From the NCBI RefSeq assembly GCF_000018865.1, contig NC_010175.1, forward strand, positions 4,588,001 through 4,652,000: 64,000 nucleotides of DNA. The letters are read 5' to 3'. The notes under the pieces are model-generated. The model did no database searches. It was not told the DNA's origin and saw nothing but the letters and a program-made list of their open reading frames with translations. The stretch is from Chloroflexus aurantiacus J-10-fl (GTDB lineage: Bacteria > Chloroflexota > Chloroflexia > Chloroflexales > Chloroflexaceae). Shown one piece after another: positions 1 to 64,000 of the stretch (positions are counted from its first letter, which is position 1; each line of letters opens with the position of its first letter). The translations under genes and the position numbers were made by a program.

Positions 1-962
1 TTGAGTACACTGAACTGTCGTGGTTCGTTCAGCAGGGGCTGCGGTTGATCGGCCAGAAAGTGCTGGTAGAAGATGCCTTCGCGCACGCCTTGACCGCTGA
101 CCAGCAGGTACGGGAAATTGCCGCGATCCATCAGGGCAGCGATAATCACGGCGCCGGCCAGCGTTACATCGGCCCGTTCCTCTTTCATACCGGGAATTTG
201 CAATCGTTCGCGACGGGAACGGCGGGCGAGTTCTTCGGTAATGCGCTCTACCGCCTCGCGGGTGAGCTGATAGCCGTGGACACGTTCAAGCGGGTAGGCC
301 CGTTGTTTCTGATCGATGCGGGCCAACTGGCGTACCGTACCACCAATCCCACCTAAACGGCCATTGCTCAGGTCGGGCAGCCAGTCAAGGGGAGCAAAGG
401 CATCACGCGCAGCCGCACGCAGCCGCCGCAGATCGGTGCGACTGATCGGATCGCTCTGCACAAACTGCTCGGTGAAGCGCACCACACCGGCCTGCACCGA
501 AAAGCTCCGCGTCCGTTTCCGGTCAGCCACCGCCATCACCTGGGTCGAACCACCACCAGTATCAAAGAGCGCACCGTGCTGGATCGGCAAGGCATTGATT
601 GCACCGAGGTAGCCGAAATACGCCTCGTCCTCGGCAGAGATGATGCGCAGATCGAGCGGGGTTGCCGTGCGCAACGCTGCCCAGAAATCAGCCTGATTCG
701 CTGCTTCGCGGATGGCACTGGTGCCGACCGCAATCACCTCATTGACGCCGGTCGAGATGCAGAGTGAATAGAACATGCGCAGGGCTTCAACGGCACGCCG
801 AATCGGTGCCGGTTGCAGCATGCGAGAGGGGCCAATGCCCTCGGCCAGACGGACAGTTTCGCTCACTTCGTCGGTCAGGCGAAAACAGTGTCCCGGTTCA
901 TACGCCATCACAATCAGACGAGTGGTATTGGAACCGAGATCGATCACACCGAGTTTTTGCAT
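1..962 (-). CDS. Ppx/GppA family phosphatase (partial, 3' end outside window)
   Basis: This reads as an exopolyphosphatase / pppGpp phosphatase of the actin-like ATPase superfamily. Visible motifs are DLGSNTTRL near residue 8 (phosphate 1 loop), GTSAIREA, DTGGGSTQ (phosphate 2 loop) and GGIGGTVRQLA. About 320 residues are present and the frame is still open at the window edge, so the C-terminus is missing. The ATG at 962 immediately precedes the conserved GVIDLGSN start. Family enzymes hydrolyse inorganic polyphosphate or the guanosine pentaphosphate alarmone in the cytoplasm; which of the two cannot be told here. The next gene upstream is the UbiA pair on the same strand, about 195 bp away, with nothing recognisable in the gap. 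Confidence 0.9.
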   Translation of the reverse strand, partial: MQKLGVIDLGSNTTRLIVMAYEPGHCFRLTDEVSETVRLAEGIGPSRMLQPAPIRRAVEALRMFYSLCISTGVNEVIAVGTSAIREAANQADFWAALRTATPLDLRIISAEDEAYFGYLGAINALPIQHGALFDTGGGSTQVMAVADRKRTRSFSVQAGVVRFTEQFVQSDPISRTDLRRLRAAARDAFAPLDWLPDLSNGRLGGIGGTVRQLARIDQKQRAYPLERVHGYQLTREAVERITEELARRSRRERLQIPGMKEERADVTLAGAVIIAALMDRGNFPYLLVSGQGVREGIFYQHFLADQPQPLLNEPRQFSVL

Positions 963-1157
963 AGGATTGATCCTGTGAGTGTTGCCATATCAAGGATAAG
1001 TATACACGAAACTGCTGGTAGTAAAGGGCAAGGGGAGCATCACCAGCGAGATACGAAACAAGCGTCCAGATGCTCTGATTCCCTGGTCAGCACCTGAGAG
1101 GCGTTGTGTTCTCCGTGCTGATGTGGTTTTATGAACGCAACTATGGCGTTGATTGTG

Positions 1158-2078
1158 TCATCCACTTCCCACGCCGAGCCAGGCCAGCAGCATCATACCG
1201 GCACTGCCAACAAGCTGACCAATACTCCAGAAGCCGAGGCTGTTCCAGGCGGTGGGATCAGCCCAGGCGTTGCGGCGAAGACGTGCGATCAGCCATAGCC
1301 CGATTGGTGCAGTGGCGAGCGGTGCTGCGGCAACGAGTGGTGGCAGGCCAGCGACGAACAGTAACGGCAGGCTGATCAGCGCCGCGCCGATGGCGTAGCT
1401 TTGCCATTGCGCTGCCCGTTGGGGGCCGAAGATCACGGCCAGCGTGCGTTTGCCGACCGCCCGATCACCGGTGACATCGGGCAGACTGACGGCAATTAGC
1501 ATCGCGAACTGAAGCAGGCAGAGCGGGATGATGGTTAAGAAGATGGACGGGCGGAGCGTACCGGTTTGTAAACTGAAGCCGACCAGGGCGGTTCCGCCCG
1601 GCACCAGCAACGCCCCAACCGCTTCGCCCCAGCCGCGCCGATGCAGGTAGAGTGGCGGGCCGCTGTAGACCCAGGCCAGAGCAATCGCAAGAGCGAACAG
1701 TGTGCCGGATAGGAGCGGTTGGGGTGCAGAGAGGGTGCTGAGCGTAGCCAGCAACAGGGCGATACACCCCCAGCCGATGGCTGCGATCAGCGCGGCCTGC
1801 GCCGGCAGATGACCCTCTGGCAAGACCCGGCTCCCGCCCGACCAGTGGGTTGGGGTAGGATTGGCCCGGTCGGCCTCATGGTCGAAGTAATCGTTGCTGT
1901 AGTGGTTCATCAACTGCGCACTCAGGGTGGCCGCCAGACCGAGGAGCGCCAGACCGGGATCGGTGATGGGAAGACCAGCGGCAGCAACACCCACCCCGTA
2001 GAAGATCGCACCGCCGATGAGATGCAGGGGGCGGCCAAGCCGGATCAGCGCCAGGATTGGGTGAAGCCATCTCATCAT
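1158..2078 (-). CDS. UbiA-family prenyltransferase, MenA-like
   Basis: This is a 306-residue polytopic membrane protein. It has the two Asp-rich motifs of UbiA prenyltransferases: NHYSNDYFDHEADRANP near residue 65 and LPDVTGDRAVGKRTLAV near residue 200. The second motif matches the D..DR..GKRTLAV pattern of 1,4-dihydroxy-2-naphthoate prenyltransferases, so a role in menaquinone synthesis (attaching the polyprenyl tail to the naphthoate ring at the membrane) is the best guess. Its start overlaps the stop of the upstream UbiA gene, so the two are co-transcribed and probably translationally coupled. Another UbiA substrate remains possible. Confidence 0.85.
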   Translation of the reverse strand: MMRWLHPILALIRLGRPLHLIGGAIFYGVGVAAAGLPITDPGLALLGLAATLSAQLMNHYSNDYFDHEADRANPTPTHWSGGSRVLPEGHLPAQAALIAAIGWGCIALLLATLSTLSAPQPLLSGTLFALAIALAWVYSGPPLYLHRRGWGEAVGALLVPGGTALVGFSLQTGTLRPSIFLTIIPLCLLQFAMLIAVSLPDVTGDRAVGKRTLAVIFGPQRAAQWQSYAIGAALISLPLLFVAGLPPLVAAAPLATAPIGLWLIARLRRNAWADPTAWNSLGFWSIGQLVGSAGMMLLAWLGVGSG

Positions 2079-2980
2079 CAGAGGGTATACGTCAGACGAT
2101 AAATGCTAAGCAGGGCAAATTCGGTATAAAAAATCCCCCACAGAAACATATAAAAACTGGCAATCGATTGCCGGCGTTGCAGATCAACGCGCATACTGAC
2201 CAGCCAGAAAACACTGATAACGACCACATGGCTGAGGGCCAGGAACGCGGCGGCAAAAGTCGGCAGCGACCAGAGACCGACGGCAATCGGAAGCAGATAA
2301 CAGGCGGTGAGCAAGATTCTGCCCAGGTGCAGCACTCGCTGCGGGCCGAGGCGCGTGGTCAGGGTCTCGATCTGATACAACCGATCACCGCGATCATCGG
2401 GCAAGTCTTTATAGAGCGCGATCACCATAGCGAAACCGAAAAAGAAGGTTGCCACCAGGATCAGGGTCGTGATCGGCAATTCGCTATCTAACCAGTACTG
2501 ATAGTGGAAGGCCAGGCCGAGATTGGCAATCACCCCGCGGGCACCGGCAATACTGAGGGCCGCAGCGAGGGGATGACGCTTCAAGCGCAGCGGGGGGAGC
2601 GAGTAGAGTGAACCGATCAGCGCGATGATACTCACCGTCCACCAGAGCGGTGGGCCGAGCATAGCCGCACCGGTCAGGGCAATAAACAGGGCACTGATAA
2701 CAATACGTTGCGCAGCATCCGATGAAAGCTGACCGGCAGCAACCGGTAGCCATGGCTTGTTGATCCGATCAATCGCCACATCGGTCAGTTGATTCACGCC
2801 GACTACGTAGAGATTGAGCGCCAGACAGACAACGAGCGTCACCCCGACCAGTCCCACCAGTTCGAGCGTTGGTGGGTGCCAGCCGATCACGATGATCAGC
2901 ATGGTCAGAACCTGGACGCTGGTAGCAATGACGGTGTGGGGACGGGCAAATTCAATGAGCAGGCGTAGCTGTTTGCGCAT
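2078..2980 (-). CDS. UbiA-family prenyltransferase, homogentisate phytyltransferase-like
   Basis: This membrane prenyltransferase has about 300 residues. The first Asp motif, NQLTDVAIDRINKPWLP, and the second, KDLPDDRGDRLYQIETL, are the pattern seen in homogentisate phytyl/solanesyl transferases and related chlorophyll-type prenyltransferases, rather than MenA or UbiA proper. I place the start at the ATG at 2980 (MRKQLRLLIEFARP). A TTG at 3010 would add ten residues that do not look conserved. The gene is first in an operon with the MenA-like gene and has a good promoter at 3067-3095. The aromatic substrate is not determined by sequence alone; quinone or tocopherol-like synthesis is the family role. 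Confidence 0.8.
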   Translation of the reverse strand: MRKQLRLLIEFARPHTVIATSVQVLTMLIIVIGWHPPTLELVGLVGVTLVVCLALNLYVVGVNQLTDVAIDRINKPWLPVAAGQLSSDAAQRIVISALFIALTGAAMLGPPLWWTVSIIALIGSLYSLPPLRLKRHPLAAALSIAGARGVIANLGLAFHYQYWLDSELPITTLILVATFFFGFAMVIALYKDLPDDRGDRLYQIETLTTRLGPQRVLHLGRILLTACYLLPIAVGLWSLPTFAAAFLALSHVVVISVFWLVSMRVDLQRRQSIASFYMFLWGIFYTEFALLSIYRLTYTL

Positions 2981-2995
2981 GCGAGAACCGTCGTG

Positions 2996-3020
2996 TTCGT
3001 TCAGTTGCAAACCGAACGAA
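2996..3020 (-). promoter_or_regulatory. Inverted repeat at the UbiA operon leader
   Basis: The arms TTCGTTC (2996-3002) and GAACGAA (3014-3020) form a 7-bp inverted repeat separated by 11 bases. It lies just upstream of the preferred start codon at 2980. It could be an operator or a weak mRNA hairpin near the ribosome binding site. No regulator is evident next to it. Confidence 0.35.
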
Positions 3021-3066
3021 TAATGTTTTAGATAAAAACTTGAAATCTAAAGATTCTGCTATCTCT

Positions 3067-3095
3067 ATAATACGCTGAAGAAGAAACATCGTCAA
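3067..3095 (-). promoter_or_regulatory. Sigma-70-type promoter of the UbiA operon
   Basis: On the minus strand there is a -35 TTGACG (3090-3095), a 17-base spacer and a -10 TATTAT (3067-3072). It lies about 90 bp upstream of the UbiA start at 2980, in an AT-rich stretch. Spacing and hexamers fit a housekeeping promoter. Confidence 0.65.
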
Positions 3096-3107
3096 TAGTG
3101 AGTAGAA

Positions 3108-3129
3108 GGGGCGACCGGTAAGTCGCCCC
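3108..3129 (-). terminator. Hairpin terminator candidate after the CBS gene
   Basis: GGGGCGAC (3108-3115) pairs perfectly with GTCGCCCC (3122-3129) around a 6-base loop. It sits between the end of the CBS-pair gene (3211) and the UbiA promoter. On the minus strand it is followed by only a modest T-rich tail, so termination is plausible but not certain. Confidence 0.5.
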
Positions 3130-3210
3130 TGGGGGGAGAAGAAACGCAAACCTTGCTGCCAGTGATTGGCTACTCCGCAATGATGGAGATAGCATTGTCT
3201 TGCCATCAAC

Positions 3211-3648
3211 CTACCCACTCTCCTCTGCGGCCCAGGTGCTGGCGACCAGCCGGAAGATGTCCGATTCGGTGATAATCCCGATCAGCCGTCCGTTGTCCAT
3301 CACCGGTAGACCACTGACGCGGGCGCGGATCATCATGGCTGCCGCTTCGCCAATCGATGCGTCGGCGGCGACGGTGATGGGGTTGGGGGTCATGTATTCG
3401 GCAACCGTCTGTCCGGCCAGGCTGAAACGGGCCATACGGCGCTCTTCCTCGCTGCGCGGGTGGCTCATGGCCTGCTCGATGTCGCTACGGGTAATGATGC
3501 CGACCAGCGCTCCATCTTTATCCACGACCGGCATCCGGCGGATTCCGCGGGCGCGCATCCGCTCGTAGGCGGCTAAGACAGAGAAATCTGGCGTGACGGT
3601 GACGGGATTTTCGGTCATCCACTCGGCTACACGCTCGGTCTTTGGCAT
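3211..3648 (-). CDS. CBS-pair domain protein
   Basis: A 145-residue protein made of two CBS motifs and nothing else. The first covers roughly residues 10-65 (WMTENPVTVTPDFSV ... VVDKDGALVGIITRSDI) and the second residues 80-140 (YMTPNPITVAADASI ... VMDNGRLIGIITESDI). CBS pairs bind adenine nucleotides or SAM and act as energy or ligand sensors, alone or with a partner. I chose the ATG at 3648 because an AAGGAG box precedes it by 7 bases; the longer open frame to 3786 has no support. It is a lone gene, and its partner is not identifiable from context. Confidence 0.85.
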   Translation of the reverse strand: MPKTERVAEWMTENPVTVTPDFSVLAAYERMRARGIRRMPVVDKDGALVGIITRSDIEQAMSHPRSEEERRMARFSLAGQTVAEYMTPNPITVAADASIGEAAAMMIRARVSGLPVMDNGRLIGIITESDIFRLVASTWAAEESG

Positions 3649-3894
3649 ATGATGCTCCTTCGGAGTGACTCCGTTCGTCTTCTCGTCTATAGTATAGCTG
3701 TCCGGGTATCGCCACACAGAAAAGAAATGCTCACTTCGGGGGTAGCTCCGGCGACGGGTGGATGTGAGGCGCTGCAAGCAGCACACTCCCTCGAAAGAGT
3801 GAGCCAGAATCGCTCGTTGCAGGGTAGCGTGATCTGGTCGCCGTCACTATGCTGAAGATGTGCCGGCAAGCGGAATCGCGAATGGAGTAACGTT

Positions 3895-4110
3895 ATGGAT
3901 CGCAAGCGCATCAGGAAATGGATCGGTTGGGGGACGGGGGTACTCTTTGCATTAACAGGGCTATTCCTGATCGTGGTGGGATTACGTGAGCTACTAGCGG
4001 GTGATACGTTGTTTGGGGCGGCATTGATAATGCTAGGCGCTGCCGTTATCCCCGCTGCCAACCCGTTTCGCTCGCCGTCGAACGATGGTGAAGGTAGGGG
4101 AACGGAGTGA
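3895..4110 (+). CDS. Small membrane protein, paralogue of the kinase N-terminus
   Basis: A 71-residue protein with two hydrophobic helices (about residues 15-33 and 38-55) and a short hydrophilic tail. It is preceded by TGGAG at a good distance from the ATG. Its sequence closely parallels the first ~65 residues of the histidine kinase encoded immediately downstream: both contain RELLAGD, ALIMLG and IPAANPFRSPS, and a stretch of about 35 bases is nearly identical in the DNA. It ends inside the start region of the kinase gene, so the two are coupled. Function is unknown; it may pair with or regulate the kinase membrane segment. Confidence 0.7.
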   Translation: MDRKRIRKWIGWGTGVLFALTGLFLIVVGLRELLAGDTLFGAALIMLGAAVIPAANPFRSPSNDGEGRGTE

Positions 4111-4115
4111 GCGCT

Positions 4116-6491
4116 ATGGATCGGATCGAGACGGTTATGCGGTGGGTGCGCCGGGTGTCGCGCGTGCTCGTCGTGGTGACAGCGCTACTCCTGATGGTGA
4201 TGGGAGTACGTGAACTGCTGGCAGGTGATGCGGTGTTTGGGACGGCGTTGATCATGCTAGGCGTTGCCGGTATCCCCGCTGCCAACCCGTTTCGCTCGCC
4301 GTCTGCGGGGAGAGCAGACGGATTAGCAGGGCAATCAAGCCGTGAGCAATTTACCAGTCTGGTCACGCAACTGATCGCAGCCGGTTTCGGGCTGGTTGCC
4401 ATCATTGCCACCCTGCTGATCATCTTCGGCCCGCGTGCGCTCAGCGACCTCGGCTGGACGGAATATGCCCTGCACTACACCGCCCTGGGTGTGGTGGTGG
4501 TGGTTGGCATGGTGTTTCTAAGCATCCTGATGCTCATGCGACGCCTGATCCTGCCGCGGTTGCAACAGGAGATTGAGGAGCGAGCACAACAACTCAGTGA
4601 GCGGCAATCGCTCTTGCTGGCCCAACTGCGCGAGGCGGCAGCGCAAGAGGAGCGGAACCGGCTGGCGCGTGATCTGCACGATACGATCAAGCAGCAATTA
4701 TTCAGCATCAATATCGCTGCGGCAACCGCTCAAAGTCTGTATGAGCGCGATCCGGTTGGTGCTGCCCAGCATATTCAACACGTGCGTGACCTGTCTCAGG
4801 CGGCGATGGCCGAGATGAAAGCATTGCTTACCCAACTGCGCCCGCAACCCCTGGCAACCATTGGCCTGATCGAGGCAATTCGCGAACAGCTTGAAGCACT
4901 CCATTTTCGGGCAGAGGTCAGCACCGCATTGCACCACGATGGCTTCCCGGATGAAGCGTTGCTGCTCCCCGGTACTCAGGAGACGGTATTTCGGGTTATT
5001 CAGGAGGCACTCTCGAACGTGGCCCGTCACGCCCGTGCCCGTCATGTGCAGGTCTCATTTGGGCAAGAGATGGTTGCCGGCAGATCATGGCTGACGGTGA
5101 CCGTTGCCGATGATGGGCGGGGCTTCGATCCGGCAACCAGTACATTGGGGATGGGAATGACCAATATGCGTGCCCGAATTGAAGCGCTCGGTGGCGAGCT
5201 GGCAGTGCGCTCAGCGCCACATGCCGGAACGACAATCCAGTTTCGGATTCCGCTTGCCGAACAGGAGAGTCAACACGAGAAGGAGGTACGTATGCGCGAG
5301 GAGCGTTTCCAGCACATCTTCACCATCAGTGGTCTGACTTCCTTGACCGGTATAGCATTCGTTATCGGTGGGCTATCATTGACGCTAGCACTCCAGAACG
5401 CACCGCTGTACTTTGCAGGTATCGGTATTCTTGGTGTGCTGATCGGTGTTGGGCTGTTGCCGGTGATGATGAACCGGCGGCGGCGGGCACGTCCCTGGGC
5501 AACGCATTCGATCTGGCAAACGTTGCTGCGCTTCTACGACCTATTGACGGTGGGTTTCTTGCTGTCGATCATTGCCTGGGTGACATTCTCCATAAAGGCG
5601 TTTGCGCTCACGTTTCTGCTCGGAGTCGGGATTGTCGGTGTAGCAATTGCACTCATCCGCACACACCGCATCCTCAACGACCGCATCACAGAATGGGCAA
5701 CGCAATCTACGTTGCGCACGCAGGTTCGGGAAAGCTGGTTCTTTCTGGGATTTGTGATCGGTTTTCAAGTGCTGGTCTACAGCGGGTTGTTCGGCTCGAT
5801 GCAGGCAGTGTACCTGTTCCACGATACGCTTGATCGAAGCTGGTTTGTGTCGCTCCTGGCGATTGGTTATCCGCTGGTGATGATTCCGTACAGTGTTATC
5901 GGTCTGGTTATCAGTTATCACCACCTCCGCCGGTTAACAGCACTTGAAGGTAAGTCGTCTGTGGCTGAACCGGTGGTGGATAGCGGATTGCGCCGTCTGC
6001 GTCGTACAGCCATCCTACTCACACTGGCCTACCACATCCTGTGCATCAGCGTCGGGGTACTGATCGAATTCCAGGTGCCATTCGGCGGCGTAGCGGCGCT
6101 TGTTGCGCTGGTGATACTGGTCGGCAAGTGGTGGATCGAACGTTCACTGACCGCACGAATTGCCGAATGGTCATCTCGCTATAGTCAGTTGTCGGCATTG
6201 ACAATGTACGGTACGTTTCTCTTCACCTACATCTTTAGCTTCCTGGGGTTGCTGATAGGTGCGGCGATTGCGATGAGCCAGGGCGGGATTGACGCATCGA
6301 TCCAGGATGCTGTGATCGATAGTTCACTTGCCGCCCTGCCAACCGCAGCGCCGTGGATGATCGTCGGTTTTGGCACCTGGTGGCTGGGAGTCTTCCCGTA
6401 CCTGTTGCTCCAGACCATCAACACCTTGCGTCGTTTGCAGATCGTAGCGCGAGAGCAAGCGGACACGGCACAATCACTGTCAGATGGATAA
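4116..6491 (+). CDS. Membrane histidine kinase (HisKA_3/NarX type) with large C-terminal membrane module
   Basis: About 791 residues. Order: two N-terminal helices homologous to the preceding small protein; two further transmembrane helices (about residues 80-140); a coiled-coil linker; the HisKA_3 dimerisation motif with phospho-acceptor His188 in ARDLHDTIKQQLF; a HATPase_c domain with QEALSNVARHARA (N box) and DDGRGFD (G box) to about residue 388; then about 400 residues of polytopic membrane sequence of unknown family (perhaps DUF5671-like). A membrane module after the ATPase is unusual. Start 4116 (ATG) has GGAG upstream and matches the start of the paralogue; a GTG at 4107 is the alternative. 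The likely partner is the response regulator at 7946. Confidence 0.85.
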   Translation: MDRIETVMRWVRRVSRVLVVVTALLLMVMGVRELLAGDAVFGTALIMLGVAGIPAANPFRSPSAGRADGLAGQSSREQFTSLVTQLIAAGFGLVAIIATLLIIFGPRALSDLGWTEYALHYTALGVVVVVGMVFLSILMLMRRLILPRLQQEIEERAQQLSERQSLLLAQLREAAAQEERNRLARDLHDTIKQQLFSINIAAATAQSLYERDPVGAAQHIQHVRDLSQAAMAEMKALLTQLRPQPLATIGLIEAIREQLEALHFRAEVSTALHHDGFPDEALLLPGTQETVFRVIQEALSNVARHARARHVQVSFGQEMVAGRSWLTVTVADDGRGFDPATSTLGMGMTNMRARIEALGGELAVRSAPHAGTTIQFRIPLAEQESQHEKEVRMREERFQHIFTISGLTSLTGIAFVIGGLSLTLALQNAPLYFAGIGILGVLIGVGLLPVMMNRRRRARPWATHSIWQTLLRFYDLLTVGFLLSIIAWVTFSIKAFALTFLLGVGIVGVAIALIRTHRILNDRITEWATQSTLRTQVRESWFFLGFVIGFQVLVYSGLFGSMQAVYLFHDTLDRSWFVSLLAIGYPLVMIPYSVIGLVISYHHLRRLTALEGKSSVAEPVVDSGLRRLRRTAILLTLAYHILCISVGVLIEFQVPFGGVAALVALVILVGKWWIERSLTARIAEWSSRYSQLSALTMYGTFLFTYIFSFLGLLIGAAIAMSQGGIDASIQDAVIDSSLAALPTAAPWMIVGFGTWWLGVFPYLLLQTINTLRRLQIVAREQADTAQSLSDG

Positions 6492-6651
6492 CGAGATGTG
6501 GATATGGATGCGGAAGCTTTGCTTCTGCATCCACATATCGCAGATCGGGTTTTGTGGGAGGGCAACGCTCTCTTCATCTGGTTCGTCACATCAGTGGTGA
6601 GCAGGATGAAGCGTTCTCTGGCAAGCAGATCACAGGCAAAGGAGTAGTACG

Positions 6652-7911
6652 GTGGCACACGTCATTCAACCGACGCGAAAGCATGACCGGATCGATCTTC
6701 TCGATATGTTACGCGGTTTCGCACTATTGGGCATTCTGCTCGTCAATATGGGCATCTTCAGTTTTCCGTTCCTTGCCCTGTTCACCGGCACACCACGTGG
6801 CGAAGGTGTTGTTGATCGCGTGAGCGAGTTTCTCATTCTGGCGCTGGCAACCGGTAAGTTTTACCCACTGTTCTCGTTTCTCTTCGGGTTGGGTATGTGG
6901 ATGCAGATCGAGCGGGTGGAAGCAGCGGGGGGCAGACCGGGGCGATTTATGGTGCGCCGCCTGATGATCCTGTTGGGCCTGGGACTGATGCATGCGCTCT
7001 TGATCTGGAACGGTGACATCCTCTTTATATATGCACTGGTGGGTTTGGTGGCGCTCTTGTTTCGGCGGTTACAACCACGTACCTTGTTGATCTGGGCCGC
7101 AGTGCTGTTTGGGCTGCCAATTGTGCTTGGGTTGGGATTCACAGCTCTCAGCCTGTTGCTCGGTGGCTCCACTGCTGGCGTAAGTGGTGAGACCGATCAA
7201 TTCATGGCAATGATAAGCGATCTCGAACAACGGGCCATTGCAATCTACGGTAGCGGCTCGTGGGGAGAGATCTTTGGCTGGCGTGCGCTTGAGTGGATCG
7301 CTGCAACGGTGTTCTACTTCTTCAGCGGGAATGTGTTGCAAATCCTGGCCTTTTTCCTGATCGGGATGTATGTCGGAAAGCGGCGACTTGTACAGCACCT
7401 GTACGAACAACCGGCTGTGCAGCGGCGACTGCCGTTTGGTGGGATGTGTCTGGCAATCGGTCTGGTGGCTAACCTCGCACTGGCATGGCTGGTAATGTAC
7501 GGCAACCTCGACAGCATCCTGGTCGGCTTACTGCAACAGTTGTTACTTATCGCCGCCCCCATCCTTACGTATGGGTATGTAGCAATGATCATTGGCCTTA
7601 CTCGCAGCGATACCTGGCGACGCTGGTTGCAGCCGCTGGCAGCAGCCGGACGCATGGCGTTGAGTAACTACATTGGGCAATCGATCATCTGTACCTTCAT
7701 CTTCTACAGTTACGGGCTGGGATTGTTCGGTCAGGTTGGTGCCTTCAACGGCCTGCTTCTCAGCCTCGTGATCTGGATTGTACAATTGGGGCTAAGCGTG
7801 GTGTGGTTGCGCTTCTTCCAGTACGGGCCACTCGAATGGGTGTGGCGTAGTCTGACCTACGGTGTCCCACAACGGATGACCCCTCAGCCACAGCAGTCGT
7901 CGGTGGGTTGA
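6652..7911 (+). CDS. DUF418 family membrane protein
   Basis: A 419-residue protein with roughly nine or ten transmembrane helices. The N-terminus RIDLLDMLRGFALLGILLVN is the hallmark of the YeiB/DUF418 family, and the C-terminal DUF418 region (ASNYIGQSI-like: ALSNYIGQSIICTFIFYSYGLGLFG) is present. Members are often described as putative transporters or membrane acyltransferase-like proteins; substrate unknown. The start is GTG at 6652 with GGAG seven bases upstream. It sits between the kinase and the response regulator on the same strand, which suggests either a target or an accessory of that system. Confidence 0.85.
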   Translation: MAHVIQPTRKHDRIDLLDMLRGFALLGILLVNMGIFSFPFLALFTGTPRGEGVVDRVSEFLILALATGKFYPLFSFLFGLGMWMQIERVEAAGGRPGRFMVRRLMILLGLGLMHALLIWNGDILFIYALVGLVALLFRRLQPRTLLIWAAVLFGLPIVLGLGFTALSLLLGGSTAGVSGETDQFMAMISDLEQRAIAIYGSGSWGEIFGWRALEWIAATVFYFFSGNVLQILAFFLIGMYVGKRRLVQHLYEQPAVQRRLPFGGMCLAIGLVANLALAWLVMYGNLDSILVGLLQQLLLIAAPILTYGYVAMIIGLTRSDTWRRWLQPLAAAGRMALSNYIGQSIICTFIFYSYGLGLFGQVGAFNGLLLSLVIWIVQLGLSVVWLRFFQYGPLEWVWRSLTYGVPQRMTPQPQQSSVG

Positions 7912-7945
7912 TAGCCGGTTCTGGCAGGTAACAGGGAGAGACCAG

Positions 7946-8575
7946 ATGAGTCCGATTCGCGTTGCCCTGGTTGATGATCACAGCATTGTTCGGCGTGGAC
8001 TGAGTGCGTATCTTGCCGCTCAACCCGATATTGTGGTTGTGGGTGAGGCGGCGAATGGTGAGAGTGCCCTGCAGATGGCATCGACCTGGCAGGCGGATGT
8101 GATTGTGATGGATGTACTCATGCCGGGTGGAATCGATGGGATCGAGACTACCCGGCAGCTCAAGCGCCTGATTCCACACACGCACATTATCATTCTGAGC
8201 GGGTATGCCGATGATGCGCGGGTGATTGGTGCCTTGCGCGCCGGTGCAATCACGTACATCGAAAAAGAGAGTCAACCAGAGCAGCTTCTCGAAGCGATTC
8301 GGGGTGCGATGGCGGGGAAAGCAGTGCTGGCACCGGCATTGATGCAACGGATTCTCGAAGCTCAAACGTCCAAAGCCGCTGATACATTGACCGAACGCGA
8401 GCGCGAGGTGTTGAAACTGGTGGCCGAAGGTCTCACCAATGCCGAAATCGCGAGTCGGCTGACCGTAAGTGAAGAGACAGTCAAAACCCACGTCGCCAGC
8501 ATTCTGCGCAAACTCGGTCTGGCTCATCGCACGCAAGCAGCGATCTATGCGCTACGGCATGGATTGGTGAGTTGA
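7946..8575 (+). CDS. NarL/FixJ family response regulator
   Basis: A 209-residue two-domain regulator. The receiver domain (residues 1-120) carries the acidic pair DDH near residue 10, the phospho-acceptor Asp in VIVMDVLMPGG near residue 55 and the Lys in YIEKES. The C-terminal LuxR-type helix-turn-helix is LTEREREVLKLVAEGLTN through VKTHVASILRKLGL. This class partners with HisKA_3 kinases, so the kinase at 4116 is the natural cognate. GGAG lies upstream of the ATG. Target promoters are unknown. Confidence 0.93.
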   Translation: MSPIRVALVDDHSIVRRGLSAYLAAQPDIVVVGEAANGESALQMASTWQADVIVMDVLMPGGIDGIETTRQLKRLIPHTHIIILSGYADDARVIGALRAGAITYIEKESQPEQLLEAIRGAMAGKAVLAPALMQRILEAQTSKAADTLTEREREVLKLVAEGLTNAEIASRLTVSEETVKTHVASILRKLGLAHRTQAAIYALRHGLVS

Positions 8576-8704
8576 TGGATACCGGTGGTGGTACGCAGCG
8601 GTAGGGATACGGCATGCCGTGCCCCTGCCGCATCAATGCGCTCCATCGTAGCGGAAATGTAGTCCAGCCTGAATCCTGGGCTACCTGTGCACAACAAATT
8701 CACC

Positions 8705-8897
8705 CCCTACCTCCCATTTCCTATCTTCTACCTTCTACCTTCTATCTCCTATCTCCTATCTCCTATCTCCTATCTCCTAATCTTCTATCTCCTATCTCCT
8801 ATCTTCTATCTCCTATCTTCTATCTCCTATCTTCTATCTCCTATCTTCTATCTCCTATCTTCTATCTCCTATCTTCTATCTCCTATCTCCTACCTCC
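8705..8897. repeat. 7/14-bp microsatellite (CT-rich on plus strand)
   Basis: The convergent gap between the response regulator and the decarboxylase beta gene is filled by about 190 bases of heptad repeats such as CTATCTC and CTATCTT, largely arranged as 14-bp units. One strand is almost pure pyrimidine apart from the A in TAT. Because 21 bp encodes seven residues, the array stays open in several frames (SYLLSPI-type peptides), but this is an artefact of the repeat and not a gene. Confidence 0.9.
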
Positions 8898-8903
8898 TCC
8901 CTC

Positions 8904-10025
8904 CTACCTCCCCGCCCCCATCAAGGCCAACAGCACACCACCAGCTACCACACTCGCAATCTGGCCGGCGGCGTTGGCTCCCATTGCGTGCATCAGCAGG
9001 AAGTTTTCAAAATCTTCTTCGTTTGCCAGCTTCTGCACCACCCGCGCCGCCATCGGAAAGGCGCTGATTCCGGCGGCACCGATCATGGGGTTGAACCTTC
9101 CACGGCTCAGGAGATTCAGGAATTTGCCGAACAGGAGACCGGCGGCTGTGTCGAGGGCAAAGGCCAGCATACCCAGGGCCAGGATCGCCAGCGTTGCCGG
9201 TTGCAGAAAACGGGTTCCCTCCATGGTTGAGCCAATCGCCAGGCCGAGGAAGAGGGTGACAATATTCGCCAGCTCCTGGGCCGAGGTGTTGGTTAAGCGC
9301 TGTACAACACCCGATTCGCGCATCAGGTTGCCCAGCATCAGCATGCCGATGAGCGGAATGGCGAAGGGTACCAGAATACCCACAATTACGGTGGTCACGA
9401 TGGGAAACAGAATACGTGTGCGGCGGCTGACCGGACGGGTGACGTATGCCATCCGAATCTGTCGTTCTGCCGGTGTGGTGAGCGTGCGGATAATCGGCGG
9501 CATAATCACCGGCACCAGCGACATATAGCTATACGCAGCAACCGTAATTGGGCCGAGGAGGTGGGGGGCCAGCAGGCTGGAGACGTAAATTGAGGTTGGC
9601 CCGTCGATGGCGCCGATAATCCCAATCGAGGCGGACTCTTCACGACTAAATCCCAGTGCCAGCGCGAGCAAGAGCGTGCCGAAGATGCCAAACTGCCCGG
9701 CAGCCCCTGTTAACACCATGCGTGGGTTGGAAAGGAGTGGGCTAAAGTCGGTTAGCGCACCTATGCCGATAAAGATCAAGAGGGGGAAGAGTTCATTACC
9801 AACACCGGCATTGTAGAGAATAGTCAGCAAGCCATCCTCACCTGCTAACGGCGAGAGTGGGAGATTGGCCAGGAGCGCACCGGCACCAATCGGCAGGAGT
9901 AGAAGCGGTTCATACTGATGCACTATCGCCAGATAGAAGAGCAGGGCGGCAATCCCTATCATCACCAGAGATTGCCAGGAAAGCGCACCAATGCCGGCGA
10001 AGATGCTGGCGATCAATTCACTCAT
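8904..10025 (-). CDS. Na+-translocating decarboxylase beta subunit
   Basis: About 373 residues, strongly hydrophobic, with the features of OadB/MmdB/GcdB: an N-terminal LIGIGALTDFSPLL-type segment, SIGIIGAIDGPTSIYVSSLLAP (the conserved region with the functional Asp), and the C-terminal NPMIGAAGISAFPMAARVVQ ... MHAMGANAAGQIASVVAGG. This subunit releases CO2 from carboxybiotin and couples it to Na+ export across the cytoplasmic membrane. The ATG at 10025 gives the usual N-terminus; an ATG at 10037 is the alternative. It is last in a four-gene operon with the carboxyltransferase, gamma/delta and biotin carrier genes. Confidence 0.92.
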   Translation of the reverse strand: MSELIASIFAGIGALSWQSLVMIGIAALLFYLAIVHQYEPLLLLPIGAGALLANLPLSPLAGEDGLLTILYNAGVGNELFPLLIFIGIGALTDFSPLLSNPRMVLTGAAGQFGIFGTLLLALALGFSREESASIGIIGAIDGPTSIYVSSLLAPHLLGPITVAAYSYMSLVPVIMPPIIRTLTTPAERQIRMAYVTRPVSRRTRILFPIVTTVIVGILVPFAIPLIGMLMLGNLMRESGVVQRLTNTSAQELANIVTLFLGLAIGSTMEGTRFLQPATLAILALGMLAFALDTAAGLLFGKFLNLLSRGRFNPMIGAAGISAFPMAARVVQKLANEEDFENFLLMHAMGANAAGQIASVVAGGVLLALMGAGR

Positions 10026-10043
10026 AGATCGTTCCATTCTCTG

Positions 10044-10505
10044 TTATTCAATCTGAGCCAGCGGTTCACCGTATCCGACACTTTGCCCGGTTTTGACCAG
10101 GATGGCAGAAATGACGCCATCACGTGGCGCACCGATGCTGTTATTCATCTTCATGGCTTCCAGGACGATGACCGGTTGACCGCGTTTGACCCGTGTACCA
10201 GGGGTGACTACGATCTGCAAGATTGTGCCCGGCATCGGTGCTCGAATAAGCTGATCGCTAACGGTCGTTGGTGGCGGAATGGACGGTGCGGGCGATGCGG
10301 GCGGCGGTGTTGGAGTGTTTGGTACCGGTGGTGATACAGCCGGTAGCGGTGCCGAACGGGGTATGGGTTCACTTACCTCACCACTCTCGGTCAGTTGCAC
10401 CTCGAATTCGCGGCCATCGATCTGGACGATAAAGCGGTCACTTCCCGTCTCGGTGACAGCCACCGTGTAGGATTTACCGTTAACTGTTAATTGATAACGG
10501 CGCAT
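10044..10505 (-). CDS. Biotin carrier subunit of decarboxylase/carboxylase
   Basis: A 153-residue protein. The N-terminal ~50 residues resemble the start of acyl-CoA carboxylase carriers. A Pro/Ala-rich flexible linker follows (about residues 55-85). The C-terminal biotinyl domain contains the biotinylation motif VLEAMKMNNSIGAP, with the acceptor Lys flanked by Met. It would shuttle CO2 from the carboxyltransferase to the membrane beta subunit. It ends seven bases before the beta-subunit frame opens and follows the small OadG-like gene closely. Confidence 0.92.
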   Translation of the reverse strand: MRRYQLTVNGKSYTVAVTETGSDRFIVQIDGREFEVQLTESGEVSEPIPRSAPLPAVSPPVPNTPTPPPASPAPSIPPPTTVSDQLIRAPMPGTILQIVVTPGTRVKRGQPVIVLEAMKMNNSIGAPRDGVISAILVKTGQSVGYGEPLAQIE

Positions 10506-10511
10506 AGCGTT

Positions 10512-10865
10512 CTATCTCCTTCGCTGCCAGCTCTGATTCTGGCGCGTGCGACCGGCGGCAACCCAACGACTGGCAAAGAGCAGACTCCCCGGCCAGTAAC
10601 TGCGAACAGTTGGTGCAGCTTCCTGGCGTAAGGTTGCGGCGTGGAGCCGCACTGCAATGGTAATAGCGGCAAGTTCTTCCGCTGAAAGTGAGCCGGCAGT
10701 CGTTACCTCTGGTTCGGGTTCTGGCGTCAGGTCTGGCGATTCTGCGGCGGCTGGCTGATCGAAACGAATGAGCAGGTTGAGAATGCCCCACAGTAATGCC
10801 AGGACACTAAACACCAGACTCATCCCTGTGACGGTGATGGTCAGGCCAAAACTGAAATCATTCAT
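10512..10865 (-). CDS. OadG-like small membrane subunit of the decarboxylase
   Basis: A 117-residue protein with one N-terminal membrane helix (FGLTITVTGMSLVFSVLALLWG, residues 5-30), an acidic/proline region and a basic C-terminus. This is the layout of the gamma/delta subunits (OadG/MmdD) that stabilise the Na+-pump complex. Position between carboxyltransferase and biotin carrier genes supports the assignment; the sequence alone would be weak because the family diverges quickly. Confidence 0.8.
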   Translation of the reverse strand: MNDFSFGLTITVTGMSLVFSVLALLWGILNLLIRFDQPAAAESPDLTPEPEPEVTTAGSLSAEELAAITIAVRLHAATLRQEAAPTVRSYWPGSLLFASRWVAAGRTRQNQSWQRRR

Positions 10866-10880
10866 CGCCTTGCCCCCAGC

Positions 10881-12431
10881 TTATGATGGGTACAACCCGT
10901 GTTTACGGGGTGGGTTCTGCTGCACTTTGGTGCGCAAAATCTCAAGCGCACGGATCAGCCGTGGTCGGGTTTCAGCCGGTTCGATCACCTCGTCAATCTG
11001 ACCCAGATCGGCGGCGTGATAGGGGTTGAAGTACCGGCGGCGGTAATCAGCGATAAACTGCTCCATCAGTTGAGCAGGATTCTCGGCGGTGCGCAATTCT
11101 TCACGGCGCAAAATGCGTACTGCGCCTTCTGCCCCCATCACCGCAATCTGGGCCGAGGGCCAGGCAAAGTTGAGATCGCAGCGCAACTGTTTGCTTGACA
11201 TTGCGACATACGCTCCACCAATTGCCTTGCGCACGACAACCGAAATTTTGGGTACAGTGGCTTCGCTATAGGCGTAAATAATTTTCGCGCCGTGGCGAAT
11301 CACACCACCGTACTCTTGTTCTACGCCGGGCAGAAATCCCGGTGTATCAACAAAGGTGATGAGCGGGATATTAAAGGCATCGCAGATACGGACAAAGCGG
11401 GCAATTTTATCGCTGGCGTCAATATCAAGCGCACCGGCCATCACTGCCGGCTGGTTGGCAACAATCCCGACGGCATAGCCATCAAGACGGGCAAAGCCAA
11501 CCACAGCATTGGGCGCGAAGAGCGGCTGGATTTCGAGAAAGCTATCGTAGTCGCAGATCAGGTTGATCAGGGTATGGATGTCGTATCCCTGCCGCTCGTC
11601 TGCCGGTACCAGGCTATTGAGGGCCGGCTCAATCCGATCAGCGCGGTCGTAGGGCATGATCTGGGGTGGGTCTTCATTGTTGTTCTGCGGCAGATAGCTG
11701 AGCAGCCGCTTGATCAACTCAATCACGGCCCGGTCGTCGGCTGCCGAGAGATGCGCGACACCGCTCCGCACGCAGTGTACCGCCGCGCCACCCAGCTCTT
11801 GCGTCGAAAGTTCGCGCCCGGACACTGCTTTGATCACATCAGGCCCGGTCAGGAACATATACCCGGTTGACTCCGACATAATCACGAAGTCGGTTAAAGC
11901 CGGCGAATAGACAGCGCCACCGGCGCAGGGGCCAAGGATTGCCGATATTTGCGGCACAACGCCAGACGCCATAACATTGCGCACGAAGACCTCACCATAC
12001 GCCGCCAGGGAGCGAACACCTTCTTGAATGCGGGCACCACCAGAGTCGTTCAACCCGATGATGGGAATACCGCTCTCGATAGCCAGGTCTTGCATGCGGC
12101 AAATCTTATTCGCCTGCACAGCCGAGAACGATCCACCCATCACGGTAAAATCTTGCGCAAACACGGCAACACGGCGACCATTGATCTTGCCGAACCCGGT
12201 CACGATCCCATCACCGGGCACCCGTTGATCCTCATCGCCGAGAGGGCTGCTGGCAAGGGCACCAATCTCCTGAAAGGAGTTGGGATCGAGGAGCAATGCC
12301 AGTCGCTCACGAGCCGTCAATTTCCCGCGGGCATGTTGTTGGGCAACGCGCTCAGGGCCACCACCTTGCAACGCTCGTTCGCGTAGCCGAAAGAGTGTTG
12401 CGAGCTGTTCTTCAGGAGTTTCCACTACCAC
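10881..12431 (-). CDS. Acyl-CoA carboxyltransferase (methylmalonyl-CoA decarboxylase alpha-like)
   Basis: A 516-residue carboxyltransferase of the PccB/MmdA family. Recognisable segments are the N-terminal ARGKLTARERLALLLDP, the oxyanion-hole region GGARIQEGVRSLAAYGE, and the C-terminal domain FVDTPGFLPGVEQEYGGVIRHGAK with KAIGGAYVAMSSK. Grouped with the beta, small membrane and biotin subunits it should form a Na+-pumping decarboxylase, most likely for methylmalonyl-CoA. Malonyl- or glutaconyl-CoA cannot be excluded. The start is a GTG at 12431; another GTG two codons on (12425) is better spaced from the AGAGG box. Confidence 0.9.
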   Translation of the reverse strand: MVVETPEEQLATLFRLRERALQGGGPERVAQQHARGKLTARERLALLLDPNSFQEIGALASSPLGDEDQRVPGDGIVTGFGKINGRRVAVFAQDFTVMGGSFSAVQANKICRMQDLAIESGIPIIGLNDSGGARIQEGVRSLAAYGEVFVRNVMASGVVPQISAILGPCAGGAVYSPALTDFVIMSESTGYMFLTGPDVIKAVSGRELSTQELGGAAVHCVRSGVAHLSAADDRAVIELIKRLLSYLPQNNNEDPPQIMPYDRADRIEPALNSLVPADERQGYDIHTLINLICDYDSFLEIQPLFAPNAVVGFARLDGYAVGIVANQPAVMAGALDIDASDKIARFVRICDAFNIPLITFVDTPGFLPGVEQEYGGVIRHGAKIIYAYSEATVPKISVVVRKAIGGAYVAMSSKQLRCDLNFAWPSAQIAVMGAEGAVRILRREELRTAENPAQLMEQFIADYRRRYFNPYHAADLGQIDEVIEPAETRPRLIRALEILRTKVQQNPPRKHGLYPS

Positions 12432-12709
12432 ACCTCTTTGTATGCTGTTATTGCAGGCAAAGGCAGTATAGAAGAGATTGAGGTGTGGCGAGGAAAAGAA
12501 TTCACTACTACAGGCAAATGTTTAGTGACGAACAGTATCGTCGTGGTCAGATGAGGGAAATGGTTGGCGTTACACGCGGGACAGACGAACGATTATAACG
12601 CCGCCCAGACGTCAGGCTCTGGCTGTTCTGGAAAAGGCGACGTGGCATAGGTTGAATCCTGTGCCACGTCGAAGCGTTTCCGCGCTATATTTCTGTATGC
12701 AAGCCCGGT

Positions 12710-13459
12710 CTACCCGGCACCTCCACCTGTGGCCAGCACAAACGCCATTGCCAGCAGTGCCAGCGTGTTTTGCAGCATGTGAAACAAAACGCTGGGCCAG
12801 ATCGAGCCGCTCTGCTCGCGCAGATAACCGAGGCACAATCCGGCCACGAAGAGACCGGGTACCAGCACCGGAATGAAATGGACGACGGCGAAGATCGCGG
12901 CGCCGAGCACAATCGTGACCGCAGCACTGAAGCGGCGGCGTAGCAGGTGGTGGATCACCCCGCGGAAGAAGAGTTCTTCCACCAGGGGCACAATCCCGGC
13001 CACCAGGATCAGGAGTGCCAGTAACTCACTCAGGCCGAATGGTTGCCCCCCAGAGAGACTTTCGATCTGAGGGTTTTGGAACTCACCGAAGAGCAAAACC
13101 ACACCGAGATTGGTTAGAAACATCATTCCCATCCCGAAAATGAATACCGGCGGGACGAGAGCCAGATACATCCAGTGCGGCCATTGAAGACCCAAATCGC
13201 GCCAGCCGGCACGCGGCCCGATCACGGCGAGAATTGCACCGCCGATAATCAGGTAGAGCAGCATACCCGCCAGGTAAACCGGTAGGCTGATGAAACCGCG
13301 TGATGTATCCCAGTTGGCGATGTCGGCAACAAAACGCAGGCCCAGTATCGTAAGCGAGCCGCCAACTCCGATGACTAACAGGGTAATGAACAGATCACGC
13401 CAGCCCCACCCCGGCGTCAGCGACGGTTGTGGCTGGTCGAGTGAATTATCGTTGATCAT
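12710..13459 (-). CDS. CPBP family intramembrane metalloprotease
   Basis: A 249-residue protein with about seven transmembrane helices. The CPBP/Abi signature is present: LVEELFFRGVIHHLLRR (EExxxR motif) and, further on, FAVVHFIPVLVPGLFVAGL (FxxxH) and SIWPSVLFHMLQNT (HxxxN). These form the metal site of the Rce1-like proteases. The substrate is unknown. The start codon overlaps the stop of the deacetylase-like gene by four bases, which points to translational coupling. Confidence 0.88.
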   Translation of the reverse strand: MINDNSLDQPQPSLTPGWGWRDLFITLLVIGVGGSLTILGLRFVADIANWDTSRGFISLPVYLAGMLLYLIIGGAILAVIGPRAGWRDLGLQWPHWMYLALVPPVFIFGMGMMFLTNLGVVLLFGEFQNPQIESLSGGQPFGLSELLALLILVAGIVPLVEELFFRGVIHHLLRRRFSAAVTIVLGAAIFAVVHFIPVLVPGLFVAGLCLGYLREQSGSIWPSVLFHMLQNTLALLAMAFVLATGGGAG

Positions 13460-14511
13460 GCTGTGGAAACTCCTTGTAGCAATGCCACGACATTGGCACC
13501 CAGGGCTTCGAGCGCATAACCACCCTCTTGCACAATCAGTGTTGGCAGACCGAGTTGGGTAATTGATCGACCAATCGTTCGATATGCTTCGGTGATCAGT
13601 GCAAACCCGCCCAGGGGGTCGCCGGCAAAAGTATCGAAGCCGGCAGAAACCACCAGGTAGCGCGGGCCGTAATCGGCAATCGCCTGCAATGCCTGATCGA
13701 GCGCTTTGAGATAACCGGCATCATCAATCCCTGCCGGTAGCGGGAAATTGAGGTTGTACCCTTCACCGGCCCCGGCCCCGCGCTCGTCGGCGTAGCCGAG
13801 GTAGTACGGATATTCGTAAGCCGGATCGGCATGGAGCGAGACGGTCAGCACATCATTGCGTTCGTAGAAGATGCTCTGGGTGCCGTTGCCGTGGTGATAG
13901 TCAATGTCGAGCACAGCAACAGTCGGTGAACGCAATGCCCACGTTGCATCACCGCTCGTCTGGCTACGTGCCAGGTAGTCGGCAGCCAGCGCAGCGTTAT
14001 TCAGGTAGCAGTAGCCACCGGCCATCGCCGCCGCAGCGTGGTGGCCCGGCGGACGGCAGAGGGCATACGCACTAGTATTACCGGCGAGCAATGCCGCCGC
14101 GCCGGCCAACGCTGCTCCCGCCGCCGAACAGGCAGCGGTGAAAGTGCCGGCGGTGATGGGGGCGCTCAGGTCAAAGGTGTAGCGTCCGGCAGCCGCCTGC
14201 GGGCAGTCGCTGCGCAACCGTAACCCCGGCAATGGCCATGCCGATGGGAAGACTGGCGCCGACAATCCGGCAGCCTGCCAGCGTGCGCTGCCATTAGCCA
14301 GATACTCCAGGTAGTCAGCGGTATGGATTGCCGCCAGATCGGCAATGGTAGCAGGTGACGCTACAATCGGCGGTGCAAAACCTGCCTCTGCCAGTGCAGC
14401 CAGGATGATCGCGACCCGCTGCGGTGTTTCGGCATAGGGCACGACACGACCGTCGAGTATCTCGAACGGCGGGTTGTGATGGTGATGGTCAGCACTCAGA
14501 AAGATGTTCAT
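13456..14511 (-). CDS. Histone deacetylase / acetylpolyamine amidohydrolase family protein
   Basis: About 351 residues. The fold signature is clear: RPPGHHAAAAMAGGYCYLNNAAL (tandem catalytic His), DIDYHHGNGTQSIFY (zinc ligands Asp and His) and SAGFDTFAGDPLGG (second zinc Asp). Bacterial members remove acetyl groups from polyamines or other small amides; substrate unknown. I start at the ATG at 14511 (MNIFLSADHHH). The frame stays open upstream through a microsatellite to 14871, but that stretch is repeat-derived. It is coupled to the CPBP protease gene. Confidence 0.9.
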   Translation of the reverse strand: MNIFLSADHHHHNPPFEILDGRVVPYAETPQRVAIILAALAEAGFAPPIVASPATIADLAAIHTADYLEYLANGSARWQAAGLSAPVFPSAWPLPGLRLRSDCPQAAAGRYTFDLSAPITAGTFTAACSAAGAALAGAAALLAGNTSAYALCRPPGHHAAAAMAGGYCYLNNAALAADYLARSQTSGDATWALRSPTVAVLDIDYHHGNGTQSIFYERNDVLTVSLHADPAYEYPYYLGYADERGAGAGEGYNLNFPLPAGIDDAGYLKALDQALQAIADYGPRYLVVSAGFDTFAGDPLGGFALITEAYRTIGRSITQLGLPTLIVQEGGYALEALGANVVALLQGVSTA

Positions 14512-14555
14512 AGCTATATTGTAACGCAACTTGGGGGGAGGAGAGAGGAAAGAGG

Positions 14556-14670
14556 AAATAGGAAATAGGAGATAGGAGATAGGAGATAGGAGATAGGAGA
14601 TAGGAGATAGGAGATAGGAGATAGGAGATAGGAGATAGGAGATAGGAGATAGGAGATAGGAGATAGGAAG
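14556..14670. repeat. 7-bp microsatellite (GGAGATA units)
   Basis: About 15 head-to-tail copies of GGAGATA occupy the space just upstream of the deacetylase-like gene, about 45 bp from its start codon. One strand is almost all purine. Length change here would alter the upstream leader of that gene. Confidence 0.92.
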
Positions 14671-14701
14671 AGAGAGTCTGCTCTTGCCCGCCGGAGGCCA
14701 G

Positions 14702-14893
14702 CCAGGAACACGCCCGGCCCCCGCTTCCCCGCCGGCAGGCCAGCCCCGGAGGGGCTTCCACGGCTTGAGGCAGGATTTTAACCTGCCGATGATAACCCCG
14801 TTGGGGCTATCCAGGAACACACCCGGCCCCCGGCTTCCCCGCCGGCAGGCCAGCCCCGGAGGAGCGTGCATGCATTGAGGCAGGGTTTCAACC
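14702..14893. repeat. Two direct repeats of about 50-80 bp, GC-rich
   Basis: The segment starting CCAGGAACACGCCCGGCCCC at 14702 recurs from 14810 with few changes, each copy containing CCCCGCCGGCAGGCCAGCCCCGG-type sequence (14728 and 14837 areas) followed by a 'gaggcagg-tttaaccc' segment. It lies between the divergent deacetylase and GHMP kinase genes. No coding potential is convincing. Confidence 0.75.
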
Positions 14894-14968
14894 CACCGCC
14901 CTTACATCCTACTATCCCGTCTTCTGCTATACTGACGCCGCGGCATTCAGATATGGCCGGAGGAAGTG

Positions 14969-15994
14969 ATGAAAATCTACAAAGCTCGCGCACCGATGCG
15001 TATCGGCTTTTTCGGCGGCGGTACTGATGTCAGTCCTTACGCTGAAGAGCACGGTGGTAAGGTGTTGAATTGCACCATCAATCTCTATGTCCGTTGTATG
15101 CTGACCACCAGCACCACGCCTGGCATTCTGATCCGTTCGCTCGATTTGCAAGAGGTCAGCCGGCAGGTGAGTGATCGTGAATGGGATGGCAAGCTGGCGT
15201 TGCCGCAGGCGGTGCTCGATGCACTACCACAGTTGCGCCCGACAACAGCCGGTTACAAGATTACTATGTTCAGCGATGCACCACCCGGCTCCGGCCTTGG
15301 CTCGTCGTCGGCGCTGGTGGTCAGTATGCTGAAGCTGCTGTACGCAGTCGCCGGACAAAATGCCGATCCACATCAACTGGCTGAACTGGCGTACCGGATT
15401 GAACGGGTCGATCTGGGTATTCCCGGTGGTCGGCAAGACCAGTATTCAGCCGTGTTTGGCGGTATGTGTGTGTACCACTTTGGCCGGGATCGGGTGATCG
15501 TTGAGCCGGTGCTCAGCGACCAGACGGCACTGCTTGAGCTAGAAAGCTGTCTGATCCTGGGATATATTGGAGATCGCCAGTTGCTCACTCGTCACCTGAT
15601 GACCGATCAGGTACAACGGTTGGTCAAGGGCGATACCTTGCGTCTGCATCACGAAACCAAAGCCTTCGTCGATACGGCGGCCCGTCTGCTGCGTGAACAG
15701 CGGATTGCTGATTTCGGGCGACTGCTTCACGATGCATGGGAAGTTAAAAAGGCGTTTTCACCCCATATTGCGCCCCCTATCGTTGAAGAGGTTTACGCCC
15801 TGGCCCGTAAGCACGGGGCCTGGGGCGGTAAAATTTCGGGTGCCGGCGGTGGTGGGTTCATGGTCTTTGCCTGTCCCTTCGACCGGCGACTGGCTATTGA
15901 GCGGGCCTTAACCGAGGCTGGCGTGATTGTCCGTCCATTCTCGTTTGTGACTCATGGTGTGCAGTCGTGGGTGGTTGAAGAGCCGGATGTGTAG
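14969..15994 (+). CDS. GHMP family sugar kinase (HddA-like)
   Basis: About 341 residues. The N-terminal APMRIGFFGGGTDV and the ATP-binding glycine/serine loop PPGSGLGSSSALVVSML (residues ~105-122) are characteristic of heptose-7-phosphate/fucose-type GHMP kinases, as is the C-terminal GGKISGAGGGGFMVF. It would phosphorylate a sugar at C1 for nucleotide-sugar activation. The next seven genes on the strand are glycan genes, so it probably supplies a precursor to that pathway. Start: ATG at 14969 with GGAGG upstream; GTG three bases earlier is possible. Confidence 0.87.
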   Translation: MKIYKARAPMRIGFFGGGTDVSPYAEEHGGKVLNCTINLYVRCMLTTSTTPGILIRSLDLQEVSRQVSDREWDGKLALPQAVLDALPQLRPTTAGYKITMFSDAPPGSGLGSSSALVVSMLKLLYAVAGQNADPHQLAELAYRIERVDLGIPGGRQDQYSAVFGGMCVYHFGRDRVIVEPVLSDQTALLELESCLILGYIGDRQLLTRHLMTDQVQRLVKGDTLRLHHETKAFVDTAARLLREQRIADFGRLLHDAWEVKKAFSPHIAPPIVEEVYALARKHGAWGGKISGAGGGGFMVFACPFDRRLAIERALTEAGVIVRPFSFVTHGVQSWVVEEPDV

Positions 15995-16109
15995 GTGAGA
16001 CACTGTAACCATGCCCGGCCTTGCAAGGCGACTCGGTGAGCGTGGTACAATGCGGCGATGATGTAACAATGTCAGGCGCGGTACCCGCGCTCATCAGGTA
16101 TCGTTAACG

Positions 16110-18491
16110 ATGGCAACTTCTATTTGGAAACGAGTTCATCTGACAACTGCTCATAGTCAGACGCGCCGCCTGTCGGGTGTTGTGCTACCGGCGTTCTGGC
16201 TGGCGGTATTCACGGTCGTGGTGCTCATTGTGAGCTACACAGTGCGCCCACTGGTTGTCGTTGATGTGGGCGATAACCGCGATGGTGCCTTTTTAGAAAA
16301 CTTCAATGCTCGCGAGATCGACGCAGCCGGCCCATTCGAGCGGTTTGATTGGCCGGTGGGCGCGGCCTCTATTACTATCCCCGGCAATCGCCAGGGCGTC
16401 TGGCTGGCGCGCATTGTAGCCCGACCTGATGCCGATCCGATCATCTTGCAGCGCGAGTCGGCGGCGGCAGTGAATGGCGTGCGCGTCGAGATGCCGCGCC
16501 GTAACGGGAACGAGATGTTCGTCAAAATTCCCTCCCATATTGCAGCGGCACCGACTCTCACCTTTGAGCTGGTTTCGGCACTGGTCGGCGGTGAAACGCC
16601 GCCTGCCGGAGTACCGCTGGCCGTCGAGCTGGCACCGGCCCGTACCTATCGCTGGAGTACCGATCAAAGCGAGATTCACTTTCCGCGCCTTGGACAGGGT
16701 ACCTGGATTGTACGGCTTGATGCGGTCGTCGCTCACCCTGACGGTTCACCGGTCAATGGCCGTATCCAGATCAACGGTGTCGAGCTGGCACGCTTACCGG
16801 AACAACCACAGTTACGCCGTCTGCAATTGCTGGTGCCAGCAGCGTTGATGGGGAGTGGCGATCTGACTGTATCGTTGCAGGCCGATCCGTTTCGCGATCC
16901 CCGTCCACTTGGCGTGTTGATCGCCGATGTTGCCGTGGCTCCGGCCGCCAGTTCCTTGCTGGCAACAGTGATGCCACCACCGATGGCCCTCGGTCTGGGA
17001 CTGTTTGTTGTTATCGGGATGTTTGCCTGTCTGGCCCTGCTAACCGTAGACTTGCAACGACGCTGGTGGCTCGATGCTACCGGCTGGGCTGCAGTGGCAA
17101 TGGCGCTGGTCGTCGTTGGTGCAGGCTGGGCACTGGTGGTCTATCGCTTCCCCGGCGGTCAGATGATTGACCGTCTCGCTGCGCTAACGGTGCTAAGTCT
17201 GGCTCTAACGCTGCTGATGCGACCGCTCACGCGCTGGTTGTTGCGACAAACCGGCGTCAGCGTCACTCCTGCATTCACGGCAACGCTGCTAATCGTCTTT
17301 CTGGTGGGATTCTGGCTCAAAGCGATTGGCATGCTCTATCCTTACTTTGTCGGGATCGATGTCTTCTGGCACATGGACAAGGTGCGACGGATTTTGTTTG
17401 ACGGCGCTTTACCACTCTACTACAGTACCAACAGCCCGCTGAATGAGACGACCATGCCTGTGGCTGAGTGGGGCCGGAACCCGCCGGTGATTCCGTATTC
17501 ACCCTGGTTCCACATCCTGGCGACAGCCTATGCCATCTTTCCATGGCCGATGGAAATGACGGCCAACTTCGTGAGCCTTTTGATGGATATGTCGCGGGTC
17601 GTGCTGATCGCGGCGATTGCGTTGAAGGCAGGGTTGTCACAGCGAGCAGCGCTGCTGGCAAGTGTGACGTATGCGGTGCTGCCGGTGACCTATCTGCTCC
17701 ATATCTGGGGGAATGTGCCAACTGCCGCCGGCTTGTGGCTCAGCCTGCTGGTGCAGACGACGATCCTGCTGGCGTGGGATCGGCTGGGTGAGTGGAAGGT
17801 ACAGGTCTGGTTTGTACCGCTACTACTGCTAACCTTCCTGGTCTACACGGTTACCGGGGTCTTCACCGGGATATTCCTGGTGGTGCTGACTCTGCTCATC
17901 TGGCTCAATGCCCGGCGTGGCCCGGCGTGGCAGGCGTTGCTGCCGGGATTACGTCCGCTTTGGGTGGCGACGGCAGCGGCAATCGGGCTGGCGATTGCGA
18001 TCTACTATGGGCAATATTTCCAGCCTATCGTTGAGCGAACACTGCCGTACATGGCGACAGTCTTTACCCGTGGCCCAGAGACGGTCGGTGTGTCACGGCC
18101 ACCATTTCTGGAATATCTCTGGTCATTCGTGCCCCACCTTGGTTACCATATCTGGCCCAACCACTACCTGTACTACGGTCTGGCGATTCCGCTGATCTTC
18201 TTCGTGCCGGGGTATTGGGCGATGCGCTCACAGCCGCTGCTCTGGCTGGTGGCGTCGGCCTGGGGGACCGTCGCGCTGCTCTTCTTAATTGCCGGCTATC
18301 GCATTTCGATGGTCGATAAGCAGCTCTTTTATCTCATTCCGCTGATCTGTCTGGCCTGGGCAATCATGGCTGATCGGTTGTGGGTGCGCTGGCCAGGTCG
18401 CTTATTCGTACTGGCGATGCTTGTCCTCTCGCTGGGGAGTGCGCTCTGGTTGTGGGTGATGCGGATCAGTATTTCGCCGGTGCAGAATTAG
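16110..18491 (+). CDS. Large polytopic membrane protein, glycosyltransferase-like
   Basis: A 793-residue protein. An N-terminal helix (residues 25-47) is followed by about 240 residues of predicted extracytoplasmic beta-rich sequence and then at least 11 hydrophobic helices to the C-terminus. The conserved-looking GIDVFWHMDKVRRI and PPVIPYSPWFHILA segments after the second helix group resemble C-type membrane glycosyltransferases that use polyprenyl-phosphate sugars. Family assignment is tentative. It is the head of the glycan run, with the methyltransferase gene following after ten bases. The protein at 21023 has the same overall design. Confidence 0.75.
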   Translation: MATSIWKRVHLTTAHSQTRRLSGVVLPAFWLAVFTVVVLIVSYTVRPLVVVDVGDNRDGAFLENFNAREIDAAGPFERFDWPVGAASITIPGNRQGVWLARIVARPDADPIILQRESAAAVNGVRVEMPRRNGNEMFVKIPSHIAAAPTLTFELVSALVGGETPPAGVPLAVELAPARTYRWSTDQSEIHFPRLGQGTWIVRLDAVVAHPDGSPVNGRIQINGVELARLPEQPQLRRLQLLVPAALMGSGDLTVSLQADPFRDPRPLGVLIADVAVAPAASSLLATVMPPPMALGLGLFVVIGMFACLALLTVDLQRRWWLDATGWAAVAMALVVVGAGWALVVYRFPGGQMIDRLAALTVLSLALTLLMRPLTRWLLRQTGVSVTPAFTATLLIVFLVGFWLKAIGMLYPYFVGIDVFWHMDKVRRILFDGALPLYYSTNSPLNETTMPVAEWGRNPPVIPYSPWFHILATAYAIFPWPMEMTANFVSLLMDMSRVVLIAAIALKAGLSQRAALLASVTYAVLPVTYLLHIWGNVPTAAGLWLSLLVQTTILLAWDRLGEWKVQVWFVPLLLLTFLVYTVTGVFTGIFLVVLTLLIWLNARRGPAWQALLPGLRPLWVATAAAIGLAIAIYYGQYFQPIVERTLPYMATVFTRGPETVGVSRPPFLEYLWSFVPHLGYHIWPNHYLYYGLAIPLIFFVPGYWAMRSQPLLWLVASAWGTVALLFLIAGYRISMVDKQLFYLIPLICLAWAIMADRLWVRWPGRLFVLAMLVLSLGSALWLWVMRISISPVQN

Positions 18492-18501
18492 GTTCGTCGG
18501 T

Positions 18502-19359
18502 ATGAGTGAATTGATTGAACGGATTGATGAACAACTGGCTGCGGCGATTGATCCGTGGCTGCAACACATGACCTGGCGACGCGATTTTGCCGCCTGGCGC
18601 GAGCGCCGGTTGCATCAGGAACAGTACCAGGCCGAACGCCTGGCGCAGGTGCAGCAGGTGATGGGCCTGGTGTCCGGCCTCCGTATCCTCGATCTGGGGG
18701 CGGGAATGGGCGGATTTGCAGTGGCGGCAGCACTGGCCGGAGCACAGGTCACCGCCTGCGAATACAATCCGGCGTACTGTCGGATTATTCGCCTGCGGGC
18801 AGCCCGCTATCAGTTGCGCCTGCCAATCATCAACGCAGCCGGTGAAGCCTTGCCGTTGCCGGATGCAGCGTTTGATCTGGCGGTTGCCTGGGACGTGCTC
18901 GAACACGTCCAGGACCCCATCGCCGTGTTGCGCGAACTGGCGCGGGTATTGCGACCGGGTGGACATGCGTTGATCACCGCCATTAACCGGCGGGCATGGA
19001 TCGATCCGCACTACCACATGCGCGGTATTAACTGGTTGCCCAGGCCGGTGGCTGAACTGGTGATCGAACTGCGCGGACGAACCAAGCGCGGGGCGGCGTT
19101 TCGCGATATGCAACGGCTCAGTTCAATGCACTACTTTCACTACCACGAACTGGTGCGCATTTGTGAACGACTAGGCTTTCGCGTTACCGACCTCCGTGAA
19201 CAGGCATTACTGGCCGGCAACTTACCGAGTCGTCGCCCCTTGCGGCGGGCAATCCGGCGCGTCTTGCGCCAGATCGGGCTTGAACAGGCGGCGTACCGCT
19301 GGCAGCGACGCTTCTACACCGGGATGTTTGAACTGGACCTGCGCAAGGAGGGTGTATGA
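18502..19359 (+). CDS. Class I SAM-dependent methyltransferase
   Basis: A 285-residue Methyltransf_11/UbiG-type enzyme. Motif I is ILDLGAGMGGFAVAAAL (residues ~57-73), the acidic end of strand 2 is ACEYNP, and motif IV/post-I is VAWDVLEHVQDP. The C-terminal region is basic. In this context it probably methylates a sugar or lipid-linked glycan. Its stop overlaps the flippase start by four bases, so the two are coupled. Confidence 0.87.
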   Translation: MSELIERIDEQLAAAIDPWLQHMTWRRDFAAWRERRLHQEQYQAERLAQVQQVMGLVSGLRILDLGAGMGGFAVAAALAGAQVTACEYNPAYCRIIRLRAARYQLRLPIINAAGEALPLPDAAFDLAVAWDVLEHVQDPIAVLRELARVLRPGGHALITAINRRAWIDPHYHMRGINWLPRPVAELVIELRGRTKRGAAFRDMQRLSSMHYFHYHELVRICERLGFRVTDLREQALLAGNLPSRRPLRRAIRRVLRQIGLEQAAYRWQRRFYTGMFELDLRKEGV

Positions 19360-21011
19360 CGGCGCAGCGTCCGTCGCTGGCGACCCAGGTATCGCGGGCG
19401 GTGTTGTGGAATACCCTCTTTGCGCCGTTACGGTTGCTGGCCGAGGTTGTAGCCACCCTGGTCAAACTCAACCAGCTCTCGCAGGCCGGTTTCGGTTTGA
19501 TCACGCTGGTGCGCGGAGCCAGCAACCTGTTCGGGACGGCCCTTGATCTGGGGATCGCCCGTGCACTACCAAAATATATTCCAGAAACCGAGCGTATCGG
19601 TGGCGCACGGGCCGCTCGACGGCTGTTTCTGCTGGTCACCACGTTACAACTGGCGATCCTGGTGATCATTGCCATTGGTTTGATCGTTGCCCACCGGCAG
19701 ATCGAGGGCTACCTGCAAGGACTCCTGCGCGGTGACATGACGGTCGAGGCAGTAGCCCGGGCCGAACTGAGCCAGTTTGTGGCTGAGTTTCACTGGCTGA
19801 TTATTGGCGCGATCATCATTCTCTTGGGGCTGGGGGCACTCTACGATCTACTCATGGCAGTTCTGAGTAGCTTCTTCCGGCAAAAGGCGTGGAACAGTAT
19901 TGCGCTGGTTGCCGGGTTGCTCCCCCAAATTCTGGTCGTCGTCGCTATTCTGGCCCTACCCGAACGCTGGGATATTCTGGGGGTGTTGATCGCAATGGTC
20001 ATCGCGCCGGCAATTGCCGTGGCGCTGGCAGGCTGGCAGGTGTGGCGCCTGCAAGCCGGGTTAACTGAAGAGTCTGCTCCCGGTATCCTGACCGATTTGC
20101 GTGACAGTCTACGCGATCTGCGCCGGGCACTCCCCCCCGGTTTTGTCCGCTATGCCGGCGTTTCGTATGTCATGACGGCGACCGATTTTATTGCCAGTTT
20201 CGAGTTCATCAACTTCTTCAACAGCGATATTCGTGATGTCTCGTTGCTGGCTGCCGGTGCGTTGCTGGTACGCATGGCACTGAGCTATCTCTACACACCA
20301 CTGGTCGGGGTGCAGGTACCGCTGTTCACGCGGGTACGCCAGGGTGAGGGCGGCACCACCAACGGCGCCTACCAGTCACTGATCCGCCTGCAACTCCTGC
20401 TGATGGCACCGGGCGGGGTTGGGTTGATGCTACTGGCCGGGCCAGGATTGCTGGTCATCAGTCCCCAGTATCTCGACGCTGCACCAATCGTGTGGGTGCT
20501 GACGCCCTGCCTGTTTGGCGAGAGCATGCTTACCACCGCCCATAATGCACTCATGGTCAATGAGCGCCTGGGAACGGTGCTTACCGCCCGGCTGGTGGCC
20601 TTACTGACCGTGGTAATGCTCGGATTCTGGCTACCGGCGCAGTTTGGGTTATTGGGCATGGCGCTGACGTTTGGCCTGGCGCGCATCGCAGCCGGTCTCT
20701 GGGTAACGCTTGCCGGTATGCGAGGGCTGGGCTTGCGCTGGCCGTGGCGTTTCACGCTGCGCGTGAGTATTGCGACGGCGTTGATGGGGCTGGTGGTCGC
20801 CGTGCTGCGCAACCTGATCGCCCTGCCGGCGGGTGATGTTGACCTCCTGACACGTCTGGGACTGGCCCTGCAATTGCTAATGCTAGCTGGAGCCGGTGCG
20901 CTGATTTTCCTCGTCGCACTGCGGCTGGTCGGCGGTCTGGAACCGGCAGACCGCGATCAGGTGTTGAAATGGCGACTCCCGTTCCGCAGCGTGATTCGGC
21001 GCCTGATCTGA
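19356..21011 (+). CDS. Polysaccharide/oligosaccharide flippase (MOP superfamily)
   Basis: A 551-residue protein with about 14 transmembrane helices in the arrangement of Wzx-type flippases: an N-terminal LNQLSQAGFGLITLVRGASNLFG segment and repeated bundles, ending with a basic tail. It would move lipid-linked sugars across the cytoplasmic membrane. It is flanked by a methyltransferase (four-base overlap) and a large membrane protein, all on one strand. Confidence 0.85.
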   Translation: MTAQRPSLATQVSRAVLWNTLFAPLRLLAEVVATLVKLNQLSQAGFGLITLVRGASNLFGTALDLGIARALPKYIPETERIGGARAARRLFLLVTTLQLAILVIIAIGLIVAHRQIEGYLQGLLRGDMTVEAVARAELSQFVAEFHWLIIGAIIILLGLGALYDLLMAVLSSFFRQKAWNSIALVAGLLPQILVVVAILALPERWDILGVLIAMVIAPAIAVALAGWQVWRLQAGLTEESAPGILTDLRDSLRDLRRALPPGFVRYAGVSYVMTATDFIASFEFINFFNSDIRDVSLLAAGALLVRMALSYLYTPLVGVQVPLFTRVRQGEGGTTNGAYQSLIRLQLLLMAPGGVGLMLLAGPGLLVISPQYLDAAPIVWVLTPCLFGESMLTTAHNALMVNERLGTVLTARLVALLTVVMLGFWLPAQFGLLGMALTFGLARIAAGLWVTLAGMRGLGLRWPWRFTLRVSIATALMGLVVAVLRNLIALPAGDVDLLTRLGLALQLLMLAGAGALIFLVALRLVGGLEPADRDQVLKWRLPFRSVIRRLI

Positions 21012-21022
21012 GGGACTCTGTG

Positions 21023-23251
21023 ATGCGAGAGCACCAAGGCCTGTTGACAGCCTCTGTTCGTCCGTGGCATTTCCTGAGCGATACGCACAAAATAGCTCTT
21101 ATGCGGATAGGAGCAGCGTATCTGGCGATCACGTTCCTGGTGATCGGGATCAACTGGTTGCTGGCGAACGTTAGCCAACCGTTGACTCTCGCCCCGGCGA
21201 GTGCCAGCCGCTGGCTGCTGGCCGGATTGAACCAGGTCGAAACGAGCGAATTTGGTGATTTTCGCTGGACAGATGGCGAGAGTCGGGTGTGCATTGATGG
21301 GGTTGGTTATGCCCCGCGTAGTCTGGTCCATGTACGACTGGCGGGTGGCTATGCCCGCGCGCTTGGTACCGAAACCGCCAGTCTGCACGTCGGGCAGGCA
21401 GCGCCTGTTACTGTCGCCCTGGCACCAGAATTGCGTCGTTACACCCTGTTGACCGGTTCTGATCAACAGCCGGGAGCAGCGGTGTGTTTAACTATTCAGA
21501 GCAACGCAGTTCGCGATCCGAACAATCCGCGCTGGCTTGGCGTTCCCTTCCATGGCTTGACCGTCCAGCCACTTGCGGCGGCAGGTGCCGTGATGCCGGC
21601 ACCACAGGCGTTGGCCGTTGGCCTCGCGCTGGCGATTGGCTGGCTGGCAATCTTGCATCTGAGTGGTGTGCCACTCTTGCTGGCAACCATCATAGTAACG
21701 CTTGGCAGTGGTCTGATCGGGTACAGCCTGGCCGCTGGGCTGGTGCCGTTCGGTGCCGGTACCCTGCGCTGGGCCTTGCCAACGGTCGGCGGTATCTGGA
21801 TGGGTGTGGTCGGCCTGGCAATAGCCCGCCGGTGGCCGCTGCGTCAGGATTGGCTCAATGAACTGGCTGCCATCCTCTTCTGGAGTATTGCCATTCTCGG
21901 CGCATTCTGGCTGCTGCAACGGATCAGTGGCCACAGCGGAGTCTGGCCACTCAAATCGCGGATCGATCCCTCACCAACGTGGTGGGTGGTATTGCCGATT
22001 GCGGTTGCTATCATCTGGTTCGTAGTCGGCTTCCGCTGGCTGCACCGTCCGCTCGCGCCGGTACCGGTGGTGGTGTATACCCTGATCGGTGCATTCGGTT
22101 TGCCGGTATTATTTGACATAATTGTTCATGGGTTGGATGCGCCAATTGCTCTCTTTCGTGACAGCCCCTACGAATACCTGCGCGACACGCCGCAGGTGGC
22201 CGGCGATCCACTCGGTTTTCTGGCCAACTTCGAGACGATTGCCCCTGGCCTTTCGGTGCATGGCAGCACTCACCCACCGGGCGCGATCCTGTTCTTGTGG
22301 CTGATAGAGCAGCTTTTCGGCGCGGGGGCAGTGGCAACCAGTTGGATCACGATTGTTCTCACCGCCTGCCTGCCGTTGATTGCGGTCTGGCTTGGCTGGC
22401 AGTTGGGAGGGGGGCGGCTGGGACTGATGGCGGGCATGATCGCTGTTGTGCTTCCCGGTCAGATGGTGTACGGTGTCACCTCGCTGGATGGCGTGTTCAG
22501 TCTGTTGATCGCCACCGGTGCAGCCGCCTTCTTTCTCGCCCTTGAACCACCGTATCGACTGTGGCTGGCGGTTGTTGCCGGCCTCGCAATTGCTGCTGCG
22601 CTCTTTATGACCTACGCGGCCACCCAGCTCTTCTTCTTTGGCGTTGCCGCAGTCGGGTTTGCGCTGGTGCGTCATACACCGCACCAGGGATGGCGCACGA
22701 CGCTGATTGCACTTATCCGCCAGGGTGTCGTGACCGCCGGGATTATCATTGTCATCTACCTGATCATCTTCGTCACCACCGGTTTCAATGTCATCAGTGC
22801 ATCACGAACCGCAACAATGATCAACGGCGAGATGATGGAGCGTTTTCGCGAATACGGGCCACCGCCAACGCCGTTCCTGCCCCCCAGCTACGACTATTAC
22901 CTGCGGTTTGCGGCAGCCAACCTGGTTTCGTATCTGGTCTTTCTGACCCCGTGGGCACTGGCTGCACTCAGCATGCTCTATCTGCGGGCAGGTAGCGTCG
23001 GCTGGCAACCACAGTGGGCAGCCTTACTGGGAGCGCTGGGGGTCTTTGTCCTTGGCATGTGGCTGAGCGGCCTGTTCAACCGCGAGGTTGAACGAATCTG
23101 GATGTTTACCTACCCGCTGGCAGCAGTTCTGGTGGCATACCAGATCGGTGATGGAACGGAACGCCGGCAACGGTGGCGGCTGGCCATCTATCTGGGTTTG
23201 ACCCTGGCCTTGTTTGTGGTGATGAAATTGACGCTCTACACCATCTGGTAA
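21023..23251 (+). CDS. Large polytopic membrane protein with N-terminal extracytoplasmic domain
   Basis: About 742 residues. One N-terminal helix (FLVIGINWLL region), a ~150-residue predicted beta domain, then about 12 helices including HGSTHPPGAILFLWLIEQLF and VYGVTSLDGVFSLLIATGAA. The HPPG motif after a long loop is reminiscent of GT39/GT83-type membrane transferases. The frame opens at 20969 inside the flippase gene; I prefer the ATG at 21023 but the start is not settled. It resembles the 16110 protein in design, so they may be paralogous. It is followed four bases later by a GT4 gene. Confidence 0.72.
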   Translation: MREHQGLLTASVRPWHFLSDTHKIALMRIGAAYLAITFLVIGINWLLANVSQPLTLAPASASRWLLAGLNQVETSEFGDFRWTDGESRVCIDGVGYAPRSLVHVRLAGGYARALGTETASLHVGQAAPVTVALAPELRRYTLLTGSDQQPGAAVCLTIQSNAVRDPNNPRWLGVPFHGLTVQPLAAAGAVMPAPQALAVGLALAIGWLAILHLSGVPLLLATIIVTLGSGLIGYSLAAGLVPFGAGTLRWALPTVGGIWMGVVGLAIARRWPLRQDWLNELAAILFWSIAILGAFWLLQRISGHSGVWPLKSRIDPSPTWWVVLPIAVAIIWFVVGFRWLHRPLAPVPVVVYTLIGAFGLPVLFDIIVHGLDAPIALFRDSPYEYLRDTPQVAGDPLGFLANFETIAPGLSVHGSTHPPGAILFLWLIEQLFGAGAVATSWITIVLTACLPLIAVWLGWQLGGGRLGLMAGMIAVVLPGQMVYGVTSLDGVFSLLIATGAAAFFLALEPPYRLWLAVVAGLAIAAALFMTYAATQLFFFGVAAVGFALVRHTPHQGWRTTLIALIRQGVVTAGIIIVIYLIIFVTTGFNVISASRTATMINGEMMERFREYGPPPTPFLPPSYDYYLRFAAANLVSYLVFLTPWALAALSMLYLRAGSVGWQPQWAALLGALGVFVLGMWLSGLFNREVERIWMFTYPLAAVLVAYQIGDGTERRQRWRLAIYLGLTLALFVVMKLTLYTIW

Positions 23252-23254
23252 GGT

Positions 23255-24376
23255 ATGCGCATCGCCCTCTACAACCTGACCACCACCACCAAAATCGGTG
23301 GGGTAGAGAGTTTTGTCTGGGACCTGGCTCGTGAACTGGCCCAGCGCGGTCATGCGGTTGATATTTTGGGTGGGGTCGGGAATCGACGCGAAACGGCACC
23401 GGGAGTACGTGTGCTTACCTTCCCATTTATTTCGCGTCGCTTCTGGCAGGCGTTCCCGCTGCTGCGCCGGGCTTATGCCGAAGCAAAGCTGCTGGAGCGG
23501 CTGACGATGGCGGTTGCCGCACTCCCCACCCTGGTGCGCGAGAAGTATCAGATTATCCATCTGCAAAAACCGTATGATCTGGCACCGGCGCTACTGGCAC
23601 GCCGGCTTAGCGGAGCGCGCGTCATCCTTGGTTGCCACGGTGAAGACTTTTACCGTGGCGATACCTGGCTGGCACGGCGAGTGGACGCTGCGGTCTCGTG
23701 TTCGCGTTTCAATGCGCAGACGATTGCCGGTCGCTACGGCTTCATGCCGGAGGTGGTTTTCAACGGGATTGATACCAGTCTGTTCCGTCCACAGCCACCT
23801 GATCCAACTCTGCGCGAACGGCTTGGCGTGTCGTCGACCGTGCCCCTGCTCCTCTTTGTTGGTCGGCTCCAACCGTGGAAAGGGGTAGAGACGGCAATTC
23901 GGGCACTCTGTCACATCGATCAGGCAATCCTGGTCATTGCCGGTGATGGCGAAGATCGGCCACGGTTGGCGGCGATTGCGCGTGAACTCGGAGTGAGTGA
24001 ACGGGTTCGCTTTCTGGGGAGTGTGCCGCGCCAGCATCTGCCGGCGCTCTACGCTACTGTCGATCTGCTGCTGGCAACCAGCTATGCCAGCGAAACGTTT
24101 GGCATTGGGCCGGTCGAAGCGCAGGCGTGCGGATTACCGGTTGTAGCAACCCGTTTCGGAGGCTTTCCCGAAGTCGTCGCCGAGGGTCAGACCGGGCTAC
24201 TGGTACCGCCTCGCGATCCGGCGGCGCTGGCTGCGGCTGTCAATAGTCTGCTCTCCGATCCGGCACGTCGGGCAGCGCTGGCCGCGGCTGCGCCGGCGTG
24301 GGCAGCCCAGTTTGCCTGGCCGGCGGTAGTGGATCGGATCGAGGCGGTCTATCGGGCTGTCCTGCAAACTAACTGA
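23255..24376 (+). CDS. GT4 family glycosyltransferase
   Basis: A 373-residue GT-B enzyme. The N-terminal GGVESFVWDLARELAQRGHAV is the glycine-rich acceptor-domain start. The donor-binding half has LLFVGRLQPWKGVETAI and the E-x7-E motif within ETFGIGPVEAQACGLPVV, then GLLVPPRDPAALA. It would transfer a sugar from a nucleotide donor to a lipid-linked or cell-surface acceptor in the cytoplasm. Three bases separate it from the upstream membrane gene. Confidence 0.92.
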   Translation: MRIALYNLTTTTKIGGVESFVWDLARELAQRGHAVDILGGVGNRRETAPGVRVLTFPFISRRFWQAFPLLRRAYAEAKLLERLTMAVAALPTLVREKYQIIHLQKPYDLAPALLARRLSGARVILGCHGEDFYRGDTWLARRVDAAVSCSRFNAQTIAGRYGFMPEVVFNGIDTSLFRPQPPDPTLRERLGVSSTVPLLLFVGRLQPWKGVETAIRALCHIDQAILVIAGDGEDRPRLAAIARELGVSERVRFLGSVPRQHLPALYATVDLLLATSYASETFGIGPVEAQACGLPVVATRFGGFPEVVAEGQTGLLVPPRDPAALAAAVNSLLSDPARRAALAAAAPAWAAQFAWPAVVDRIEAVYRAVLQTN

Positions 24377-24425
24377 CGGTACGGTTTACCGGTTATCGTT
24401 ACTCTACAACAACGTGTGACAAGCC

Positions 24426-25649
24426 ATGCGCATTTTGATCATTGGACTTGGCGGTATCAGTCGTCATTTTCGTAACTGGCCCGAACGCACCCTGGGACAG
24501 GCACTGGTGGCCGCCGGGCATGAGGTGATGGCACTTACGTACTGGCAACCCGATCAGCCCCATCTCGGCCTCACGGCTCGCAGGGAAGAGATTGATGGCA
24601 TTGTGGTACGGCGGGTACGACCGCAGATCTGGCCCGGACGTGAAACGATTGCTGCGCTTGAGTCGTTACCGCGCCCCGACATTGCCCACATCATCCATCC
24701 GCGCAACGTCCTGGCATTGCAGGCCGTGCGCTGGCTGCGCAGACACAACATCCCCATCGTGTGGACATGGCTCGGCCCCTACCATGATCGCTGGCTGGTT
24801 GCCGACCGGGAACGGCCTTACGAATCTTCCATCCATCCCGAACGCTTAATCTACTCGTTACCGCAGATCGTTCGGCGTGGTTTACGCGACTGGCAGTGGC
24901 GTGATCACTGGCGCAACTACGCCATTCACCGCCCGTTGCGCGATGTCGCTGCCTTCATCCCCTGTTCACACCACGAAGCGCAGGTGTTGCGCTCACTCGG
25001 TTTCAATCAACCGATGACAGTCGTTCCGCTCTGGCTCGACATGCACTTTATGAACGGGCCGGCACCGATCCTGGAACCGACCTTTACCTATCCGATCATT
25101 CCCTACATCGGCCAACTGACCCCCCGCAAAGGCTATGATCTGCTGGTTGCCGCAATGCCGACGATCATTGCCCGCTATCCACAGGCCAGCTTCGTCTTCG
25201 TCACCCATAACCCTGCGCAACGTGCCGAGCTGCAACGGCTGGCCGCCGAGGCCGGTGTCGCGGCAAATCTCCACTTTCTCGGTACGCTGAGTGAGGAACA
25301 AAAGCTCGCCCTTCTGCGCGCCAGTGCCGTCTTACCGTTTCCATCACGCTACGAAGGATTCGGGCTGCCTGTTCTGGAAGGCATGGCCGCCGGTGTACCG
25401 GTCGTCAGCACCGATATTCCGGTCATTAATGAACTTATCCGCGACGGAGAAGATGGTCTGCTTGTCCCCTACAACGACGCGGCTGCACTGGCGAACGCAA
25501 TCCTTCGCCTGCTCGATGATGAGGCACTGCGGGCCCGGATCATTGCTGGTGGGCGGCGAGCAATAGCCGAACGGTTTGCACCACAGCGACTGGTTACTCA
25601 GGTGTTGGCAGTCTATGAGCAGGTGGTCAGGAGTGGCAACACGTCGTGA
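24426..25649 (+). CDS. GT4 family glycosyltransferase
   Basis: A 407-residue GT-B enzyme. IGLGGISRHFRNWPERTLGQAL opens the acceptor domain; IPYIGQLTPRKGYDLLVAAM and the E-x7-E segment RYEGFGLPVLEGMAAGVPVVS mark the donor domain, ending with DGLLVPYNDAAAL. It is the last gene of the glycan run. The final 30 or so bases reappear about 75 bp downstream as a degenerate direct repeat. Confidence 0.92.
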   Translation: MRILIIGLGGISRHFRNWPERTLGQALVAAGHEVMALTYWQPDQPHLGLTARREEIDGIVVRRVRPQIWPGRETIAALESLPRPDIAHIIHPRNVLALQAVRWLRRHNIPIVWTWLGPYHDRWLVADRERPYESSIHPERLIYSLPQIVRRGLRDWQWRDHWRNYAIHRPLRDVAAFIPCSHHEAQVLRSLGFNQPMTVVPLWLDMHFMNGPAPILEPTFTYPIIPYIGQLTPRKGYDLLVAAMPTIIARYPQASFVFVTHNPAQRAELQRLAAEAGVAANLHFLGTLSEEQKLALLRASAVLPFPSRYEGFGLPVLEGMAAGVPVVSTDIPVINELIRDGEDGLLVPYNDAAALANAILRLLDDEALRARIIAGGRRAIAERFAPQRLVTQVLAVYEQVVRSGNTS

Positions 25650-25745
25650 AGGGCTGGTCAATGATTGCTTCGTGGGAGTTGTATTACCAGTATGCAGAAG
25701 CAGGCGGGTAGTAGCAACACGTGGTGAAAGGGCTGGTCAATGATT
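25629..25745. repeat. Short direct repeat at the 3' end of the GT4 gene
   Basis: About 33 bases containing CAACACGTCGTGAAGGGCTG followed by 'gtcaatgattg' (25636-25667) recur with two changes at about 25711-25743. The first copy contains the stop codon of the glycosyltransferase gene. It looks like a local tandem duplication. Confidence 0.7.
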
Positions 25746-25847
25746 GATTGTCTCGGCGATGACACACCGTATGAACCAGATTTGATATAACACCCGCATC
25801 GAAACATCCTCGCCTATATCTATCTCTTCTAGCCCACTTCCCATCTC

Positions 25848-25973
25848 CTATTTCCTCACTCCTATTTCCTCACTCCTATTTCCTCACTCCTATTTCCTCA
25901 CTCCTATTTCCTCACTCCTATTTCCTCACTCCTATTTCCTCACTCCTATTTCCTCACTCCTATTTTCCCCTCC
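25848..25973. repeat. 14-bp microsatellite (CTATTTCCTCACTC units)
   Basis: Eight near-perfect copies of the 14-mer CTATTTCCTCACTC plus a degenerate ninth lie in the 450-bp gap between the last glycosyltransferase gene and the antiporter gene. The rest of the gap (25650-25847 and 25974-26102) shows only the duplicated GT4 3' end and no gene. Confidence 0.93.
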
Positions 25974-26102
25974 CACTTTGACAGACAGCGCCGTATTCTT
26001 TATCATAACAACACTCTCCTGAATCTACGCCATGCTGCGTACATGTTTCCCGTTCCCCGTTGATCTGAAAAAGATGTTGCTTTTCGCAATTGGAGTAGAG
26101 CA

Positions 26103-28139
26103 ATGCATCAAGATATTTCATTGTTGGCAAATCTGGCTATTGCATTGATGGTGGCCTTCGCCGGTGGCTTGCTGGCCCGCAGAATTGGCCTGCCGACTAT
26201 CGTCGGCTACCTGCTGGCCGGGATGGCGATTGGCCCGTTTACCCCTGGCTTTGTCGGTGATGTTGAAGACATCAGCCAGCTTGCCGAAATTGGCGTGATC
26301 TTTCTGATGTTTGGGGTTGGTCTCCATTTTTCTCTGAAAGATTTGTGGGCTGTGCGCCAGGTGGCATTGCCGGGCGCAATCTTGCAGATGACGATTGCCA
26401 CTGCGCTGGGGTTTGCGCTCAGCCAGGTGTGGGGATGGAACCCGTTGTCGGGTCTGATCCTTGGTCTCTCCATCTCGATTGCCAGTACGGTGGTGCTATT
26501 GCGGGGATTGATGGATAACGGCTTGTTGAGCACCAGTGCCGGACGGATCGCCGTCGGCTGGCTGGTGTTGGAAGACCTGGCAACGGTGTTGATCCTGGTG
26601 TTGTTGCCGATTATCTTTGGTGGTCAGGGAGAGCAATCATTCCTATCCGGCACCTTCTCGCTGCTAAAGGCCGCCCTGTTTGTGGTCGTGATGCTCTTCA
26701 TCGGCAGACGACTCTTGCCGAAGCTACTTGACATAATTGCGAGCACCCGATCCCGCGAGTTGTTCATTCTCGCCGCGGTTGCCATTGCTCTGGGGACAGC
26801 GTTTGGTGCCGCTGCGTTCTTCGATGTCTCGCTGGCCCTGGGGGCGTTTCTGGCCGGTGTAGTGCTGAGCGAGTCACAGTTTAGCCATCAAATTGGCGAC
26901 GATGTGCTTCCCTTCCGCGAGACATTTGCTGTGATCTTCTTCGTCTCGGTAGGAATGATCGTGAACCCGCTGTACCTGTGGGCAAACGCTGCACAGGTGC
27001 TGACCCTAACCGCCCTGATTGTGTTGGGCAAGGCATTTTTCACTCAGTTGCTCGGTTTTATGCTGCCGGCCAGTGGCCGCACGATGCTGATCGTCGCTGC
27101 CGGTCTCAGTCAGATCGGCGAGTTTTCCTTCATTCTGGGAAAGGCCGGGATGCGGCTTGGTTTGCTCTCGCAAGACCAGTACTCGCTGATACTCGCGGGC
27201 TCGCTGCTGTCGATAATGGTGAATCCGCTGATGTTTCGTTCTATCAAACCCATCGAACGACTCATGCAGCGACTGTCGCCGCGCCTCTGGGAGCGCTTCG
27301 ATAGCCATCCCCTCCAGCCCGCCGATCTGGCCCTCCCCAAAGAGGGGCACGTGGTAGTGGTTGGCTATGGGCGGGTTGGTCAACACATCGTTACCGTCCT
27401 TGAACGGCTGGGGATTCCGCGCCTGGTGGTTGAGATCGATTCGGGGCGGGCTGCCGAATTTAATGCCCGTGGTGTTCCCACGCTCTTCGGCGATGCTGCC
27501 AATTCCGACGTGCTAATCCATGCGGGTCTGGAACGAGCGCGGGCGCTGGTGGTGACCCTGCCCGACGAGACGGCAACCGAGATGGTGGTGGCAGCGGCGC
27601 GCAAGATCGCGCCGAATCTCCCGATCATTGCCCGTGCGGCGACAACGAAGGGGGTAGGCCGGCTGCTCAATCTCGGTGCGCACGATGTCATTCACCCCGA
27701 ACTGGAAGGCGGTCTGGAAGTTATGCGCCATACGCTGCTCTGTCTGGGGTACCCGGCCACTCAGGTGCAGGGCTATACCGATGCCGTGCGGCGTGACGAG
27801 TATGATACCTCGGTCTCCAGCCCTGCCGAGCACCAGGCGCTCGATCAAATGGTACGCGCTGCACGCGGGATCGAGATTGCCTGGCGGCTGGTTGGCGAAC
27901 GCAGTCCAATCGTCGGCCAATCGCTGGCCGAAGCGAATATTCGTGCCCGCACCGGCGCCTCGGTGATCGCGCTGATCCGCGATCAACAGCTCATTGCCAA
28001 CCCCAAGTCGAGTACCATCTTCCGCCCCGGTGATCTGCTCGGTCTGATCGGTGAGAGCGATCAGATCGCGGCTGCCGAGCAGTTACTGGCCGACACCCCG
28101 GCACCAGCACTGGCGCTGGCCGAGGAGCGTACCGTGTGA
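26103..28139 (+). CDS. CPA2-family Kef-type cation/proton antiporter with TrkA-N and TrkA-C
   Basis: A 678-residue protein. Residues 1-390 form the Na+/H+ exchanger domain with about 12-13 helices (RIGLPTIVGYLLAGMAIGP, DVSLALGAFLAGVVLSES). A TrkA-N Rossmann domain follows (VVVVGYGRVGQHIVTVLE, ~420-530), then a TrkA-C domain (~590-665, ARTGASVIALIR ... FRPGDLLGLIG). It likely exchanges K+ or Na+ for protons at the cytoplasmic membrane under NAD(H)-linked gating. GGAG precedes the ATG. It stands alone. Confidence 0.93.
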   Translation: MHQDISLLANLAIALMVAFAGGLLARRIGLPTIVGYLLAGMAIGPFTPGFVGDVEDISQLAEIGVIFLMFGVGLHFSLKDLWAVRQVALPGAILQMTIATALGFALSQVWGWNPLSGLILGLSISIASTVVLLRGLMDNGLLSTSAGRIAVGWLVLEDLATVLILVLLPIIFGGQGEQSFLSGTFSLLKAALFVVVMLFIGRRLLPKLLDIIASTRSRELFILAAVAIALGTAFGAAAFFDVSLALGAFLAGVVLSESQFSHQIGDDVLPFRETFAVIFFVSVGMIVNPLYLWANAAQVLTLTALIVLGKAFFTQLLGFMLPASGRTMLIVAAGLSQIGEFSFILGKAGMRLGLLSQDQYSLILAGSLLSIMVNPLMFRSIKPIERLMQRLSPRLWERFDSHPLQPADLALPKEGHVVVVGYGRVGQHIVTVLERLGIPRLVVEIDSGRAAEFNARGVPTLFGDAANSDVLIHAGLERARALVVTLPDETATEMVVAAARKIAPNLPIIARAATTKGVGRLLNLGAHDVIHPELEGGLEVMRHTLLCLGYPATQVQGYTDAVRRDEYDTSVSSPAEHQALDQMVRAARGIEIAWRLVGERSPIVGQSLAEANIRARTGASVIALIRDQQLIANPKSSTIFRPGDLLGLIGESDQIAAAEQLLADTPAPALALAEERTV

Positions 28140-28224
28140 GGGGGGCATATCCTGCGGGGGGAGTGGGGAATGGGGAGTAGGGAGAGGAGATGGGCATGCT
28201 CCGTATGGCTTCCGGTCACCGCGA

Positions 28225-28465
28225 TCCTGGCCCCCCTCCTAGCCCCCCGCTAGGGGGAGGAGCCGAGCGAGTGCCCCCCAGCGGGGGGAAGCGGCGCAGG
28301 TGTTCCCCCGCCCCCAGCGGGGGCGGGCTGGGGTGGGGGTGATCCTTCAGTGCCACCGGCCACCAACCCGACGGATGGCCCCGACACCCCGCCCCCAGCG
28401 GGGTGGGCTGGGGTGGGGGATATACACCCCTCTCCCGCGTGCTACGCGGGAGAGGGGCCGGGGGT
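28225..28465. repeat. GC-rich hairpin repeat cluster
   Basis: Several palindromes occur in succession: CCCCCCGCTAGGGGG, CCCCCCAGCGGGGGG, CCCCGCCCCCAGCGGGGGCG and CTCTCCCGCGTGCTACGCGG, the last continuing as 'gagagg'. They fill the convergent gap between the antiporter and the GH35 gene. Similar 'cccccagcgggggcggg' hairpins recur in the 51-kb array. They may stop transcription from both sides. Confidence 0.75.
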
Positions 28466-28471
28466 GAGGGC

Positions 28472-31165
28472 TTACCCCTCATACACCAGCTCAAGCGCAC
28501 CGCTCCGCGCCTGTTCGACGAAGAGCAGCAATTCGTTCTGGGCCGTCAGCCATGACACCGGCAGTTTATACTCCTCTTGTGGCCCAATCTGCCAGAAACG
28601 CCCGCAATTCTGGCCGTTGAGCCAGATTTGGCCTTTGTCGAGCGTGCCGGGGCGCACCGCCAGTCGGCGCAGGTTCGTCGGCAGGTCACTGCGCGCAAAC
28701 ACAGCCTGTACAAAAGCGGGGCCGGTTGGCGGCGCCGGTTGATCGCTCACCGTCACACCGGCCCGGAAACTCCAGCGCGCCGGTAGGGGCCGCTCAGCGT
28801 CGTAGCTGATAAGGGTCGCTCGCCACGGCGCACCGGCGTAGTTGAGAATCTGCAAGGCCAGCGTGTTGATCCCTGGTCTAAGCAGGTCGGTGATGTCGGT
28901 GGCGATGAAGCCACCGCTGCGGTGGCGACTGAAACGCTCGACGGCAATGCCGTTGACGAAGAATGCACCCGAATTGCGGTCGCCGGTGATGTGGACGCGG
29001 TAGCGTCTGCCGGCAACAACTTCGATGGTGCGAATCAGCCAGACCATCGGCCCCGCCCAGGCAAAGCGACCGAGATGTACGTTGACTGCATCGGGGCGGG
29101 CCGCCCATGGCTTGACGTTGGCAACGGCTTCACCGGCGAACTGCACCTCTTGCCAGTAGGCCGCCCAACCGTCCGAGATGTCGGCCTGAGCGCCATCAAG
29201 GTACAGGGGCGCCAGTAATCCTTTTCGTTCCCCCAGATTCAAGCCGTAATTGAAACGGCCCAGATTATCGACCAGCAGCCGCAGATCGTGCCGACCGGCA
29301 GGCAGGCTGAGGGGCAGCGTGTAGCGTGGCCCATGCGGATGCACACCGAGGACGCCGATAAATTCGCCGTTGAGCAACACAAGGGCGCGGTCGTTGAGTT
29401 CGGGTACAGCCAGGACGGTATCTAACGGCGCGGTCAAGTCTACTTCCGCTCGATACCAGCCGTAGCCATACGGGCAGCCGATCTGTTCGAGAGGGGCAGG
29501 GCCGGGAATCGGCTGCCAGTCGGTGTCGGCAGTCGCTTCCAGCACTGCAAAGGCGCGGGTAGGCAACATCGTGCGTTGAACCGGCGCGGCTGCCGGCAAC
29601 GGTTGACTACCGTAGCGTTCGGCCAGGCGTTGTGGCAGCAACTCGATCAACAAAGCGTGATCTTCCCAGGCCACTTCAATCCGGCGTCCGTCAGCCGTAA
29701 TCCAGTACTCGATCTGGAGCGTCTGATCGCGTAAACGCACTCTGGCCGTCAGTCCGGCATCATCGGCGTGAATGCCAACCGGTGGACTGGGAAGCTGCAA
29801 GGTCAGGTTGCCCTGCTCACCCTCGTGGCCGTAGATAACCAGCGTGCCCTGATCGGGCCAGTAACCGAGGATGCGCCCGGTATGGCCGGTGATGGTAATC
29901 CCGCTCTCACCCAACGGCAGATTGGCAAAGATAGGCCGGATACTCGTTGGCTCAACTTCAACACTCAGGTGTTCGCCATCGGGCAGAAAGACCTCGTAAC
30001 TGGTCGCTTCCAGACCGGGATTCATCAGGAAGGTGGCACAGAACTGTTGCCACGCGGGTGGCGCCGAAGGGCCGGCGCGCACGGTACGGTACGGCTGGGC
30101 ACCGCCCTCACTCCTTCCGGCAACAGCCATCGGCGCTATCACCGTCATCCCGCCGGGAATCGCATCGGCCAGCACTGCCGAAAGCTCGGCCCCGAAACAG
30201 CTTAGGAAGAGATGATGACGGCGGGCAACCAGCGCCTTTGCGGTCAGCCGACCATACTCATCCACCGGAGCGTCATAGTCGTAGCTGGTCGTCATATGGA
30301 TCAGGTCACCGCCGACGGTACGCCCACCCCAGAAACCGAAATTGGTGCCGCCGGCCCACATCCAGTGACTGAAACCGGCACATCCCACGGCGGTAAGCTG
30401 GTGGAGAGTCATGTCGAGTTTGGCCGCAGTCTTACGGGTCTGGCGATGGCCGCCCCAATTGTCGAACCAGCCACTCCACAACTCCGACACGATCAGCGGA
30501 TTATCGGGCCAAAGCTGGCGGGTTTGCACCAGCTTCTCAGCAATCCCACTCCAGCCATTGCGAAACTCTGGATAGCCGGGCATTGCCCCCACACAGGTGT
30601 ACTGGGGAACGACGATACCGCGCTCCAGGGCGGCCTGAGCCAGTGTCTGTTGATGCGTATCGGCTCCGTACACCCCCGACGCCCAGTGCTCATTCTCGAT
30701 CTGGCAGAGAATAATCGGGCCGCCGTGCGGATACTGGCGCGGCACCAGGATCGGCATCAGCGTATCGAACCAGCGCAACACCGCATCGCGGAACGCCGGA
30801 TCATCGCTGCGCAAACGCATATCACCGCTGGCCGTCAACCAGGCCGGCAAACCACCATTCTCCCATTCGGCGCAGATGTATGGGCCGGGGCGCACAATCG
30901 CTTTCAGGCCCAATTCGTGACACAAATCGAGAAACGCCCCCAAATCGGCTTCCTCGCTAAAATCGAACTCACCGGGTTGTGGTTCGTGCCGGTTCCATGG
31001 GATCACCGTATCAATGGTATTGAGACCGGCCCAGCGCGCCTGTTCGAGCAGCGGTCGCCACTCGGCCCGCGGCCAGCGAAAGTAGTGGACACAACCGGAG
31101 AGCAGATAAAAGGGTTTTCCATCAAGCTCGATGCCGTTACGATGAACGCGAACGGAGTGCTGCAT
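28472..31165 (-). CDS. Glycoside hydrolase family 35 beta-galactosidase
   Basis: About 897 residues. The catalytic TIM barrel is N-terminal (DGKPFYLLSGCVHYFRWP, residues ~12-30). The acid/base Glu159 lies in QIENEHW and the nucleophile Glu228 in VSELWSGWFDNWGGH, both as in GH35. C-terminal jelly-roll domains follow, including GWYRAEVDL and GQIWLNGQNCGRFWQIGPQ. No signal peptide, so it acts in the cytoplasm on imported galactosides. I start at 31165 (MQHSVRVHRNG) because GAGGT precedes it; the frame is open further upstream but that reads antisense into the GH31 gene. It is 40 bp downstream of the GH31 gene on the same strand. Confidence 0.9.
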   Translation of the reverse strand: MQHSVRVHRNGIELDGKPFYLLSGCVHYFRWPRAEWRPLLEQARWAGLNTIDTVIPWNRHEPQPGEFDFSEEADLGAFLDLCHELGLKAIVRPGPYICAEWENGGLPAWLTASGDMRLRSDDPAFRDAVLRWFDTLMPILVPRQYPHGGPIILCQIENEHWASGVYGADTHQQTLAQAALERGIVVPQYTCVGAMPGYPEFRNGWSGIAEKLVQTRQLWPDNPLIVSELWSGWFDNWGGHRQTRKTAAKLDMTLHQLTAVGCAGFSHWMWAGGTNFGFWGGRTVGGDLIHMTTSYDYDAPVDEYGRLTAKALVARRHHLFLSCFGAELSAVLADAIPGGMTVIAPMAVAGRSEGGAQPYRTVRAGPSAPPAWQQFCATFLMNPGLEATSYEVFLPDGEHLSVEVEPTSIRPIFANLPLGESGITITGHTGRILGYWPDQGTLVIYGHEGEQGNLTLQLPSPPVGIHADDAGLTARVRLRDQTLQIEYWITADGRRIEVAWEDHALLIELLPQRLAERYGSQPLPAAAPVQRTMLPTRAFAVLEATADTDWQPIPGPAPLEQIGCPYGYGWYRAEVDLTAPLDTVLAVPELNDRALVLLNGEFIGVLGVHPHGPRYTLPLSLPAGRHDLRLLVDNLGRFNYGLNLGERKGLLAPLYLDGAQADISDGWAAYWQEVQFAGEAVANVKPWAARPDAVNVHLGRFAWAGPMVWLIRTIEVVAGRRYRVHITGDRNSGAFFVNGIAVERFSRHRSGGFIATDITDLLRPGINTLALQILNYAGAPWRATLISYDAERPLPARWSFRAGVTVSDQPAPPTGPAFVQAVFARSDLPTNLRRLAVRPGTLDKGQIWLNGQNCGRFWQIGPQEEYKLPVSWLTAQNELLLFVEQARSGALELVYEG

Positions 31166-31205
31166 ATACACCTCACAGCTCTGTTGTTTTATGGGATTGA
31201 CCGGT

Positions 31206-33116
31206 TCATTGGCCCGACCGTTCATCCTGTCGCTCGAAGAGCGGCATCTGCTCAAGCGGCGCCGGTACATCGGTGAGAGCGACTGGCCCTTGATGAATCG
31301 CACCACTCCAGTAGTCACGCCAGACGCCTGCCGGCAGGTAGACATCGCGCCGGCGCTGACCAGGGCGGACAACCGGTGCCACCAGATAGCGAGCACCGAG
31401 CAGGAACTGATCATCGCAATGCAATGCCTGCGTATCCGTTGGCGCGTACCAGAAGAGGGGGCGCACAAGTGGTGTGCCGTCGCGCAGATTCTCTTCGATC
31501 AGCGTTGCCAGATACGGCGTCAGATCAACGTGGAGCTGCGCATACTGGCGGCAAATAGCGTCAACCTCGGCGCCGTACTGCCACGGATGAACGCTGAATT
31601 GCATCGTTGGCAACAACGCACAGAGTTGCGTCCAGCGCACCATCAGCTCGCCATCCGGCACCTCATCCTGATACGCATTCCCGCCGATCATATCCGGCAG
31701 CACAAACGGATAACCACACAGACTGAGCGTCAGCGCCTGTGTTAGCACACTGTGCAGACCATTATCAATCCCCCAGCGACTCCACTTATCCCACTCGCGG
31801 TAGAGAATGCCACGCCGCTGACCGCGCCAACCGACGCGCACCTCGGTATAGGCAAAGTGATCGGCCACAAATTCGGTGTAGCGGTCGGCATAGCGACGGC
31901 GCGGCTCGCGCGCGTAACAGATGGCATCGGGCGGGATAAAATTGGCTTCACCGGCATCAAACTTAAACCCATCGACCCCGGTCTCTGCCTGAAGAGCACG
32001 TAGTTCACTGAGCCACCACGCCACCGCTTCAGGATTGGTCATATCGAGCACACCGCCGTAGCCCTGCCACCACCGCACCAGATAAGGTGCATTATCGGCG
32101 GGATGACGGATCAAATAGCCGCGCCGTGCCGCGACCGCAAAGGCTGGGTCAGCCGGATCGAAAAACGTTGGTGTCCAGAGCGTCACCTTAAAACCGGCTG
32201 CGTGCAGCTCATCCACCATCGCCCGCGGATCGGGGAACTTCCGCGGATCGAACACATACGCCCCATAGCCCCGTTGCCAGCGATCATCAATCTCCAGCAC
32301 CGAGTAGGGATAACCACGGGCAACGATCTGAGCTGCAAAATCGGACACATCCCGTTGCGTGACCGGCATCTTATAATGTGCCCAGGTCGTCCAGATCGGG
32401 CGGCTAAACAACTCCAGCGGTGGCGCAGCGGACGGTCGGCCCAACAGTGGCAGTGCCGTGTAAAACGCAGCCGGCGCATTGGCTGCCAGGATCACCTGGG
32501 CAACCAGGGCCGGGCCAGGCGCGGCATAGCGTTCATCGAAGCCGAGCGTAGGCGGCGGTGGTGCCTCGCGCGCAGTGATACGTAACAACCCATCACCGTC
32601 GCGGTTCATCGTCACTGCCAGCTCTCCATCACCCTCTTCCAGCCAAATCGCAGCCCCGGCAGCATTTACCCAAAAGGGAGTCGCGATATTCAGCGTACCG
32701 TCACGACCATGGTCAATTGGCTCGAACGGATCGGAGATCACCACACCACGGTCGAGCGGCCAATGCTGAAACACGCGCTCACCCATACCGTACCAGGGGC
32801 GTCCTGGTTCAAGCTGCCATTCAACCCGCAGTGCCGGCAGATGGGGCGGGCCAGACCAGCTCAAGCGAAAGCCGATGGGAGTCGTCTCAATTGTCAGGCG
32901 CAGTATCACCTCTGGGCGCGTGGTCGCGTAGTGAAGACGAGCCTGATGGTCGGTAACATCAGCACTTACAACGCCGGTAGTCGGTATATCCGTACCGTAG
33001 GCATACGCCGTCGCCCCTCGACAGCACAAGACCGTGCGGCCTTCGTGAGTAAAAACGATCTGACCGTGACCATCGAACGTGGCGGTACCGGCTGGGCTGT
33101 GAATGACATGTTGCAT
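31206..33116 (-). CDS. Glycoside hydrolase family 31 (alpha-glycosidase)
   Basis: A 636-residue GH31 enzyme. An N-terminal beta-sandwich precedes the barrel; the nucleophile Asp387 sits in GVDGFKFDAGEANF and YPYSVLEIDDRWQ marks the barrel start. The sequence DGFKFDAGE is closer to the alpha-galactosidase-type GH31 branch (for example MYORG-like) than to classic alpha-glucosidases, so the sugar specificity is open. No signal peptide. It is first in a two-gene operon with GH35, which suggests joint breakdown of galactose-containing oligosaccharides. GGAG lies upstream of the ATG. Confidence 0.88.
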   Translation of the reverse strand: MQHVIHSPAGTATFDGHGQIVFTHEGRTVLCCRGATAYAYGTDIPTTGVVSADVTDHQARLHYATTRPEVILRLTIETTPIGFRLSWSGPPHLPALRVEWQLEPGRPWYGMGERVFQHWPLDRGVVISDPFEPIDHGRDGTLNIATPFWVNAAGAAIWLEEGDGELAVTMNRDGDGLLRITAREAPPPPTLGFDERYAAPGPALVAQVILAANAPAAFYTALPLLGRPSAAPPLELFSRPIWTTWAHYKMPVTQRDVSDFAAQIVARGYPYSVLEIDDRWQRGYGAYVFDPRKFPDPRAMVDELHAAGFKVTLWTPTFFDPADPAFAVAARRGYLIRHPADNAPYLVRWWQGYGGVLDMTNPEAVAWWLSELRALQAETGVDGFKFDAGEANFIPPDAICYAREPRRRYADRYTEFVADHFAYTEVRVGWRGQRRGILYREWDKWSRWGIDNGLHSVLTQALTLSLCGYPFVLPDMIGGNAYQDEVPDGELMVRWTQLCALLPTMQFSVHPWQYGAEVDAICRQYAQLHVDLTPYLATLIEENLRDGTPLVRPLFWYAPTDTQALHCDDQFLLGARYLVAPVVRPGQRRRDVYLPAGVWRDYWSGAIHQGPVALTDVPAPLEQMPLFERQDERSGQ

Positions 33117-33207
33117 GACCGTATCTCCATATCACTTCAGTACACGCACTGATGATACCAGATAGCGGCAAGTATGGGGCAAACTCCGAAGAGCGCTGGG
33201 GTGGTTG

Positions 33208-33232
33208 CACCACAGAGGCACAGAGAGCACAA
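33208..33232. repeat. CACAGAG-type dispersed repeat
   Basis: TTGCACCACAGAGGCACAGA followed by 'gagcac' lies just upstream of the 274-bp array. Related sequences occur at 34243-34280, 45140-45175, 47180-47380 and 52262-52296. Confidence 0.7.
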
Positions 33233-33250
33233 GGTGAGGGGGTACTTCTT

Positions 33251-34215
33251 TCCCGCGCATCCTGCACGTGTCGCAGCGTTTGGCGTGCGCCAGCCGTGCT
33301 TACGATCCGGTGCGTGGCAGGCCGTTACCCATCCTGGTAACGGGGATGCCGGATGTGTTCGTGACGATCATCGAGTCGGTCAGGTATGAATGAGCTGCCT
33401 GCGCGTAGACGTTTGATTGTACCAGATTCGTGCCTGCGCACTATCCAACGACCACTTACCAGCTCCTGGCCCGGCGGCAGTATGCTGCTCCAGCCGCGCC
33501 AGCACGTGCGGGATGGATTGCCTTTCCCGCGCATCCTGCACGTGTCGCGGCGTTTGGCGTGCGCCAGCCGTGCTTACGATCCAATGCGTGGCAGGCCGTT
33601 ACCCATCCTGGTAACGGGGATGCCGGATGTGTTCGTGACGATCATCGAGTCGGTCAGGTATGAATGAGCTGCCTGCGCGTAGACGTTTGATTGTACCAGA
33701 TTCGTGCCTGCGCACTATCCAACGACCACTTACCGGCTCCTGGCCCGGCGGCAGTATGCTGCTCCAGCCGCGCCAGCACGTGCGGGATGGATTCCCTTTC
33801 CCGCGCATCCTGCACGTGTCGCGGCGTTTGGCGTGCGCCAGCCGTGCTTACGATCCGGTGCGTGGCAGGCCGTTACCCATCCTGGTAACGGGGATGCCGG
33901 ATGTGTTCGTGACGATCATCGAGTCGGTCAGGTATGAATGAGCTGCCTGCGCGTAGACGTTTGATTGTACCAGATTCGTGCCTGCGCACTATCCAACGAC
34001 CACTTACCGGCTCCTGGCCCGGCGGCAGTATGCTGCTCCAGCCGCGCCAGCACGTGCGGGATGGATTGCCTTTCCCGCGCATCCTGCACGTGTCGCGGCG
34101 TTTGGCGTGCAGCAGCCATGCTGCCGCAGCAGCCGTGCTTGGTGTCTGGCGAGTATCACGTCGTTCACCCTGCCGGTCACGGCAATACTGTTTGTTCTCG
34201 TCACGATCATGAGAT
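33251..34215. repeat. 274-bp tandem repeat array (three full copies plus a partial fourth)
   Basis: The sequence beginning TCCCGCGCATCCTGCACGTG occurs at 33251, 33525, 33799 and 34073, an exact 274-base period. Copies one to three differ at only a few positions. The fourth diverges after about 60 bases and contains an extra hairpin (GCAGCAGCCATGCTGCCGCA region, 34110-34130). Each copy opens antiparallel frames of 60-100 codons, but 274 is not a multiple of three and no frame has a ribosome binding site. I treat the array as non-coding. Single diverged copies lie at 40.8, 43.8 (inverted), 47.5 and 58.0 kb. Confidence 0.93.
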
Positions 34216-34285
34216 GATTAACGAGATAACTTCTACCGCCACATCCTCTGTTGTGTCCTCCGTGTCTCTGTGGTGAACTCATCCC

Positions 34286-34314
34286 TTGACATCAACACAT
34301 CCGCGTGCTATACT
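34286..34314 (+). promoter_or_regulatory. Consensus sigma-70 promoter of the LacI-type regulator
   Basis: -35 TTGACA (34286-34291), 17-base spacer, -10 TATACT (34309-34314). The predicted start site falls at about 34320, inside the operator pair. One of the best promoters in the window. Confidence 0.85.
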
Positions 34315-34318
34315 CCAC

Positions 34319-34346
34319 TTAATCGATTAACCGCTTAATCGTTTAA
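34319..34346 (+). promoter_or_regulatory. Tandem operator pair for the LacI-type regulator
   Basis: The perfect 12-bp palindrome TTAATCGATTAA (34319-34330) is followed, at a 16-base period, by the near copy TTAATCGTTTAA (34335-34346). Central CG dyads and this symmetry are typical LacI/GalR-family operators. They sit on the transcription start, which implies autorepression. I saw no match upstream of the GH31 or ATPase genes. Confidence 0.75.
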
Positions 34347-34364
34347 CTAACGAGCGAGAAGACC

Positions 34365-35384
34365 GTGGCTACGATCAAAGATGTTGCGCGCCGGGCACAG
34401 GTATCAACCGCAACCGTCTCCTATGTCCTCAACGGGACCGGTGTGATCAGTGAACCAACCCGGGCGCGCGTCTTGGCTGCGGTCGCCGAGCTGGGGTATC
34501 AGCCCAACCACAGCGCGCGTGCCCTGCGCACCCGCTCGCACACCATCGGCATTGTCGCTCCCGGCATTGCCGGTCGTCTGGCCGACCCGGCGACCGCCGA
34601 ACTCCTGGCCGGTTTGAGCGAGGCAGCTACCACCGCCGGTTATTGCCTGTTGATCGCATCCCCCACTCCTGCCGAATCCGAAGACGAACTGGCGTTGCGG
34701 CTGGCCCGTAGTGGTCGGGTTGATGGTCTGGTCATCTTCGATCTCCGTCGCAACGACGAGCGACCGGCGCGTCTGGCGGCTGCCGGCGTTCCCACCATTG
34801 CCATCGGCGCGCCGACCCCCGGTCTTTCCTGCCCGGTTGCCGGTTTTGATCTCCGTGCCGGCGCTGAACAGGCCGTCAATCACCTGGCGCGGCTCGGTCA
34901 TCGTCGCATTGCCCTCATCACTGCCGCCTCTGATCTCAGTGTGAGCGAACATTTCTACACTGGCTATCGGGCAGCACTCCATGCCCATGGCCTCCGCCGT
35001 GAAGCGGCGCTGGTGATCGAAGCCGGAAGCAGTGAAGACGATGGCGTCAATGCGATGCAGGAGCTGCTGGCAATGCGGACACCACCGACAGCAGTGCTGG
35101 CGGCGTCTGATACGCTCGCCTTTGGAGCCATGCACGCCATCCGCGATGCCGGTTTGACGGTGGGGAAGGATGTTTCGGTTGTTGGTTGTGATGATTTACC
35201 CCTGGCCGCCCACACCTATCCGCCGCTTACCACGCTCCACGCTCCACATCGCGAGCTTGGTACGGTGCTTGCCCGGCATCTGATCGGGCTGGTTGAACGG
35301 CGCAACGTGCCGGATGTAACCCTCCTGCCGTTACGCCTGATCGTTCGTCACTCCACCGCTGCGCCGGTGCGTGCAGCCGGTTGA
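34365..35384 (+). CDS. LacI family transcriptional regulator
   Basis: A 339-residue regulator. Residues 1-50 form the helix-turn-helix and hinge (TIKDVARRAQVSTATVSYVLNG, ARVLAAVAELGYQPNHSARALR); residues 60-335 form the periplasmic-binding-protein-like sugar domain (HRRIALITAASD, VGCDDLPLAAHTYPPLTTL). The GTG start at 34365 is fixed by the conserved HTH. It probably senses a sugar and controls the neighbouring sugar genes and, through the operators at 34319-34346, itself. The ATPase gene follows 55 bp downstream. Confidence 0.93.
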   Translation: MATIKDVARRAQVSTATVSYVLNGTGVISEPTRARVLAAVAELGYQPNHSARALRTRSHTIGIVAPGIAGRLADPATAELLAGLSEAATTAGYCLLIASPTPAESEDELALRLARSGRVDGLVIFDLRRNDERPARLAAAGVPTIAIGAPTPGLSCPVAGFDLRAGAEQAVNHLARLGHRRIALITAASDLSVSEHFYTGYRAALHAHGLRREAALVIEAGSSEDDGVNAMQELLAMRTPPTAVLAASDTLAFGAMHAIRDAGLTVGKDVSVVGCDDLPLAAHTYPPLTTLHAPHRELGTVLARHLIGLVERRNVPDVTLLPLRLIVRHSTAAPVRAAG

Positions 35385-35438
35385 GGAATATATCGGTTCT
35401 TGTGGCGAGGCGTCTCGCCTCACAAAAGGAGTCAGGAA

Positions 35439-36545
35439 ATGGCCTCGATTAAGTATGACCACGTCTGGAAGCGCTTCGGCGAAGTAACCGTGCTCAAGAA
35501 TCTCGACCTTGACATTGCCGACGGTGAATTTCTGGTGCTGGTGGGTCCTTCGGGCTGCGGAAAGTCAACCGCTCTCCGCTGTCTGGCCGGTCTGGAAGAG
35601 ATCACCGAGGGCCGCATCTTCATCGGTGACCGTGATGTGACCGACGTTCCACCCAAGGATCGCGACATCGCGATGGTCTTCCAGTCGTATGCGCTCTACC
35701 CCCACATGAGCGTCTACGACAACATGGCCTTCGGTCTCAAACTCCGTCGCGTTCCCAAAGCCGAAATCGACCGCCGGGTAAAGGAAGCGGCAGAGATGCT
35801 GAGCATCGGCCACCTCCTCGACCGCAAACCCAAAGCGCTTTCGGGTGGTCAGCGCCAGCGTGTTGCGTTGGGCCGCGCCATCGTCCGCGATCCCGCCGTC
35901 TTCTTAATGGACGAGCCACTCTCCAACCTTGACGCCAAGCTGCGCGTGCAGACCCGCGCCGAGATCAGCAAGCTCCACCAGCGCCTCAAGACCACCTTCA
36001 TCTACGTGACCCACGACCAGACCGAGGCGATGACCATGGGGTCACGGATTGCCGTCATGCGTGATGGTATCTTGCAGCAACTCGACACACCCCAGAACCT
36101 CTACGACCACCCGGCCAACATGTTTGTGGCCGGCTTCATTGGCAGCCCGGCGATGAACTTCTTCGAGGCGCGCCTGGAGCGCACCGATGGCGGCGTGAGT
36201 GTGGTCGTCGGCAAAGATTTCGTCTTGCCGGTGCCGGCAAGCAAGCTCGATCACGTCAGCAGCCACATCGGCAAGAACGTCTACTTCGGCATCCGCCCCG
36301 AAGACCTGCACGATGCGCATTTCGTGCCCCGTGGTGTTGACGAACGGGCGAAGGTTCACGCAGCGGTTAACGTGGTTGAGCCGATGGGAGCAGAAATCTA
36401 CGCCTACGTCGAGAACAGCGGCAAAGAGTTTATCGGTCGCTTCGATCCGCGCTCGAACGCTCGCACCGGCCATACCATCGAAGTGGTCTTCGACATGGAG
36501 AAGATGCACATCTTCGACCGCGAAACCGAGAAGGCGTTGACATAA
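35439..36545 (+). CDS. ABC transporter ATPase, MsmK/UgpC type
   Basis: About 368 residues. Walker A GPSGCGKSTALRCLAGLE, Q-loop FQSYALYPHMSVYDN, signature LSGGQRQRVALGRAIV, Walker B VFLMDEPLSNLDAKL, H-loop VTHDQ. The C-terminal ~130 residues form the regulatory OB-fold/TOBE region (FGIRPEDLHDA). These ATPases energise sugar importers and are often shared among several. No permease or binding protein is next to it, so it probably serves importers encoded elsewhere. Start at the ATG at 35439 with AAAGGAG upstream. Confidence 0.93.
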   Translation: MASIKYDHVWKRFGEVTVLKNLDLDIADGEFLVLVGPSGCGKSTALRCLAGLEEITEGRIFIGDRDVTDVPPKDRDIAMVFQSYALYPHMSVYDNMAFGLKLRRVPKAEIDRRVKEAAEMLSIGHLLDRKPKALSGGQRQRVALGRAIVRDPAVFLMDEPLSNLDAKLRVQTRAEISKLHQRLKTTFIYVTHDQTEAMTMGSRIAVMRDGILQQLDTPQNLYDHPANMFVAGFIGSPAMNFFEARLERTDGGVSVVVGKDFVLPVPASKLDHVSSHIGKNVYFGIRPEDLHDAHFVPRGVDERAKVHAAVNVVEPMGAEIYAYVENSGKEFIGRFDPRSNARTGHTIEVVFDMEKMHIFDRETEKALT

Positions 36546-36561
36546 TTGTACTGAAGAATCT

Positions 36562-36592
36562 GGTAGGGGCAGGGATTGTCCCTGCCCCTACC
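36562..36592 (+). terminator. Perfect 14-bp hairpin after the ATPase gene
   Basis: GGTAGGGGCAGGGA (36562-36575) pairs with TCCCTGCCCCTACC (36579-36592) around TTG. It lacks a T-tract, so it may be a transcript-stabilising hairpin, a dispersed repeat or a weak terminator. A related 'aggta...tacct' GC-rich inverted repeat lies at 38823-38855. Confidence 0.5.
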
Positions 36593-36656
36593 TCGCAGCC
36601 CCTACCTCACAACAGTCCTCTGTGCCCGACGGGGCAGTTCTTGTGTCTACACTGCG

Positions 36657-37567
36657 TTAAAACCATCCGCGCTCAAGCACATCACGTTCATCGGGACTGC
36701 GGTCTTCAAGGAGCAACCTCACATGTGTCAAAAATCGCTCGAACACATCCACAGCGAAGGGATTATCGTTGAGATACCTGGCATACAACTCCCGTCCGGC
36801 TACACGTCCTGCATATGACGCAAAGAGACTACGAGTCTGCGCTCCCAAACGTCTGGCTTTACGGAGAATAAGAACTTCATCAACGTCTGTACCCGCTGTA
36901 CTTACCGGGATCATGTCAAGCCATTCACAAATGATCAGGTATTTTGCGCCTGGAACCACCGTTTTGACATCATGCGCTGTGGCACAGGCTTCTTGAAACA
37001 TTGTTTTATCCAGATTTGTCTTACATTCAGCACAGAGATAAGCAAGGTTCACCTCAAGTTGATCAACCCCCTGAGCGTAGCGAGGATCGAATGATGCTTT
37101 CAGGTACATTTGCCTGGAAATAGTAAAGTCATGATCCTTCGTTCGTATTCTTGCTTTGGGTGATGTGCTTATTATTCCTGCGGTCGATGTAAAATATATT
37201 GCGCCAAAGCACGATTTCATTCCCAGATCGAGAGTATCTGGAAAATCAGGAAACGCTATCGATACCAAAACCGGCAAAAACTCTTCAATAACAGTGTTGT
37301 CAAGCTTAAGCTGACCTTTTTGTCGGTACAAAAAGTCATTTTCGCTATCAAATACAATATCGAGATCAAGAAATAACCGATATTCATTCAATAAGCGAAC
37401 TGTTCTTTCACAACATCGCTGGTACCGCGAGGTAAGTTAATCAGAGTTTGGCGCCATGTCTGATAACGACTAATAGCTCGTTCAATGCGATCTCTGTCAC
37501 CAGATGGTAACTTTTCATTCTGTAAAAGAGCACGTAACTTATTGCCATGCGGAGCAGGATACATCAT
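36657..37567 (-). pseudogene. Bpu10I-family restriction endonuclease, frameshifted
   Basis: Two frames together make one Bpu10I-like nuclease of about 303 residues. The upstream piece (37388-37567, 59 codons, starts MMYPAPHGNKLRALLQNEKL) ends VVKEQFAY-stop. The downstream piece (to 36657) enters through VRLLNEYRLF in another frame and carries FLYRQKGQLKLDNTVIEEFLP and the probable active site AECKTNLDKTMFQEA. One missing A near 37402-37406 (GAAACAG reduced to GAACAG) would join them as VKETVRLLNEYR. The first ATG overlaps the methyltransferase stop, the usual coupling in restriction-modification pairs. GC is lower than in flanking genes. Family name from recall, not search. Confidence 0.75.
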
Positions 37568-38805
37568 AACGGTACTTCTCTGATTCTCGTTGGATCCAAC
37601 ACTGGTGATGGAAGTATCTCAGAAAGGCGGTTTATTGCATCAGCGAGAAATATCCTCCGGTCAGCGGGAGTACGCTCAAGCGCTTCATTCAGAACCTCAC
37701 CGGCAATGGAACGTGCCTGTTGGATGAGCAGGTCTTGCGAGGGTAGTTTCCGATCCGAAGGCGGGGTGAGATGGAGAATATCTTCATAGATTCGTTGCCC
37801 AAATCTGTTACTGAAAAAACGTTCCTGCTTCAAATGGATATGCATGCCCAGTGCACGAACCGCAATCTGCTCGACAATGTAACCGTTAGCAAAGGGGGTC
37901 TTTTGCACACGTGACTCCCGTCCGAGGACAAGAATAATGCGAGCAGCTCTCCTGCCCACACGGCATATCTCGGCAAGCATGAGCGCTATATCAATACAAT
38001 ACTGGACGACCGTTAAAAAACGATTTTGCCTGAATTTCCGATTGGCACCGATTTCTGATTGTCCAGCAACCAATGGATTCCAACCGAGTACCTCGATACC
38101 GGTCCGGGCGTTGTGGTGATAATTGAACACGTTCAAGTAGGGCGGCGAAGAGAGTACGAAATCAACCGATTCGTCGGGAAGGTCTATTCGGCGAGCGTCG
38201 CCAAATAGCGCTTTGATCGGCGTCTTACTGTAAGGTAGGTTCAGAATAATGCGACGGACCGATGTCCATGCCTGGTGAAGTGCATTCTCATCAGATGCAT
38301 CCCCATTGAGCATGACAACAAGAGCGTCGAGCAGAATTCTTATCTGAACATCTGGAATTGTCCGCACCCAATCGAAACTATGCATCTGTTGATGAGTAGG
38401 GTGTCTGAACAACGGCATCACAAAAGCGTTCGGATGCGCCCGTGCGAGCAGGTCTTCTGCGTTACGCACAAGATTATATCGTTCAGCCACCGGCAGTGTG
38501 CAGCACTCGTAAAGCCGGGCAAGTACGTAAGCCGCAGGATTAACGTCAATACCGTAAACGGGTGACCCTAGATGAGCAGCTTCGTACAACACAGTTCCAC
38601 TTCCCATGCAGGGATCGAGAACCGTTCCACCCTGGGGAGCGTATGACTGCAACAGTACCTCCACGAGTTGGGGGGAGAACTGACCACGCCATGGTAGAAG
38701 GTTTTTTCGCGATCTGGTAGCAATATTCAAAACCTCTTGCGGGAGTGGCGCATCGAACGGCAGGACCTCTCTCCGTTGTGGATGGTATGCTATCGGTGTC
38801 TTCAT
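37564..38805 (-). CDS. DNA methyltransferase of a restriction-modification pair
   Basis: A 413-residue amino-methyltransferase. Motif IV is SSPPYLNVFNYH near residue 215 (SPPY, typical of N4-cytosine enzymes, also some N6-adenine), and motif I is VLDPCMGSGTVLYEA near residue 60, followed by GIDVNPAAYVLARLYE. Here motif I precedes motif IV. The recognition sequence is unknown. Its TGA stop overlaps the ATG of the Bpu10I-like gene. Composition is more AT-rich than the neighbourhood, suggesting acquisition by transfer. The frame is intact, so protection may persist without cutting. Confidence 0.88.
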   Translation of the reverse strand: MKTPIAYHPQRREVLPFDAPLPQEVLNIATRSRKNLLPWRGQFSPQLVEVLLQSYAPQGGTVLDPCMGSGTVLYEAAHLGSPVYGIDVNPAAYVLARLYECCTLPVAERYNLVRNAEDLLARAHPNAFVMPLFRHPTHQQMHSFDWVRTIPDVQIRILLDALVVMLNGDASDENALHQAWTSVRRIILNLPYSKTPIKALFGDARRIDLPDESVDFVLSSPPYLNVFNYHHNARTGIEVLGWNPLVAGQSEIGANRKFRQNRFLTVVQYCIDIALMLAEICRVGRRAARIILVLGRESRVQKTPFANGYIVEQIAVRALGMHIHLKQERFFSNRFGQRIYEDILHLTPPSDRKLPSQDLLIQQARSIAGEVLNEALERTPADRRIFLADAINRLSEILPSPVLDPTRIREVPL

Positions 38806-38850
38806 AGTTTCAGCGTCGCTGTACAGGGCAGGTAGACATATAACCTGCCC

Positions 38851-39852
38851 CTACCCCATCAACCCCACCGTCTCAGCAAACCCCAGCAGCAAATTCATAT
38901 TCTGCACTGCCTGACCGGCGGCCCCCTTCACCAGATTATCGATCACAGCCACCAGAATCGCCCGCCCTGGCTCAACCATCTGATAACCGATCACCACGTG
39001 ATTCGTGTGTTGCACGTGGCGCAGCTCCGGCAACCGTCCGCCCGGCAAGACATGGACGAAAGGCTCAGCCGCATAGGCATCGGCATAGACTGCGGCCAGC
39101 GTTGCCTCGTCAACCCCCGGCTTTAAGTTGACATAAATTGTCGAAAGGATGCCACGGAAGACCGGCAGGAGATGGGGGGCGAAGATGATATGCAGGCCGG
39201 TCTCCTGCTCCATTTCGGCCAGATGGCGATGGACACGCCCAACATTGTAGGCACTGAACGTTTCGTGGGTTTCGCCGAAGTGGGTCTTGAGCGACAGCGA
39301 GCGACCGGCGCCAGAGACGCCTGACTTACTATCAACAATCACCGTCGAGTCGGCGAGCAGATCGGCGCGCACCAGTGGCACCAGCGGCAGAATGGCGGTC
39401 AATGGGTAACAGCCGGTATTGGCAACCAACCGCGCTTGCCGGATTCGCTCGCGATGCAGCTCAGGCAATCCATACACGGCCTGGGCGAGCAACTCCGGTG
39501 CCGGATGTTCCTTTCCGCGCCGCGCAGCGTAGACCTGCGGATCACTGATGCGAAAGGTGTCGGAGAAATCGACCACTCTGGCACCCGCAGCCAGCGCTCG
39601 TTGCACGATGGGAATCAAATCGGGGGTGTTGTGGGGGAGACAGGTAAAGACGAGATCAACCGTCGCCGGATCGACCTCCTCCACCGCGGTCAATCGCAGA
39701 TCGCTCAGGATCGGAAAGACCTCGCTCAGGCGCTGCCCGGCAGCAGAGCGAGCGGTTGCAAAGCCTATCTCAACCTCCGGGTGGCGGGAGAGCAGTTTGA
39801 TCAGCTCAATCCCGGTGTACCCGGTTGCGCCATAGATACCGACACGGGCCAT
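38851..39852 (-). CDS. argC: N-acetyl-gamma-glutamyl-phosphate reductase
   Basis: A 333-residue arginine biosynthesis enzyme. The NADP-binding start is VGIYGATGYTGIELIKLLSRHPEVE and the catalytic cysteine lies in LVANTGCYPLTAILPL, followed by SGVSGAGRSLSLKTHF. Catalyses reduction of N-acetylglutamyl phosphate to the semialdehyde. Full length. No other arg genes are adjacent. Confidence 0.95.
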   Translation of the reverse strand: MARVGIYGATGYTGIELIKLLSRHPEVEIGFATARSAAGQRLSEVFPILSDLRLTAVEEVDPATVDLVFTCLPHNTPDLIPIVQRALAAGARVVDFSDTFRISDPQVYAARRGKEHPAPELLAQAVYGLPELHRERIRQARLVANTGCYPLTAILPLVPLVRADLLADSTVIVDSKSGVSGAGRSLSLKTHFGETHETFSAYNVGRVHRHLAEMEQETGLHIIFAPHLLPVFRGILSTIYVNLKPGVDEATLAAVYADAYAAEPFVHVLPGGRLPELRHVQHTNHVVIGYQMVEPGRAILVAVIDNLVKGAAGQAVQNMNLLLGFAETVGLMG

Positions 39853-39907
39853 TGGTGCGCTCCTTGTTCAATGAACGAATACCATCTCGTTCATTGTACC
39901 GTACTCT

Positions 39908-40000
39908 CTACCACGTGCGATCAGGCGCGATAGCGATCACAGCCGGGTGAATCTGGCCAAGCCGACGCAAGAACTTCAGAAAACGGGTAAACATACACAT
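39908..40000 (-). CDS. Possible small basic protein (30 residues)
   Basis: A short frame starting ATGTGTATG at 40000 has GAGAGGAG immediately upstream at good spacing. It encodes a 30-residue peptide, MCMFTRFLKFLRRLGQIHPA followed by ten more residues, with an amphipathic basic first half. It sits alone in the 375-bp gap between argC and the DUF2237 gene; the rest of that gap holds nothing I recognise. Could be a chance frame. Confidence 0.35.
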   Translation of the reverse strand: MCMFTRFLKFLRRLGQIHPAVIAIAPDRTW

Positions 40001-40226
40001 GCTCCTCTCACCGACAACCGTACATCTGTGCGTGACGCTTCCCCAAGGCGCATCAATCCACAACGGGAAGTCATCGCTCGCACACGCTGCTTCACGCAGC
40101 CGCAAGCCGGACAGAACCGGCGGATGGACGGTCATCTTCTCTGCTGATGCGCCATTTACAGCATAGCATAGCTCCGTTAGACCGGCATCAGCCGAAAGGT
40201 AGAGATGTGTTAACGCGGCGATCAGA

Positions 40227-40637
40227 CTACACCGTGCCCGCGTCTTCCTGCACATCCAACGCATGTGCCAGCAGCACTGCGCGTGGAATCACCGTCAGCG
40301 CAGCTTCGTGAGTTGCCGCGAGGATCACAGGCGGCGCAACGCCGGCCTCATAGGCTTCCAGCCAGCGCAGCGCGCAGAGACACCAGCGATCACCCGGCTT
40401 CAGCCCTGGAAAGCGATATTCGGGTCGGGGCGTGATCAGGTCATTGCCACGGGCACGGCTAAAATGCAAAAACTCCACCGTGACCTGCGCACAGACGACG
40501 TGCAAACCGGCGTCGTGCGGGCCGGTGTCACAACAGCCTGTCCGGAAAAAACCGGTCAGCGGTTGCTGACTGCACAGTACCAGCGGGCCACCCAACACAT
40601 TTCGAGCCGCTGCTGGTTCCCTGCCATTTGTTGACAT
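40227..40637 (-). CDS. DUF2237 family protein
   Basis: A 136-residue cytoplasmic protein. The family pattern is very clear: NVLGGPLVLCSQQPLTGFFR, GCCDTGPHDAGLHVVCAQVT, FLHFSRARGNDLITPRPEY, FPGLKPGDRWCLCALRWLEA and ATHEAAL. Several conserved cysteines suggest metal or thiol chemistry, but no activity is established for the family to my knowledge. Start at the ATG at 40637, preceded by CAGGAG; the longer frame to 40757 lacks family similarity. Confidence 0.9.
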   Translation of the reverse strand: MSTNGREPAAARNVLGGPLVLCSQQPLTGFFRTGCCDTGPHDAGLHVVCAQVTVEFLHFSRARGNDLITPRPEYRFPGLKPGDRWCLCALRWLEAYEAGVAPPVILAATHEAALTVIPRAVLLAHALDVQEDAGTV

Positions 40638-40824
40638 AAACAACTCCTGGATAACAATGAGCATCTGCTGTATGGTTAGGGTGAATATCGCAATACCTTC
40701 GTTTCCTTCATGGTACCAGCAAACAGCGTGCGTGTGGCCCACCAGCCGGTCGTTCAATAGCAGAGCAGGTAACAGCGCTGTAGAACATATTTCCTAAAAG
40801 CTGTGGGAAGAACTGACAACCATT

Positions 40825-40985
40825 GCCGTCGCCAGCGCACGCCGGATTGGGTGCCTTACCCGCGCATTATGCACGTGTCGCGAAGTTTGGAGTGCGGCAG
40901 CCATGCTGCCGCGCCAGCCGTGCTCACGACCCAGCGCGTGGCCACCGCTGACTGTGCTGGTCACGGGGATTAGGTTCTAGCGTTT
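40825..40985. repeat. Dispersed hairpin-core repeat, single copy (plus orientation)
   Basis: Matches the 274-bp array unit over GTGTCGCGAAGTTTGGAGTG and onward, but retains the perfect hairpin GCGGCAGCCATGCTGCCGC (40902-40920) that the array copies lack. The surrounding gap 40640-41143 holds no gene I can support. Confidence 0.8.
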
Positions 40986-41143
40986 CGCCCTACGCTGCTC
41001 AAGATAAGGCACCAAAAAAAGTGAAACAGTAACTCTACAAACGCAGGTTTCTGGCTGTTCTGTCGGGTATATTTCAGTGCAACATATCGGATGCTATGTT
41101 GCACTAGAGCTATTACCGCCAGGGATGTGATAACAAGTTCTGC

Positions 41144-43649
41144 TTACTCTTTGTTCAGGTCTGTCAGATTTTTTCGGATGATGCGAGTATCGGGGTGGTC
41201 GGGGCCGAGGCTGCGTTCTCGGATCGCCAGCGCCCGTTCCAACAGCGGGCGGGCCTCTGCATACGCCCCCTGCGCCTGTAAGCACAGTGCCAGATTGTTC
41301 AGGCTGGTGGCCGTATCGGGGTGGTCGGGGCCGAGGCTGCGTTCTCGGATCGCCAGCGCCCGTTCCAACAGCGGGCGGGCTGCCGCGTACTCCCCCTGAA
41401 TATCGAGCAACCGGCCTGTTTGCATAAGCAGCCGGGCCGCCAGCACATCCGCCAGCCGATCCGTATGCCAGCACAGCTCCTCCAGATGTGGCCGGTAGGG
41501 TGTCCCCGCCAGCGGCATCCGATCCAGGTCCTGGTCATCCATCGCCGCCAGCACTGCCGTCACAGTGTCACTGAGAGTCACTGCCAGTTCCGGATCACGC
41601 TCACGGCCAAAGGCAACAATCAGGCGGTGGAGCTGTACTTCGCGGCGGTCGATCAGCCCAACTGCCCGCAGCCGACGCAGGGCCGGATCGGGGGCCTGAC
41701 CATCGCTCAGCGCGGTCAGGAGCGCCTCTGGAATCGGTAGCGAGGCCAGCCAGGCCAGCCGGTGGAACAGGCTGAGCGCTGCGGCATCCTTCTCTGGGGT
41801 AAGCTGCGCATAGCTCAGGGTCAGTGCGGCAGCAACGCCGCGCTGATATCTGGTTGGCAGGCCAGCTTCAGCCGCCATCGCGTCAGTCAGCGCCGGGTCG
41901 GCCAGTAACAATTCCTGCAACCGCCGGTGATAGTCGGCCAGCGCCAGCCGGGGATTGTCAGCCAGATAAGCACCGGCCAGCGCCAGCGCCAGGGGCAGGT
42001 CTCCCAGTTCGTCACAGATCGCATCGGCAGCCGCCTGCTGCTGCGGATCGGCCAGCAACGCCTCAACCGGTCGTTCCTGTTCATACGCCCGTGGTCCCAG
42101 CAAGACCTGATAGCTCGCCGACCGATCCAGCGGACGCAACGGCAATTCGGTGACACCATCAGTTGCCCGCCAGTCACCGCGCCGGCTGGTGACCAGCACC
42201 TGCCCACCACCGGTTTTTGGCCGCCACTGCGCCAGCAGTTCCCTGTCCTCCAGGTTATCGAAGATGAGCAGGCGACGTACCGGCATCGCCCACGCCCGTT
42301 TGACGGTAGCCACCCGATCCTCCAGGCTTAACCCGTCCCAGCCGGGCAGGTTCATCCCCTCAGGCCCGCCGCAGAGTGCTACCTGGGCCTGGATGTCCTC
42401 AGGGTTAGCCATCGACAGCCAGAAGACCCACCGGGAAAGTGGTCACGGAGCCGGTAGGCACACTCGCTGGCCAGTTGGCTCTTGCCCACGCCGGCCATGC
42501 CATTGATCACTACCGTCACCTGCTCATCCCCGCACAGCCATCGTTCGAGGTCGGCCAGCTCTTTATCCCGCCCCCGGAAGAGTCGGTTGCGCTGGTAGGC
42601 TACCATAAACGGTGCGCTGTCGGGCTGGTGGGCCGGCGCAGACACCCAGAGCCGGCTGTTGCGCAACCGGCTGAACAGGGTCAATGCCCACCAGTCGGAG
42701 CGGTCATCATTGCGGGCGGCCAGGCGGGCGGCGTTGAGGGCACGGTCAATCTGACCGTACTGCGCTTAGCCGTCGCCAGTGAGAGATTACCATACGCGGC
42801 AATCACTGCCGGTGGGCCGCTGCGGGCCAACAGCGGCCCCAGCGCCGTCAACGGCTGTCGGTCATCGTCGCCGGCACCGGCACAACTGATCAACGCCACC
42901 AGCCGTGGGCAACGCTCACCAAGACTCTTGAGCATCGCCACCAGATCGGCACCGGATCGCCGTGCCACCCGCTGCTGCTCGTCGACCAGGAACAGCCAGG
43001 GCTGCCCCTCAACCAGCGTCCCGTGGGCCACCAGCACCAGCACATCGTAGCCGGCGTACAACTGGTACCGCACCTCATCCCAATGTGCGCTGATCACTGA
43101 CGTCTCCCAATCGGCCAGTGCCCTGCGGAGCAGGTCGGTGTATTCCGCGTCAATCCCTGGCAGGCGATAGGTCGCCACATCAACCGGGTCGGCCACTGCC
43201 AGCAACACCCGCCGGACACTGGTCGGGGCAGGTGGGAGTGGTATCGTGTGGTCAACCGGCAACAAGCGCGACCACCAGACGTTAGCATCGCACCCAACCG
43301 GCTGCCCGCTCACCGGGTCGCGCAGCAACTCCCAGCGCAACCCCTGTAACGCAGCGGGCACAATGAGCTGCACCGACACGGCGCGGCTGTTGTTCCGATT
43401 CAGCGCTGCCGCCCGCAACTCACAGTATTTGGCAACCGCCTGCGGGTCGGCAAACAGCGCCTGGCACAGTGCTGCACCGTAGGCATCGGGGTCACTGCCC
43501 AGCAAGGCACGCAGCGCATCGGCATCGAGCGGCCCACAGGGGAAGGTCTGAGGTGGACGATGACGTTGGTCATCGCTCTCCAGTTACAACCGCAGCTCGT
43601 AACACTGATCGGTGGTCGGCGTAAGTTCAAGGGTCAGGACGGCAGGCAT
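41144..43649 (-). pseudogene. CHAT - NB-ARC - TPR protein, inactivated by one stop and two frameshifts
   Basis: Reading from an ATG at 43649 gives MPAVLTLELTPTTDQCYELRL, then an in-frame TAA at 43584-43586, then the same frame continues. A CHAT (caspase-like) domain follows with catalytic-type His209 (LVLVAHGTLVEG) and Cys256 (LISCAGAGDDD). The frame shifts near 42755-42775; the next piece has YGQIDRALNAARLAA and the NB-ARC Walker A GMAGVGKSQLA. It shifts again at the C-run 42427-42429 (GGTGGG-TC for expected GGTGGGGTC, restoring GGVFWLSMANPEDI). The rest carries Walker B RLLIFDNLED, an NB-ARC/winged-helix region and two TPRs. Such proteins are thought to act as STAND-type immune or death effectors. 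Confidence 0.85.
41170..41395. repeat. 126-bp repeat units encoding TPRs
   Basis: Two almost identical DNA segments (GGGGTGGTCGGGGCCGAGGC at about 41190 and 41316, each continuing for ~80 bases) lie 126 bp apart, encoding 42-residue TPR units (ARPLLERALAIRERSLGPDH). Near-identity at third positions implies recent duplication or gene conversion in the C-terminal sensor of the CHAT gene. Confidence 0.85.
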
Positions 43650-43759
43650 CGTTGTTGTTATGTCAACAGTGAGATACACGAAGCGAGTAATACAAGTATA
43701 TCACATCACGGGGCGCAGTGCAGGGTGGTGGTGGGGCGAAATAAGAAACGAGCACATCC

Positions 43760-44085
43760 TGCTCTCCCGTGATCAGGATGGGTAACGGCCTACCACGCAC
43801 CGGATCGTGAGCATGGCTGGCGCGGCAGCATGGCTGCCGCACTCCAAACCGCGCGACACGCGCATGACGAGCGGGTACGGCACTCCATCCAGCACGTGCT
43901 GGCACGGCTGGGGCGGCACATTGCCGCCGGGCCAGGAGCCGGTAAGTGGTCGTCGGATAGTGTGCAGGCACGAACCTGGGGCAACCAAACGTCTACGCGC
44001 AGGTAGCTCATGCATGCCTGGCCGACTCGATGATCGTCACGAACACATCCGGCATCCCCGTGACCAGGAGGGCGTGCTGCATCCT
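43760..44085. repeat. Dispersed hairpin-core repeat, full-length inverted copy
   Basis: The reverse complement of this segment matches the whole 274-bp unit of the 33-kb array: 'cgatcatcgagtcgg', 'gagctacctgcgcgtagacg', 'gacgacc acttaccggctcc' and the hairpin GCGGCAGCCATGCTGCCGC (rc of 43823-43841). It lies between the broken CHAT gene and the small membrane protein gene. Confidence 0.85.
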
Positions 44086-44473
44086 ACCCACCAGCCCGCA
44101 ACCGTCTGACGATATACCACAGTGCTACCGCGGCCATCAGTGCGCCGGCGATACCGGCATACGCTATCTCAGCAGGTACGAAACTGATCAAAACACCAAC
44201 CAGCAACTGAATAACCGCGAGCAGCAGCGCCATCATCAACGCCCAGCGTCGTTCATGCCAGAGACCAACCGCACACACCAGCAGCAGAGTAGCGAAGACC
44301 AGCGAAGGCACACCGAAGAACACAATCCCGACCTGTGCAGCCAGCCCCTCCATCCCACGCCCTGATAGGTTAATCAGGCCAAAAACAAGAGCGATCAGCC
44401 CGAAGATTGCCCACAGCACGCCGTACCCACCAACAATGATTGGAAATAGTCGGCTCTGCTGAGTTCGGTTCAT
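44084..44473 (-). CDS. Small four-helix membrane protein
   Basis: A 129-residue protein with four hydrophobic helices (about residues 10-33, 44-68, 75-95 and 100-120) and a short basic tail RRLRAG. I do not recognise the family. The ATG at 44473 has GGAGG five bases upstream. It ends within the inverted repeat element. No neighbour suggests a role. Confidence 0.7.
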   Translation of the reverse strand: MNRTQQSRLFPIIVGGYGVLWAIFGLIALVFGLINLSGRGMEGLAAQVGIVFFGVPSLVFATLLLVCAVGLWHERRWALMMALLLAVIQLLVGVLISFVPAEIAYAGIAGALMAAVALWYIVRRLRAGG

Positions 44474-44589
44474 TGTAACCTCCACAATTGAGAATAGAAC
44501 AGAGTTTTATGTCAAATTAAGTGCCTGCTACACGAGGGAACCACCGTCCGTCTTCATTCCGTTGTCGCACATCGACAACCGGATTATCA

Positions 44590-44623
44590 CCGCAAATAAA
44601 ACATCCCACCGCAACAGGTGGGA
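44590..44623 (-). terminator. Rho-independent terminator after tRNA-Gly
   Basis: On the minus strand TCCCACC pairs with GGTGGGA (loop TGTTGC) and is followed by TGTTTTATTT. It lies just past the 3' end of the tRNA in its direction of transcription. Confidence 0.75.
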
Positions 44624-44634
44624 CAGTTCGCCAG

Positions 44635-44710
44635 TGGAGCGGGCGACGCGACTCGAACGCGCGACCATCTGCTTGGAAGGCAGATGCTCTACCACCTGAG
44701 CTACGCCCGC
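44635..44710 (-). tRNA. tRNA-Gly (anticodon TCC)
   Basis: 76 nt on the minus strand. Acceptor GCGGGCG pairs with CGCCCGC; D arm AGCTCAGGTGGTAGAGC; anticodon arm CTGCCTTCCAAGCAG with TCC; T arm CGCGTTCGAGTCGCG. The 3' CCA is encoded. It should read GGA (and GGG) codons. Confidence 0.95.
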
Positions 44711-44765
44711 ACGGCCTTTAATGTAGCACAAAATGGCGGAGTCTGCAAGTGGTGAGGGGAGGGAA

Positions 44766-44905
44766 GAAAATAGGACAGAGAAAATAGGACAGAGAAAATA
44801 GGACAGAGAAAATAGGACAGAGAAAATAGGACAGAGAAAATAGGACAGAGAAAATAGGACAGAGAAAATAGGATAGAGAAAATAGGATATAGGATATTAG
44901 GGTAT
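44766..44905. repeat. 14-bp microsatellite (AAAATAGGACAGAG units)
   Basis: Seven perfect copies at a strict 14-base period (ATAGGACAG at 44770, 44784, 44798, 44812, 44826, 44840, 44854), then two degenerate copies. It follows the tRNA gene on its 5' side. The wider gap 44711-45207 contains only this array, the repeats at 44941-45060 and a CACAGAG-type element. Confidence 0.93.
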
Positions 44906-44940
44906 AGGATGTAGGAGACTTTAGGGTATGTACATTTTAT

Positions 44941-45060
44941 CACGTGTGAGCTGGAGGCTCGCGCTCCCAGGGCAGTGCTGGTGTATAACAGCGGCTGTAT
45001 AGCTCTTGGCGTATGTGCAACTTGTTACGTGTGAGCTGGAGGCTCGCGCTCCCAGGGACG
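44941..45060. repeat. 31-bp direct repeat
   Basis: CACGTGTGAGCTGGAGGCTC plus 'gcgctcccaggg' occurs at about 44941-44972 and, with one change, at 45029-45059. No gene is seen around it. Confidence 0.8.
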
Positions 45061-45207
45061 AGCATGTTCTGTAAGTTAACAGGATCGGGGCGCACAGCCG
45101 TGCGCCCCTACCGAACGGAAACAAGGCATACATCCGCCATCTCTGTGTTCTCAGTGCCTCTGTGGTGCAATGACCTCAGCGCCCCCCTCGCGTTCCAGAT
45201 GTTGCTG

Positions 45208-46149
45208 CTACTGCATTGCCAGCGCCTCTTGCGGCGAGCGGGTCGTTATCATACCTTCCATAGCCACATTCAGATGCGTGAGCGTCATTGCTACCGTGGC
45301 CGAAATACCGGTAAGGATCACCTGGCAACCGAGCAGACGCAGCGCCCGCGCAGTCTGGATCAGCGCCTGCGCAACCTGGGTGTCAACTGCGCTCACCCCA
45401 CTGATGTCGAGAATGACACGACGGGCACGCCGGGCATTGGCTTCTTGAAGCAGGCGCGTCGTTAGCGCCTGAGCACGTCGGCTATCGAGTGCGCCCACAA
45501 TCGGGGCCATCAGCACACCCTCCGCCAGCGTGATGGTTGGTGTCTCAAGCACGGATACCAGTTCGAGCAACCGTTGCTGTTCGGTGTTACGTTGCGCCAG
45601 CTCTTCCGCCTGCGCAGCCAGTTCGTGTTCCCGTTGTTCAGCCCACGCACGGGCTTCTTCTGCCTCGCGTCTTGCCGCCTCCAGGTGCTGAGCATTATCA
45701 ATCGCCAAACGACTGAAGATCATGCCGCCGACGATAAACGCAAACGTTACCAGCTCGAAAGGATTGACATAGGGACCACCACCCGCCCGGTAAGCAAATG
45801 TGACCAGTAGTGTTAGTGCGCTTGCTGCAATCCAGAATGGACTGGTCAACACCAGTGCCAGTGCCGGAATAGTGTAGAGCAAATGATGGAATCGTGCATC
45901 AATGAATATTTCATCGGTTCCAAATGCGACAATCACCGTGAGTAGAATGATCAGCAATGGACGTGCCGGCTCCCACCCACGCCAGTAGGCAAACCACAGG
46001 CCACCGCTAATAACCAGACCTGCAAGCACTGACACAATGGTTGACAATAGTGGTTCGGGAAAGAATGCAAGAAAAAGTGCAATGACGGCCAATCCGGTAA
46101 GGAAGCCAAAAACGCCGTGGTTGATCTGTTGCTGTGTGAGGCGGATCAT
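45208..46149 (-). CDS. Membrane-anchored STAS (RsbR-like) protein
   Basis: A 313-residue protein. Six hydrophobic helices occupy residues ~10-160, a Glu/Arg-rich coiled coil spans ~165-205, and a C-terminal STAS domain covers ~210-310 (ILDISGVSAVDTQVAQALIQ, LLGCQVILTGISATVAMTL). The VDT corresponds to the phosphorylatable threonine region of RsbR proteins. It probably passes a membrane signal to a serine kinase/phosphatase switch. Its start overlaps the upstream HAMP-STAS gene by four bases. Confidence 0.87.
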   Translation of the reverse strand: MIRLTQQQINHGVFGFLTGLAVIALFLAFFPEPLLSTIVSVLAGLVISGGLWFAYWRGWEPARPLLIILLTVIVAFGTDEIFIDARFHHLLYTIPALALVLTSPFWIAASALTLLVTFAYRAGGGPYVNPFELVTFAFIVGGMIFSRLAIDNAQHLEAARREAEEARAWAEQREHELAAQAEELAQRNTEQQRLLELVSVLETPTITLAEGVLMAPIVGALDSRRAQALTTRLLQEANARRARRVILDISGVSAVDTQVAQALIQTARALRLLGCQVILTGISATVAMTLTHLNVAMEGMITTRSPQEALAMQ

Positions 46150-47195
46150 CCCTGATCTCCTGACAATTTCAGAGCGCTCTGCAGGTCACTAAACGAACGA
46201 ATACCATTCAAATGCACACCAAGGCCAACAATTGATTGCACAACTTCAGGGCGGATACCGACCAGGACGACCTGTGCCCCAAGCAAGCGTGCAGCCTGTA
46301 CTACCCGGATTAACCCCTGCGCTATCTGGGTATCGATCACCGGTACACCGGTAACGTCGAGTAACAATCGACGGGCGCCGGTCGCGGCAAGCCGTCCAAG
46401 CGCCTGCTCCTGTACCTGGCTCAAGCGTGCCGTATCAAGCGCTCCAACCAGCGGCATCACCAGGGTGTCGCGATTGATCGGTAGCACCGGTACGCTTAGT
46501 TCGCGAATAGCATCGCGTTGCTGCTGAATAATTGCCAGTTGTTCCGACACCTGTCGGTGTGCGGCTTCGATTGCATCGCGGGACTGAATTGCCTGCTGGT
46601 AGAGCCGTTCCAGATCGCGAGTTTGCCGCCGGATTGTGTCGGTCATTTGGTTGAACGCTCGTTGTAGTGCACCGACTTCGTCTTCACTGGTAATGGTGAT
46701 TGGTTGATCAGAGCGCCCTTCGGCCAGCGCTGCTGCGGCAGCAGAGAGATGCCGCAAGGGGCGGACAATCGAGCGCTCGATCAGCCAGAGCAGGAACAGC
46801 GTAAGTACCCCCATGCCTGCCAGCGCTACCCCAATACCGGTAAACGTTGCCATCACTTCGATGGCTATCTGGCGCTGTGTAGCCGCCTTCATGTCCGCAA
46901 TATACTCCATTGCCTGGGCTGAGAATTGTTCACGTTGCTCTTCAATCGTCTCAATTGTTTCGTATAAGACGTCGGCTTGCGCTTCAGTCAGTGATTGGAC
47001 GTCAGGGGGTATCTGTTCTTGCAATGCTTGCGTCAGACTCAGAAGGGTTTCGGTCTGGCGGACAATCATATCTTGATCGGATACTTGAAGCAGACTGTAG
47101 CGTTCATGCGCATTACGTAAAGATCGGATCAGCGACTCGACATTGCTGAGCAGTTCCTTACGGAAACAATGCTCACATTCACTATCTCTGTTCAC
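46146..47195 (-). CDS. HAMP-STAS (RsbR-like) protein, probably truncated at its N-terminus
   Basis: A 349-residue frame. Residues ~15-110 look like an extracytoplasmic helical sensor, one membrane helix covers ~113-140, a HAMP domain follows (RSIVRPLRHLSAAAAALAEG), then a coiled coil and a STAS domain with DVTGVPVIDTQIAQGLI and GIRPEVVQSIVGLG. The match to RsbRA (GVPV.DT; GIRPE..QT) is good. The expected first membrane helix is missing. The only start is a GTG at 47195 with no ribosome binding site, directly after a TAA, and it lies inside a CACAGAG repeat. So the true 5' end seems lost. Confidence 0.8.
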   Translation of the reverse strand: MNRDSECEHCFRKELLSNVESLIRSLRNAHERYSLLQVSDQDMIVRQTETLLSLTQALQEQIPPDVQSLTEAQADVLYETIETIEEQREQFSAQAMEYIADMKAATQRQIAIEVMATFTGIGVALAGMGVLTLFLLWLIERSIVRPLRHLSAAAAALAEGRSDQPITITSEDEVGALQRAFNQMTDTIRRQTRDLERLYQQAIQSRDAIEAAHRQVSEQLAIIQQQRDAIRELSVPVLPINRDTLVMPLVGALDTARLSQVQEQALGRLAATGARRLLLDVTGVPVIDTQIAQGLIRVVQAARLLGAQVVLVGIRPEVVQSIVGLGVHLNGIRSFSDLQSALKLSGDQG

Positions 47196-47390
47196 TTAGT
47201 GTCTCTGTGGTGCAATTCCTCACTACACTGCACCGGGAATAACCGCCAGCGTAAGGATACAGAACATCTCTGTGTTCTCTGTGGCTCTGTGGTGCAATTC
47301 CCTCACCACACTGCGCCGGGAATGATCACCAGTGCAAGGACTCAGAATATCTCTGTGTTTTCAGTGTCTCTGAGGTGCAATTCCCACTCC
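47176..47390. repeat. Three tandem ~84-bp repeats containing a CACAGAG-type core
   Basis: The phrase TCTCTGTGGTGCAATTCC-(T)CAC followed by 'cactgc-ccgggaat' recurs three times (about 47201, 47286 and 47368), separated by 'agga-(t/c)acagaa'. The first copy overlaps the start of the HAMP-STAS frame. Confidence 0.85.
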
Positions 47391-47398
47391 TACGACAC

Positions 47399-47889
47399 GC
47401 TATGCATTACCCATAACTGGTGTCAACCACGTGCGTATCGGCTGGTATGATCGCTATTGGCGCTGTTGTGAGCGACCGCCTCGGTGGCAGTGCGCTGCAC
47501 CAGCCGTGCTATCACATGCTGAATGGATTGCCGTACCCGCTCTTCATGCGCGTGGCGCAAGGTTTGGAGTGCGGCAGCCATGCTGCCGCGCCAGCCGTGC
47601 TCACGATCCGGCGCGTGGTACACCGTTACCCATCCTGATCACGGGAGAGCTGGAGGAGAGCTGGATGTGCTCGCTTCGATCATCGAGTTGGTCAGGCATG
47701 CATGAGCTACCTGCCGTAGACGGTTTGTTGCAATAGATTTATGCCTGCACACCAGCGGCCACGACCAGCACCTGACGGCAGTGGCGAGGATGCTTGCACG
47801 CAGGCTGGAAGCCTGCGCCACGCCACCCGTGCCACGGGGAGCGCTTGCAGTCCGGCCTAACGCAGGGTGACATGTGGGTAATGCATAGC
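47399..47889. mobile_element. Possible non-autonomous element bounded by 15-bp inverted repeats
   Basis: GCTATGCATTACCCA (47399-47413) recurs exactly inverted at 47875-47889. The 490 bp between contains a copy of the dispersed hairpin-core repeat (47455-47735, hairpin GCGGCAGCCATGCTGCCGC at 47571-47589) and GC-rich hairpins (GGCTGGAAGCC, 47801-47818), but no protein gene. No target-site duplication was recognised, so the mobility call is tentative. Confidence 0.4.
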
Positions 47890-47920
47890 ACGACACGGGT
47901 GGGGTGTCAGGGGGAGGGTA

Positions 47921-49876
47921 TCATCTCGCCACCTGATCTCCCTGCCGGCGCTCAAGCGCGAACAGAATAATGGCTACGTCTGCCGGATTGATTCCGGCCA
48001 GCCGCCCGGCCTGGCCTAACGTCGCCGGACGGAAACGCATCAGCACCTGTCGGGCTTCATTACGTAAACCCGGCAATGAGGTGTAGTCAAAATCAGGTGG
48101 AATCCGCCGATGCTCCATCTTCTGCATGCGTGCCACTTCACGCTCCTGACGGGCGATGTAGCCGCTGTATTTGCAACCGATTTCCACCTGCTCGATCACC
48201 GCATCACTGAGCGCCGGTAAGTCAGGAAGTGCATCGCGCAATTGTGTGTACCGGACTTCGGGTCGGGCCAGAACTTCGGCAACGGTAACCGGTTGACTGA
48301 TCGGCTTGATCCCGTGTGCTTCCAGGCTGGCATTAACCGCTGCTGAAGGGAAGATGCGACGTTCACGCATCTGCTGCAATGCATGCTCGGTCTGCTGTCG
48401 TCGCGCTTCCACGACCGCTGCCCGCTCACCGTCAACCAGTCCAAGCCGATACGCCAGTGGCGTCAGGCGCAGATCGGCGTTATCTCCACGCAGTAGCAGC
48501 CGATACTCAGCCCGCGAGGTAAACATGCGGTACGGCTCACGAATCTCTTTGGTGGTCAGGTCATCGATCAAGACACCAATGTACGCTTCGGCTCGCCCCA
48601 AAATCACCGGCGGCTTACCCTGCACATAGTGGGCCGCATTAATCCCTGCCATCAATCCCTGCGCTGCCGCCTCCTCGTAGCCGGTGGTGCCGTTGATCTG
48701 CCCGGCGAAGAACAATCCACGTAGCCGGCGCGTCTGCATGTCGGCAGTAATCTCACCGGTCGCGACTGCATCGTACTCGATAGCGTAGCCGATCCGCATT
48801 AATTCGACATTGCGTAACGCCGGGATCGAACGCAGCATTGCCCACTGTACGTCTTCAGGCAGCGAGGTGTTGCACCCCTGTACATAGACCTCTGACGTTG
48901 TCCAGCCTTCCGGCTCCAGGAACAGCCCGTGCCGCTCCTTGTCGGCGAAGCGCACAATCTTATCTTCGATACTCGGACAATAACGCGGCCCGACGCCTTC
49001 AATGATCCCACTGAAGAGGGGGGCACGGTGCAGGTTTTCGCGGATGATTGCGTGAAATTCGGGCGTCGTATGCACCTGATAGCAGGGTAACTGCGGTCGC
49101 CAGCCGTCGAGCTGTGGGTGCGGGTAGACTGGTGCTGGCGGGCCGTGGTATTCAGGGGGCGGAATTGTTTCACCAAGTTCGGGATAGTAGTGGCCGAACG
49201 ACAACGGTGTGTCACTGCCGGGTTGCAATTCGGTCAGCGAGAAGTCTATCGTCGCCGCAGCAAGGCGCGGTGGCGTCCCCGTCTTGAGGCGCACCAGCGG
49301 AAAACCGAGTGCCGCCAGGTCTTCACTGAGCGCCATGGCCGGCGCTTCACCGGCGCGACCGGCACCCCACATCGCTTCACCAGTGATTGCCCGGCCCCGC
49401 AGAAAGGTACCGGTGGTCAGGATCACTGCCGGTGCCAGATACCGCCAGCCCGTGTGGGTCGTCACCGTGAAACATTGGGTGTCGGCGTTCGGTGGGGCGA
49501 TCCGTTCAACCATCGCCTGGCGCAGATCGAGATTGGGCACCCGTTCAAGCGTCTCTTTCATCAGGCGGGCGTACAGCCGCTTATCACACTGCGCCCGCAA
49601 CGATTGCACCGCCGGCCCTTTACTCTCATTGAGCAGCCGAATCTGAATTGCGCTACGGTCGGTAATACGACCCATCAGACCACCCAGCGCATCGATCTCG
49701 CGCACCAGATGGCCTTTCGCCGGCCCGCCAATGCTCGGATTACACGACATATGGGCCAGCTTGTCCAGATCAATAGTCAACAACAGGGTCCGGCAACCCA
49801 ACCGGGCCGCAGCATGCGCGGCTTCACATCCGGCGTGGCCGGCACCCACCACAATGACATCGTAACGTGTTTGCAT
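47921..49876 (-). CDS. mnmG: tRNA uridine-5-carboxymethylaminomethyl modification enzyme
   Basis: A 651-residue FAD protein. The N-terminal dinucleotide fold VIVVGAGHAGCEAAHAAARLG, SCNPSIGGPAKGHLVREIDALGG, FTSRAEYRLLLRGDNADLRL and the C-terminal YSGYIARQEREVARMQKME helices match MnmG/GidA closely. With MnmE it modifies the wobble uridine of several tRNAs. Full length, start ATG at 49876. Divergent from the response-regulator gene. Confidence 0.96.
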   Translation of the reverse strand: MQTRYDVIVVGAGHAGCEAAHAAARLGCRTLLLTIDLDKLAHMSCNPSIGGPAKGHLVREIDALGGLMGRITDRSAIQIRLLNESKGPAVQSLRAQCDKRLYARLMKETLERVPNLDLRQAMVERIAPPNADTQCFTVTTHTGWRYLAPAVILTTGTFLRGRAITGEAMWGAGRAGEAPAMALSEDLAALGFPLVRLKTGTPPRLAAATIDFSLTELQPGSDTPLSFGHYYPELGETIPPPEYHGPPAPVYPHPQLDGWRPQLPCYQVHTTPEFHAIIRENLHRAPLFSGIIEGVGPRYCPSIEDKIVRFADKERHGLFLEPEGWTTSEVYVQGCNTSLPEDVQWAMLRSIPALRNVELMRIGYAIEYDAVATGEITADMQTRRLRGLFFAGQINGTTGYEEAAAQGLMAGINAAHYVQGKPPVILGRAEAYIGVLIDDLTTKEIREPYRMFTSRAEYRLLLRGDNADLRLTPLAYRLGLVDGERAAVVEARRQQTEHALQQMRERRIFPSAAVNASLEAHGIKPISQPVTVAEVLARPEVRYTQLRDALPDLPALSDAVIEQVEIGCKYSGYIARQEREVARMQKMEHRRIPPDFDYTSLPGLRNEARQVLMRFRPATLGQAGRLAGINPADVAIILFALERRQGDQVAR

Positions 49877-49894
49877 AGGCGGACGTGGTATAAT
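49866..49894 (+). promoter_or_regulatory. Extended -10 promoter for the receiver-HTH gene
   Basis: TGGTATAAT (49886-49894) is an extended -10 element; the matching -35 position is poor, as is usual for this class. It lies about 50 bp upstream of the start at 49943 and overlaps the first codons of mnmG on the other strand. Confidence 0.6.
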
Positions 49895-49942
49895 GACGCA
49901 ACGTGCGAAGACGTTCGTTCGCTATTGATCACTCATCATCAT

Positions 49943-50896
49943 ATGCGCACCATCCTTATTATAGACGATGATGTTGCCTTCATGGCAAAATTGAAAGAGC
50001 AATTGCAAGAGGCCGGTTATCGGGTCTTGACCAGCAATATTCTGCAATCGGCAGAGCACACCTGCGTTCGTGAGCAGCCTGATCTGGTGCTGTTAGAGGT
50101 TCGCACAGAACAAGGGGCCGGCTGGGATGCCCTGCCGCGACTGGCGGCACTGCAACCGGTTATCGTTCTCAGTAAGGCCGGTTTGGAAGAAGACGTGATG
50201 CGTGCATTTGCCGCCGGCGCGACCGATTACGTCGCCAAACCATACCGCACTGGCGAACTACTGGCCCGGATTCAGGCGCGGATGTTACCGGAAGCGCCGG
50301 TGCTGACGCCACCCCAACCGAAAATCGATACAGAAGGAGCAACCCAAACAATGTCCCAACCAACACGACGTCGCTCTGCCGATGAGGAGAGCGAATCGGT
50401 GTTTATGAGCGAAGCGGAAGAGCTGGCTCTGTTGCGCAGCACTGAAGGCACGGCTGACATTCGCCAGCTTACTGAAAGTGAAGAGCAGGCCAGCTTTGGG
50501 CAACGCCTACGCGCCGAACGTCAGCGGCGACACCTGACGCTGGTGCAGGTCGAAAATGAAATTAAGGTTCGTATGTACTACCTGCAGGCCATTGAAGATG
50601 AGCAGTGGTCGCTGCTACCGCGCGGCCCGGCAGCAGTTCGGATGATGCGCGCCTACGCCTCTTTCTTCGGCATTGATTCGTCGGCAGCCGAAGCCGAATA
50701 TCGGAAACGGTATCAGGTTGACGAGAAGTCGCCCTCATTTTCATTTACCGTTGGTAATGTCAACACCCGTGTCTTGCGTCGAACGCCGCCGCGCTGGTTG
50801 ATCGTCGTGCTGGCGATTGTGCTGGCGCTTGCCATTGCGGGAGGAGCGATCTATCTGTTCGATCCGATGTTTTTTAGTCGGATATTGGGTGGGTGA
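49943..50896 (+). CDS. Response-regulator receiver fused to a RodZ-like HTH and membrane helix
   Basis: About 317 residues. Residues 1-115 form a receiver domain (ILIIDDDVAFMAKLKEQL; the Asp position is taken by LVLLEVRTEQG, i.e. Glu or none, near residue 53; TDYVAKPYRTGELL has the Lys). Residues ~180-250 form a RodZ-type HTH (FGQRLRAERQRRHLTLVQVE, YYLQAIEDEQWSLLPRGPAA). One membrane helix lies at ~290-310 (WLIVVLAIVLALAIAGGAIY). I start at the ATG at 49943; the frame runs further back only as mnmG antisense. The missing phospho-Asp suggests a non-phosphorylated receiver. Role unknown, perhaps linked to cell shape. Confidence 0.82.
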   Translation: MRTILIIDDDVAFMAKLKEQLQEAGYRVLTSNILQSAEHTCVREQPDLVLLEVRTEQGAGWDALPRLAALQPVIVLSKAGLEEDVMRAFAAGATDYVAKPYRTGELLARIQARMLPEAPVLTPPQPKIDTEGATQTMSQPTRRRSADEESESVFMSEAEELALLRSTEGTADIRQLTESEEQASFGQRLRAERQRRHLTLVQVENEIKVRMYYLQAIEDEQWSLLPRGPAAVRMMRAYASFFGIDSSAAEAEYRKRYQVDEKSPSFSFTVGNVNTRVLRRTPPRWLIVVLAIVLALAIAGGAIYLFDPMFFSRILGG

Positions 50897-50960
50897 GAAG
50901 ATAGAAAATAGAAGATAGAAAATAGAAGATAGAAGTGAGAAGGTAGGAGGGAGGAAAATG
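50894..50960. repeat. 14-bp microsatellite (GAAGATAGAAAATA units), short
   Basis: Almost three copies of GAAGATAGAAAATA follow the stop codon of the receiver-HTH gene, then degenerate purine-rich sequence. Same 7/14-bp period as the other four loci. Confidence 0.8.
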
Positions 50961-51029
50961 GACGGTTTGCGCCGTCCATTTGTTATGTCTACAACGGGTG
51001 GAGTGAATTGTCTGCGGTTTGGTACCCGC

Positions 51030-51600
51030 TGCTGAGGTATCCCCTGGGAGCGCACGCCTCCGGTACGCTCGTCATCCATGACCGCATGTCGTGTCCGTGT
51101 CCTGATGAACATTCCCGCCCCCAGCGGGGGCGGGTTAGGGTGGGGGCGTATCGCAACCCACACGGCAGACCCGGCTACCGTAGGGGCGGGTTCTCAACCC
51201 GCCCCACCACCACACCCGCTGCCGGGGTATCCCCTGGGAGCACGCGCCTCCGGCGCGCTCGTCATCCATGACCGCATGTCGTGTCCGTGTCCTGATGAAC
51301 ATTCCCGCCCCCAGCGGGGGCGGGTTAAGGTGGGGGCGTATCGCAACCCACACGGCAGACCCGGCTACCGTAGGGGCGGGTTCTCAACCCGCCCCTATCA
51401 CCACACCTGCTGCCGGGGTATCCCCTGGGAGCACGCGCCTCCGGCGCGCTCGTCATCCATGACCGCATGTCGTGCCCGTGTCCTGATGAACATTCCCGCC
51501 CCCAGCGGGGGCGGGTTAGGGTGGGGGTGTATCGCAACCCACCCGGCGTACCCGGCTACCGTAGGGGCGGGTTCTCAACCCGCCCCACTACCACCCACGC
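51030..51600. repeat. ~190-bp GC-rich tandem repeat array (three copies)
   Basis: The landmark GACCGCATGTCGTG occurs at about 51080, 51269 and 51460 (periods 189 and 191). Each unit contains CCGCCCCCAGCGGGGGCGGG (a strong hairpin) and a second inverted pair GGGGCGGGTTCTCAACCCGC. Long frames cross it on both strands, but they are repeat-driven with no start signals. It fills the convergent gap 50897-51639. Confidence 0.9.
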
Positions 51601-51639
51601 CAACGATCCGCGAGCAGAGATACCCTCTTGCTCCCATCA

Positions 51640-52176
51640 TCACTTCTGCCAGGGCACATCACTCACTCCAGCCCTGGCGTTCGCAATCCGTGCTGCCACG
51701 AACAGAAAATCCGACAGACGATTGAGATAGGTTAAAATCTCAGGCCGCACCTCTTCCTCGGTAGCCAGCGTCACCACCACCCGTTCGGCCCGCCGGCAGA
51801 TCGTGCGGGCCAGATGGAGATGCGCTGCTACCGGATGCCCACCGGGCAAGATGAACTGCTTCAGCGGCGACAATTCGGCTTCCATTGCGTCAATCTGCTC
51901 TTCCAGAAACGAGGTTAGCTCAGCAGAGACGCGCGGAATGTACGGCGACTCACCGGGTGACGCCAGGTCTGCCCCAACCACAAAAAGCTGATTCTGCACA
52001 ACAGCCAGTACAGCATCGAGTGCCGGATCAGGGCCGGCTGCACGGGCCACACCAAGCGCTGCGTTGCACTCGTCAACTGTGCCATACGCCTGCACTCGCA
52101 GATCGTCTTTCCGAACCCGCTGACCGCCAAACAGACCTGTTTCACCGGCATCCCCGGTGCGTGTGTAGATTTTCAT
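51640..52176 (-). CDS. Cob(I)alamin adenosyltransferase, PduO type
   Basis: About 178 residues. N-terminal KIYTRTGDAGETGLFGG and VQAYGTVDECNAALG, central ILPGGHPVAAHLHLARTICRRAER and C-terminal YLNRLSDFLFVAAR are the PduO-family ATP and cobalamin-binding segments. It makes adenosylcobalamin, the cofactor of methylmalonyl-CoA mutase, which fits the methylmalonyl-CoA chemistry suggested by the decarboxylase operon. Start: ATG at 52176; a GTG at 52188 is possible. Confidence 0.93.
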   Translation of the reverse strand: MKIYTRTGDAGETGLFGGQRVRKDDLRVQAYGTVDECNAALGVARAAGPDPALDAVLAVVQNQLFVVGADLASPGESPYIPRVSAELTSFLEEQIDAMEAELSPLKQFILPGGHPVAAHLHLARTICRRAERVVVTLATEEEVRPEILTYLNRLSDFLFVAARIANARAGVSDVPWQK

Positions 52177-52261
52177 AGCGTTACTCACTTATGCCAGGTA
52201 TTGCACTCTTGTTGTCCATACTACTCGTAGTATACACGAGAGCGTGATAGCGCGAGAGGAT

Positions 52262-52296
52262 GTTTCACCACCGAGACACAGAGGCCACAGAGGTGC
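52262..52296. repeat. CACAGAG-type dispersed repeat
   Basis: TTTCACCACCGAGACACAGA followed by 'ggccacagaggtg' matches the elements at 33.2, 34.25, 45.15 and 47.2 kb. Confidence 0.7.
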
Positions 52297-52435
52297 ATGT
52301 CGCCCCGTATCTGAAAGTTTCGCCTTCACAAAATTACCGATTGCGCTTCCCGAAGATTCGGCTGCGATCTTGCCAAAACCGCCATGATCCGGCTATTCTG
52401 GTTGGTGAAACGTGGAACTAACGCGGAGCACAACG

Positions 52436-53410
52436 GTGAGTCAACGACAAACGCTAACCCGCTATGCCTGGCTCGCAATTGGCGCTGCCATCGCGACCAT
52501 TGGTCTTAAATCAGGCGCATTCTGGTTGACCGGCTCAATCGGTATTCTGGCCGATGCCCTCGAATCGCTGGTGAACCTGGCTGCGGCTGTTATTGCATTG
52601 ATTATGTTAACGATTGCCGCGCGCCCCGCCGATGAAGAGCACGCCTACGGGCACGGCAAGGCCGAATACTTTGCCGGTGCGTTGGAAGGTGTCTTCATCA
52701 TTATTGCCGCCATGGGGATTGGCTGGACAGCCATTCAGCGCATTTTATCTCCACAACCACTCGATCATACCGTCGCCGGTTTGCTGGTCGCCGGTATTGC
52801 TACCCTGATCAACGGTGGCGTAGCCATCGTTCTGTTGCGGGCCGGACGGCGCCACGACTCGCTCACCCTCGAAGCTGATGGTCAACACCTGCTGACCGAT
52901 GTCTGGACATCGCTGGCAGTGGTGGCCGGCATTGGTCTGGTCGCTCTCACCGGCTGGTATGTCCTCGATCCGCTGATTGCACTGGCAGTAGCGGTGAATA
53001 TTACCTTCACCGGAATCGGGCTGGTACGCCGTGCTGTCCTGGGGCTGATGGATACCGCTTTGCCGGCGAGCGAGCTGGCGGCAATCCACAATGCGCTCGC
53101 CGATCTCAACAATTACGGGTGCGATTACCATGCTCTGCGTACCCGTCAATCAGGCGCAAGGCGCTTTATCTCGTTTCACCTTCTTGTACCCGACACCTGG
53201 AGTATCCAACAGGCGCACGCGATGGCCGAGCAGGTCGAAGCGGCAGTGCGGGCTGCGGTGCCAAACAGCACGGTCTTCACCCATCTCGAACCGCGCAACG
53301 ATCCAACCGCACTTGCCGATGTTGGGCTGGATCGAGATGAAGCGTGTGTGCTTGCCGACTCTCACTCTCCTTTCCTCGCGGCTGAGCAGGCAGAGAGGGG
53401 AAGGTGGTAA
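52436..53410 (+). CDS. Cation diffusion facilitator family transporter
   Basis: About 324 residues. Six helices in the first ~205 residues; metal-site signatures GILADALESLVNLAAAVIAL and EHAYGHGKAEYFAGALEGVF are in place, and TLEADGQHLLTDVWTSLAVV carries the second HxxxD-type site. The C-terminal ~90 residues form the cytoplasmic domain. Exports divalent metals such as Zn2+, Co2+ or Fe2+ in exchange for protons. GTG at 52436 has CGGAG eight bases upstream; a GTG at 52412 would add eight residues. Confidence 0.9.
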   Translation: MSQRQTLTRYAWLAIGAAIATIGLKSGAFWLTGSIGILADALESLVNLAAAVIALIMLTIAARPADEEHAYGHGKAEYFAGALEGVFIIIAAMGIGWTAIQRILSPQPLDHTVAGLLVAGIATLINGGVAIVLLRAGRRHDSLTLEADGQHLLTDVWTSLAVVAGIGLVALTGWYVLDPLIALAVAVNITFTGIGLVRRAVLGLMDTALPASELAAIHNALADLNNYGCDYHALRTRQSGARRFISFHLLVPDTWSIQQAHAMAEQVEAAVRAAVPNSTVFTHLEPRNDPTALADVGLDRDEACVLADSHSPFLAAEQAERGRW

Positions 53411-53687
53411 ATCGCTTGCACCACCTTCCCCGGCTTGCTCATCTTTCCCACCAGTAGAGATGCTTGGCCACCCCTTGCAGAACACAGCTAACACCAGTAT
53501 GCCTGGTACGTGGGATTGCTCATCCTCATCAGCTCCCTACGTCAATTGTGTATACTTGCCCCACCAGCCCGGCCCGGAGTCACAACAGCGTTCCACGTTT
53601 TGCGTACATTACGAACGCATAACGCACAACAGACGCGCTACAATCTGTTATACTAGATTACCAGCAATCATTGCACGTGGAGCTACC

Positions 53688-53786
53688 ATGGTATACCAAT
53701 CGCGCGACCCTGTAACGCAAAACGGTTTTTTCCCCGCCCGCTGGTGCGGTTTACGCCTGACTGCACGCGGTTACATGGCGGCCTGA
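53688..53786 (+). CDS. Possible 32-residue peptide upstream of metG
   Basis: A short frame (MVYQSRDPVTQNGFFPARWC and twelve more residues) has GTGGAG seven bases before its ATG and a TATACT hexamer at 53649-53654. It ends about 100 bp before metG. It could be a small protein, a leader or chance. Nothing else is recognised in the 53411-53888 gap. Confidence 0.3.
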   Translation: MVYQSRDPVTQNGFFPARWCGLRLTARGYMAA

Positions 53787-53888
53787 CCGCCTTTCCCCTC
53801 TACCACAGATATACTCACAGTGTTCTGCCGCAAGATTCATTGGAAGCACGTTCGTCAGTTGTTATTGATTGACGTTTGAGGTGATACA

Positions 53889-55691
53889 ATGCCTGAACAT
53901 ATCCTGGTTGCCGTTGCCTGGCCGTATGCCAATGGGCCGCGTCACATCGGCCACGTTGCCGGATTTGGTGTCCCGGCTGATATTTTTGCCCGTTACCACC
54001 GTTTGCGGGGGAACCACGTGTTGATGATTTCGGGCACTGATGAGCACGGTACGCCGATTACGCTGGTTGCCGACAAAGAAGGAACCACGCCCCAGGCGAT
54101 TGCTGATCGCTACAACAAAATCATCGGCGACGATCTCTACAATCTTGGGTTGAGCTACGATATTTTCACGCGCACGACAACCGCAAACCACTATGCGGTA
54201 ACCCAGGACATCTTCCGCACGCTCTACGAGCGGGGCTATATTATTCGCCAGGAGACACTGGGTGCGTTCTCGGCCACGACTGGCCGTACTCTGCCTGACC
54301 GCTACATCGAAGGCACCTGTCCAATCTGCGGCTACGATGAAGCACGTGGCGATCAGTGTGATAACTGTGGCAGCCAGCTCGATCCAACCGACCTCATCAA
54401 TCCGCGCTCGAAGGTGGATGGACAGCCACCGGTGTTCAAACCTACCGAACACTTCTTTCTCGATCTGCCGGCATTTGCCGAACAGTTGCACGCCTGGATT
54501 GATCGGCAAACCCACTGGCGCCCAAACGTGCGTAACTTCTCGCTCAACTTCTTGAAAGAACTGAAGCCACGGGCTATCACGCGCGATCTGGAGTGGGGTG
54601 TACCCATTCCCCTGCCGGAATATGTCCATCGTGACGATAAAAAGATTTATGTCTGGTTTGACGCGGTGATCGGCTACCTGTCGGCCAGCATCGAATGGGC
54701 ACGCAATAGTGGTCAACCTGATGCATGGCGTACCTGGTGGCAAAATCCGGCTGCCCGCCATTTCTACTTCATGGGCAAAGATAACATCGTTTTCCACACG
54801 GTTATCTGGCCGGCGATGCTGCTCGGTTATGGTGCAGGTGGTGATTTTGGTACCGATCCGAGTGGAACCTACCAGGGCGTTCCCCTCCAATTGCCGTACA
54901 ACGTTGTATCGAGTGAATTTCTCACGATGGAGGGGAAGAAGTTCTCAAGCTCGCGTGGGATTGTTATCTACGTCAACGATTTTCTCAGCCGGTACGATGC
55001 CGATGCGCTGCGCTACTTTCTGACCATCGCCGGGCCTGAAAACCAGGATACCGATTTCACCTGGGCCGAGTTTGTGCGCCGGAACAATGACGAATTAGTG
55101 GCAACGTGGGGCAATCTGGTCAACCGCACGCTGACCAATGTCTACAAGAATTTTGGGAGCGTCCCCCAACCCGGCCCCCTGACCGCAACCGACGAGCAGT
55201 TGATACAAGAGGTGAACGGCGGTCTGGAGACCGTGGGCGATCTGCTGGCTACAGCTCGCTTCAAAGCCGCGCTGAGCGAGGCGATGCGGCTGGCCGCGCA
55301 GGTGAATATCTACCTGAGCGAACAGGAGCCGTGGAAAGTGATCAAGAGTGATCGCGAGCGTGCTGCAACCATCTGGTACGTCGCGCTGCGCTGTGTTGAC
55401 ACACTCAAGATCATCTTCACACCGTTCCTGCCCTTCTCCAGCCAGCGCCTGCACGAGTATTTGGGGTATGACGGTTACATCGCCGGCCCGCTCTCTTTCC
55501 GCGATGTCACCGAAGCCGATGGCCGCGTTCATCGCGTACTGACCGGCAATTATGCCGAATGGGTTGGGCGCTGGCAACCATCAGCGTTACCGGTGGGGCA
55601 GGCGCTCCGCCAACCGCAGCCACTCTTCAAGAAACTTGATGAAAAGGTTGTTGATGAAGAACTGGCGCGGATGCAGAGTCGGGCGTCATAG
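53889..55691 (+). CDS. metG: Methionyl-tRNA synthetase
   Basis: A 600-residue class I synthetase. HIGH-type motif [13 protein letters not shown] at residue ~14-26, the zinc knuckle [18 protein letters not shown] near residue 145, KMSKS equivalent GKKFSSSRG near residue 355, then the helical anticodon-binding domain (~430-560). No appended C-terminal tRNA-binding domain is present. Charges tRNA-Met in the cytoplasm. The ATG at 53889 follows GAGGTG. Confidence 0.96.
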
Positions 55692-55779
55692 GCGGCGTGG
55701 TCGCCATTACAACGCACGTCGCCATTGGAGAGAGCATTAACCCCTGGATCGATAACTATCGTTCGCTACACCATAAAAC

Positions 55780-55807
55780 AGGAGCACTGGTTGACACCAG
55801 TGCTCCT
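55780..55807 (-). terminator. Hairpin terminator between metG and the DoxX gene
   Basis: AGGAGCACTGG (55780-55790) pairs perfectly with CCAGTGCTCCT (55797-55807). On the minus strand it is followed by GTTTTATGG; on the plus strand by a weaker T-rich tail. It probably ends the DoxX transcript and may work for metG too. Confidence 0.75.
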
Positions 55808-55840
55808 ATTGCTCTTTCGCTTACGACGAGTGCTATGGAC

Positions 55841-56428
55841 TTACGCAGACGCCGGACTGGCCTGTGCCGGTTTGTTGCGTCCCCACGGCGTACCCAACAG
55901 TGGGAGCAGGTAATAGTCAAGGCCGTAGTAACCGGCAACTTTCCAACCCAGCATCAGAATAATGGCAAGGGTGAACATCACCGGGTTGGTACTGGCCGTA
56001 CCTGCCAGCATAAAGTTGAAGTTCATCAGTGCGCCGAAGAAGGCCGAGAAGCCGACCAGACCACCGACGATCAGCCCGATACCGACCAGAATCTCACCGT
56101 AGACGATCAGTTTCGCAAACCAGGTGTGCGATTCGGTATCGATCAGAAACTGAATAAACGAGCGATACCAGTCATAAGCGATTGGCGGGCGACCGGTTTC
56201 GGGAATAACGACTGCATTCTTCCAGAAACCCAGAATAGCCGCGCCACTTTCCATCCAGGCAGGATTGTTCAACTTACCCCAACCGGATGTCAACCACGAA
56301 TAGCCTAAGAAGAGCCGAATGATCAGGAACAACCACGCGAACTTCGTACTGCTGAAGAGCGCTTGCACGAACGGTGGATCGGGAAATTGTACTTCACCGC
56401 GCTCGTTAACCGGGGTTTTGGGTAGCAT
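55841..56428 (-). CDS. DoxX/DoxD family membrane protein
   Basis: A 195-residue protein with four hydrophobic helices. LFLGYSWLTSGWGKLNNPAW near residues 40-60, YGEILVGIGLIVGGLVGFSA near 115-135 and FMLAGTASTNPVMFTLAIIL are typical DoxX/TQO-small-subunit features. Relatives form part of thiosulfate:quinone oxidoreductase or act with thioredoxin-like proteins; here it stands alone, so the function is open. A GGAGG box precedes the ATG. Confidence 0.85.
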   Translation of the reverse strand: MLPKTPVNERGEVQFPDPPFVQALFSSTKFAWLFLIIRLFLGYSWLTSGWGKLNNPAWMESGAAILGFWKNAVVIPETGRPPIAYDWYRSFIQFLIDTESHTWFAKLIVYGEILVGIGLIVGGLVGFSAFFGALMNFNFMLAGTASTNPVMFTLAIILMLGWKVAGYYGLDYYLLPLLGTPWGRNKPAQASPASA

Positions 56429-56629
56429 AACTGGCCTCCTTGCCTGTTACTTGTGAAATATTTCCTGTAATTACTATAACAAAAGAGACGGCTTTACAAA
56501 CGAAACACATGACAATTGTCGGTTAAGAGATAGTTGCGCAGGGTCTGTTCACCACCTGTCCGAGACTAACAGCACCGGATTGCGAACCCACTATGCCGGC
56601 TTACCGCAAGGCATTTGCTTTGTTTAAGT

Positions 56630-56729
56630 GGTTTTCAATACAATAAAAACATTTTATTTTTTAATCATTATTAACAAATTTTTAACTAGTGAACACATGT
56701 TTGACTGTACAACCTGCCTCAGGTATAAT
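56630..56729 (+). promoter_or_regulatory. Strong promoter with AT-rich upstream element
   Basis: -35 TTGACT (56701-56706), 17-base spacer, -10 TATAAT (56724-56729). Upstream, 56630-56690 is almost pure A/T with A- and T-tracts, like an UP element, and stands out in this GC-rich window. It drives the secreted repeat protein. The rest of the 56429-56768 gap holds no gene. Confidence 0.85.
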
Positions 56730-56768
56730 ACAAGAGCCGGTCACACCGTTGTATGCTCTTGAAACTGC

Positions 56769-57787
56769 ATGGAGGTTTTTATGAGGTCGCGCTGGCTGCA
56801 CCTGTTGTTCATGGCAGTTGTAGCGACGTTATTGACCGCGCTGATGCCGGCTGTGCCAGCTCAGGCGCAGAACCGCATCTGCTTTAATGAAGTTCCCGAT
56901 TGTATTGAGGGACGATTTGCCGAATACTGGCAGCAGAACGGTGGGTTGCCAGTGTTTGGTTTTCCGATAACACCGGCTTTCCAGCAAGAGGTTGAAGGCA
57001 AGGTGCGGCTGGTGCAAATCTTTGAGCGCAATCGCTTTGAGCTGCATCCAGAGAACGCGCGCCCATATGACGTTTTGCTCGGTCGGCTGGGTGACGATCT
57101 CTTGCAGCGGAGGGGCACACCCTGGCAAAACGAACCCAAAGCTCCAACCACATCACAGGCCGGTTGTCGCTACTTCGCACAGACACAACACCTGGTCTGC
57201 GATGCATTCCTGCGCTACTGGCAATCGCATGGCCTGGACTTCGACGGACGGCGTGGCTTTAGCGAAGCTGAGAGTCTGGCCCTGTTTGGATTGCCGCTCA
57301 CCGAGCCACGCCTGGAGACCAACTCTTCCGGCGATACGGTCTTGACCCAGTGGTTCGAGCGGGCGCGCTTTGAATTACACACCAATCTTGGGCCTGACGT
57401 TGTCCTGCTTGGTTTGTTGGGCCGCGAGGCATTTGCCCCGCAACCCCACAACCAGCGCCACCACCGGCTCCAGCCGATCCCTGCGCCGATATTCCGGCAC
57501 CGATCAATGGCGAGATCACCACTGCCTGTATTACGGATAACGTTACCGAGATAGCTGCCGGTGGTTTTGGCTTTACCCCCGGTGAACGGGTAGGCACGTA
57601 TATCACGCAGGTAGAAACCGGTCAGGTAGTTGGCCTTGAGGTGGTAGGCGATAACACAGCCGATGCCGATGGCTTCTACGGTTTGATAATCCTCGGGCCA
57701 AACCTGTTACCGAAGGGACTGTATGCGCTCACCATGGAAGGGGTACAGTCGGGCTTTAAGGTTATCGTCTACTTCAAGCGGGTATAG
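56769..57787 (+). pseudogene. Secreted protein with two LGxP-like repeats, frameshifted before its C-terminal domain
   Basis: A signal peptide (MRSRWLHLLFMAVVATLL..., cleavage after AQAQ near residue 36) precedes two related ~90-residue repeats: GRFAEYWQQNGGLPVFGFPI ... FERNRFELHPEN..PYDVLLGRLG and FLRYWQSHGLDFDGRRGFSE ... FERARFELHTNLGPDVVLLGLLG. The frame then runs out at 57554. One extra C in the run 57444-57447 would instead give a Pro/Ala linker (QPAPPPAPADPC) and a ~100-residue domain (GFTPGERVGTYITQVETGQV ... VYFKRV) ending at 57787. I take this as the original gene. It has a very strong promoter. Could also be a sequencing error or a phase-variable C-run. Confidence 0.7.
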
Positions 57788-57934
57788 CCGGTAGTGTTGT
57801 AGCCTTCATACTCCCCACGCAGGCGACCGGTGCGTGGGGAGTGTTTGATGTATTGGCAGGATGGTCTCCACTCAGTGTGTAAGACTAGAACTTATTTCAT
57901 AAAAAGCTGTACTATCGCGCTCTCATAACCACCT

Positions 57935-58145
57935 CCAGTGCCATCACGCGCCGGATAGGTTGCCTTGCTCGCTCATCATCCGCGTGGTGCGTCGTTTGGA
58001 GTGCGGCAGCCATGCTGCCGCGCTGGCCGTACTCACGATCCGGCACGTGTCATGCCATTGACCCGACTGGAGACGAGGATGCTGTGTGTGCGCGTCGCGA
58101 TCATTGAGTCGGTCGGCATGAATGAGGTACCTTCTCGTAGATGTT
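57935..58145. repeat. Dispersed hairpin-core repeat, plus orientation
   Basis: Contains TTTGGAGTGCGGCAGCCATG followed by 'ctgccgcgctgg' (hairpin 58003-58021) and 'atcattgagtcggtc', matching the 33-kb array unit. A second, shorter and more diverged piece lies at 58235-58365. Together they account for most of the 57788-58434 gap. Confidence 0.8.
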
Positions 58146-58373
58146 TTTTGAAACAGGTTCTACTGCGCACGCAGCGGGAACGCCGACTCTGCACATCTAT
58201 GCTCAGGTAAAGCAATCCTTTGATACGTTAAAACATATTTCATTTGGAATGCGGCAGTGTGGCTGCCGCAGCAGTCATACTCACAAGCAGGTGCATATCA
58301 CGTCGTTGATCCTGCTGGTCACAGGGATGCGGTGTGCGCTCGTCACGATCACAAAGAGATAACTTCTAAAACA

Positions 58374-58409
58374 GAGTGAGGGGAAGGTTAAAAAACCTAC
58401 CCCTCACTC
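58374..58409 (-). terminator. Terminator of the cox operon
   Basis: GAGTGAGGGGAAGGTT (58374-58389) pairs with AACCTACCCCTCACTC (58394-58409) with one mismatch. On the minus strand it is followed by TGTTTTAGAAG. It is 25 bp past the coxM stop. Confidence 0.8.
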
Positions 58410-58434
58410 TTCTTAAGGCTGACCAGCTTTTACT

Positions 58435-59295
58435 TCACCGCGCCCGCTCAACCGCCTTCAGCAATGCTCGCTTCGTATACACCTTGCACATTGCCCGGCG
58501 GTACTCTTCACTGGCGTGAATATCTCCGAGCATGTCCATTCCTTCGCCGGCGTGCGCAGCAGCAGCGGCAATGGCATCAGCACTGCCATCGGTACCAATC
58601 AGGGCCTGCTCGACTGCCGGCTGACGCTCGGCTTTGGGGCCGGCCCCGGTAATAGCAACCCGGCAGGCGGTTACCTGGCCATTCTCCATCTTGACGTAGG
58701 CGGCTGCACCGACAATCGCGTAGCGGCTGGCCGGGTGGGGGAATTTCGCATAGGCAGCCCCTTCACCGGCGCCAAGGCTATTGAAGGTAATTGAGGTGAT
58801 AATCTCACCCGGCTCCAGCGCCGTGCTCAGCATATCGGTGAAGAAATCGGCAGCCGCGATTGCGCGAGGGCCGTTCGGGCCTTCGACGTGAATCTGGGCA
58901 TCGAGCGCCAGCACCACCGCCGGCATATCAGCAGCCGGGTCGGCATGGGCCAGCGATCCGCCAATCGTGCCCCGGTTGCGTACCTGAATATCGCCGATCA
59001 GGCTGACCGCTTCGGCCATCACCGGGCATGCTTTCGCCAGCGCTGCATCGTGTTCAATCGCGCTCCAGGTGGTCATGGCACCGATCTCGACGGTACCGTT
59101 GACTTTGATGCCACGCAACTCGGCAACCTTGTTGATATCGATCAGGACAGCCGGTGATGCCAGACGTAGCTTCATTGCCGGCAGCAGCGAGTGACCACCG
59201 GCCAGAATCTTCGCGTCATCACCATGGCGCTGTAACAGGGTCAGCGCCTCAGCCAGACTGGTTGGCGCATAGTAATCAAATGGGGCTGGAATCAT
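58435..59295 (-). CDS. coxM: CO dehydrogenase-type FAD subunit
   Basis: A 286-residue flavoprotein of the xanthine oxidase family. The FAD loops AGGHSLLPAMKLRLASP (residues ~32-48) and RNRGTIGGSLAHADPAADMP (~107-127) are both present. It carries electrons from the iron-sulfur subunit to quinone or another acceptor. Last gene of coxG-S-L-M, 55 bp after coxL. Confidence 0.9.
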   Translation of the reverse strand: MIPAPFDYYAPTSLAEALTLLQRHGDDAKILAGGHSLLPAMKLRLASPAVLIDINKVAELRGIKVNGTVEIGAMTTWSAIEHDAALAKACPVMAEAVSLIGDIQVRNRGTIGGSLAHADPAADMPAVVLALDAQIHVEGPNGPRAIAAADFFTDMLSTALEPGEIITSITFNSLGAGEGAAYAKFPHPASRYAIVGAAAYVKMENGQVTACRVAITGAGPKAERQPAVEQALIGTDGSADAIAAAAAHAGEGMDMLGDIHASEEYRRAMCKVYTKRALLKAVERAR

Positions 59296-59350
59296 AGCTA
59301 CTCCTTATGGTGAGCAGGCGCAGGGGAATCCTGCACCTGCCGGCATACAC

Positions 59351-61714
59351 CTACTTCCCGTGGATTGCCTTCCAGATGCGTTCCGGCGTTGCCGGCATCT
59401 GGAGATGCTTCACCCCAAACGGTGCCAGTGCGTCAATGATGGCGTTCATCACACACTGCGCCGACGCAATCGTTCCGGCCTCACCCGCACCCTTGACGCC
59501 CAGTGGATTGACCGGCGACGGAGTTACGGTGTGGTCGGTTTCGATATGAGGTACCATCGCCGCGGTCGGTACTGCGTAGTCCATCAACGTACCGGTCAGC
59601 AACTGGCCATCCTCGTTGTAGACTGCACCCTCATAGAGCGCCTGGGCCAGCCCCTGAGCAATACCGCCGTGGATCTGCCCTTCGACAATCAGCGGATTGA
59701 TCTGATTGCCACAGTCATCGACCGCGATATAACGCAGCAGTTTGACATGGCCGGTCTCCGGATCGACCTCGACAATACTCACGTGGGTACCGAACGGGAA
59801 GGTGCAGTTCGGCGGATCGTAGTAGCTGGTCTCATCGAGGAACGGCTCCATGCCAGGTGGCAAGTTGTAAGCAACCGCCGCTGCCGCAGCGAGTTCGCCA
59901 ATCGTCTTGGCCTTGTCGGGTGAACCCTTGACGTAAGCCCGGCCATTTTCAAAGACGATGTCCGCTTCATTCGCTTCCAACAGGTGAGCAGCCAGTTTGC
60001 GCGCCTTCTCCTTAATCTTATCGACGCTGCGCTTAATCGCCACCCCACCGACTGCCAGCGAGCGTGAGCCGTAGGTGCCGTACCCGAATGGCGTTCCTTG
60101 CGTATCGCCCCACTGCACTTCAACATCTTCGTAGGGTACACCTAACTCATCGGCGACGATCTGGGCGAATGTGGTCTCAAGACCCTGGCCGTGGGGGAGA
60201 GAACCGGTCGTAACCACGACCTTGCCGGTCAGATGGACACGGACATTCGCACTCTCCCAGAGGCCGGCGCCCCAACCCTGACCACCCATCCAGGCGCTGG
60301 GGGCGATGCCACAGATTTCAACATACGATGAGATGCCGATACCGAGATACCGGCCCTGCTTGCGCAACTCTTCCTGCTGCTTGCGGAACTCGGCATAACC
60401 GGCAATTTCGAGCGCCTTGTTCAAGGCCGGTTCGTAATTGCCGCTGTCGTAGGGTAGCAGACCGAGACCGTTATCGTAGGGGAAGTCTTCAGGCTGAATA
60501 TAGTTTTTGCGGCGCACTTCAGCCGGATCCATCCCGATCTCGGCGGCGAAGCGGTCAACCATCCGCTCGATCAGATAGCTGGCTTCAGGGCGACCGGCAC
60601 CACGGTAAGCGTCCACCATTGCCGTATTGGTATACGCACCGGTCACGTGGACATACGCGGCAGGAATCTTGTAGACACCGGTAATAATGCGCCCGTAAAG
60701 CGTTGTTGGAATACCGGCGGCAACGGTCGAGAAGTACGCCCCGATATTTGCCCAGGTCTTCACGCGCAGACCGGTAATCTTACCGTCGCGCGTACCGGCC
60801 AGCTCAGCTTCAGTAATATGGTCACGACCATGGGTTGAATACTTATAGTTCTCAGAGCGATCTTCAACGAACTTCACCGGACGGCCCAGCTTACGGGCAG
60901 CCCACATGGTGAAGGCCATGTCGTTGTAGCAGAAGATCTTCTGACCGAAGCCACCACCCACGTTTGGCGCAATACAGCGCAGCTTGGTCTCCGGCACCCC
61001 GAAGACAAACGCCGTTAAGAGCAGGCGGTGCACGTGGGGAGCCTGCGACGTCATCCAGACGGTCCACTCGCCGGTCGTAGCATCGTAACGGGCAATTGAA
61101 CCGCGAGTCTCCATCGGGGTGGGAATCAGGCGCTGGTTGATAATCTCTTCCTTAACAACCACCTCAGCGCTGGCAATCGCCGCATCGGCTGCCGCCTTGT
61201 TACCACACTCCCATTCAAACACAATATTGTTGGGAGCTGCTTCGTGAATCTGGGGGGCGCCGGGTTCAACCGCCTTACGCGCATCGACAACTGCCGGCAG
61301 CGGCTCGTACTCGACCTCAACTGCATCAGCAGCGTCACGTGCAATATACCGATCTTCGGCAACCACCATCGCCACCGGATCACCGACAAGTGCTACCTTA
61401 TCGACTGCCAGGGCACGTGGCGGAACCGGATAATTCTTCACCCCAGCCGCCTGCCATGCTGCCGGCATTGGATTTATGTCAAGCATATCCTTGCCGGTGA
61501 ACACCGCAACAACACCCGGCATTGCCAGAGCGCGACTGGCATCAATCGAGACAATCTTCGCGTGGGCGTGTGGGCTACGCACCAGCGCGATATGGAGCAT
61601 TCCCGGCAGCTTGATGTCGTCGAGGTAATTGCCGTGGCCGGTAATCAGCTTCGGATCCTCACGGCGCTTGAGCGCCCGTCCAACCAATCGCTCCTTCATT
61701 TCGGTAGCGGTCAT
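59351..61714 (-). CDS. coxL: Molybdopterin-binding large subunit, CO dehydrogenase form II type
   Basis: A 787-residue molybdenum hydroxylase. The active-site loop near residue 370 reads VDAYRGAGRPEASYLIERM; AYRGAGR is the form II signature, whereas proven CO dehydrogenases have AYXCSFR. GGGFGQKIFCYNDM and the C-terminal GVKGAGEAGTIASAQCVMNA (with the catalytic Glu) are also present. Known form II enzymes vary in substrate, and CO oxidation should not be assumed. The complex acts at the inner face of the membrane. Confidence 0.92.
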   Translation of the reverse strand: MTATEMKERLVGRALKRREDPKLITGHGNYLDDIKLPGMLHIALVRSPHAHAKIVSIDASRALAMPGVVAVFTGKDMLDINPMPAAWQAAGVKNYPVPPRALAVDKVALVGDPVAMVVAEDRYIARDAADAVEVEYEPLPAVVDARKAVEPGAPQIHEAAPNNIVFEWECGNKAAADAAIASAEVVVKEEIINQRLIPTPMETRGSIARYDATTGEWTVWMTSQAPHVHRLLLTAFVFGVPETKLRCIAPNVGGGFGQKIFCYNDMAFTMWAARKLGRPVKFVEDRSENYKYSTHGRDHITEAELAGTRDGKITGLRVKTWANIGAYFSTVAAGIPTTLYGRIITGVYKIPAAYVHVTGAYTNTAMVDAYRGAGRPEASYLIERMVDRFAAEIGMDPAEVRRKNYIQPEDFPYDNGLGLLPYDSGNYEPALNKALEIAGYAEFRKQQEELRKQGRYLGIGISSYVEICGIAPSAWMGGQGWGAGLWESANVRVHLTGKVVVTTGSLPHGQGLETTFAQIVADELGVPYEDVEVQWGDTQGTPFGYGTYGSRSLAVGGVAIKRSVDKIKEKARKLAAHLLEANEADIVFENGRAYVKGSPDKAKTIGELAAAAAVAYNLPPGMEPFLDETSYYDPPNCTFPFGTHVSIVEVDPETGHVKLLRYIAVDDCGNQINPLIVEGQIHGGIAQGLAQALYEGAVYNEDGQLLTGTLMDYAVPTAAMVPHIETDHTVTPSPVNPLGVKGAGEAGTIASAQCVMNAIIDALAPFGVKHLQMPATPERIWKAIHGK

Positions 61715-61758
61715 CCTTGACTCCTCACTAGGTTCTGTGTGAACTTCTGTCGGACGGA

Positions 61759-62241
61759 TTAATCAGCGGCCTGCATTGCTGCCATCTTCTCGGCAGCGTA
61801 GCGCACGGCACGGACAATATTCTCGTACCCGGTGCAGCGACAGAGATTACCTTCAAGACCGTGGCGAATCTCTTCTTCGGAGGGATTGGGGTTACGTTTG
61901 AGCAGATCGGCAGCAGCCATGATCATGCCAGGGGTGCAGAAACCACATTGCAAGCCGTGCTTCTCCCAGAAACCTTCTTGCAACGGGTGCAACTGAACAT
62001 CCTGAGCCAGACCTTCGATGGTGGTAATCTCGGCACCATCACACTGAACGGCCAACGTTGTACACGACTTCACACTGACCCCGTTAATGTGAACCACACA
62101 CGCACCACACTGGCTGGTGTCGCACCCAATGTGGGTACCCGTCAGATTCAGATGCTCGCGCAGGTAATGAACCAGCAGCAGGCGGGGTTCGACCTCGCTG
62201 GTATGGCGAACACCATTGACCGTGACCGTAATCGTTGTCAC
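61759..62241 (-). CDS. coxS: 2Fe-2S subunit of the CO dehydrogenase-type complex
   Basis: A 160-residue protein with both clusters: [22 protein letters not shown] (plant-type ferredoxin fold, residues ~40-61) and [11 protein letters not shown] ... [15 protein letters not shown] (helical domain, residues ~98-147). All eight cluster cysteines are present. Passes electrons from the molybdenum site to FAD. Between coxG and coxL. Confidence 0.94.
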
Positions 62242-62366
62242 TCTCCAACCTCCTCGTTGTCTGCGAAACGAACAACCAGACTAATGTTATGACGGGCGAA
62301 AACGGCGGGACAGCGTCGTGAGTGGTGCCGCCCGATCAGGTAAGCTATTGTGATGGTGTCACCTGG

Positions 62367-63173
62367 TCAGCGTCGTTGACCGAGTAGATAGCCGAGTAAG
62401 AAGGCGACGATCACCCAGGGCACCCATGGGCGCTCTTTCAGAAAATCCTCTACTACTCCTAGAGCGACATCAATTTCGCTAAGCCCTTCTCCTGCCGGCA
62501 CGTGAATCGTGCGGCGGAACGATGGTGTTTCCGGTTGGGCTGAGGCCGGTGCTTCCCTTACCTCGGCGGCAGGTGCTGATGTCGATGCAGCAGGCGCTGA
62601 AGCCGGTGCAGATGTAGTGGTTGACGTTTCCGTCGCCGATTCGACAGGTGCTGCCACCGGAGGTGTCTCAGGTGCAGCAGGTGCTGCCGCCGGCTCGGCA
62701 ACAGCTTCACTGCCCGATCCACCGGCGCGGCGAGCTTCGATCTGCGCTGCCAGCGCCTTCAGACTCTGCGAGATAAGCGTCTTGGCAGCACCATCGAGCA
62801 ACCGCTGACCAACACTCGCAATTGTGCCACCTATCTGTGCTTCGCCACCGTAGTCAAGGATCGTGTGGCCGTTTTCTTCGCGAAGCTGAATACTACCAGA
62901 ACCCTTCAGAAAGCCATTGCTTCCTTTTCCATCAACATGAATTTCGTATGACTCAGGTGGGTGCAGATTGTCGATCTTGACCCGTCCACTGTACACACCA
63001 CGAACGGCTTGCAGACCGATCTTCAACGTACTTTCATATTCATTCTCGCCGACCTGTTCGAGACGTTGACAACCGGGGATGGTGCGAGCCAATACCTCTG
63101 GATCATTCAGTGCGGCCCACACCTCCTCACGACTGGCGGCAAATGTGTAATTACCGGCGATCTTCACACTCAC
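62367..63173 (-). CDS. coxG: CoxG-type SRPBCC protein with C-terminal membrane anchor
   Basis: A 268-residue protein. Residues 1-150 are a CoxG/SRPBCC domain (FAASREEVWAALNDPEVLAR, IPGCQRLEQVGENEYESTLK). A Pro/Ala/Thr/Ser/Val linker of about 70 residues follows, then a terminal helix WVPWVIVAFLLGYLLGQRR. CoxG proteins help dock the enzyme to the cytoplasmic membrane; the added helix gives an obvious means. First gene of the operon, 125 bp ahead of coxS. Confidence 0.87.
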   Translation of the reverse strand: MSVKIAGNYTFAASREEVWAALNDPEVLARTIPGCQRLEQVGENEYESTLKIGLQAVRGVYSGRVKIDNLHPPESYEIHVDGKGSNGFLKGSGSIQLREENGHTILDYGGEAQIGGTIASVGQRLLDGAAKTLISQSLKALAAQIEARRAGGSGSEAVAEPAAAPAAPETPPVAAPVESATETSTTTSAPASAPAASTSAPAAEVREAPASAQPETPSFRRTIHVPAGEGLSEIDVALGVVEDFLKERPWVPWVIVAFLLGYLLGQRR

Positions 63174-63320
63174 TCCTTGTTGACCGGTTCAGATGCACCA
63201 AGCCGGACAACCTCTATCGAAGAGCGATCCCTGCTGATCACCTCACAACAGACACAGTGACGGCGATCAGGGTTGCAGCAATAATTCGGTATACGTGCAA
63301 CGGTGACTATATGTAGCTTC

Positions 63321-63339
63321 AGATATGGGTTCCATATCT
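63321..63339 (-). promoter_or_regulatory. Perfect palindrome, probable operator of the cox operon
   Basis: AGATATGG-GTT-CCATATCT: two perfect 8-bp arms and a 3-base centre. It begins immediately downstream of the -10 hexamer, over the expected transcription start. Size and symmetry fit a dimeric repressor. No regulator gene is adjacent in the window. Confidence 0.7.
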
Positions 63340-63368
63340 ATCCTACCTAATAGTAAATGCTTTGTCAA
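63340..63368 (-). promoter_or_regulatory. Promoter of the cox operon
   Basis: Minus strand: -35 TTGACA (63363-63368), 17-base spacer, -10 TAGGAT (63340-63345). It gives a leader of about 160 bases before coxG. The 63174-63486 gap contains nothing else I can support. Confidence 0.7.
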
Positions 63369-63486
63369 GGCAAAAGAATGGCGATGCTGGTGCCTGCTTA
63401 CGAAGTGATACGGTTTGCAAAACCGTGAACCACGCATCGTCCAAAAACTATCTGGTCGCGCATCGGGAATACGCTCCCCAAAATAC

Positions 63487-63516
63487 TTGACAAAGATACG
63501 TCGCATAGTTTATATT
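63487..63516 (+). promoter_or_regulatory. Promoter upstream of the SAM riboswitch
   Basis: -35 TTGACA (63487-63492), 17-18 base spacer, -10 TTATAT or TATATT (63510-63516). Transcription would start about 50 bases before the aptamer. Confidence 0.75.
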
Positions 63517-63570
63517 GGATACCGTTGTATGGTGCAGGCGACACCATCAATGTACCTCAACAACACACAC

Positions 63571-64000
<430 letters not shown>

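Follow-up and report, generated by a model that had tools for sequence, protein, structure and literature searches.

In the parts of the REP/RAYT literature considered here (PMC2817692, PMC3733652, PMC6006769 and PMC8266576), REPs are described as GT(A/G)G-tagged palindromes together with two tagless classes (classes 2.6 and 3; PMC6006769), and no Chloroflexus palindrome family was found in them. Slippage on hairpins with direct repeats has been shown in vitro with polymerases from thermophiles (PMC4134008). A literature search for MITEs in Chloroflexus returned no relevant report.

We analysed a window of 64,000 bp (bases 4588001-4652000) of the Chloroflexus aurantiacus J-10-fl genome (5,258,541 bp, one contig), which contains a tandem array at 33.2-34.3 kb. 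The array very probably arose by amplification in place of the interior of family F1, a non-autonomous MITE of IS4/Tn5 type, and is dead; this account takes in the palindrome, RAYT and slippage steps described below and requires no present function of the array. Using TRF, we identified a period of 274 over 33248-34122 (3.2 copies, 98% matches, 0 indels, score 1694), and exact 17-mers at 33249, 33523, 33797 and 34071 bear out the unit starts 33251, 33525, 33799 and 34073, so the exact 274-base period with four starts proposed by an earlier sequence-only reading stands. According to blastn with the F1 consensus, homology to F1 extends beyond the TRF end as far as 34210, and the array segments correspond, in order, to F1 positions 133-343, 77-343, 77-343 and 77-273. 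The 274-bp unit consists of 250 bp of F1 (267 minus 17) and 24 bp of non-F1 sequence, which is found at each unit junction. No F1 TIR was found at 33.2-34.3 kb; as the array has no F1 ends, it is a MITE fragment and not a MITE, and with neither end present it is homology that suggests its origin in a formerly inserted MITE.

The neighbours of the array are a GH31 gene (31206-33116, minus strand) and a LacI-family gene (34365-35384, plus strand). The intergenic DNA of six congeners can be aligned to the array region only from ~34285 onward, which indicates that the array and the adjoining CTCTGTG repeat are absent in these six congeners; an exact orthologous empty site for the array could not be defined in their intergenic DNA. 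CTCTGTG/CACAGAG-rich repeats are found beside several copies (47184-47385, 33205-33235 and 34240-34283) and are also part of the unit of a 193-bp array. Other tandem repeats in the window have units of 7 or 14 bp (CCTATCT, AGGAGAT and similar; 8706-8911, 14539-14668, 25845-25965 and 44765-44887).

Since Sanger finishing of the genome involved repeat-resolution software (PMC3150298), the array might be read as an assembly artefact of a repeat-rich genome, but there are several substitutions between units (98% identity), the last unit runs into different sequence and arrays of other periods occur at many loci, which makes such an artefact highly improbable. It is hardly credible that the units encode a short repeated protein. 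Each contains an ORF of 92-93 aa (33386-33667, 33660-33941 and 33934-34212), but the family has 17-bp deletions and many other length changes, 274 is not a multiple of three, and the consensus has several frames open simultaneously, as would be predicted for non-coding DNA rich in G+C; with no frame favoured, a coding origin was rejected.

The features of the window are listed in Table 1. The hairpin sites of the three amplified units all read GTGCGCCAGCC, and the predicted DNA fold is -12.4 kcal/mol for the hairpin of the last unit versus -4.0 for the deleted form. Relatives at 40.8, 43.8 (inverted), 47.5 and 58.0 kb have a perfect GCGGCAGC-NNN-GCTGCCGC hairpin. The sequence-only reading had noted these four perfect hairpins, their lack in the amplified copies and their retention in the last, partial unit alone, all of which we could reproduce, except that the retained hairpin has one arm mismatch and so is not perfect. 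It had also taken the relatives for single copies of one family; the 43.8-kb relative is not a plain single copy, and the 40.8- and 58.0-kb relatives are members of a second family (F2) with different ends. The intact F1 MITE of the window is flanked by TACGACACG and CACGACACG, a 9-bp TSD with one mismatch.

Table 1. Repeat features of the window (window coordinates)
Feature	Position	Strand	Basis
Tandem array of MITE-F1 interior	33248..34210	+	TRF; blastn, F1 consensus vs array
REP/hairpin deletion site, unit 1, TTTGGCGTGCGCCAGCCGTGCT, 17 bp missing	33279..33300	+	
REP/hairpin deletion site, unit 2	33553..33574	+	
REP/hairpin deletion site, unit 3	33827..33848	+	
REP hairpin retained in last, partial unit, one arm mismatch, GCAGCAGC-CAT-GCTGCCGC	34101..34127	+	
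Terminus-like end GAGATAACTTCTA, common to the 58.2-kb element; 3' edge of array	34223..34235	+	
Truncated F2-type copy, REP 40886-40912	40781..40970	+	
Partial F1 copy, same unit-to-unit junction as array, intact REP 43822-43848	43748..44072	-	
Intact F1 MITE, 489 bp, both TIRs, REP 47563-47589	47400..47888	+	
F2 MITE, IS5-type ends TAGAACTTATTTCA...TGAAACAGGTTCTA, REP 57995-58021	57886..58162	+	
Related short element, REP variant 58243-58269, end GAGATAACTTCTA; left edge approximate	58230..58368	+	

A genome-wide search with the 274-bp unit, which the sequence-only reading had proposed as a check, revealed a large family (at least 58 matches, with 40 of 271 candidates scored). The F1 consensus, built from a 31-member hairpin class (mean pairwise identity 82%), is 472 bp long and has 19-bp inverted ends (CTATGCATTACCCATAACT...). 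Between CTATGCATTACCCA and TGGGTAATGCATAG we identified 75 TIR-bounded elements, whose lengths cluster at 465-489, 609-630 and 290-325 bp. Perfect 9-bp target duplications are found at 9 of the 75, versus 0.55 expected from mismatched flanks, and many of the 75 have no recognisable TSD. The TIR 14-mer occurs 150 times forward and 153 times reverse in the host genome (reversed control: 0), and 0-1 times in total in each of seven congeners. Element-free paralogous sites were also found: the joined flanks of the MITE at 180313-180778 match one over 191/191 bp (95%), and for the parent IS described below the corresponding match is at 93%. The third size class (~290-325 bp; e.g. G000:C1 387338-387647 and 1140683-1140985) has the same IS4-type ends without the hairpin. 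Insertions of IS4-type elements lie near CCGCTG/CAGCGG in G+C-rich palindromes (31 of 75 flanks; background, 6.6%), and three tandem copies of a 191-bp unit at window 51024-51594 carry a palindrome, CCCGCCCCCAGCGGGGGCGGG, of the kind into which the MITEs insert.

The ends of F1 equal those of a 1,484-bp IS of the same genome (L054:884-2367), which is bounded by a perfect 9-bp TSD (GTTCCCCCC twice) and encodes a transposase of the IS4 family (E=1e-88; Tn5 transposase, 1.8e-41; PF14706). This Tn5-type transposase, with DNA-binding and DDE domains, is present in the parent IS and not in the array. Its frame runs for 353 aa and then meets an in-frame TAG, which is shared by the only other copy of this IS in the host genome, a decayed one; with both copies interrupted, the host genome has no intact full-length Tn5-like transposase. 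With the best parent transposase cut short at the TAG and no other copy than the decayed one, it is doubtful that F1 is still mobile. The two TAGs are at the same codon (L054:2029-2031 and L052; G000:C1 766.5 and 21.9 kb), just after the catalytic core, in proteins that are 67-73% identical. A relative in another Chloroflexota genome (L061) has a 497-aa open frame with Tyr at the TAG codon, and a homologous end, CTTCCCATTACCCAAAAGT.

The second family, F2, is 279 bp long. The host genome contains an 855-bp IS5-family IS with open frames, and the ends of F2 (TAGAACTTATTTCA/TGAAACAGGTTCTA) match the ends of this IS. F1 107-331 and F2 53-277 share 82% identity, which gives F1 the look of an old F2-type element enclosed by IS4-type ends. 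These results affirm the hairpin-bearing mobile family suspected in the sequence-only reading, on the strength of TIRs, an IS4-type parent and 9-bp target duplications (it had named flanking target duplications as a check). Empty sites, also named there, could be recovered as paralogous sites within the genome and not as orthologous ones, which could not be aligned in the six congeners. Its remark that the family resembles no known IS is wrong, since F1 has TIRs, 9-bp TSDs and an IS4-family parent, with a Tn5-like gene between the same ends, and F2 has IS5-type ends; its wider interpretation is only partly supported.

In F1 and F2 alike, conservation is highest in the hairpin. In F1, divergence is 0.2% in the hairpin arms, 2.6-5.9% at the ends and 11.2% in the rest, and in F2 it is 0.3% in the arms and 9.9% in the rest. 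The arms are perfect in 113 of 125 hairpin copies, among which no compensated arm change was seen within the species. The loop is CAT in 108 of the 125 copies and has the inverted form ATG in 9, loop inversion being the expected product of template switching between the arms (PMC8604942). The palindrome consensus is TTTGG[A/C]GTG-CGGCAGC-CAT-GCTGCCG-C. The host genome has 206 exact copies of the 27-nt motif (110/96); the six other Chloroflexus genomes listed have none, and a single copy is found in one further genome out of 300 from Chloroflexota.

Because this extremely conserved hairpin is common to different carriers, a REP was suspected. A search of the host genome for Y1 transposases identified a RAYT gene at 3.878 Mb (184-aa ORF, 3.8784-3.8790 Mb; NF047646, 5.2e-32; PDB 4ER8, 7e-7; NHYHF and Tyr motifs present), with the palindrome on both sides of it (>20 copies in 4 kb). 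The sequence-only reading, correct about the mobile family, had missed that the hairpin is a separate palindrome that brackets a RAYT gene. The REPs around RAYT (G000:C1:3877600-3881600, L163) are spaced at 59 and ~174 bp. The asymmetric ones are all on the plus strand, and the nearest one on one side is a symmetric palindrome and thus orientation-free. REP contexts differ (RAYT array, F1/F2 core and CTCTGTG repeat), the segment common to them being TTTGG[A/C]GTGCGGCAGCCATGCTGCCGC. A second Y1_Tnp match (2054490) was rejected, as it has an internal TGA and no hairpins nearby.

RAYT orthologues with 60-61% identity are found in two sister species (G002 and G005), where they are bracketed by hairpins with the stem GCGGCAG...CTGCCGC, so that RAYT is bracketed in all three species. 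Forward/reverse stem counts are 268/231 (host, total 499), 266/258 and 202/186 in the RAYT-bearing genomes, versus 10/12, 0/0, 3/3 and 33/35 in four congeners without RAYT (G004, with 42/43, was left out of this comparison); related hairpins total 388-524 in the two RAYT-bearing sister species and 0-68 in the four without. The GT(A/G)G tag is absent 5' of the stem, where TTTGG[A/C]GT is found instead, and the palindrome is therefore not filed as a canonical GTAG-REP. In single-stranded form, TTTGGAGTGCGGCAGCCATGCTGCCGC, it is a candidate RAYT substrate. A more distant RAYT (32%; L168, genome G331) is flanked by repeated GTAGT-GCCGACTTTAGTCGGC hairpins, which are canonical GTAG-tagged REPs.

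Almost no arm divergence, with perfect arms in so many copies, would also be consistent with a transcribed RNA element (a terminator, an mRNA-stabilising or a regulatory element) or a structural RNA family, as would stem pair 8, both sides of which differ between species (C-G in the host, mostly T-A in G002/G005). We consider such an RNA element very unlikely, however: no match to the hairpin was found in Rfam at gathering scores, no T-run was seen 3' of the hairpin at the copies inspected, compensatory changes are absent within the species, and the hairpin occurs in either orientation, within elements that have IS ends. A RAYT substrate, moreover, predicts equal conservation and accounts for the link to the gene.

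Among 132 core copies, which are a sample of the genome, the segment between fixed anchors is 28-31 nt in 125 and exactly 13 nt in 7, the latter at three loci. The 17-bp loss joins two 13-bp imperfect direct repeats, CGGCAGCCATGCT and CGCCAGCCGTGCT; the surviving 13-mer is the right repeat in the window array, the left one at 4209910 and a recombinant in the array at 130 kb. Since the same 17-bp loss at other loci has different crossover points, slippage or recombination, versus precise excision or an empty site, is the best explanation for the loss of the hairpin. On another reading, the bases that the array lacks are precisely the palindrome, CGGCAGCCATGCTGCCG, and the genome has REPs in several contexts that are not related, as if a hairpin-less core were ancestral, RAYT had inserted the palindrome later and the array's core had never had it. 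This order of events is unlikely, as the hairpin is present in 125/132 copies and likewise in the last unit and the 43.8-kb copy, which share the junction or body of the array, and as two other 17-bp losses keep the left arm with other crossover points, which speaks for recombination between 13-bp repeats and not for an empty site. The same counts and copies uphold the earlier proposal that a hairpin-deleted variant amplified in place.

Hairpin loss is found in 2 of 10 clusters (at least 2 copies) versus 1 of 89 single copies (p=0.03), weak numbers from a biased sample, so an association of hairpin loss with tandem arrays is only suggestive. Loss as a precondition for amplification was rejected, since hairpin-bearing cores form arrays too (6 x 239, 6 x 374 and 8 x 193 bp). 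The 8 x 193 bp hairpin array is located at G000:C1:120012-121390, and G000:C1:127392-130870 (L092) contains 13 copies of the hairpin unit, spaced at 245-346 bp, three of them without the hairpin.

Taken together, amplification of an F1 interior would involve the following steps. The sequence shows that F1, 472 bp long with inverted ends of 19 bp and TSDs of 9 bp, matches an IS4-family IS of the same genome; its core is homologous to that of the IS5-ended F2 and contains a REP-like palindrome, the one that brackets RAYT and whose relatives are most abundant in RAYT-bearing Chloroflexus. The IS4 and IS5 transposases would have mobilised F1 and F2 in trans, and the palindrome probably is, or was, a substrate of RAYT, a role that, combined with template switching at the site, would account for how extremely conserved it is. 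At 33.2 kb, an end-less F1 fragment was duplicated head to tail and its palindrome was lost via a 17-bp deletion, presumably by replication slippage across the hairpin, and the unit would then have multiplied via unequal crossing-over or slippage.

We tentatively suggest, as a possibility still open to considerable doubt, that a RAYT-served, non-GTAG palindrome colonised (or was captured by) the cores of two MITE families with unrelated transposases (IS4- and IS5-type ends), so that one short sequence may spread through three transposition systems; RAYT action would hold the palindrome near-invariant in decaying carriers, and its loss, as in the array, would mark a copy out of that cycle. The array itself is debris, but its analysis exposed a layered repeat system that accounts for much of the genome's repeats, with two MITE families, one common core and, inside it, a palindrome tied to a RAYT gene. 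Two questions thereby become testable, namely whether a RAYT holds its palindrome constant within carriers that decay, and whether slippage at direct repeats leads to loss of the hairpin in vivo.

Compared with known systems, F1 resembles the Tn5/IS50-like group of the IS4 family in its 19-bp ends and the 9-bp length of its TSD, and the parent transposase is Tn5-like (NF033590, PF14706, PDB Tn5). It differs in that F1 has no transposase gene and an interior unrelated to the parent, that the parent frame is broken by a TAG and that the array has lost both ends. F2 shares its ends with the IS5-family IS (NF033580), but it has no transposase, and its core is common to the IS4-type MITE F1. As in the hairpin deletion by polymerase slippage of PMC4134008, a hairpin with flanking direct repeats is lost as one repeat length, here inferred from sequence and there seen in an assay. 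As in REP/RAYT systems (REPtrons), a G+C-rich palindrome of 20-40 nt is present in hundreds of copies and brackets a RAYT gene, its abundance follows the presence of RAYT across congeners, and its stem changes on both sides between species. In contrast to the described systems, it has no GTAG/GTGG tag, the asymmetric REPs by RAYT all point in one direction, and many copies are inside MITEs with IS ends and not free-standing. Relative to the REP/RAYT papers considered here, the tag is different, copies are located in MITEs with IS ends and palindrome number follows RAYT in a comparison of three species.
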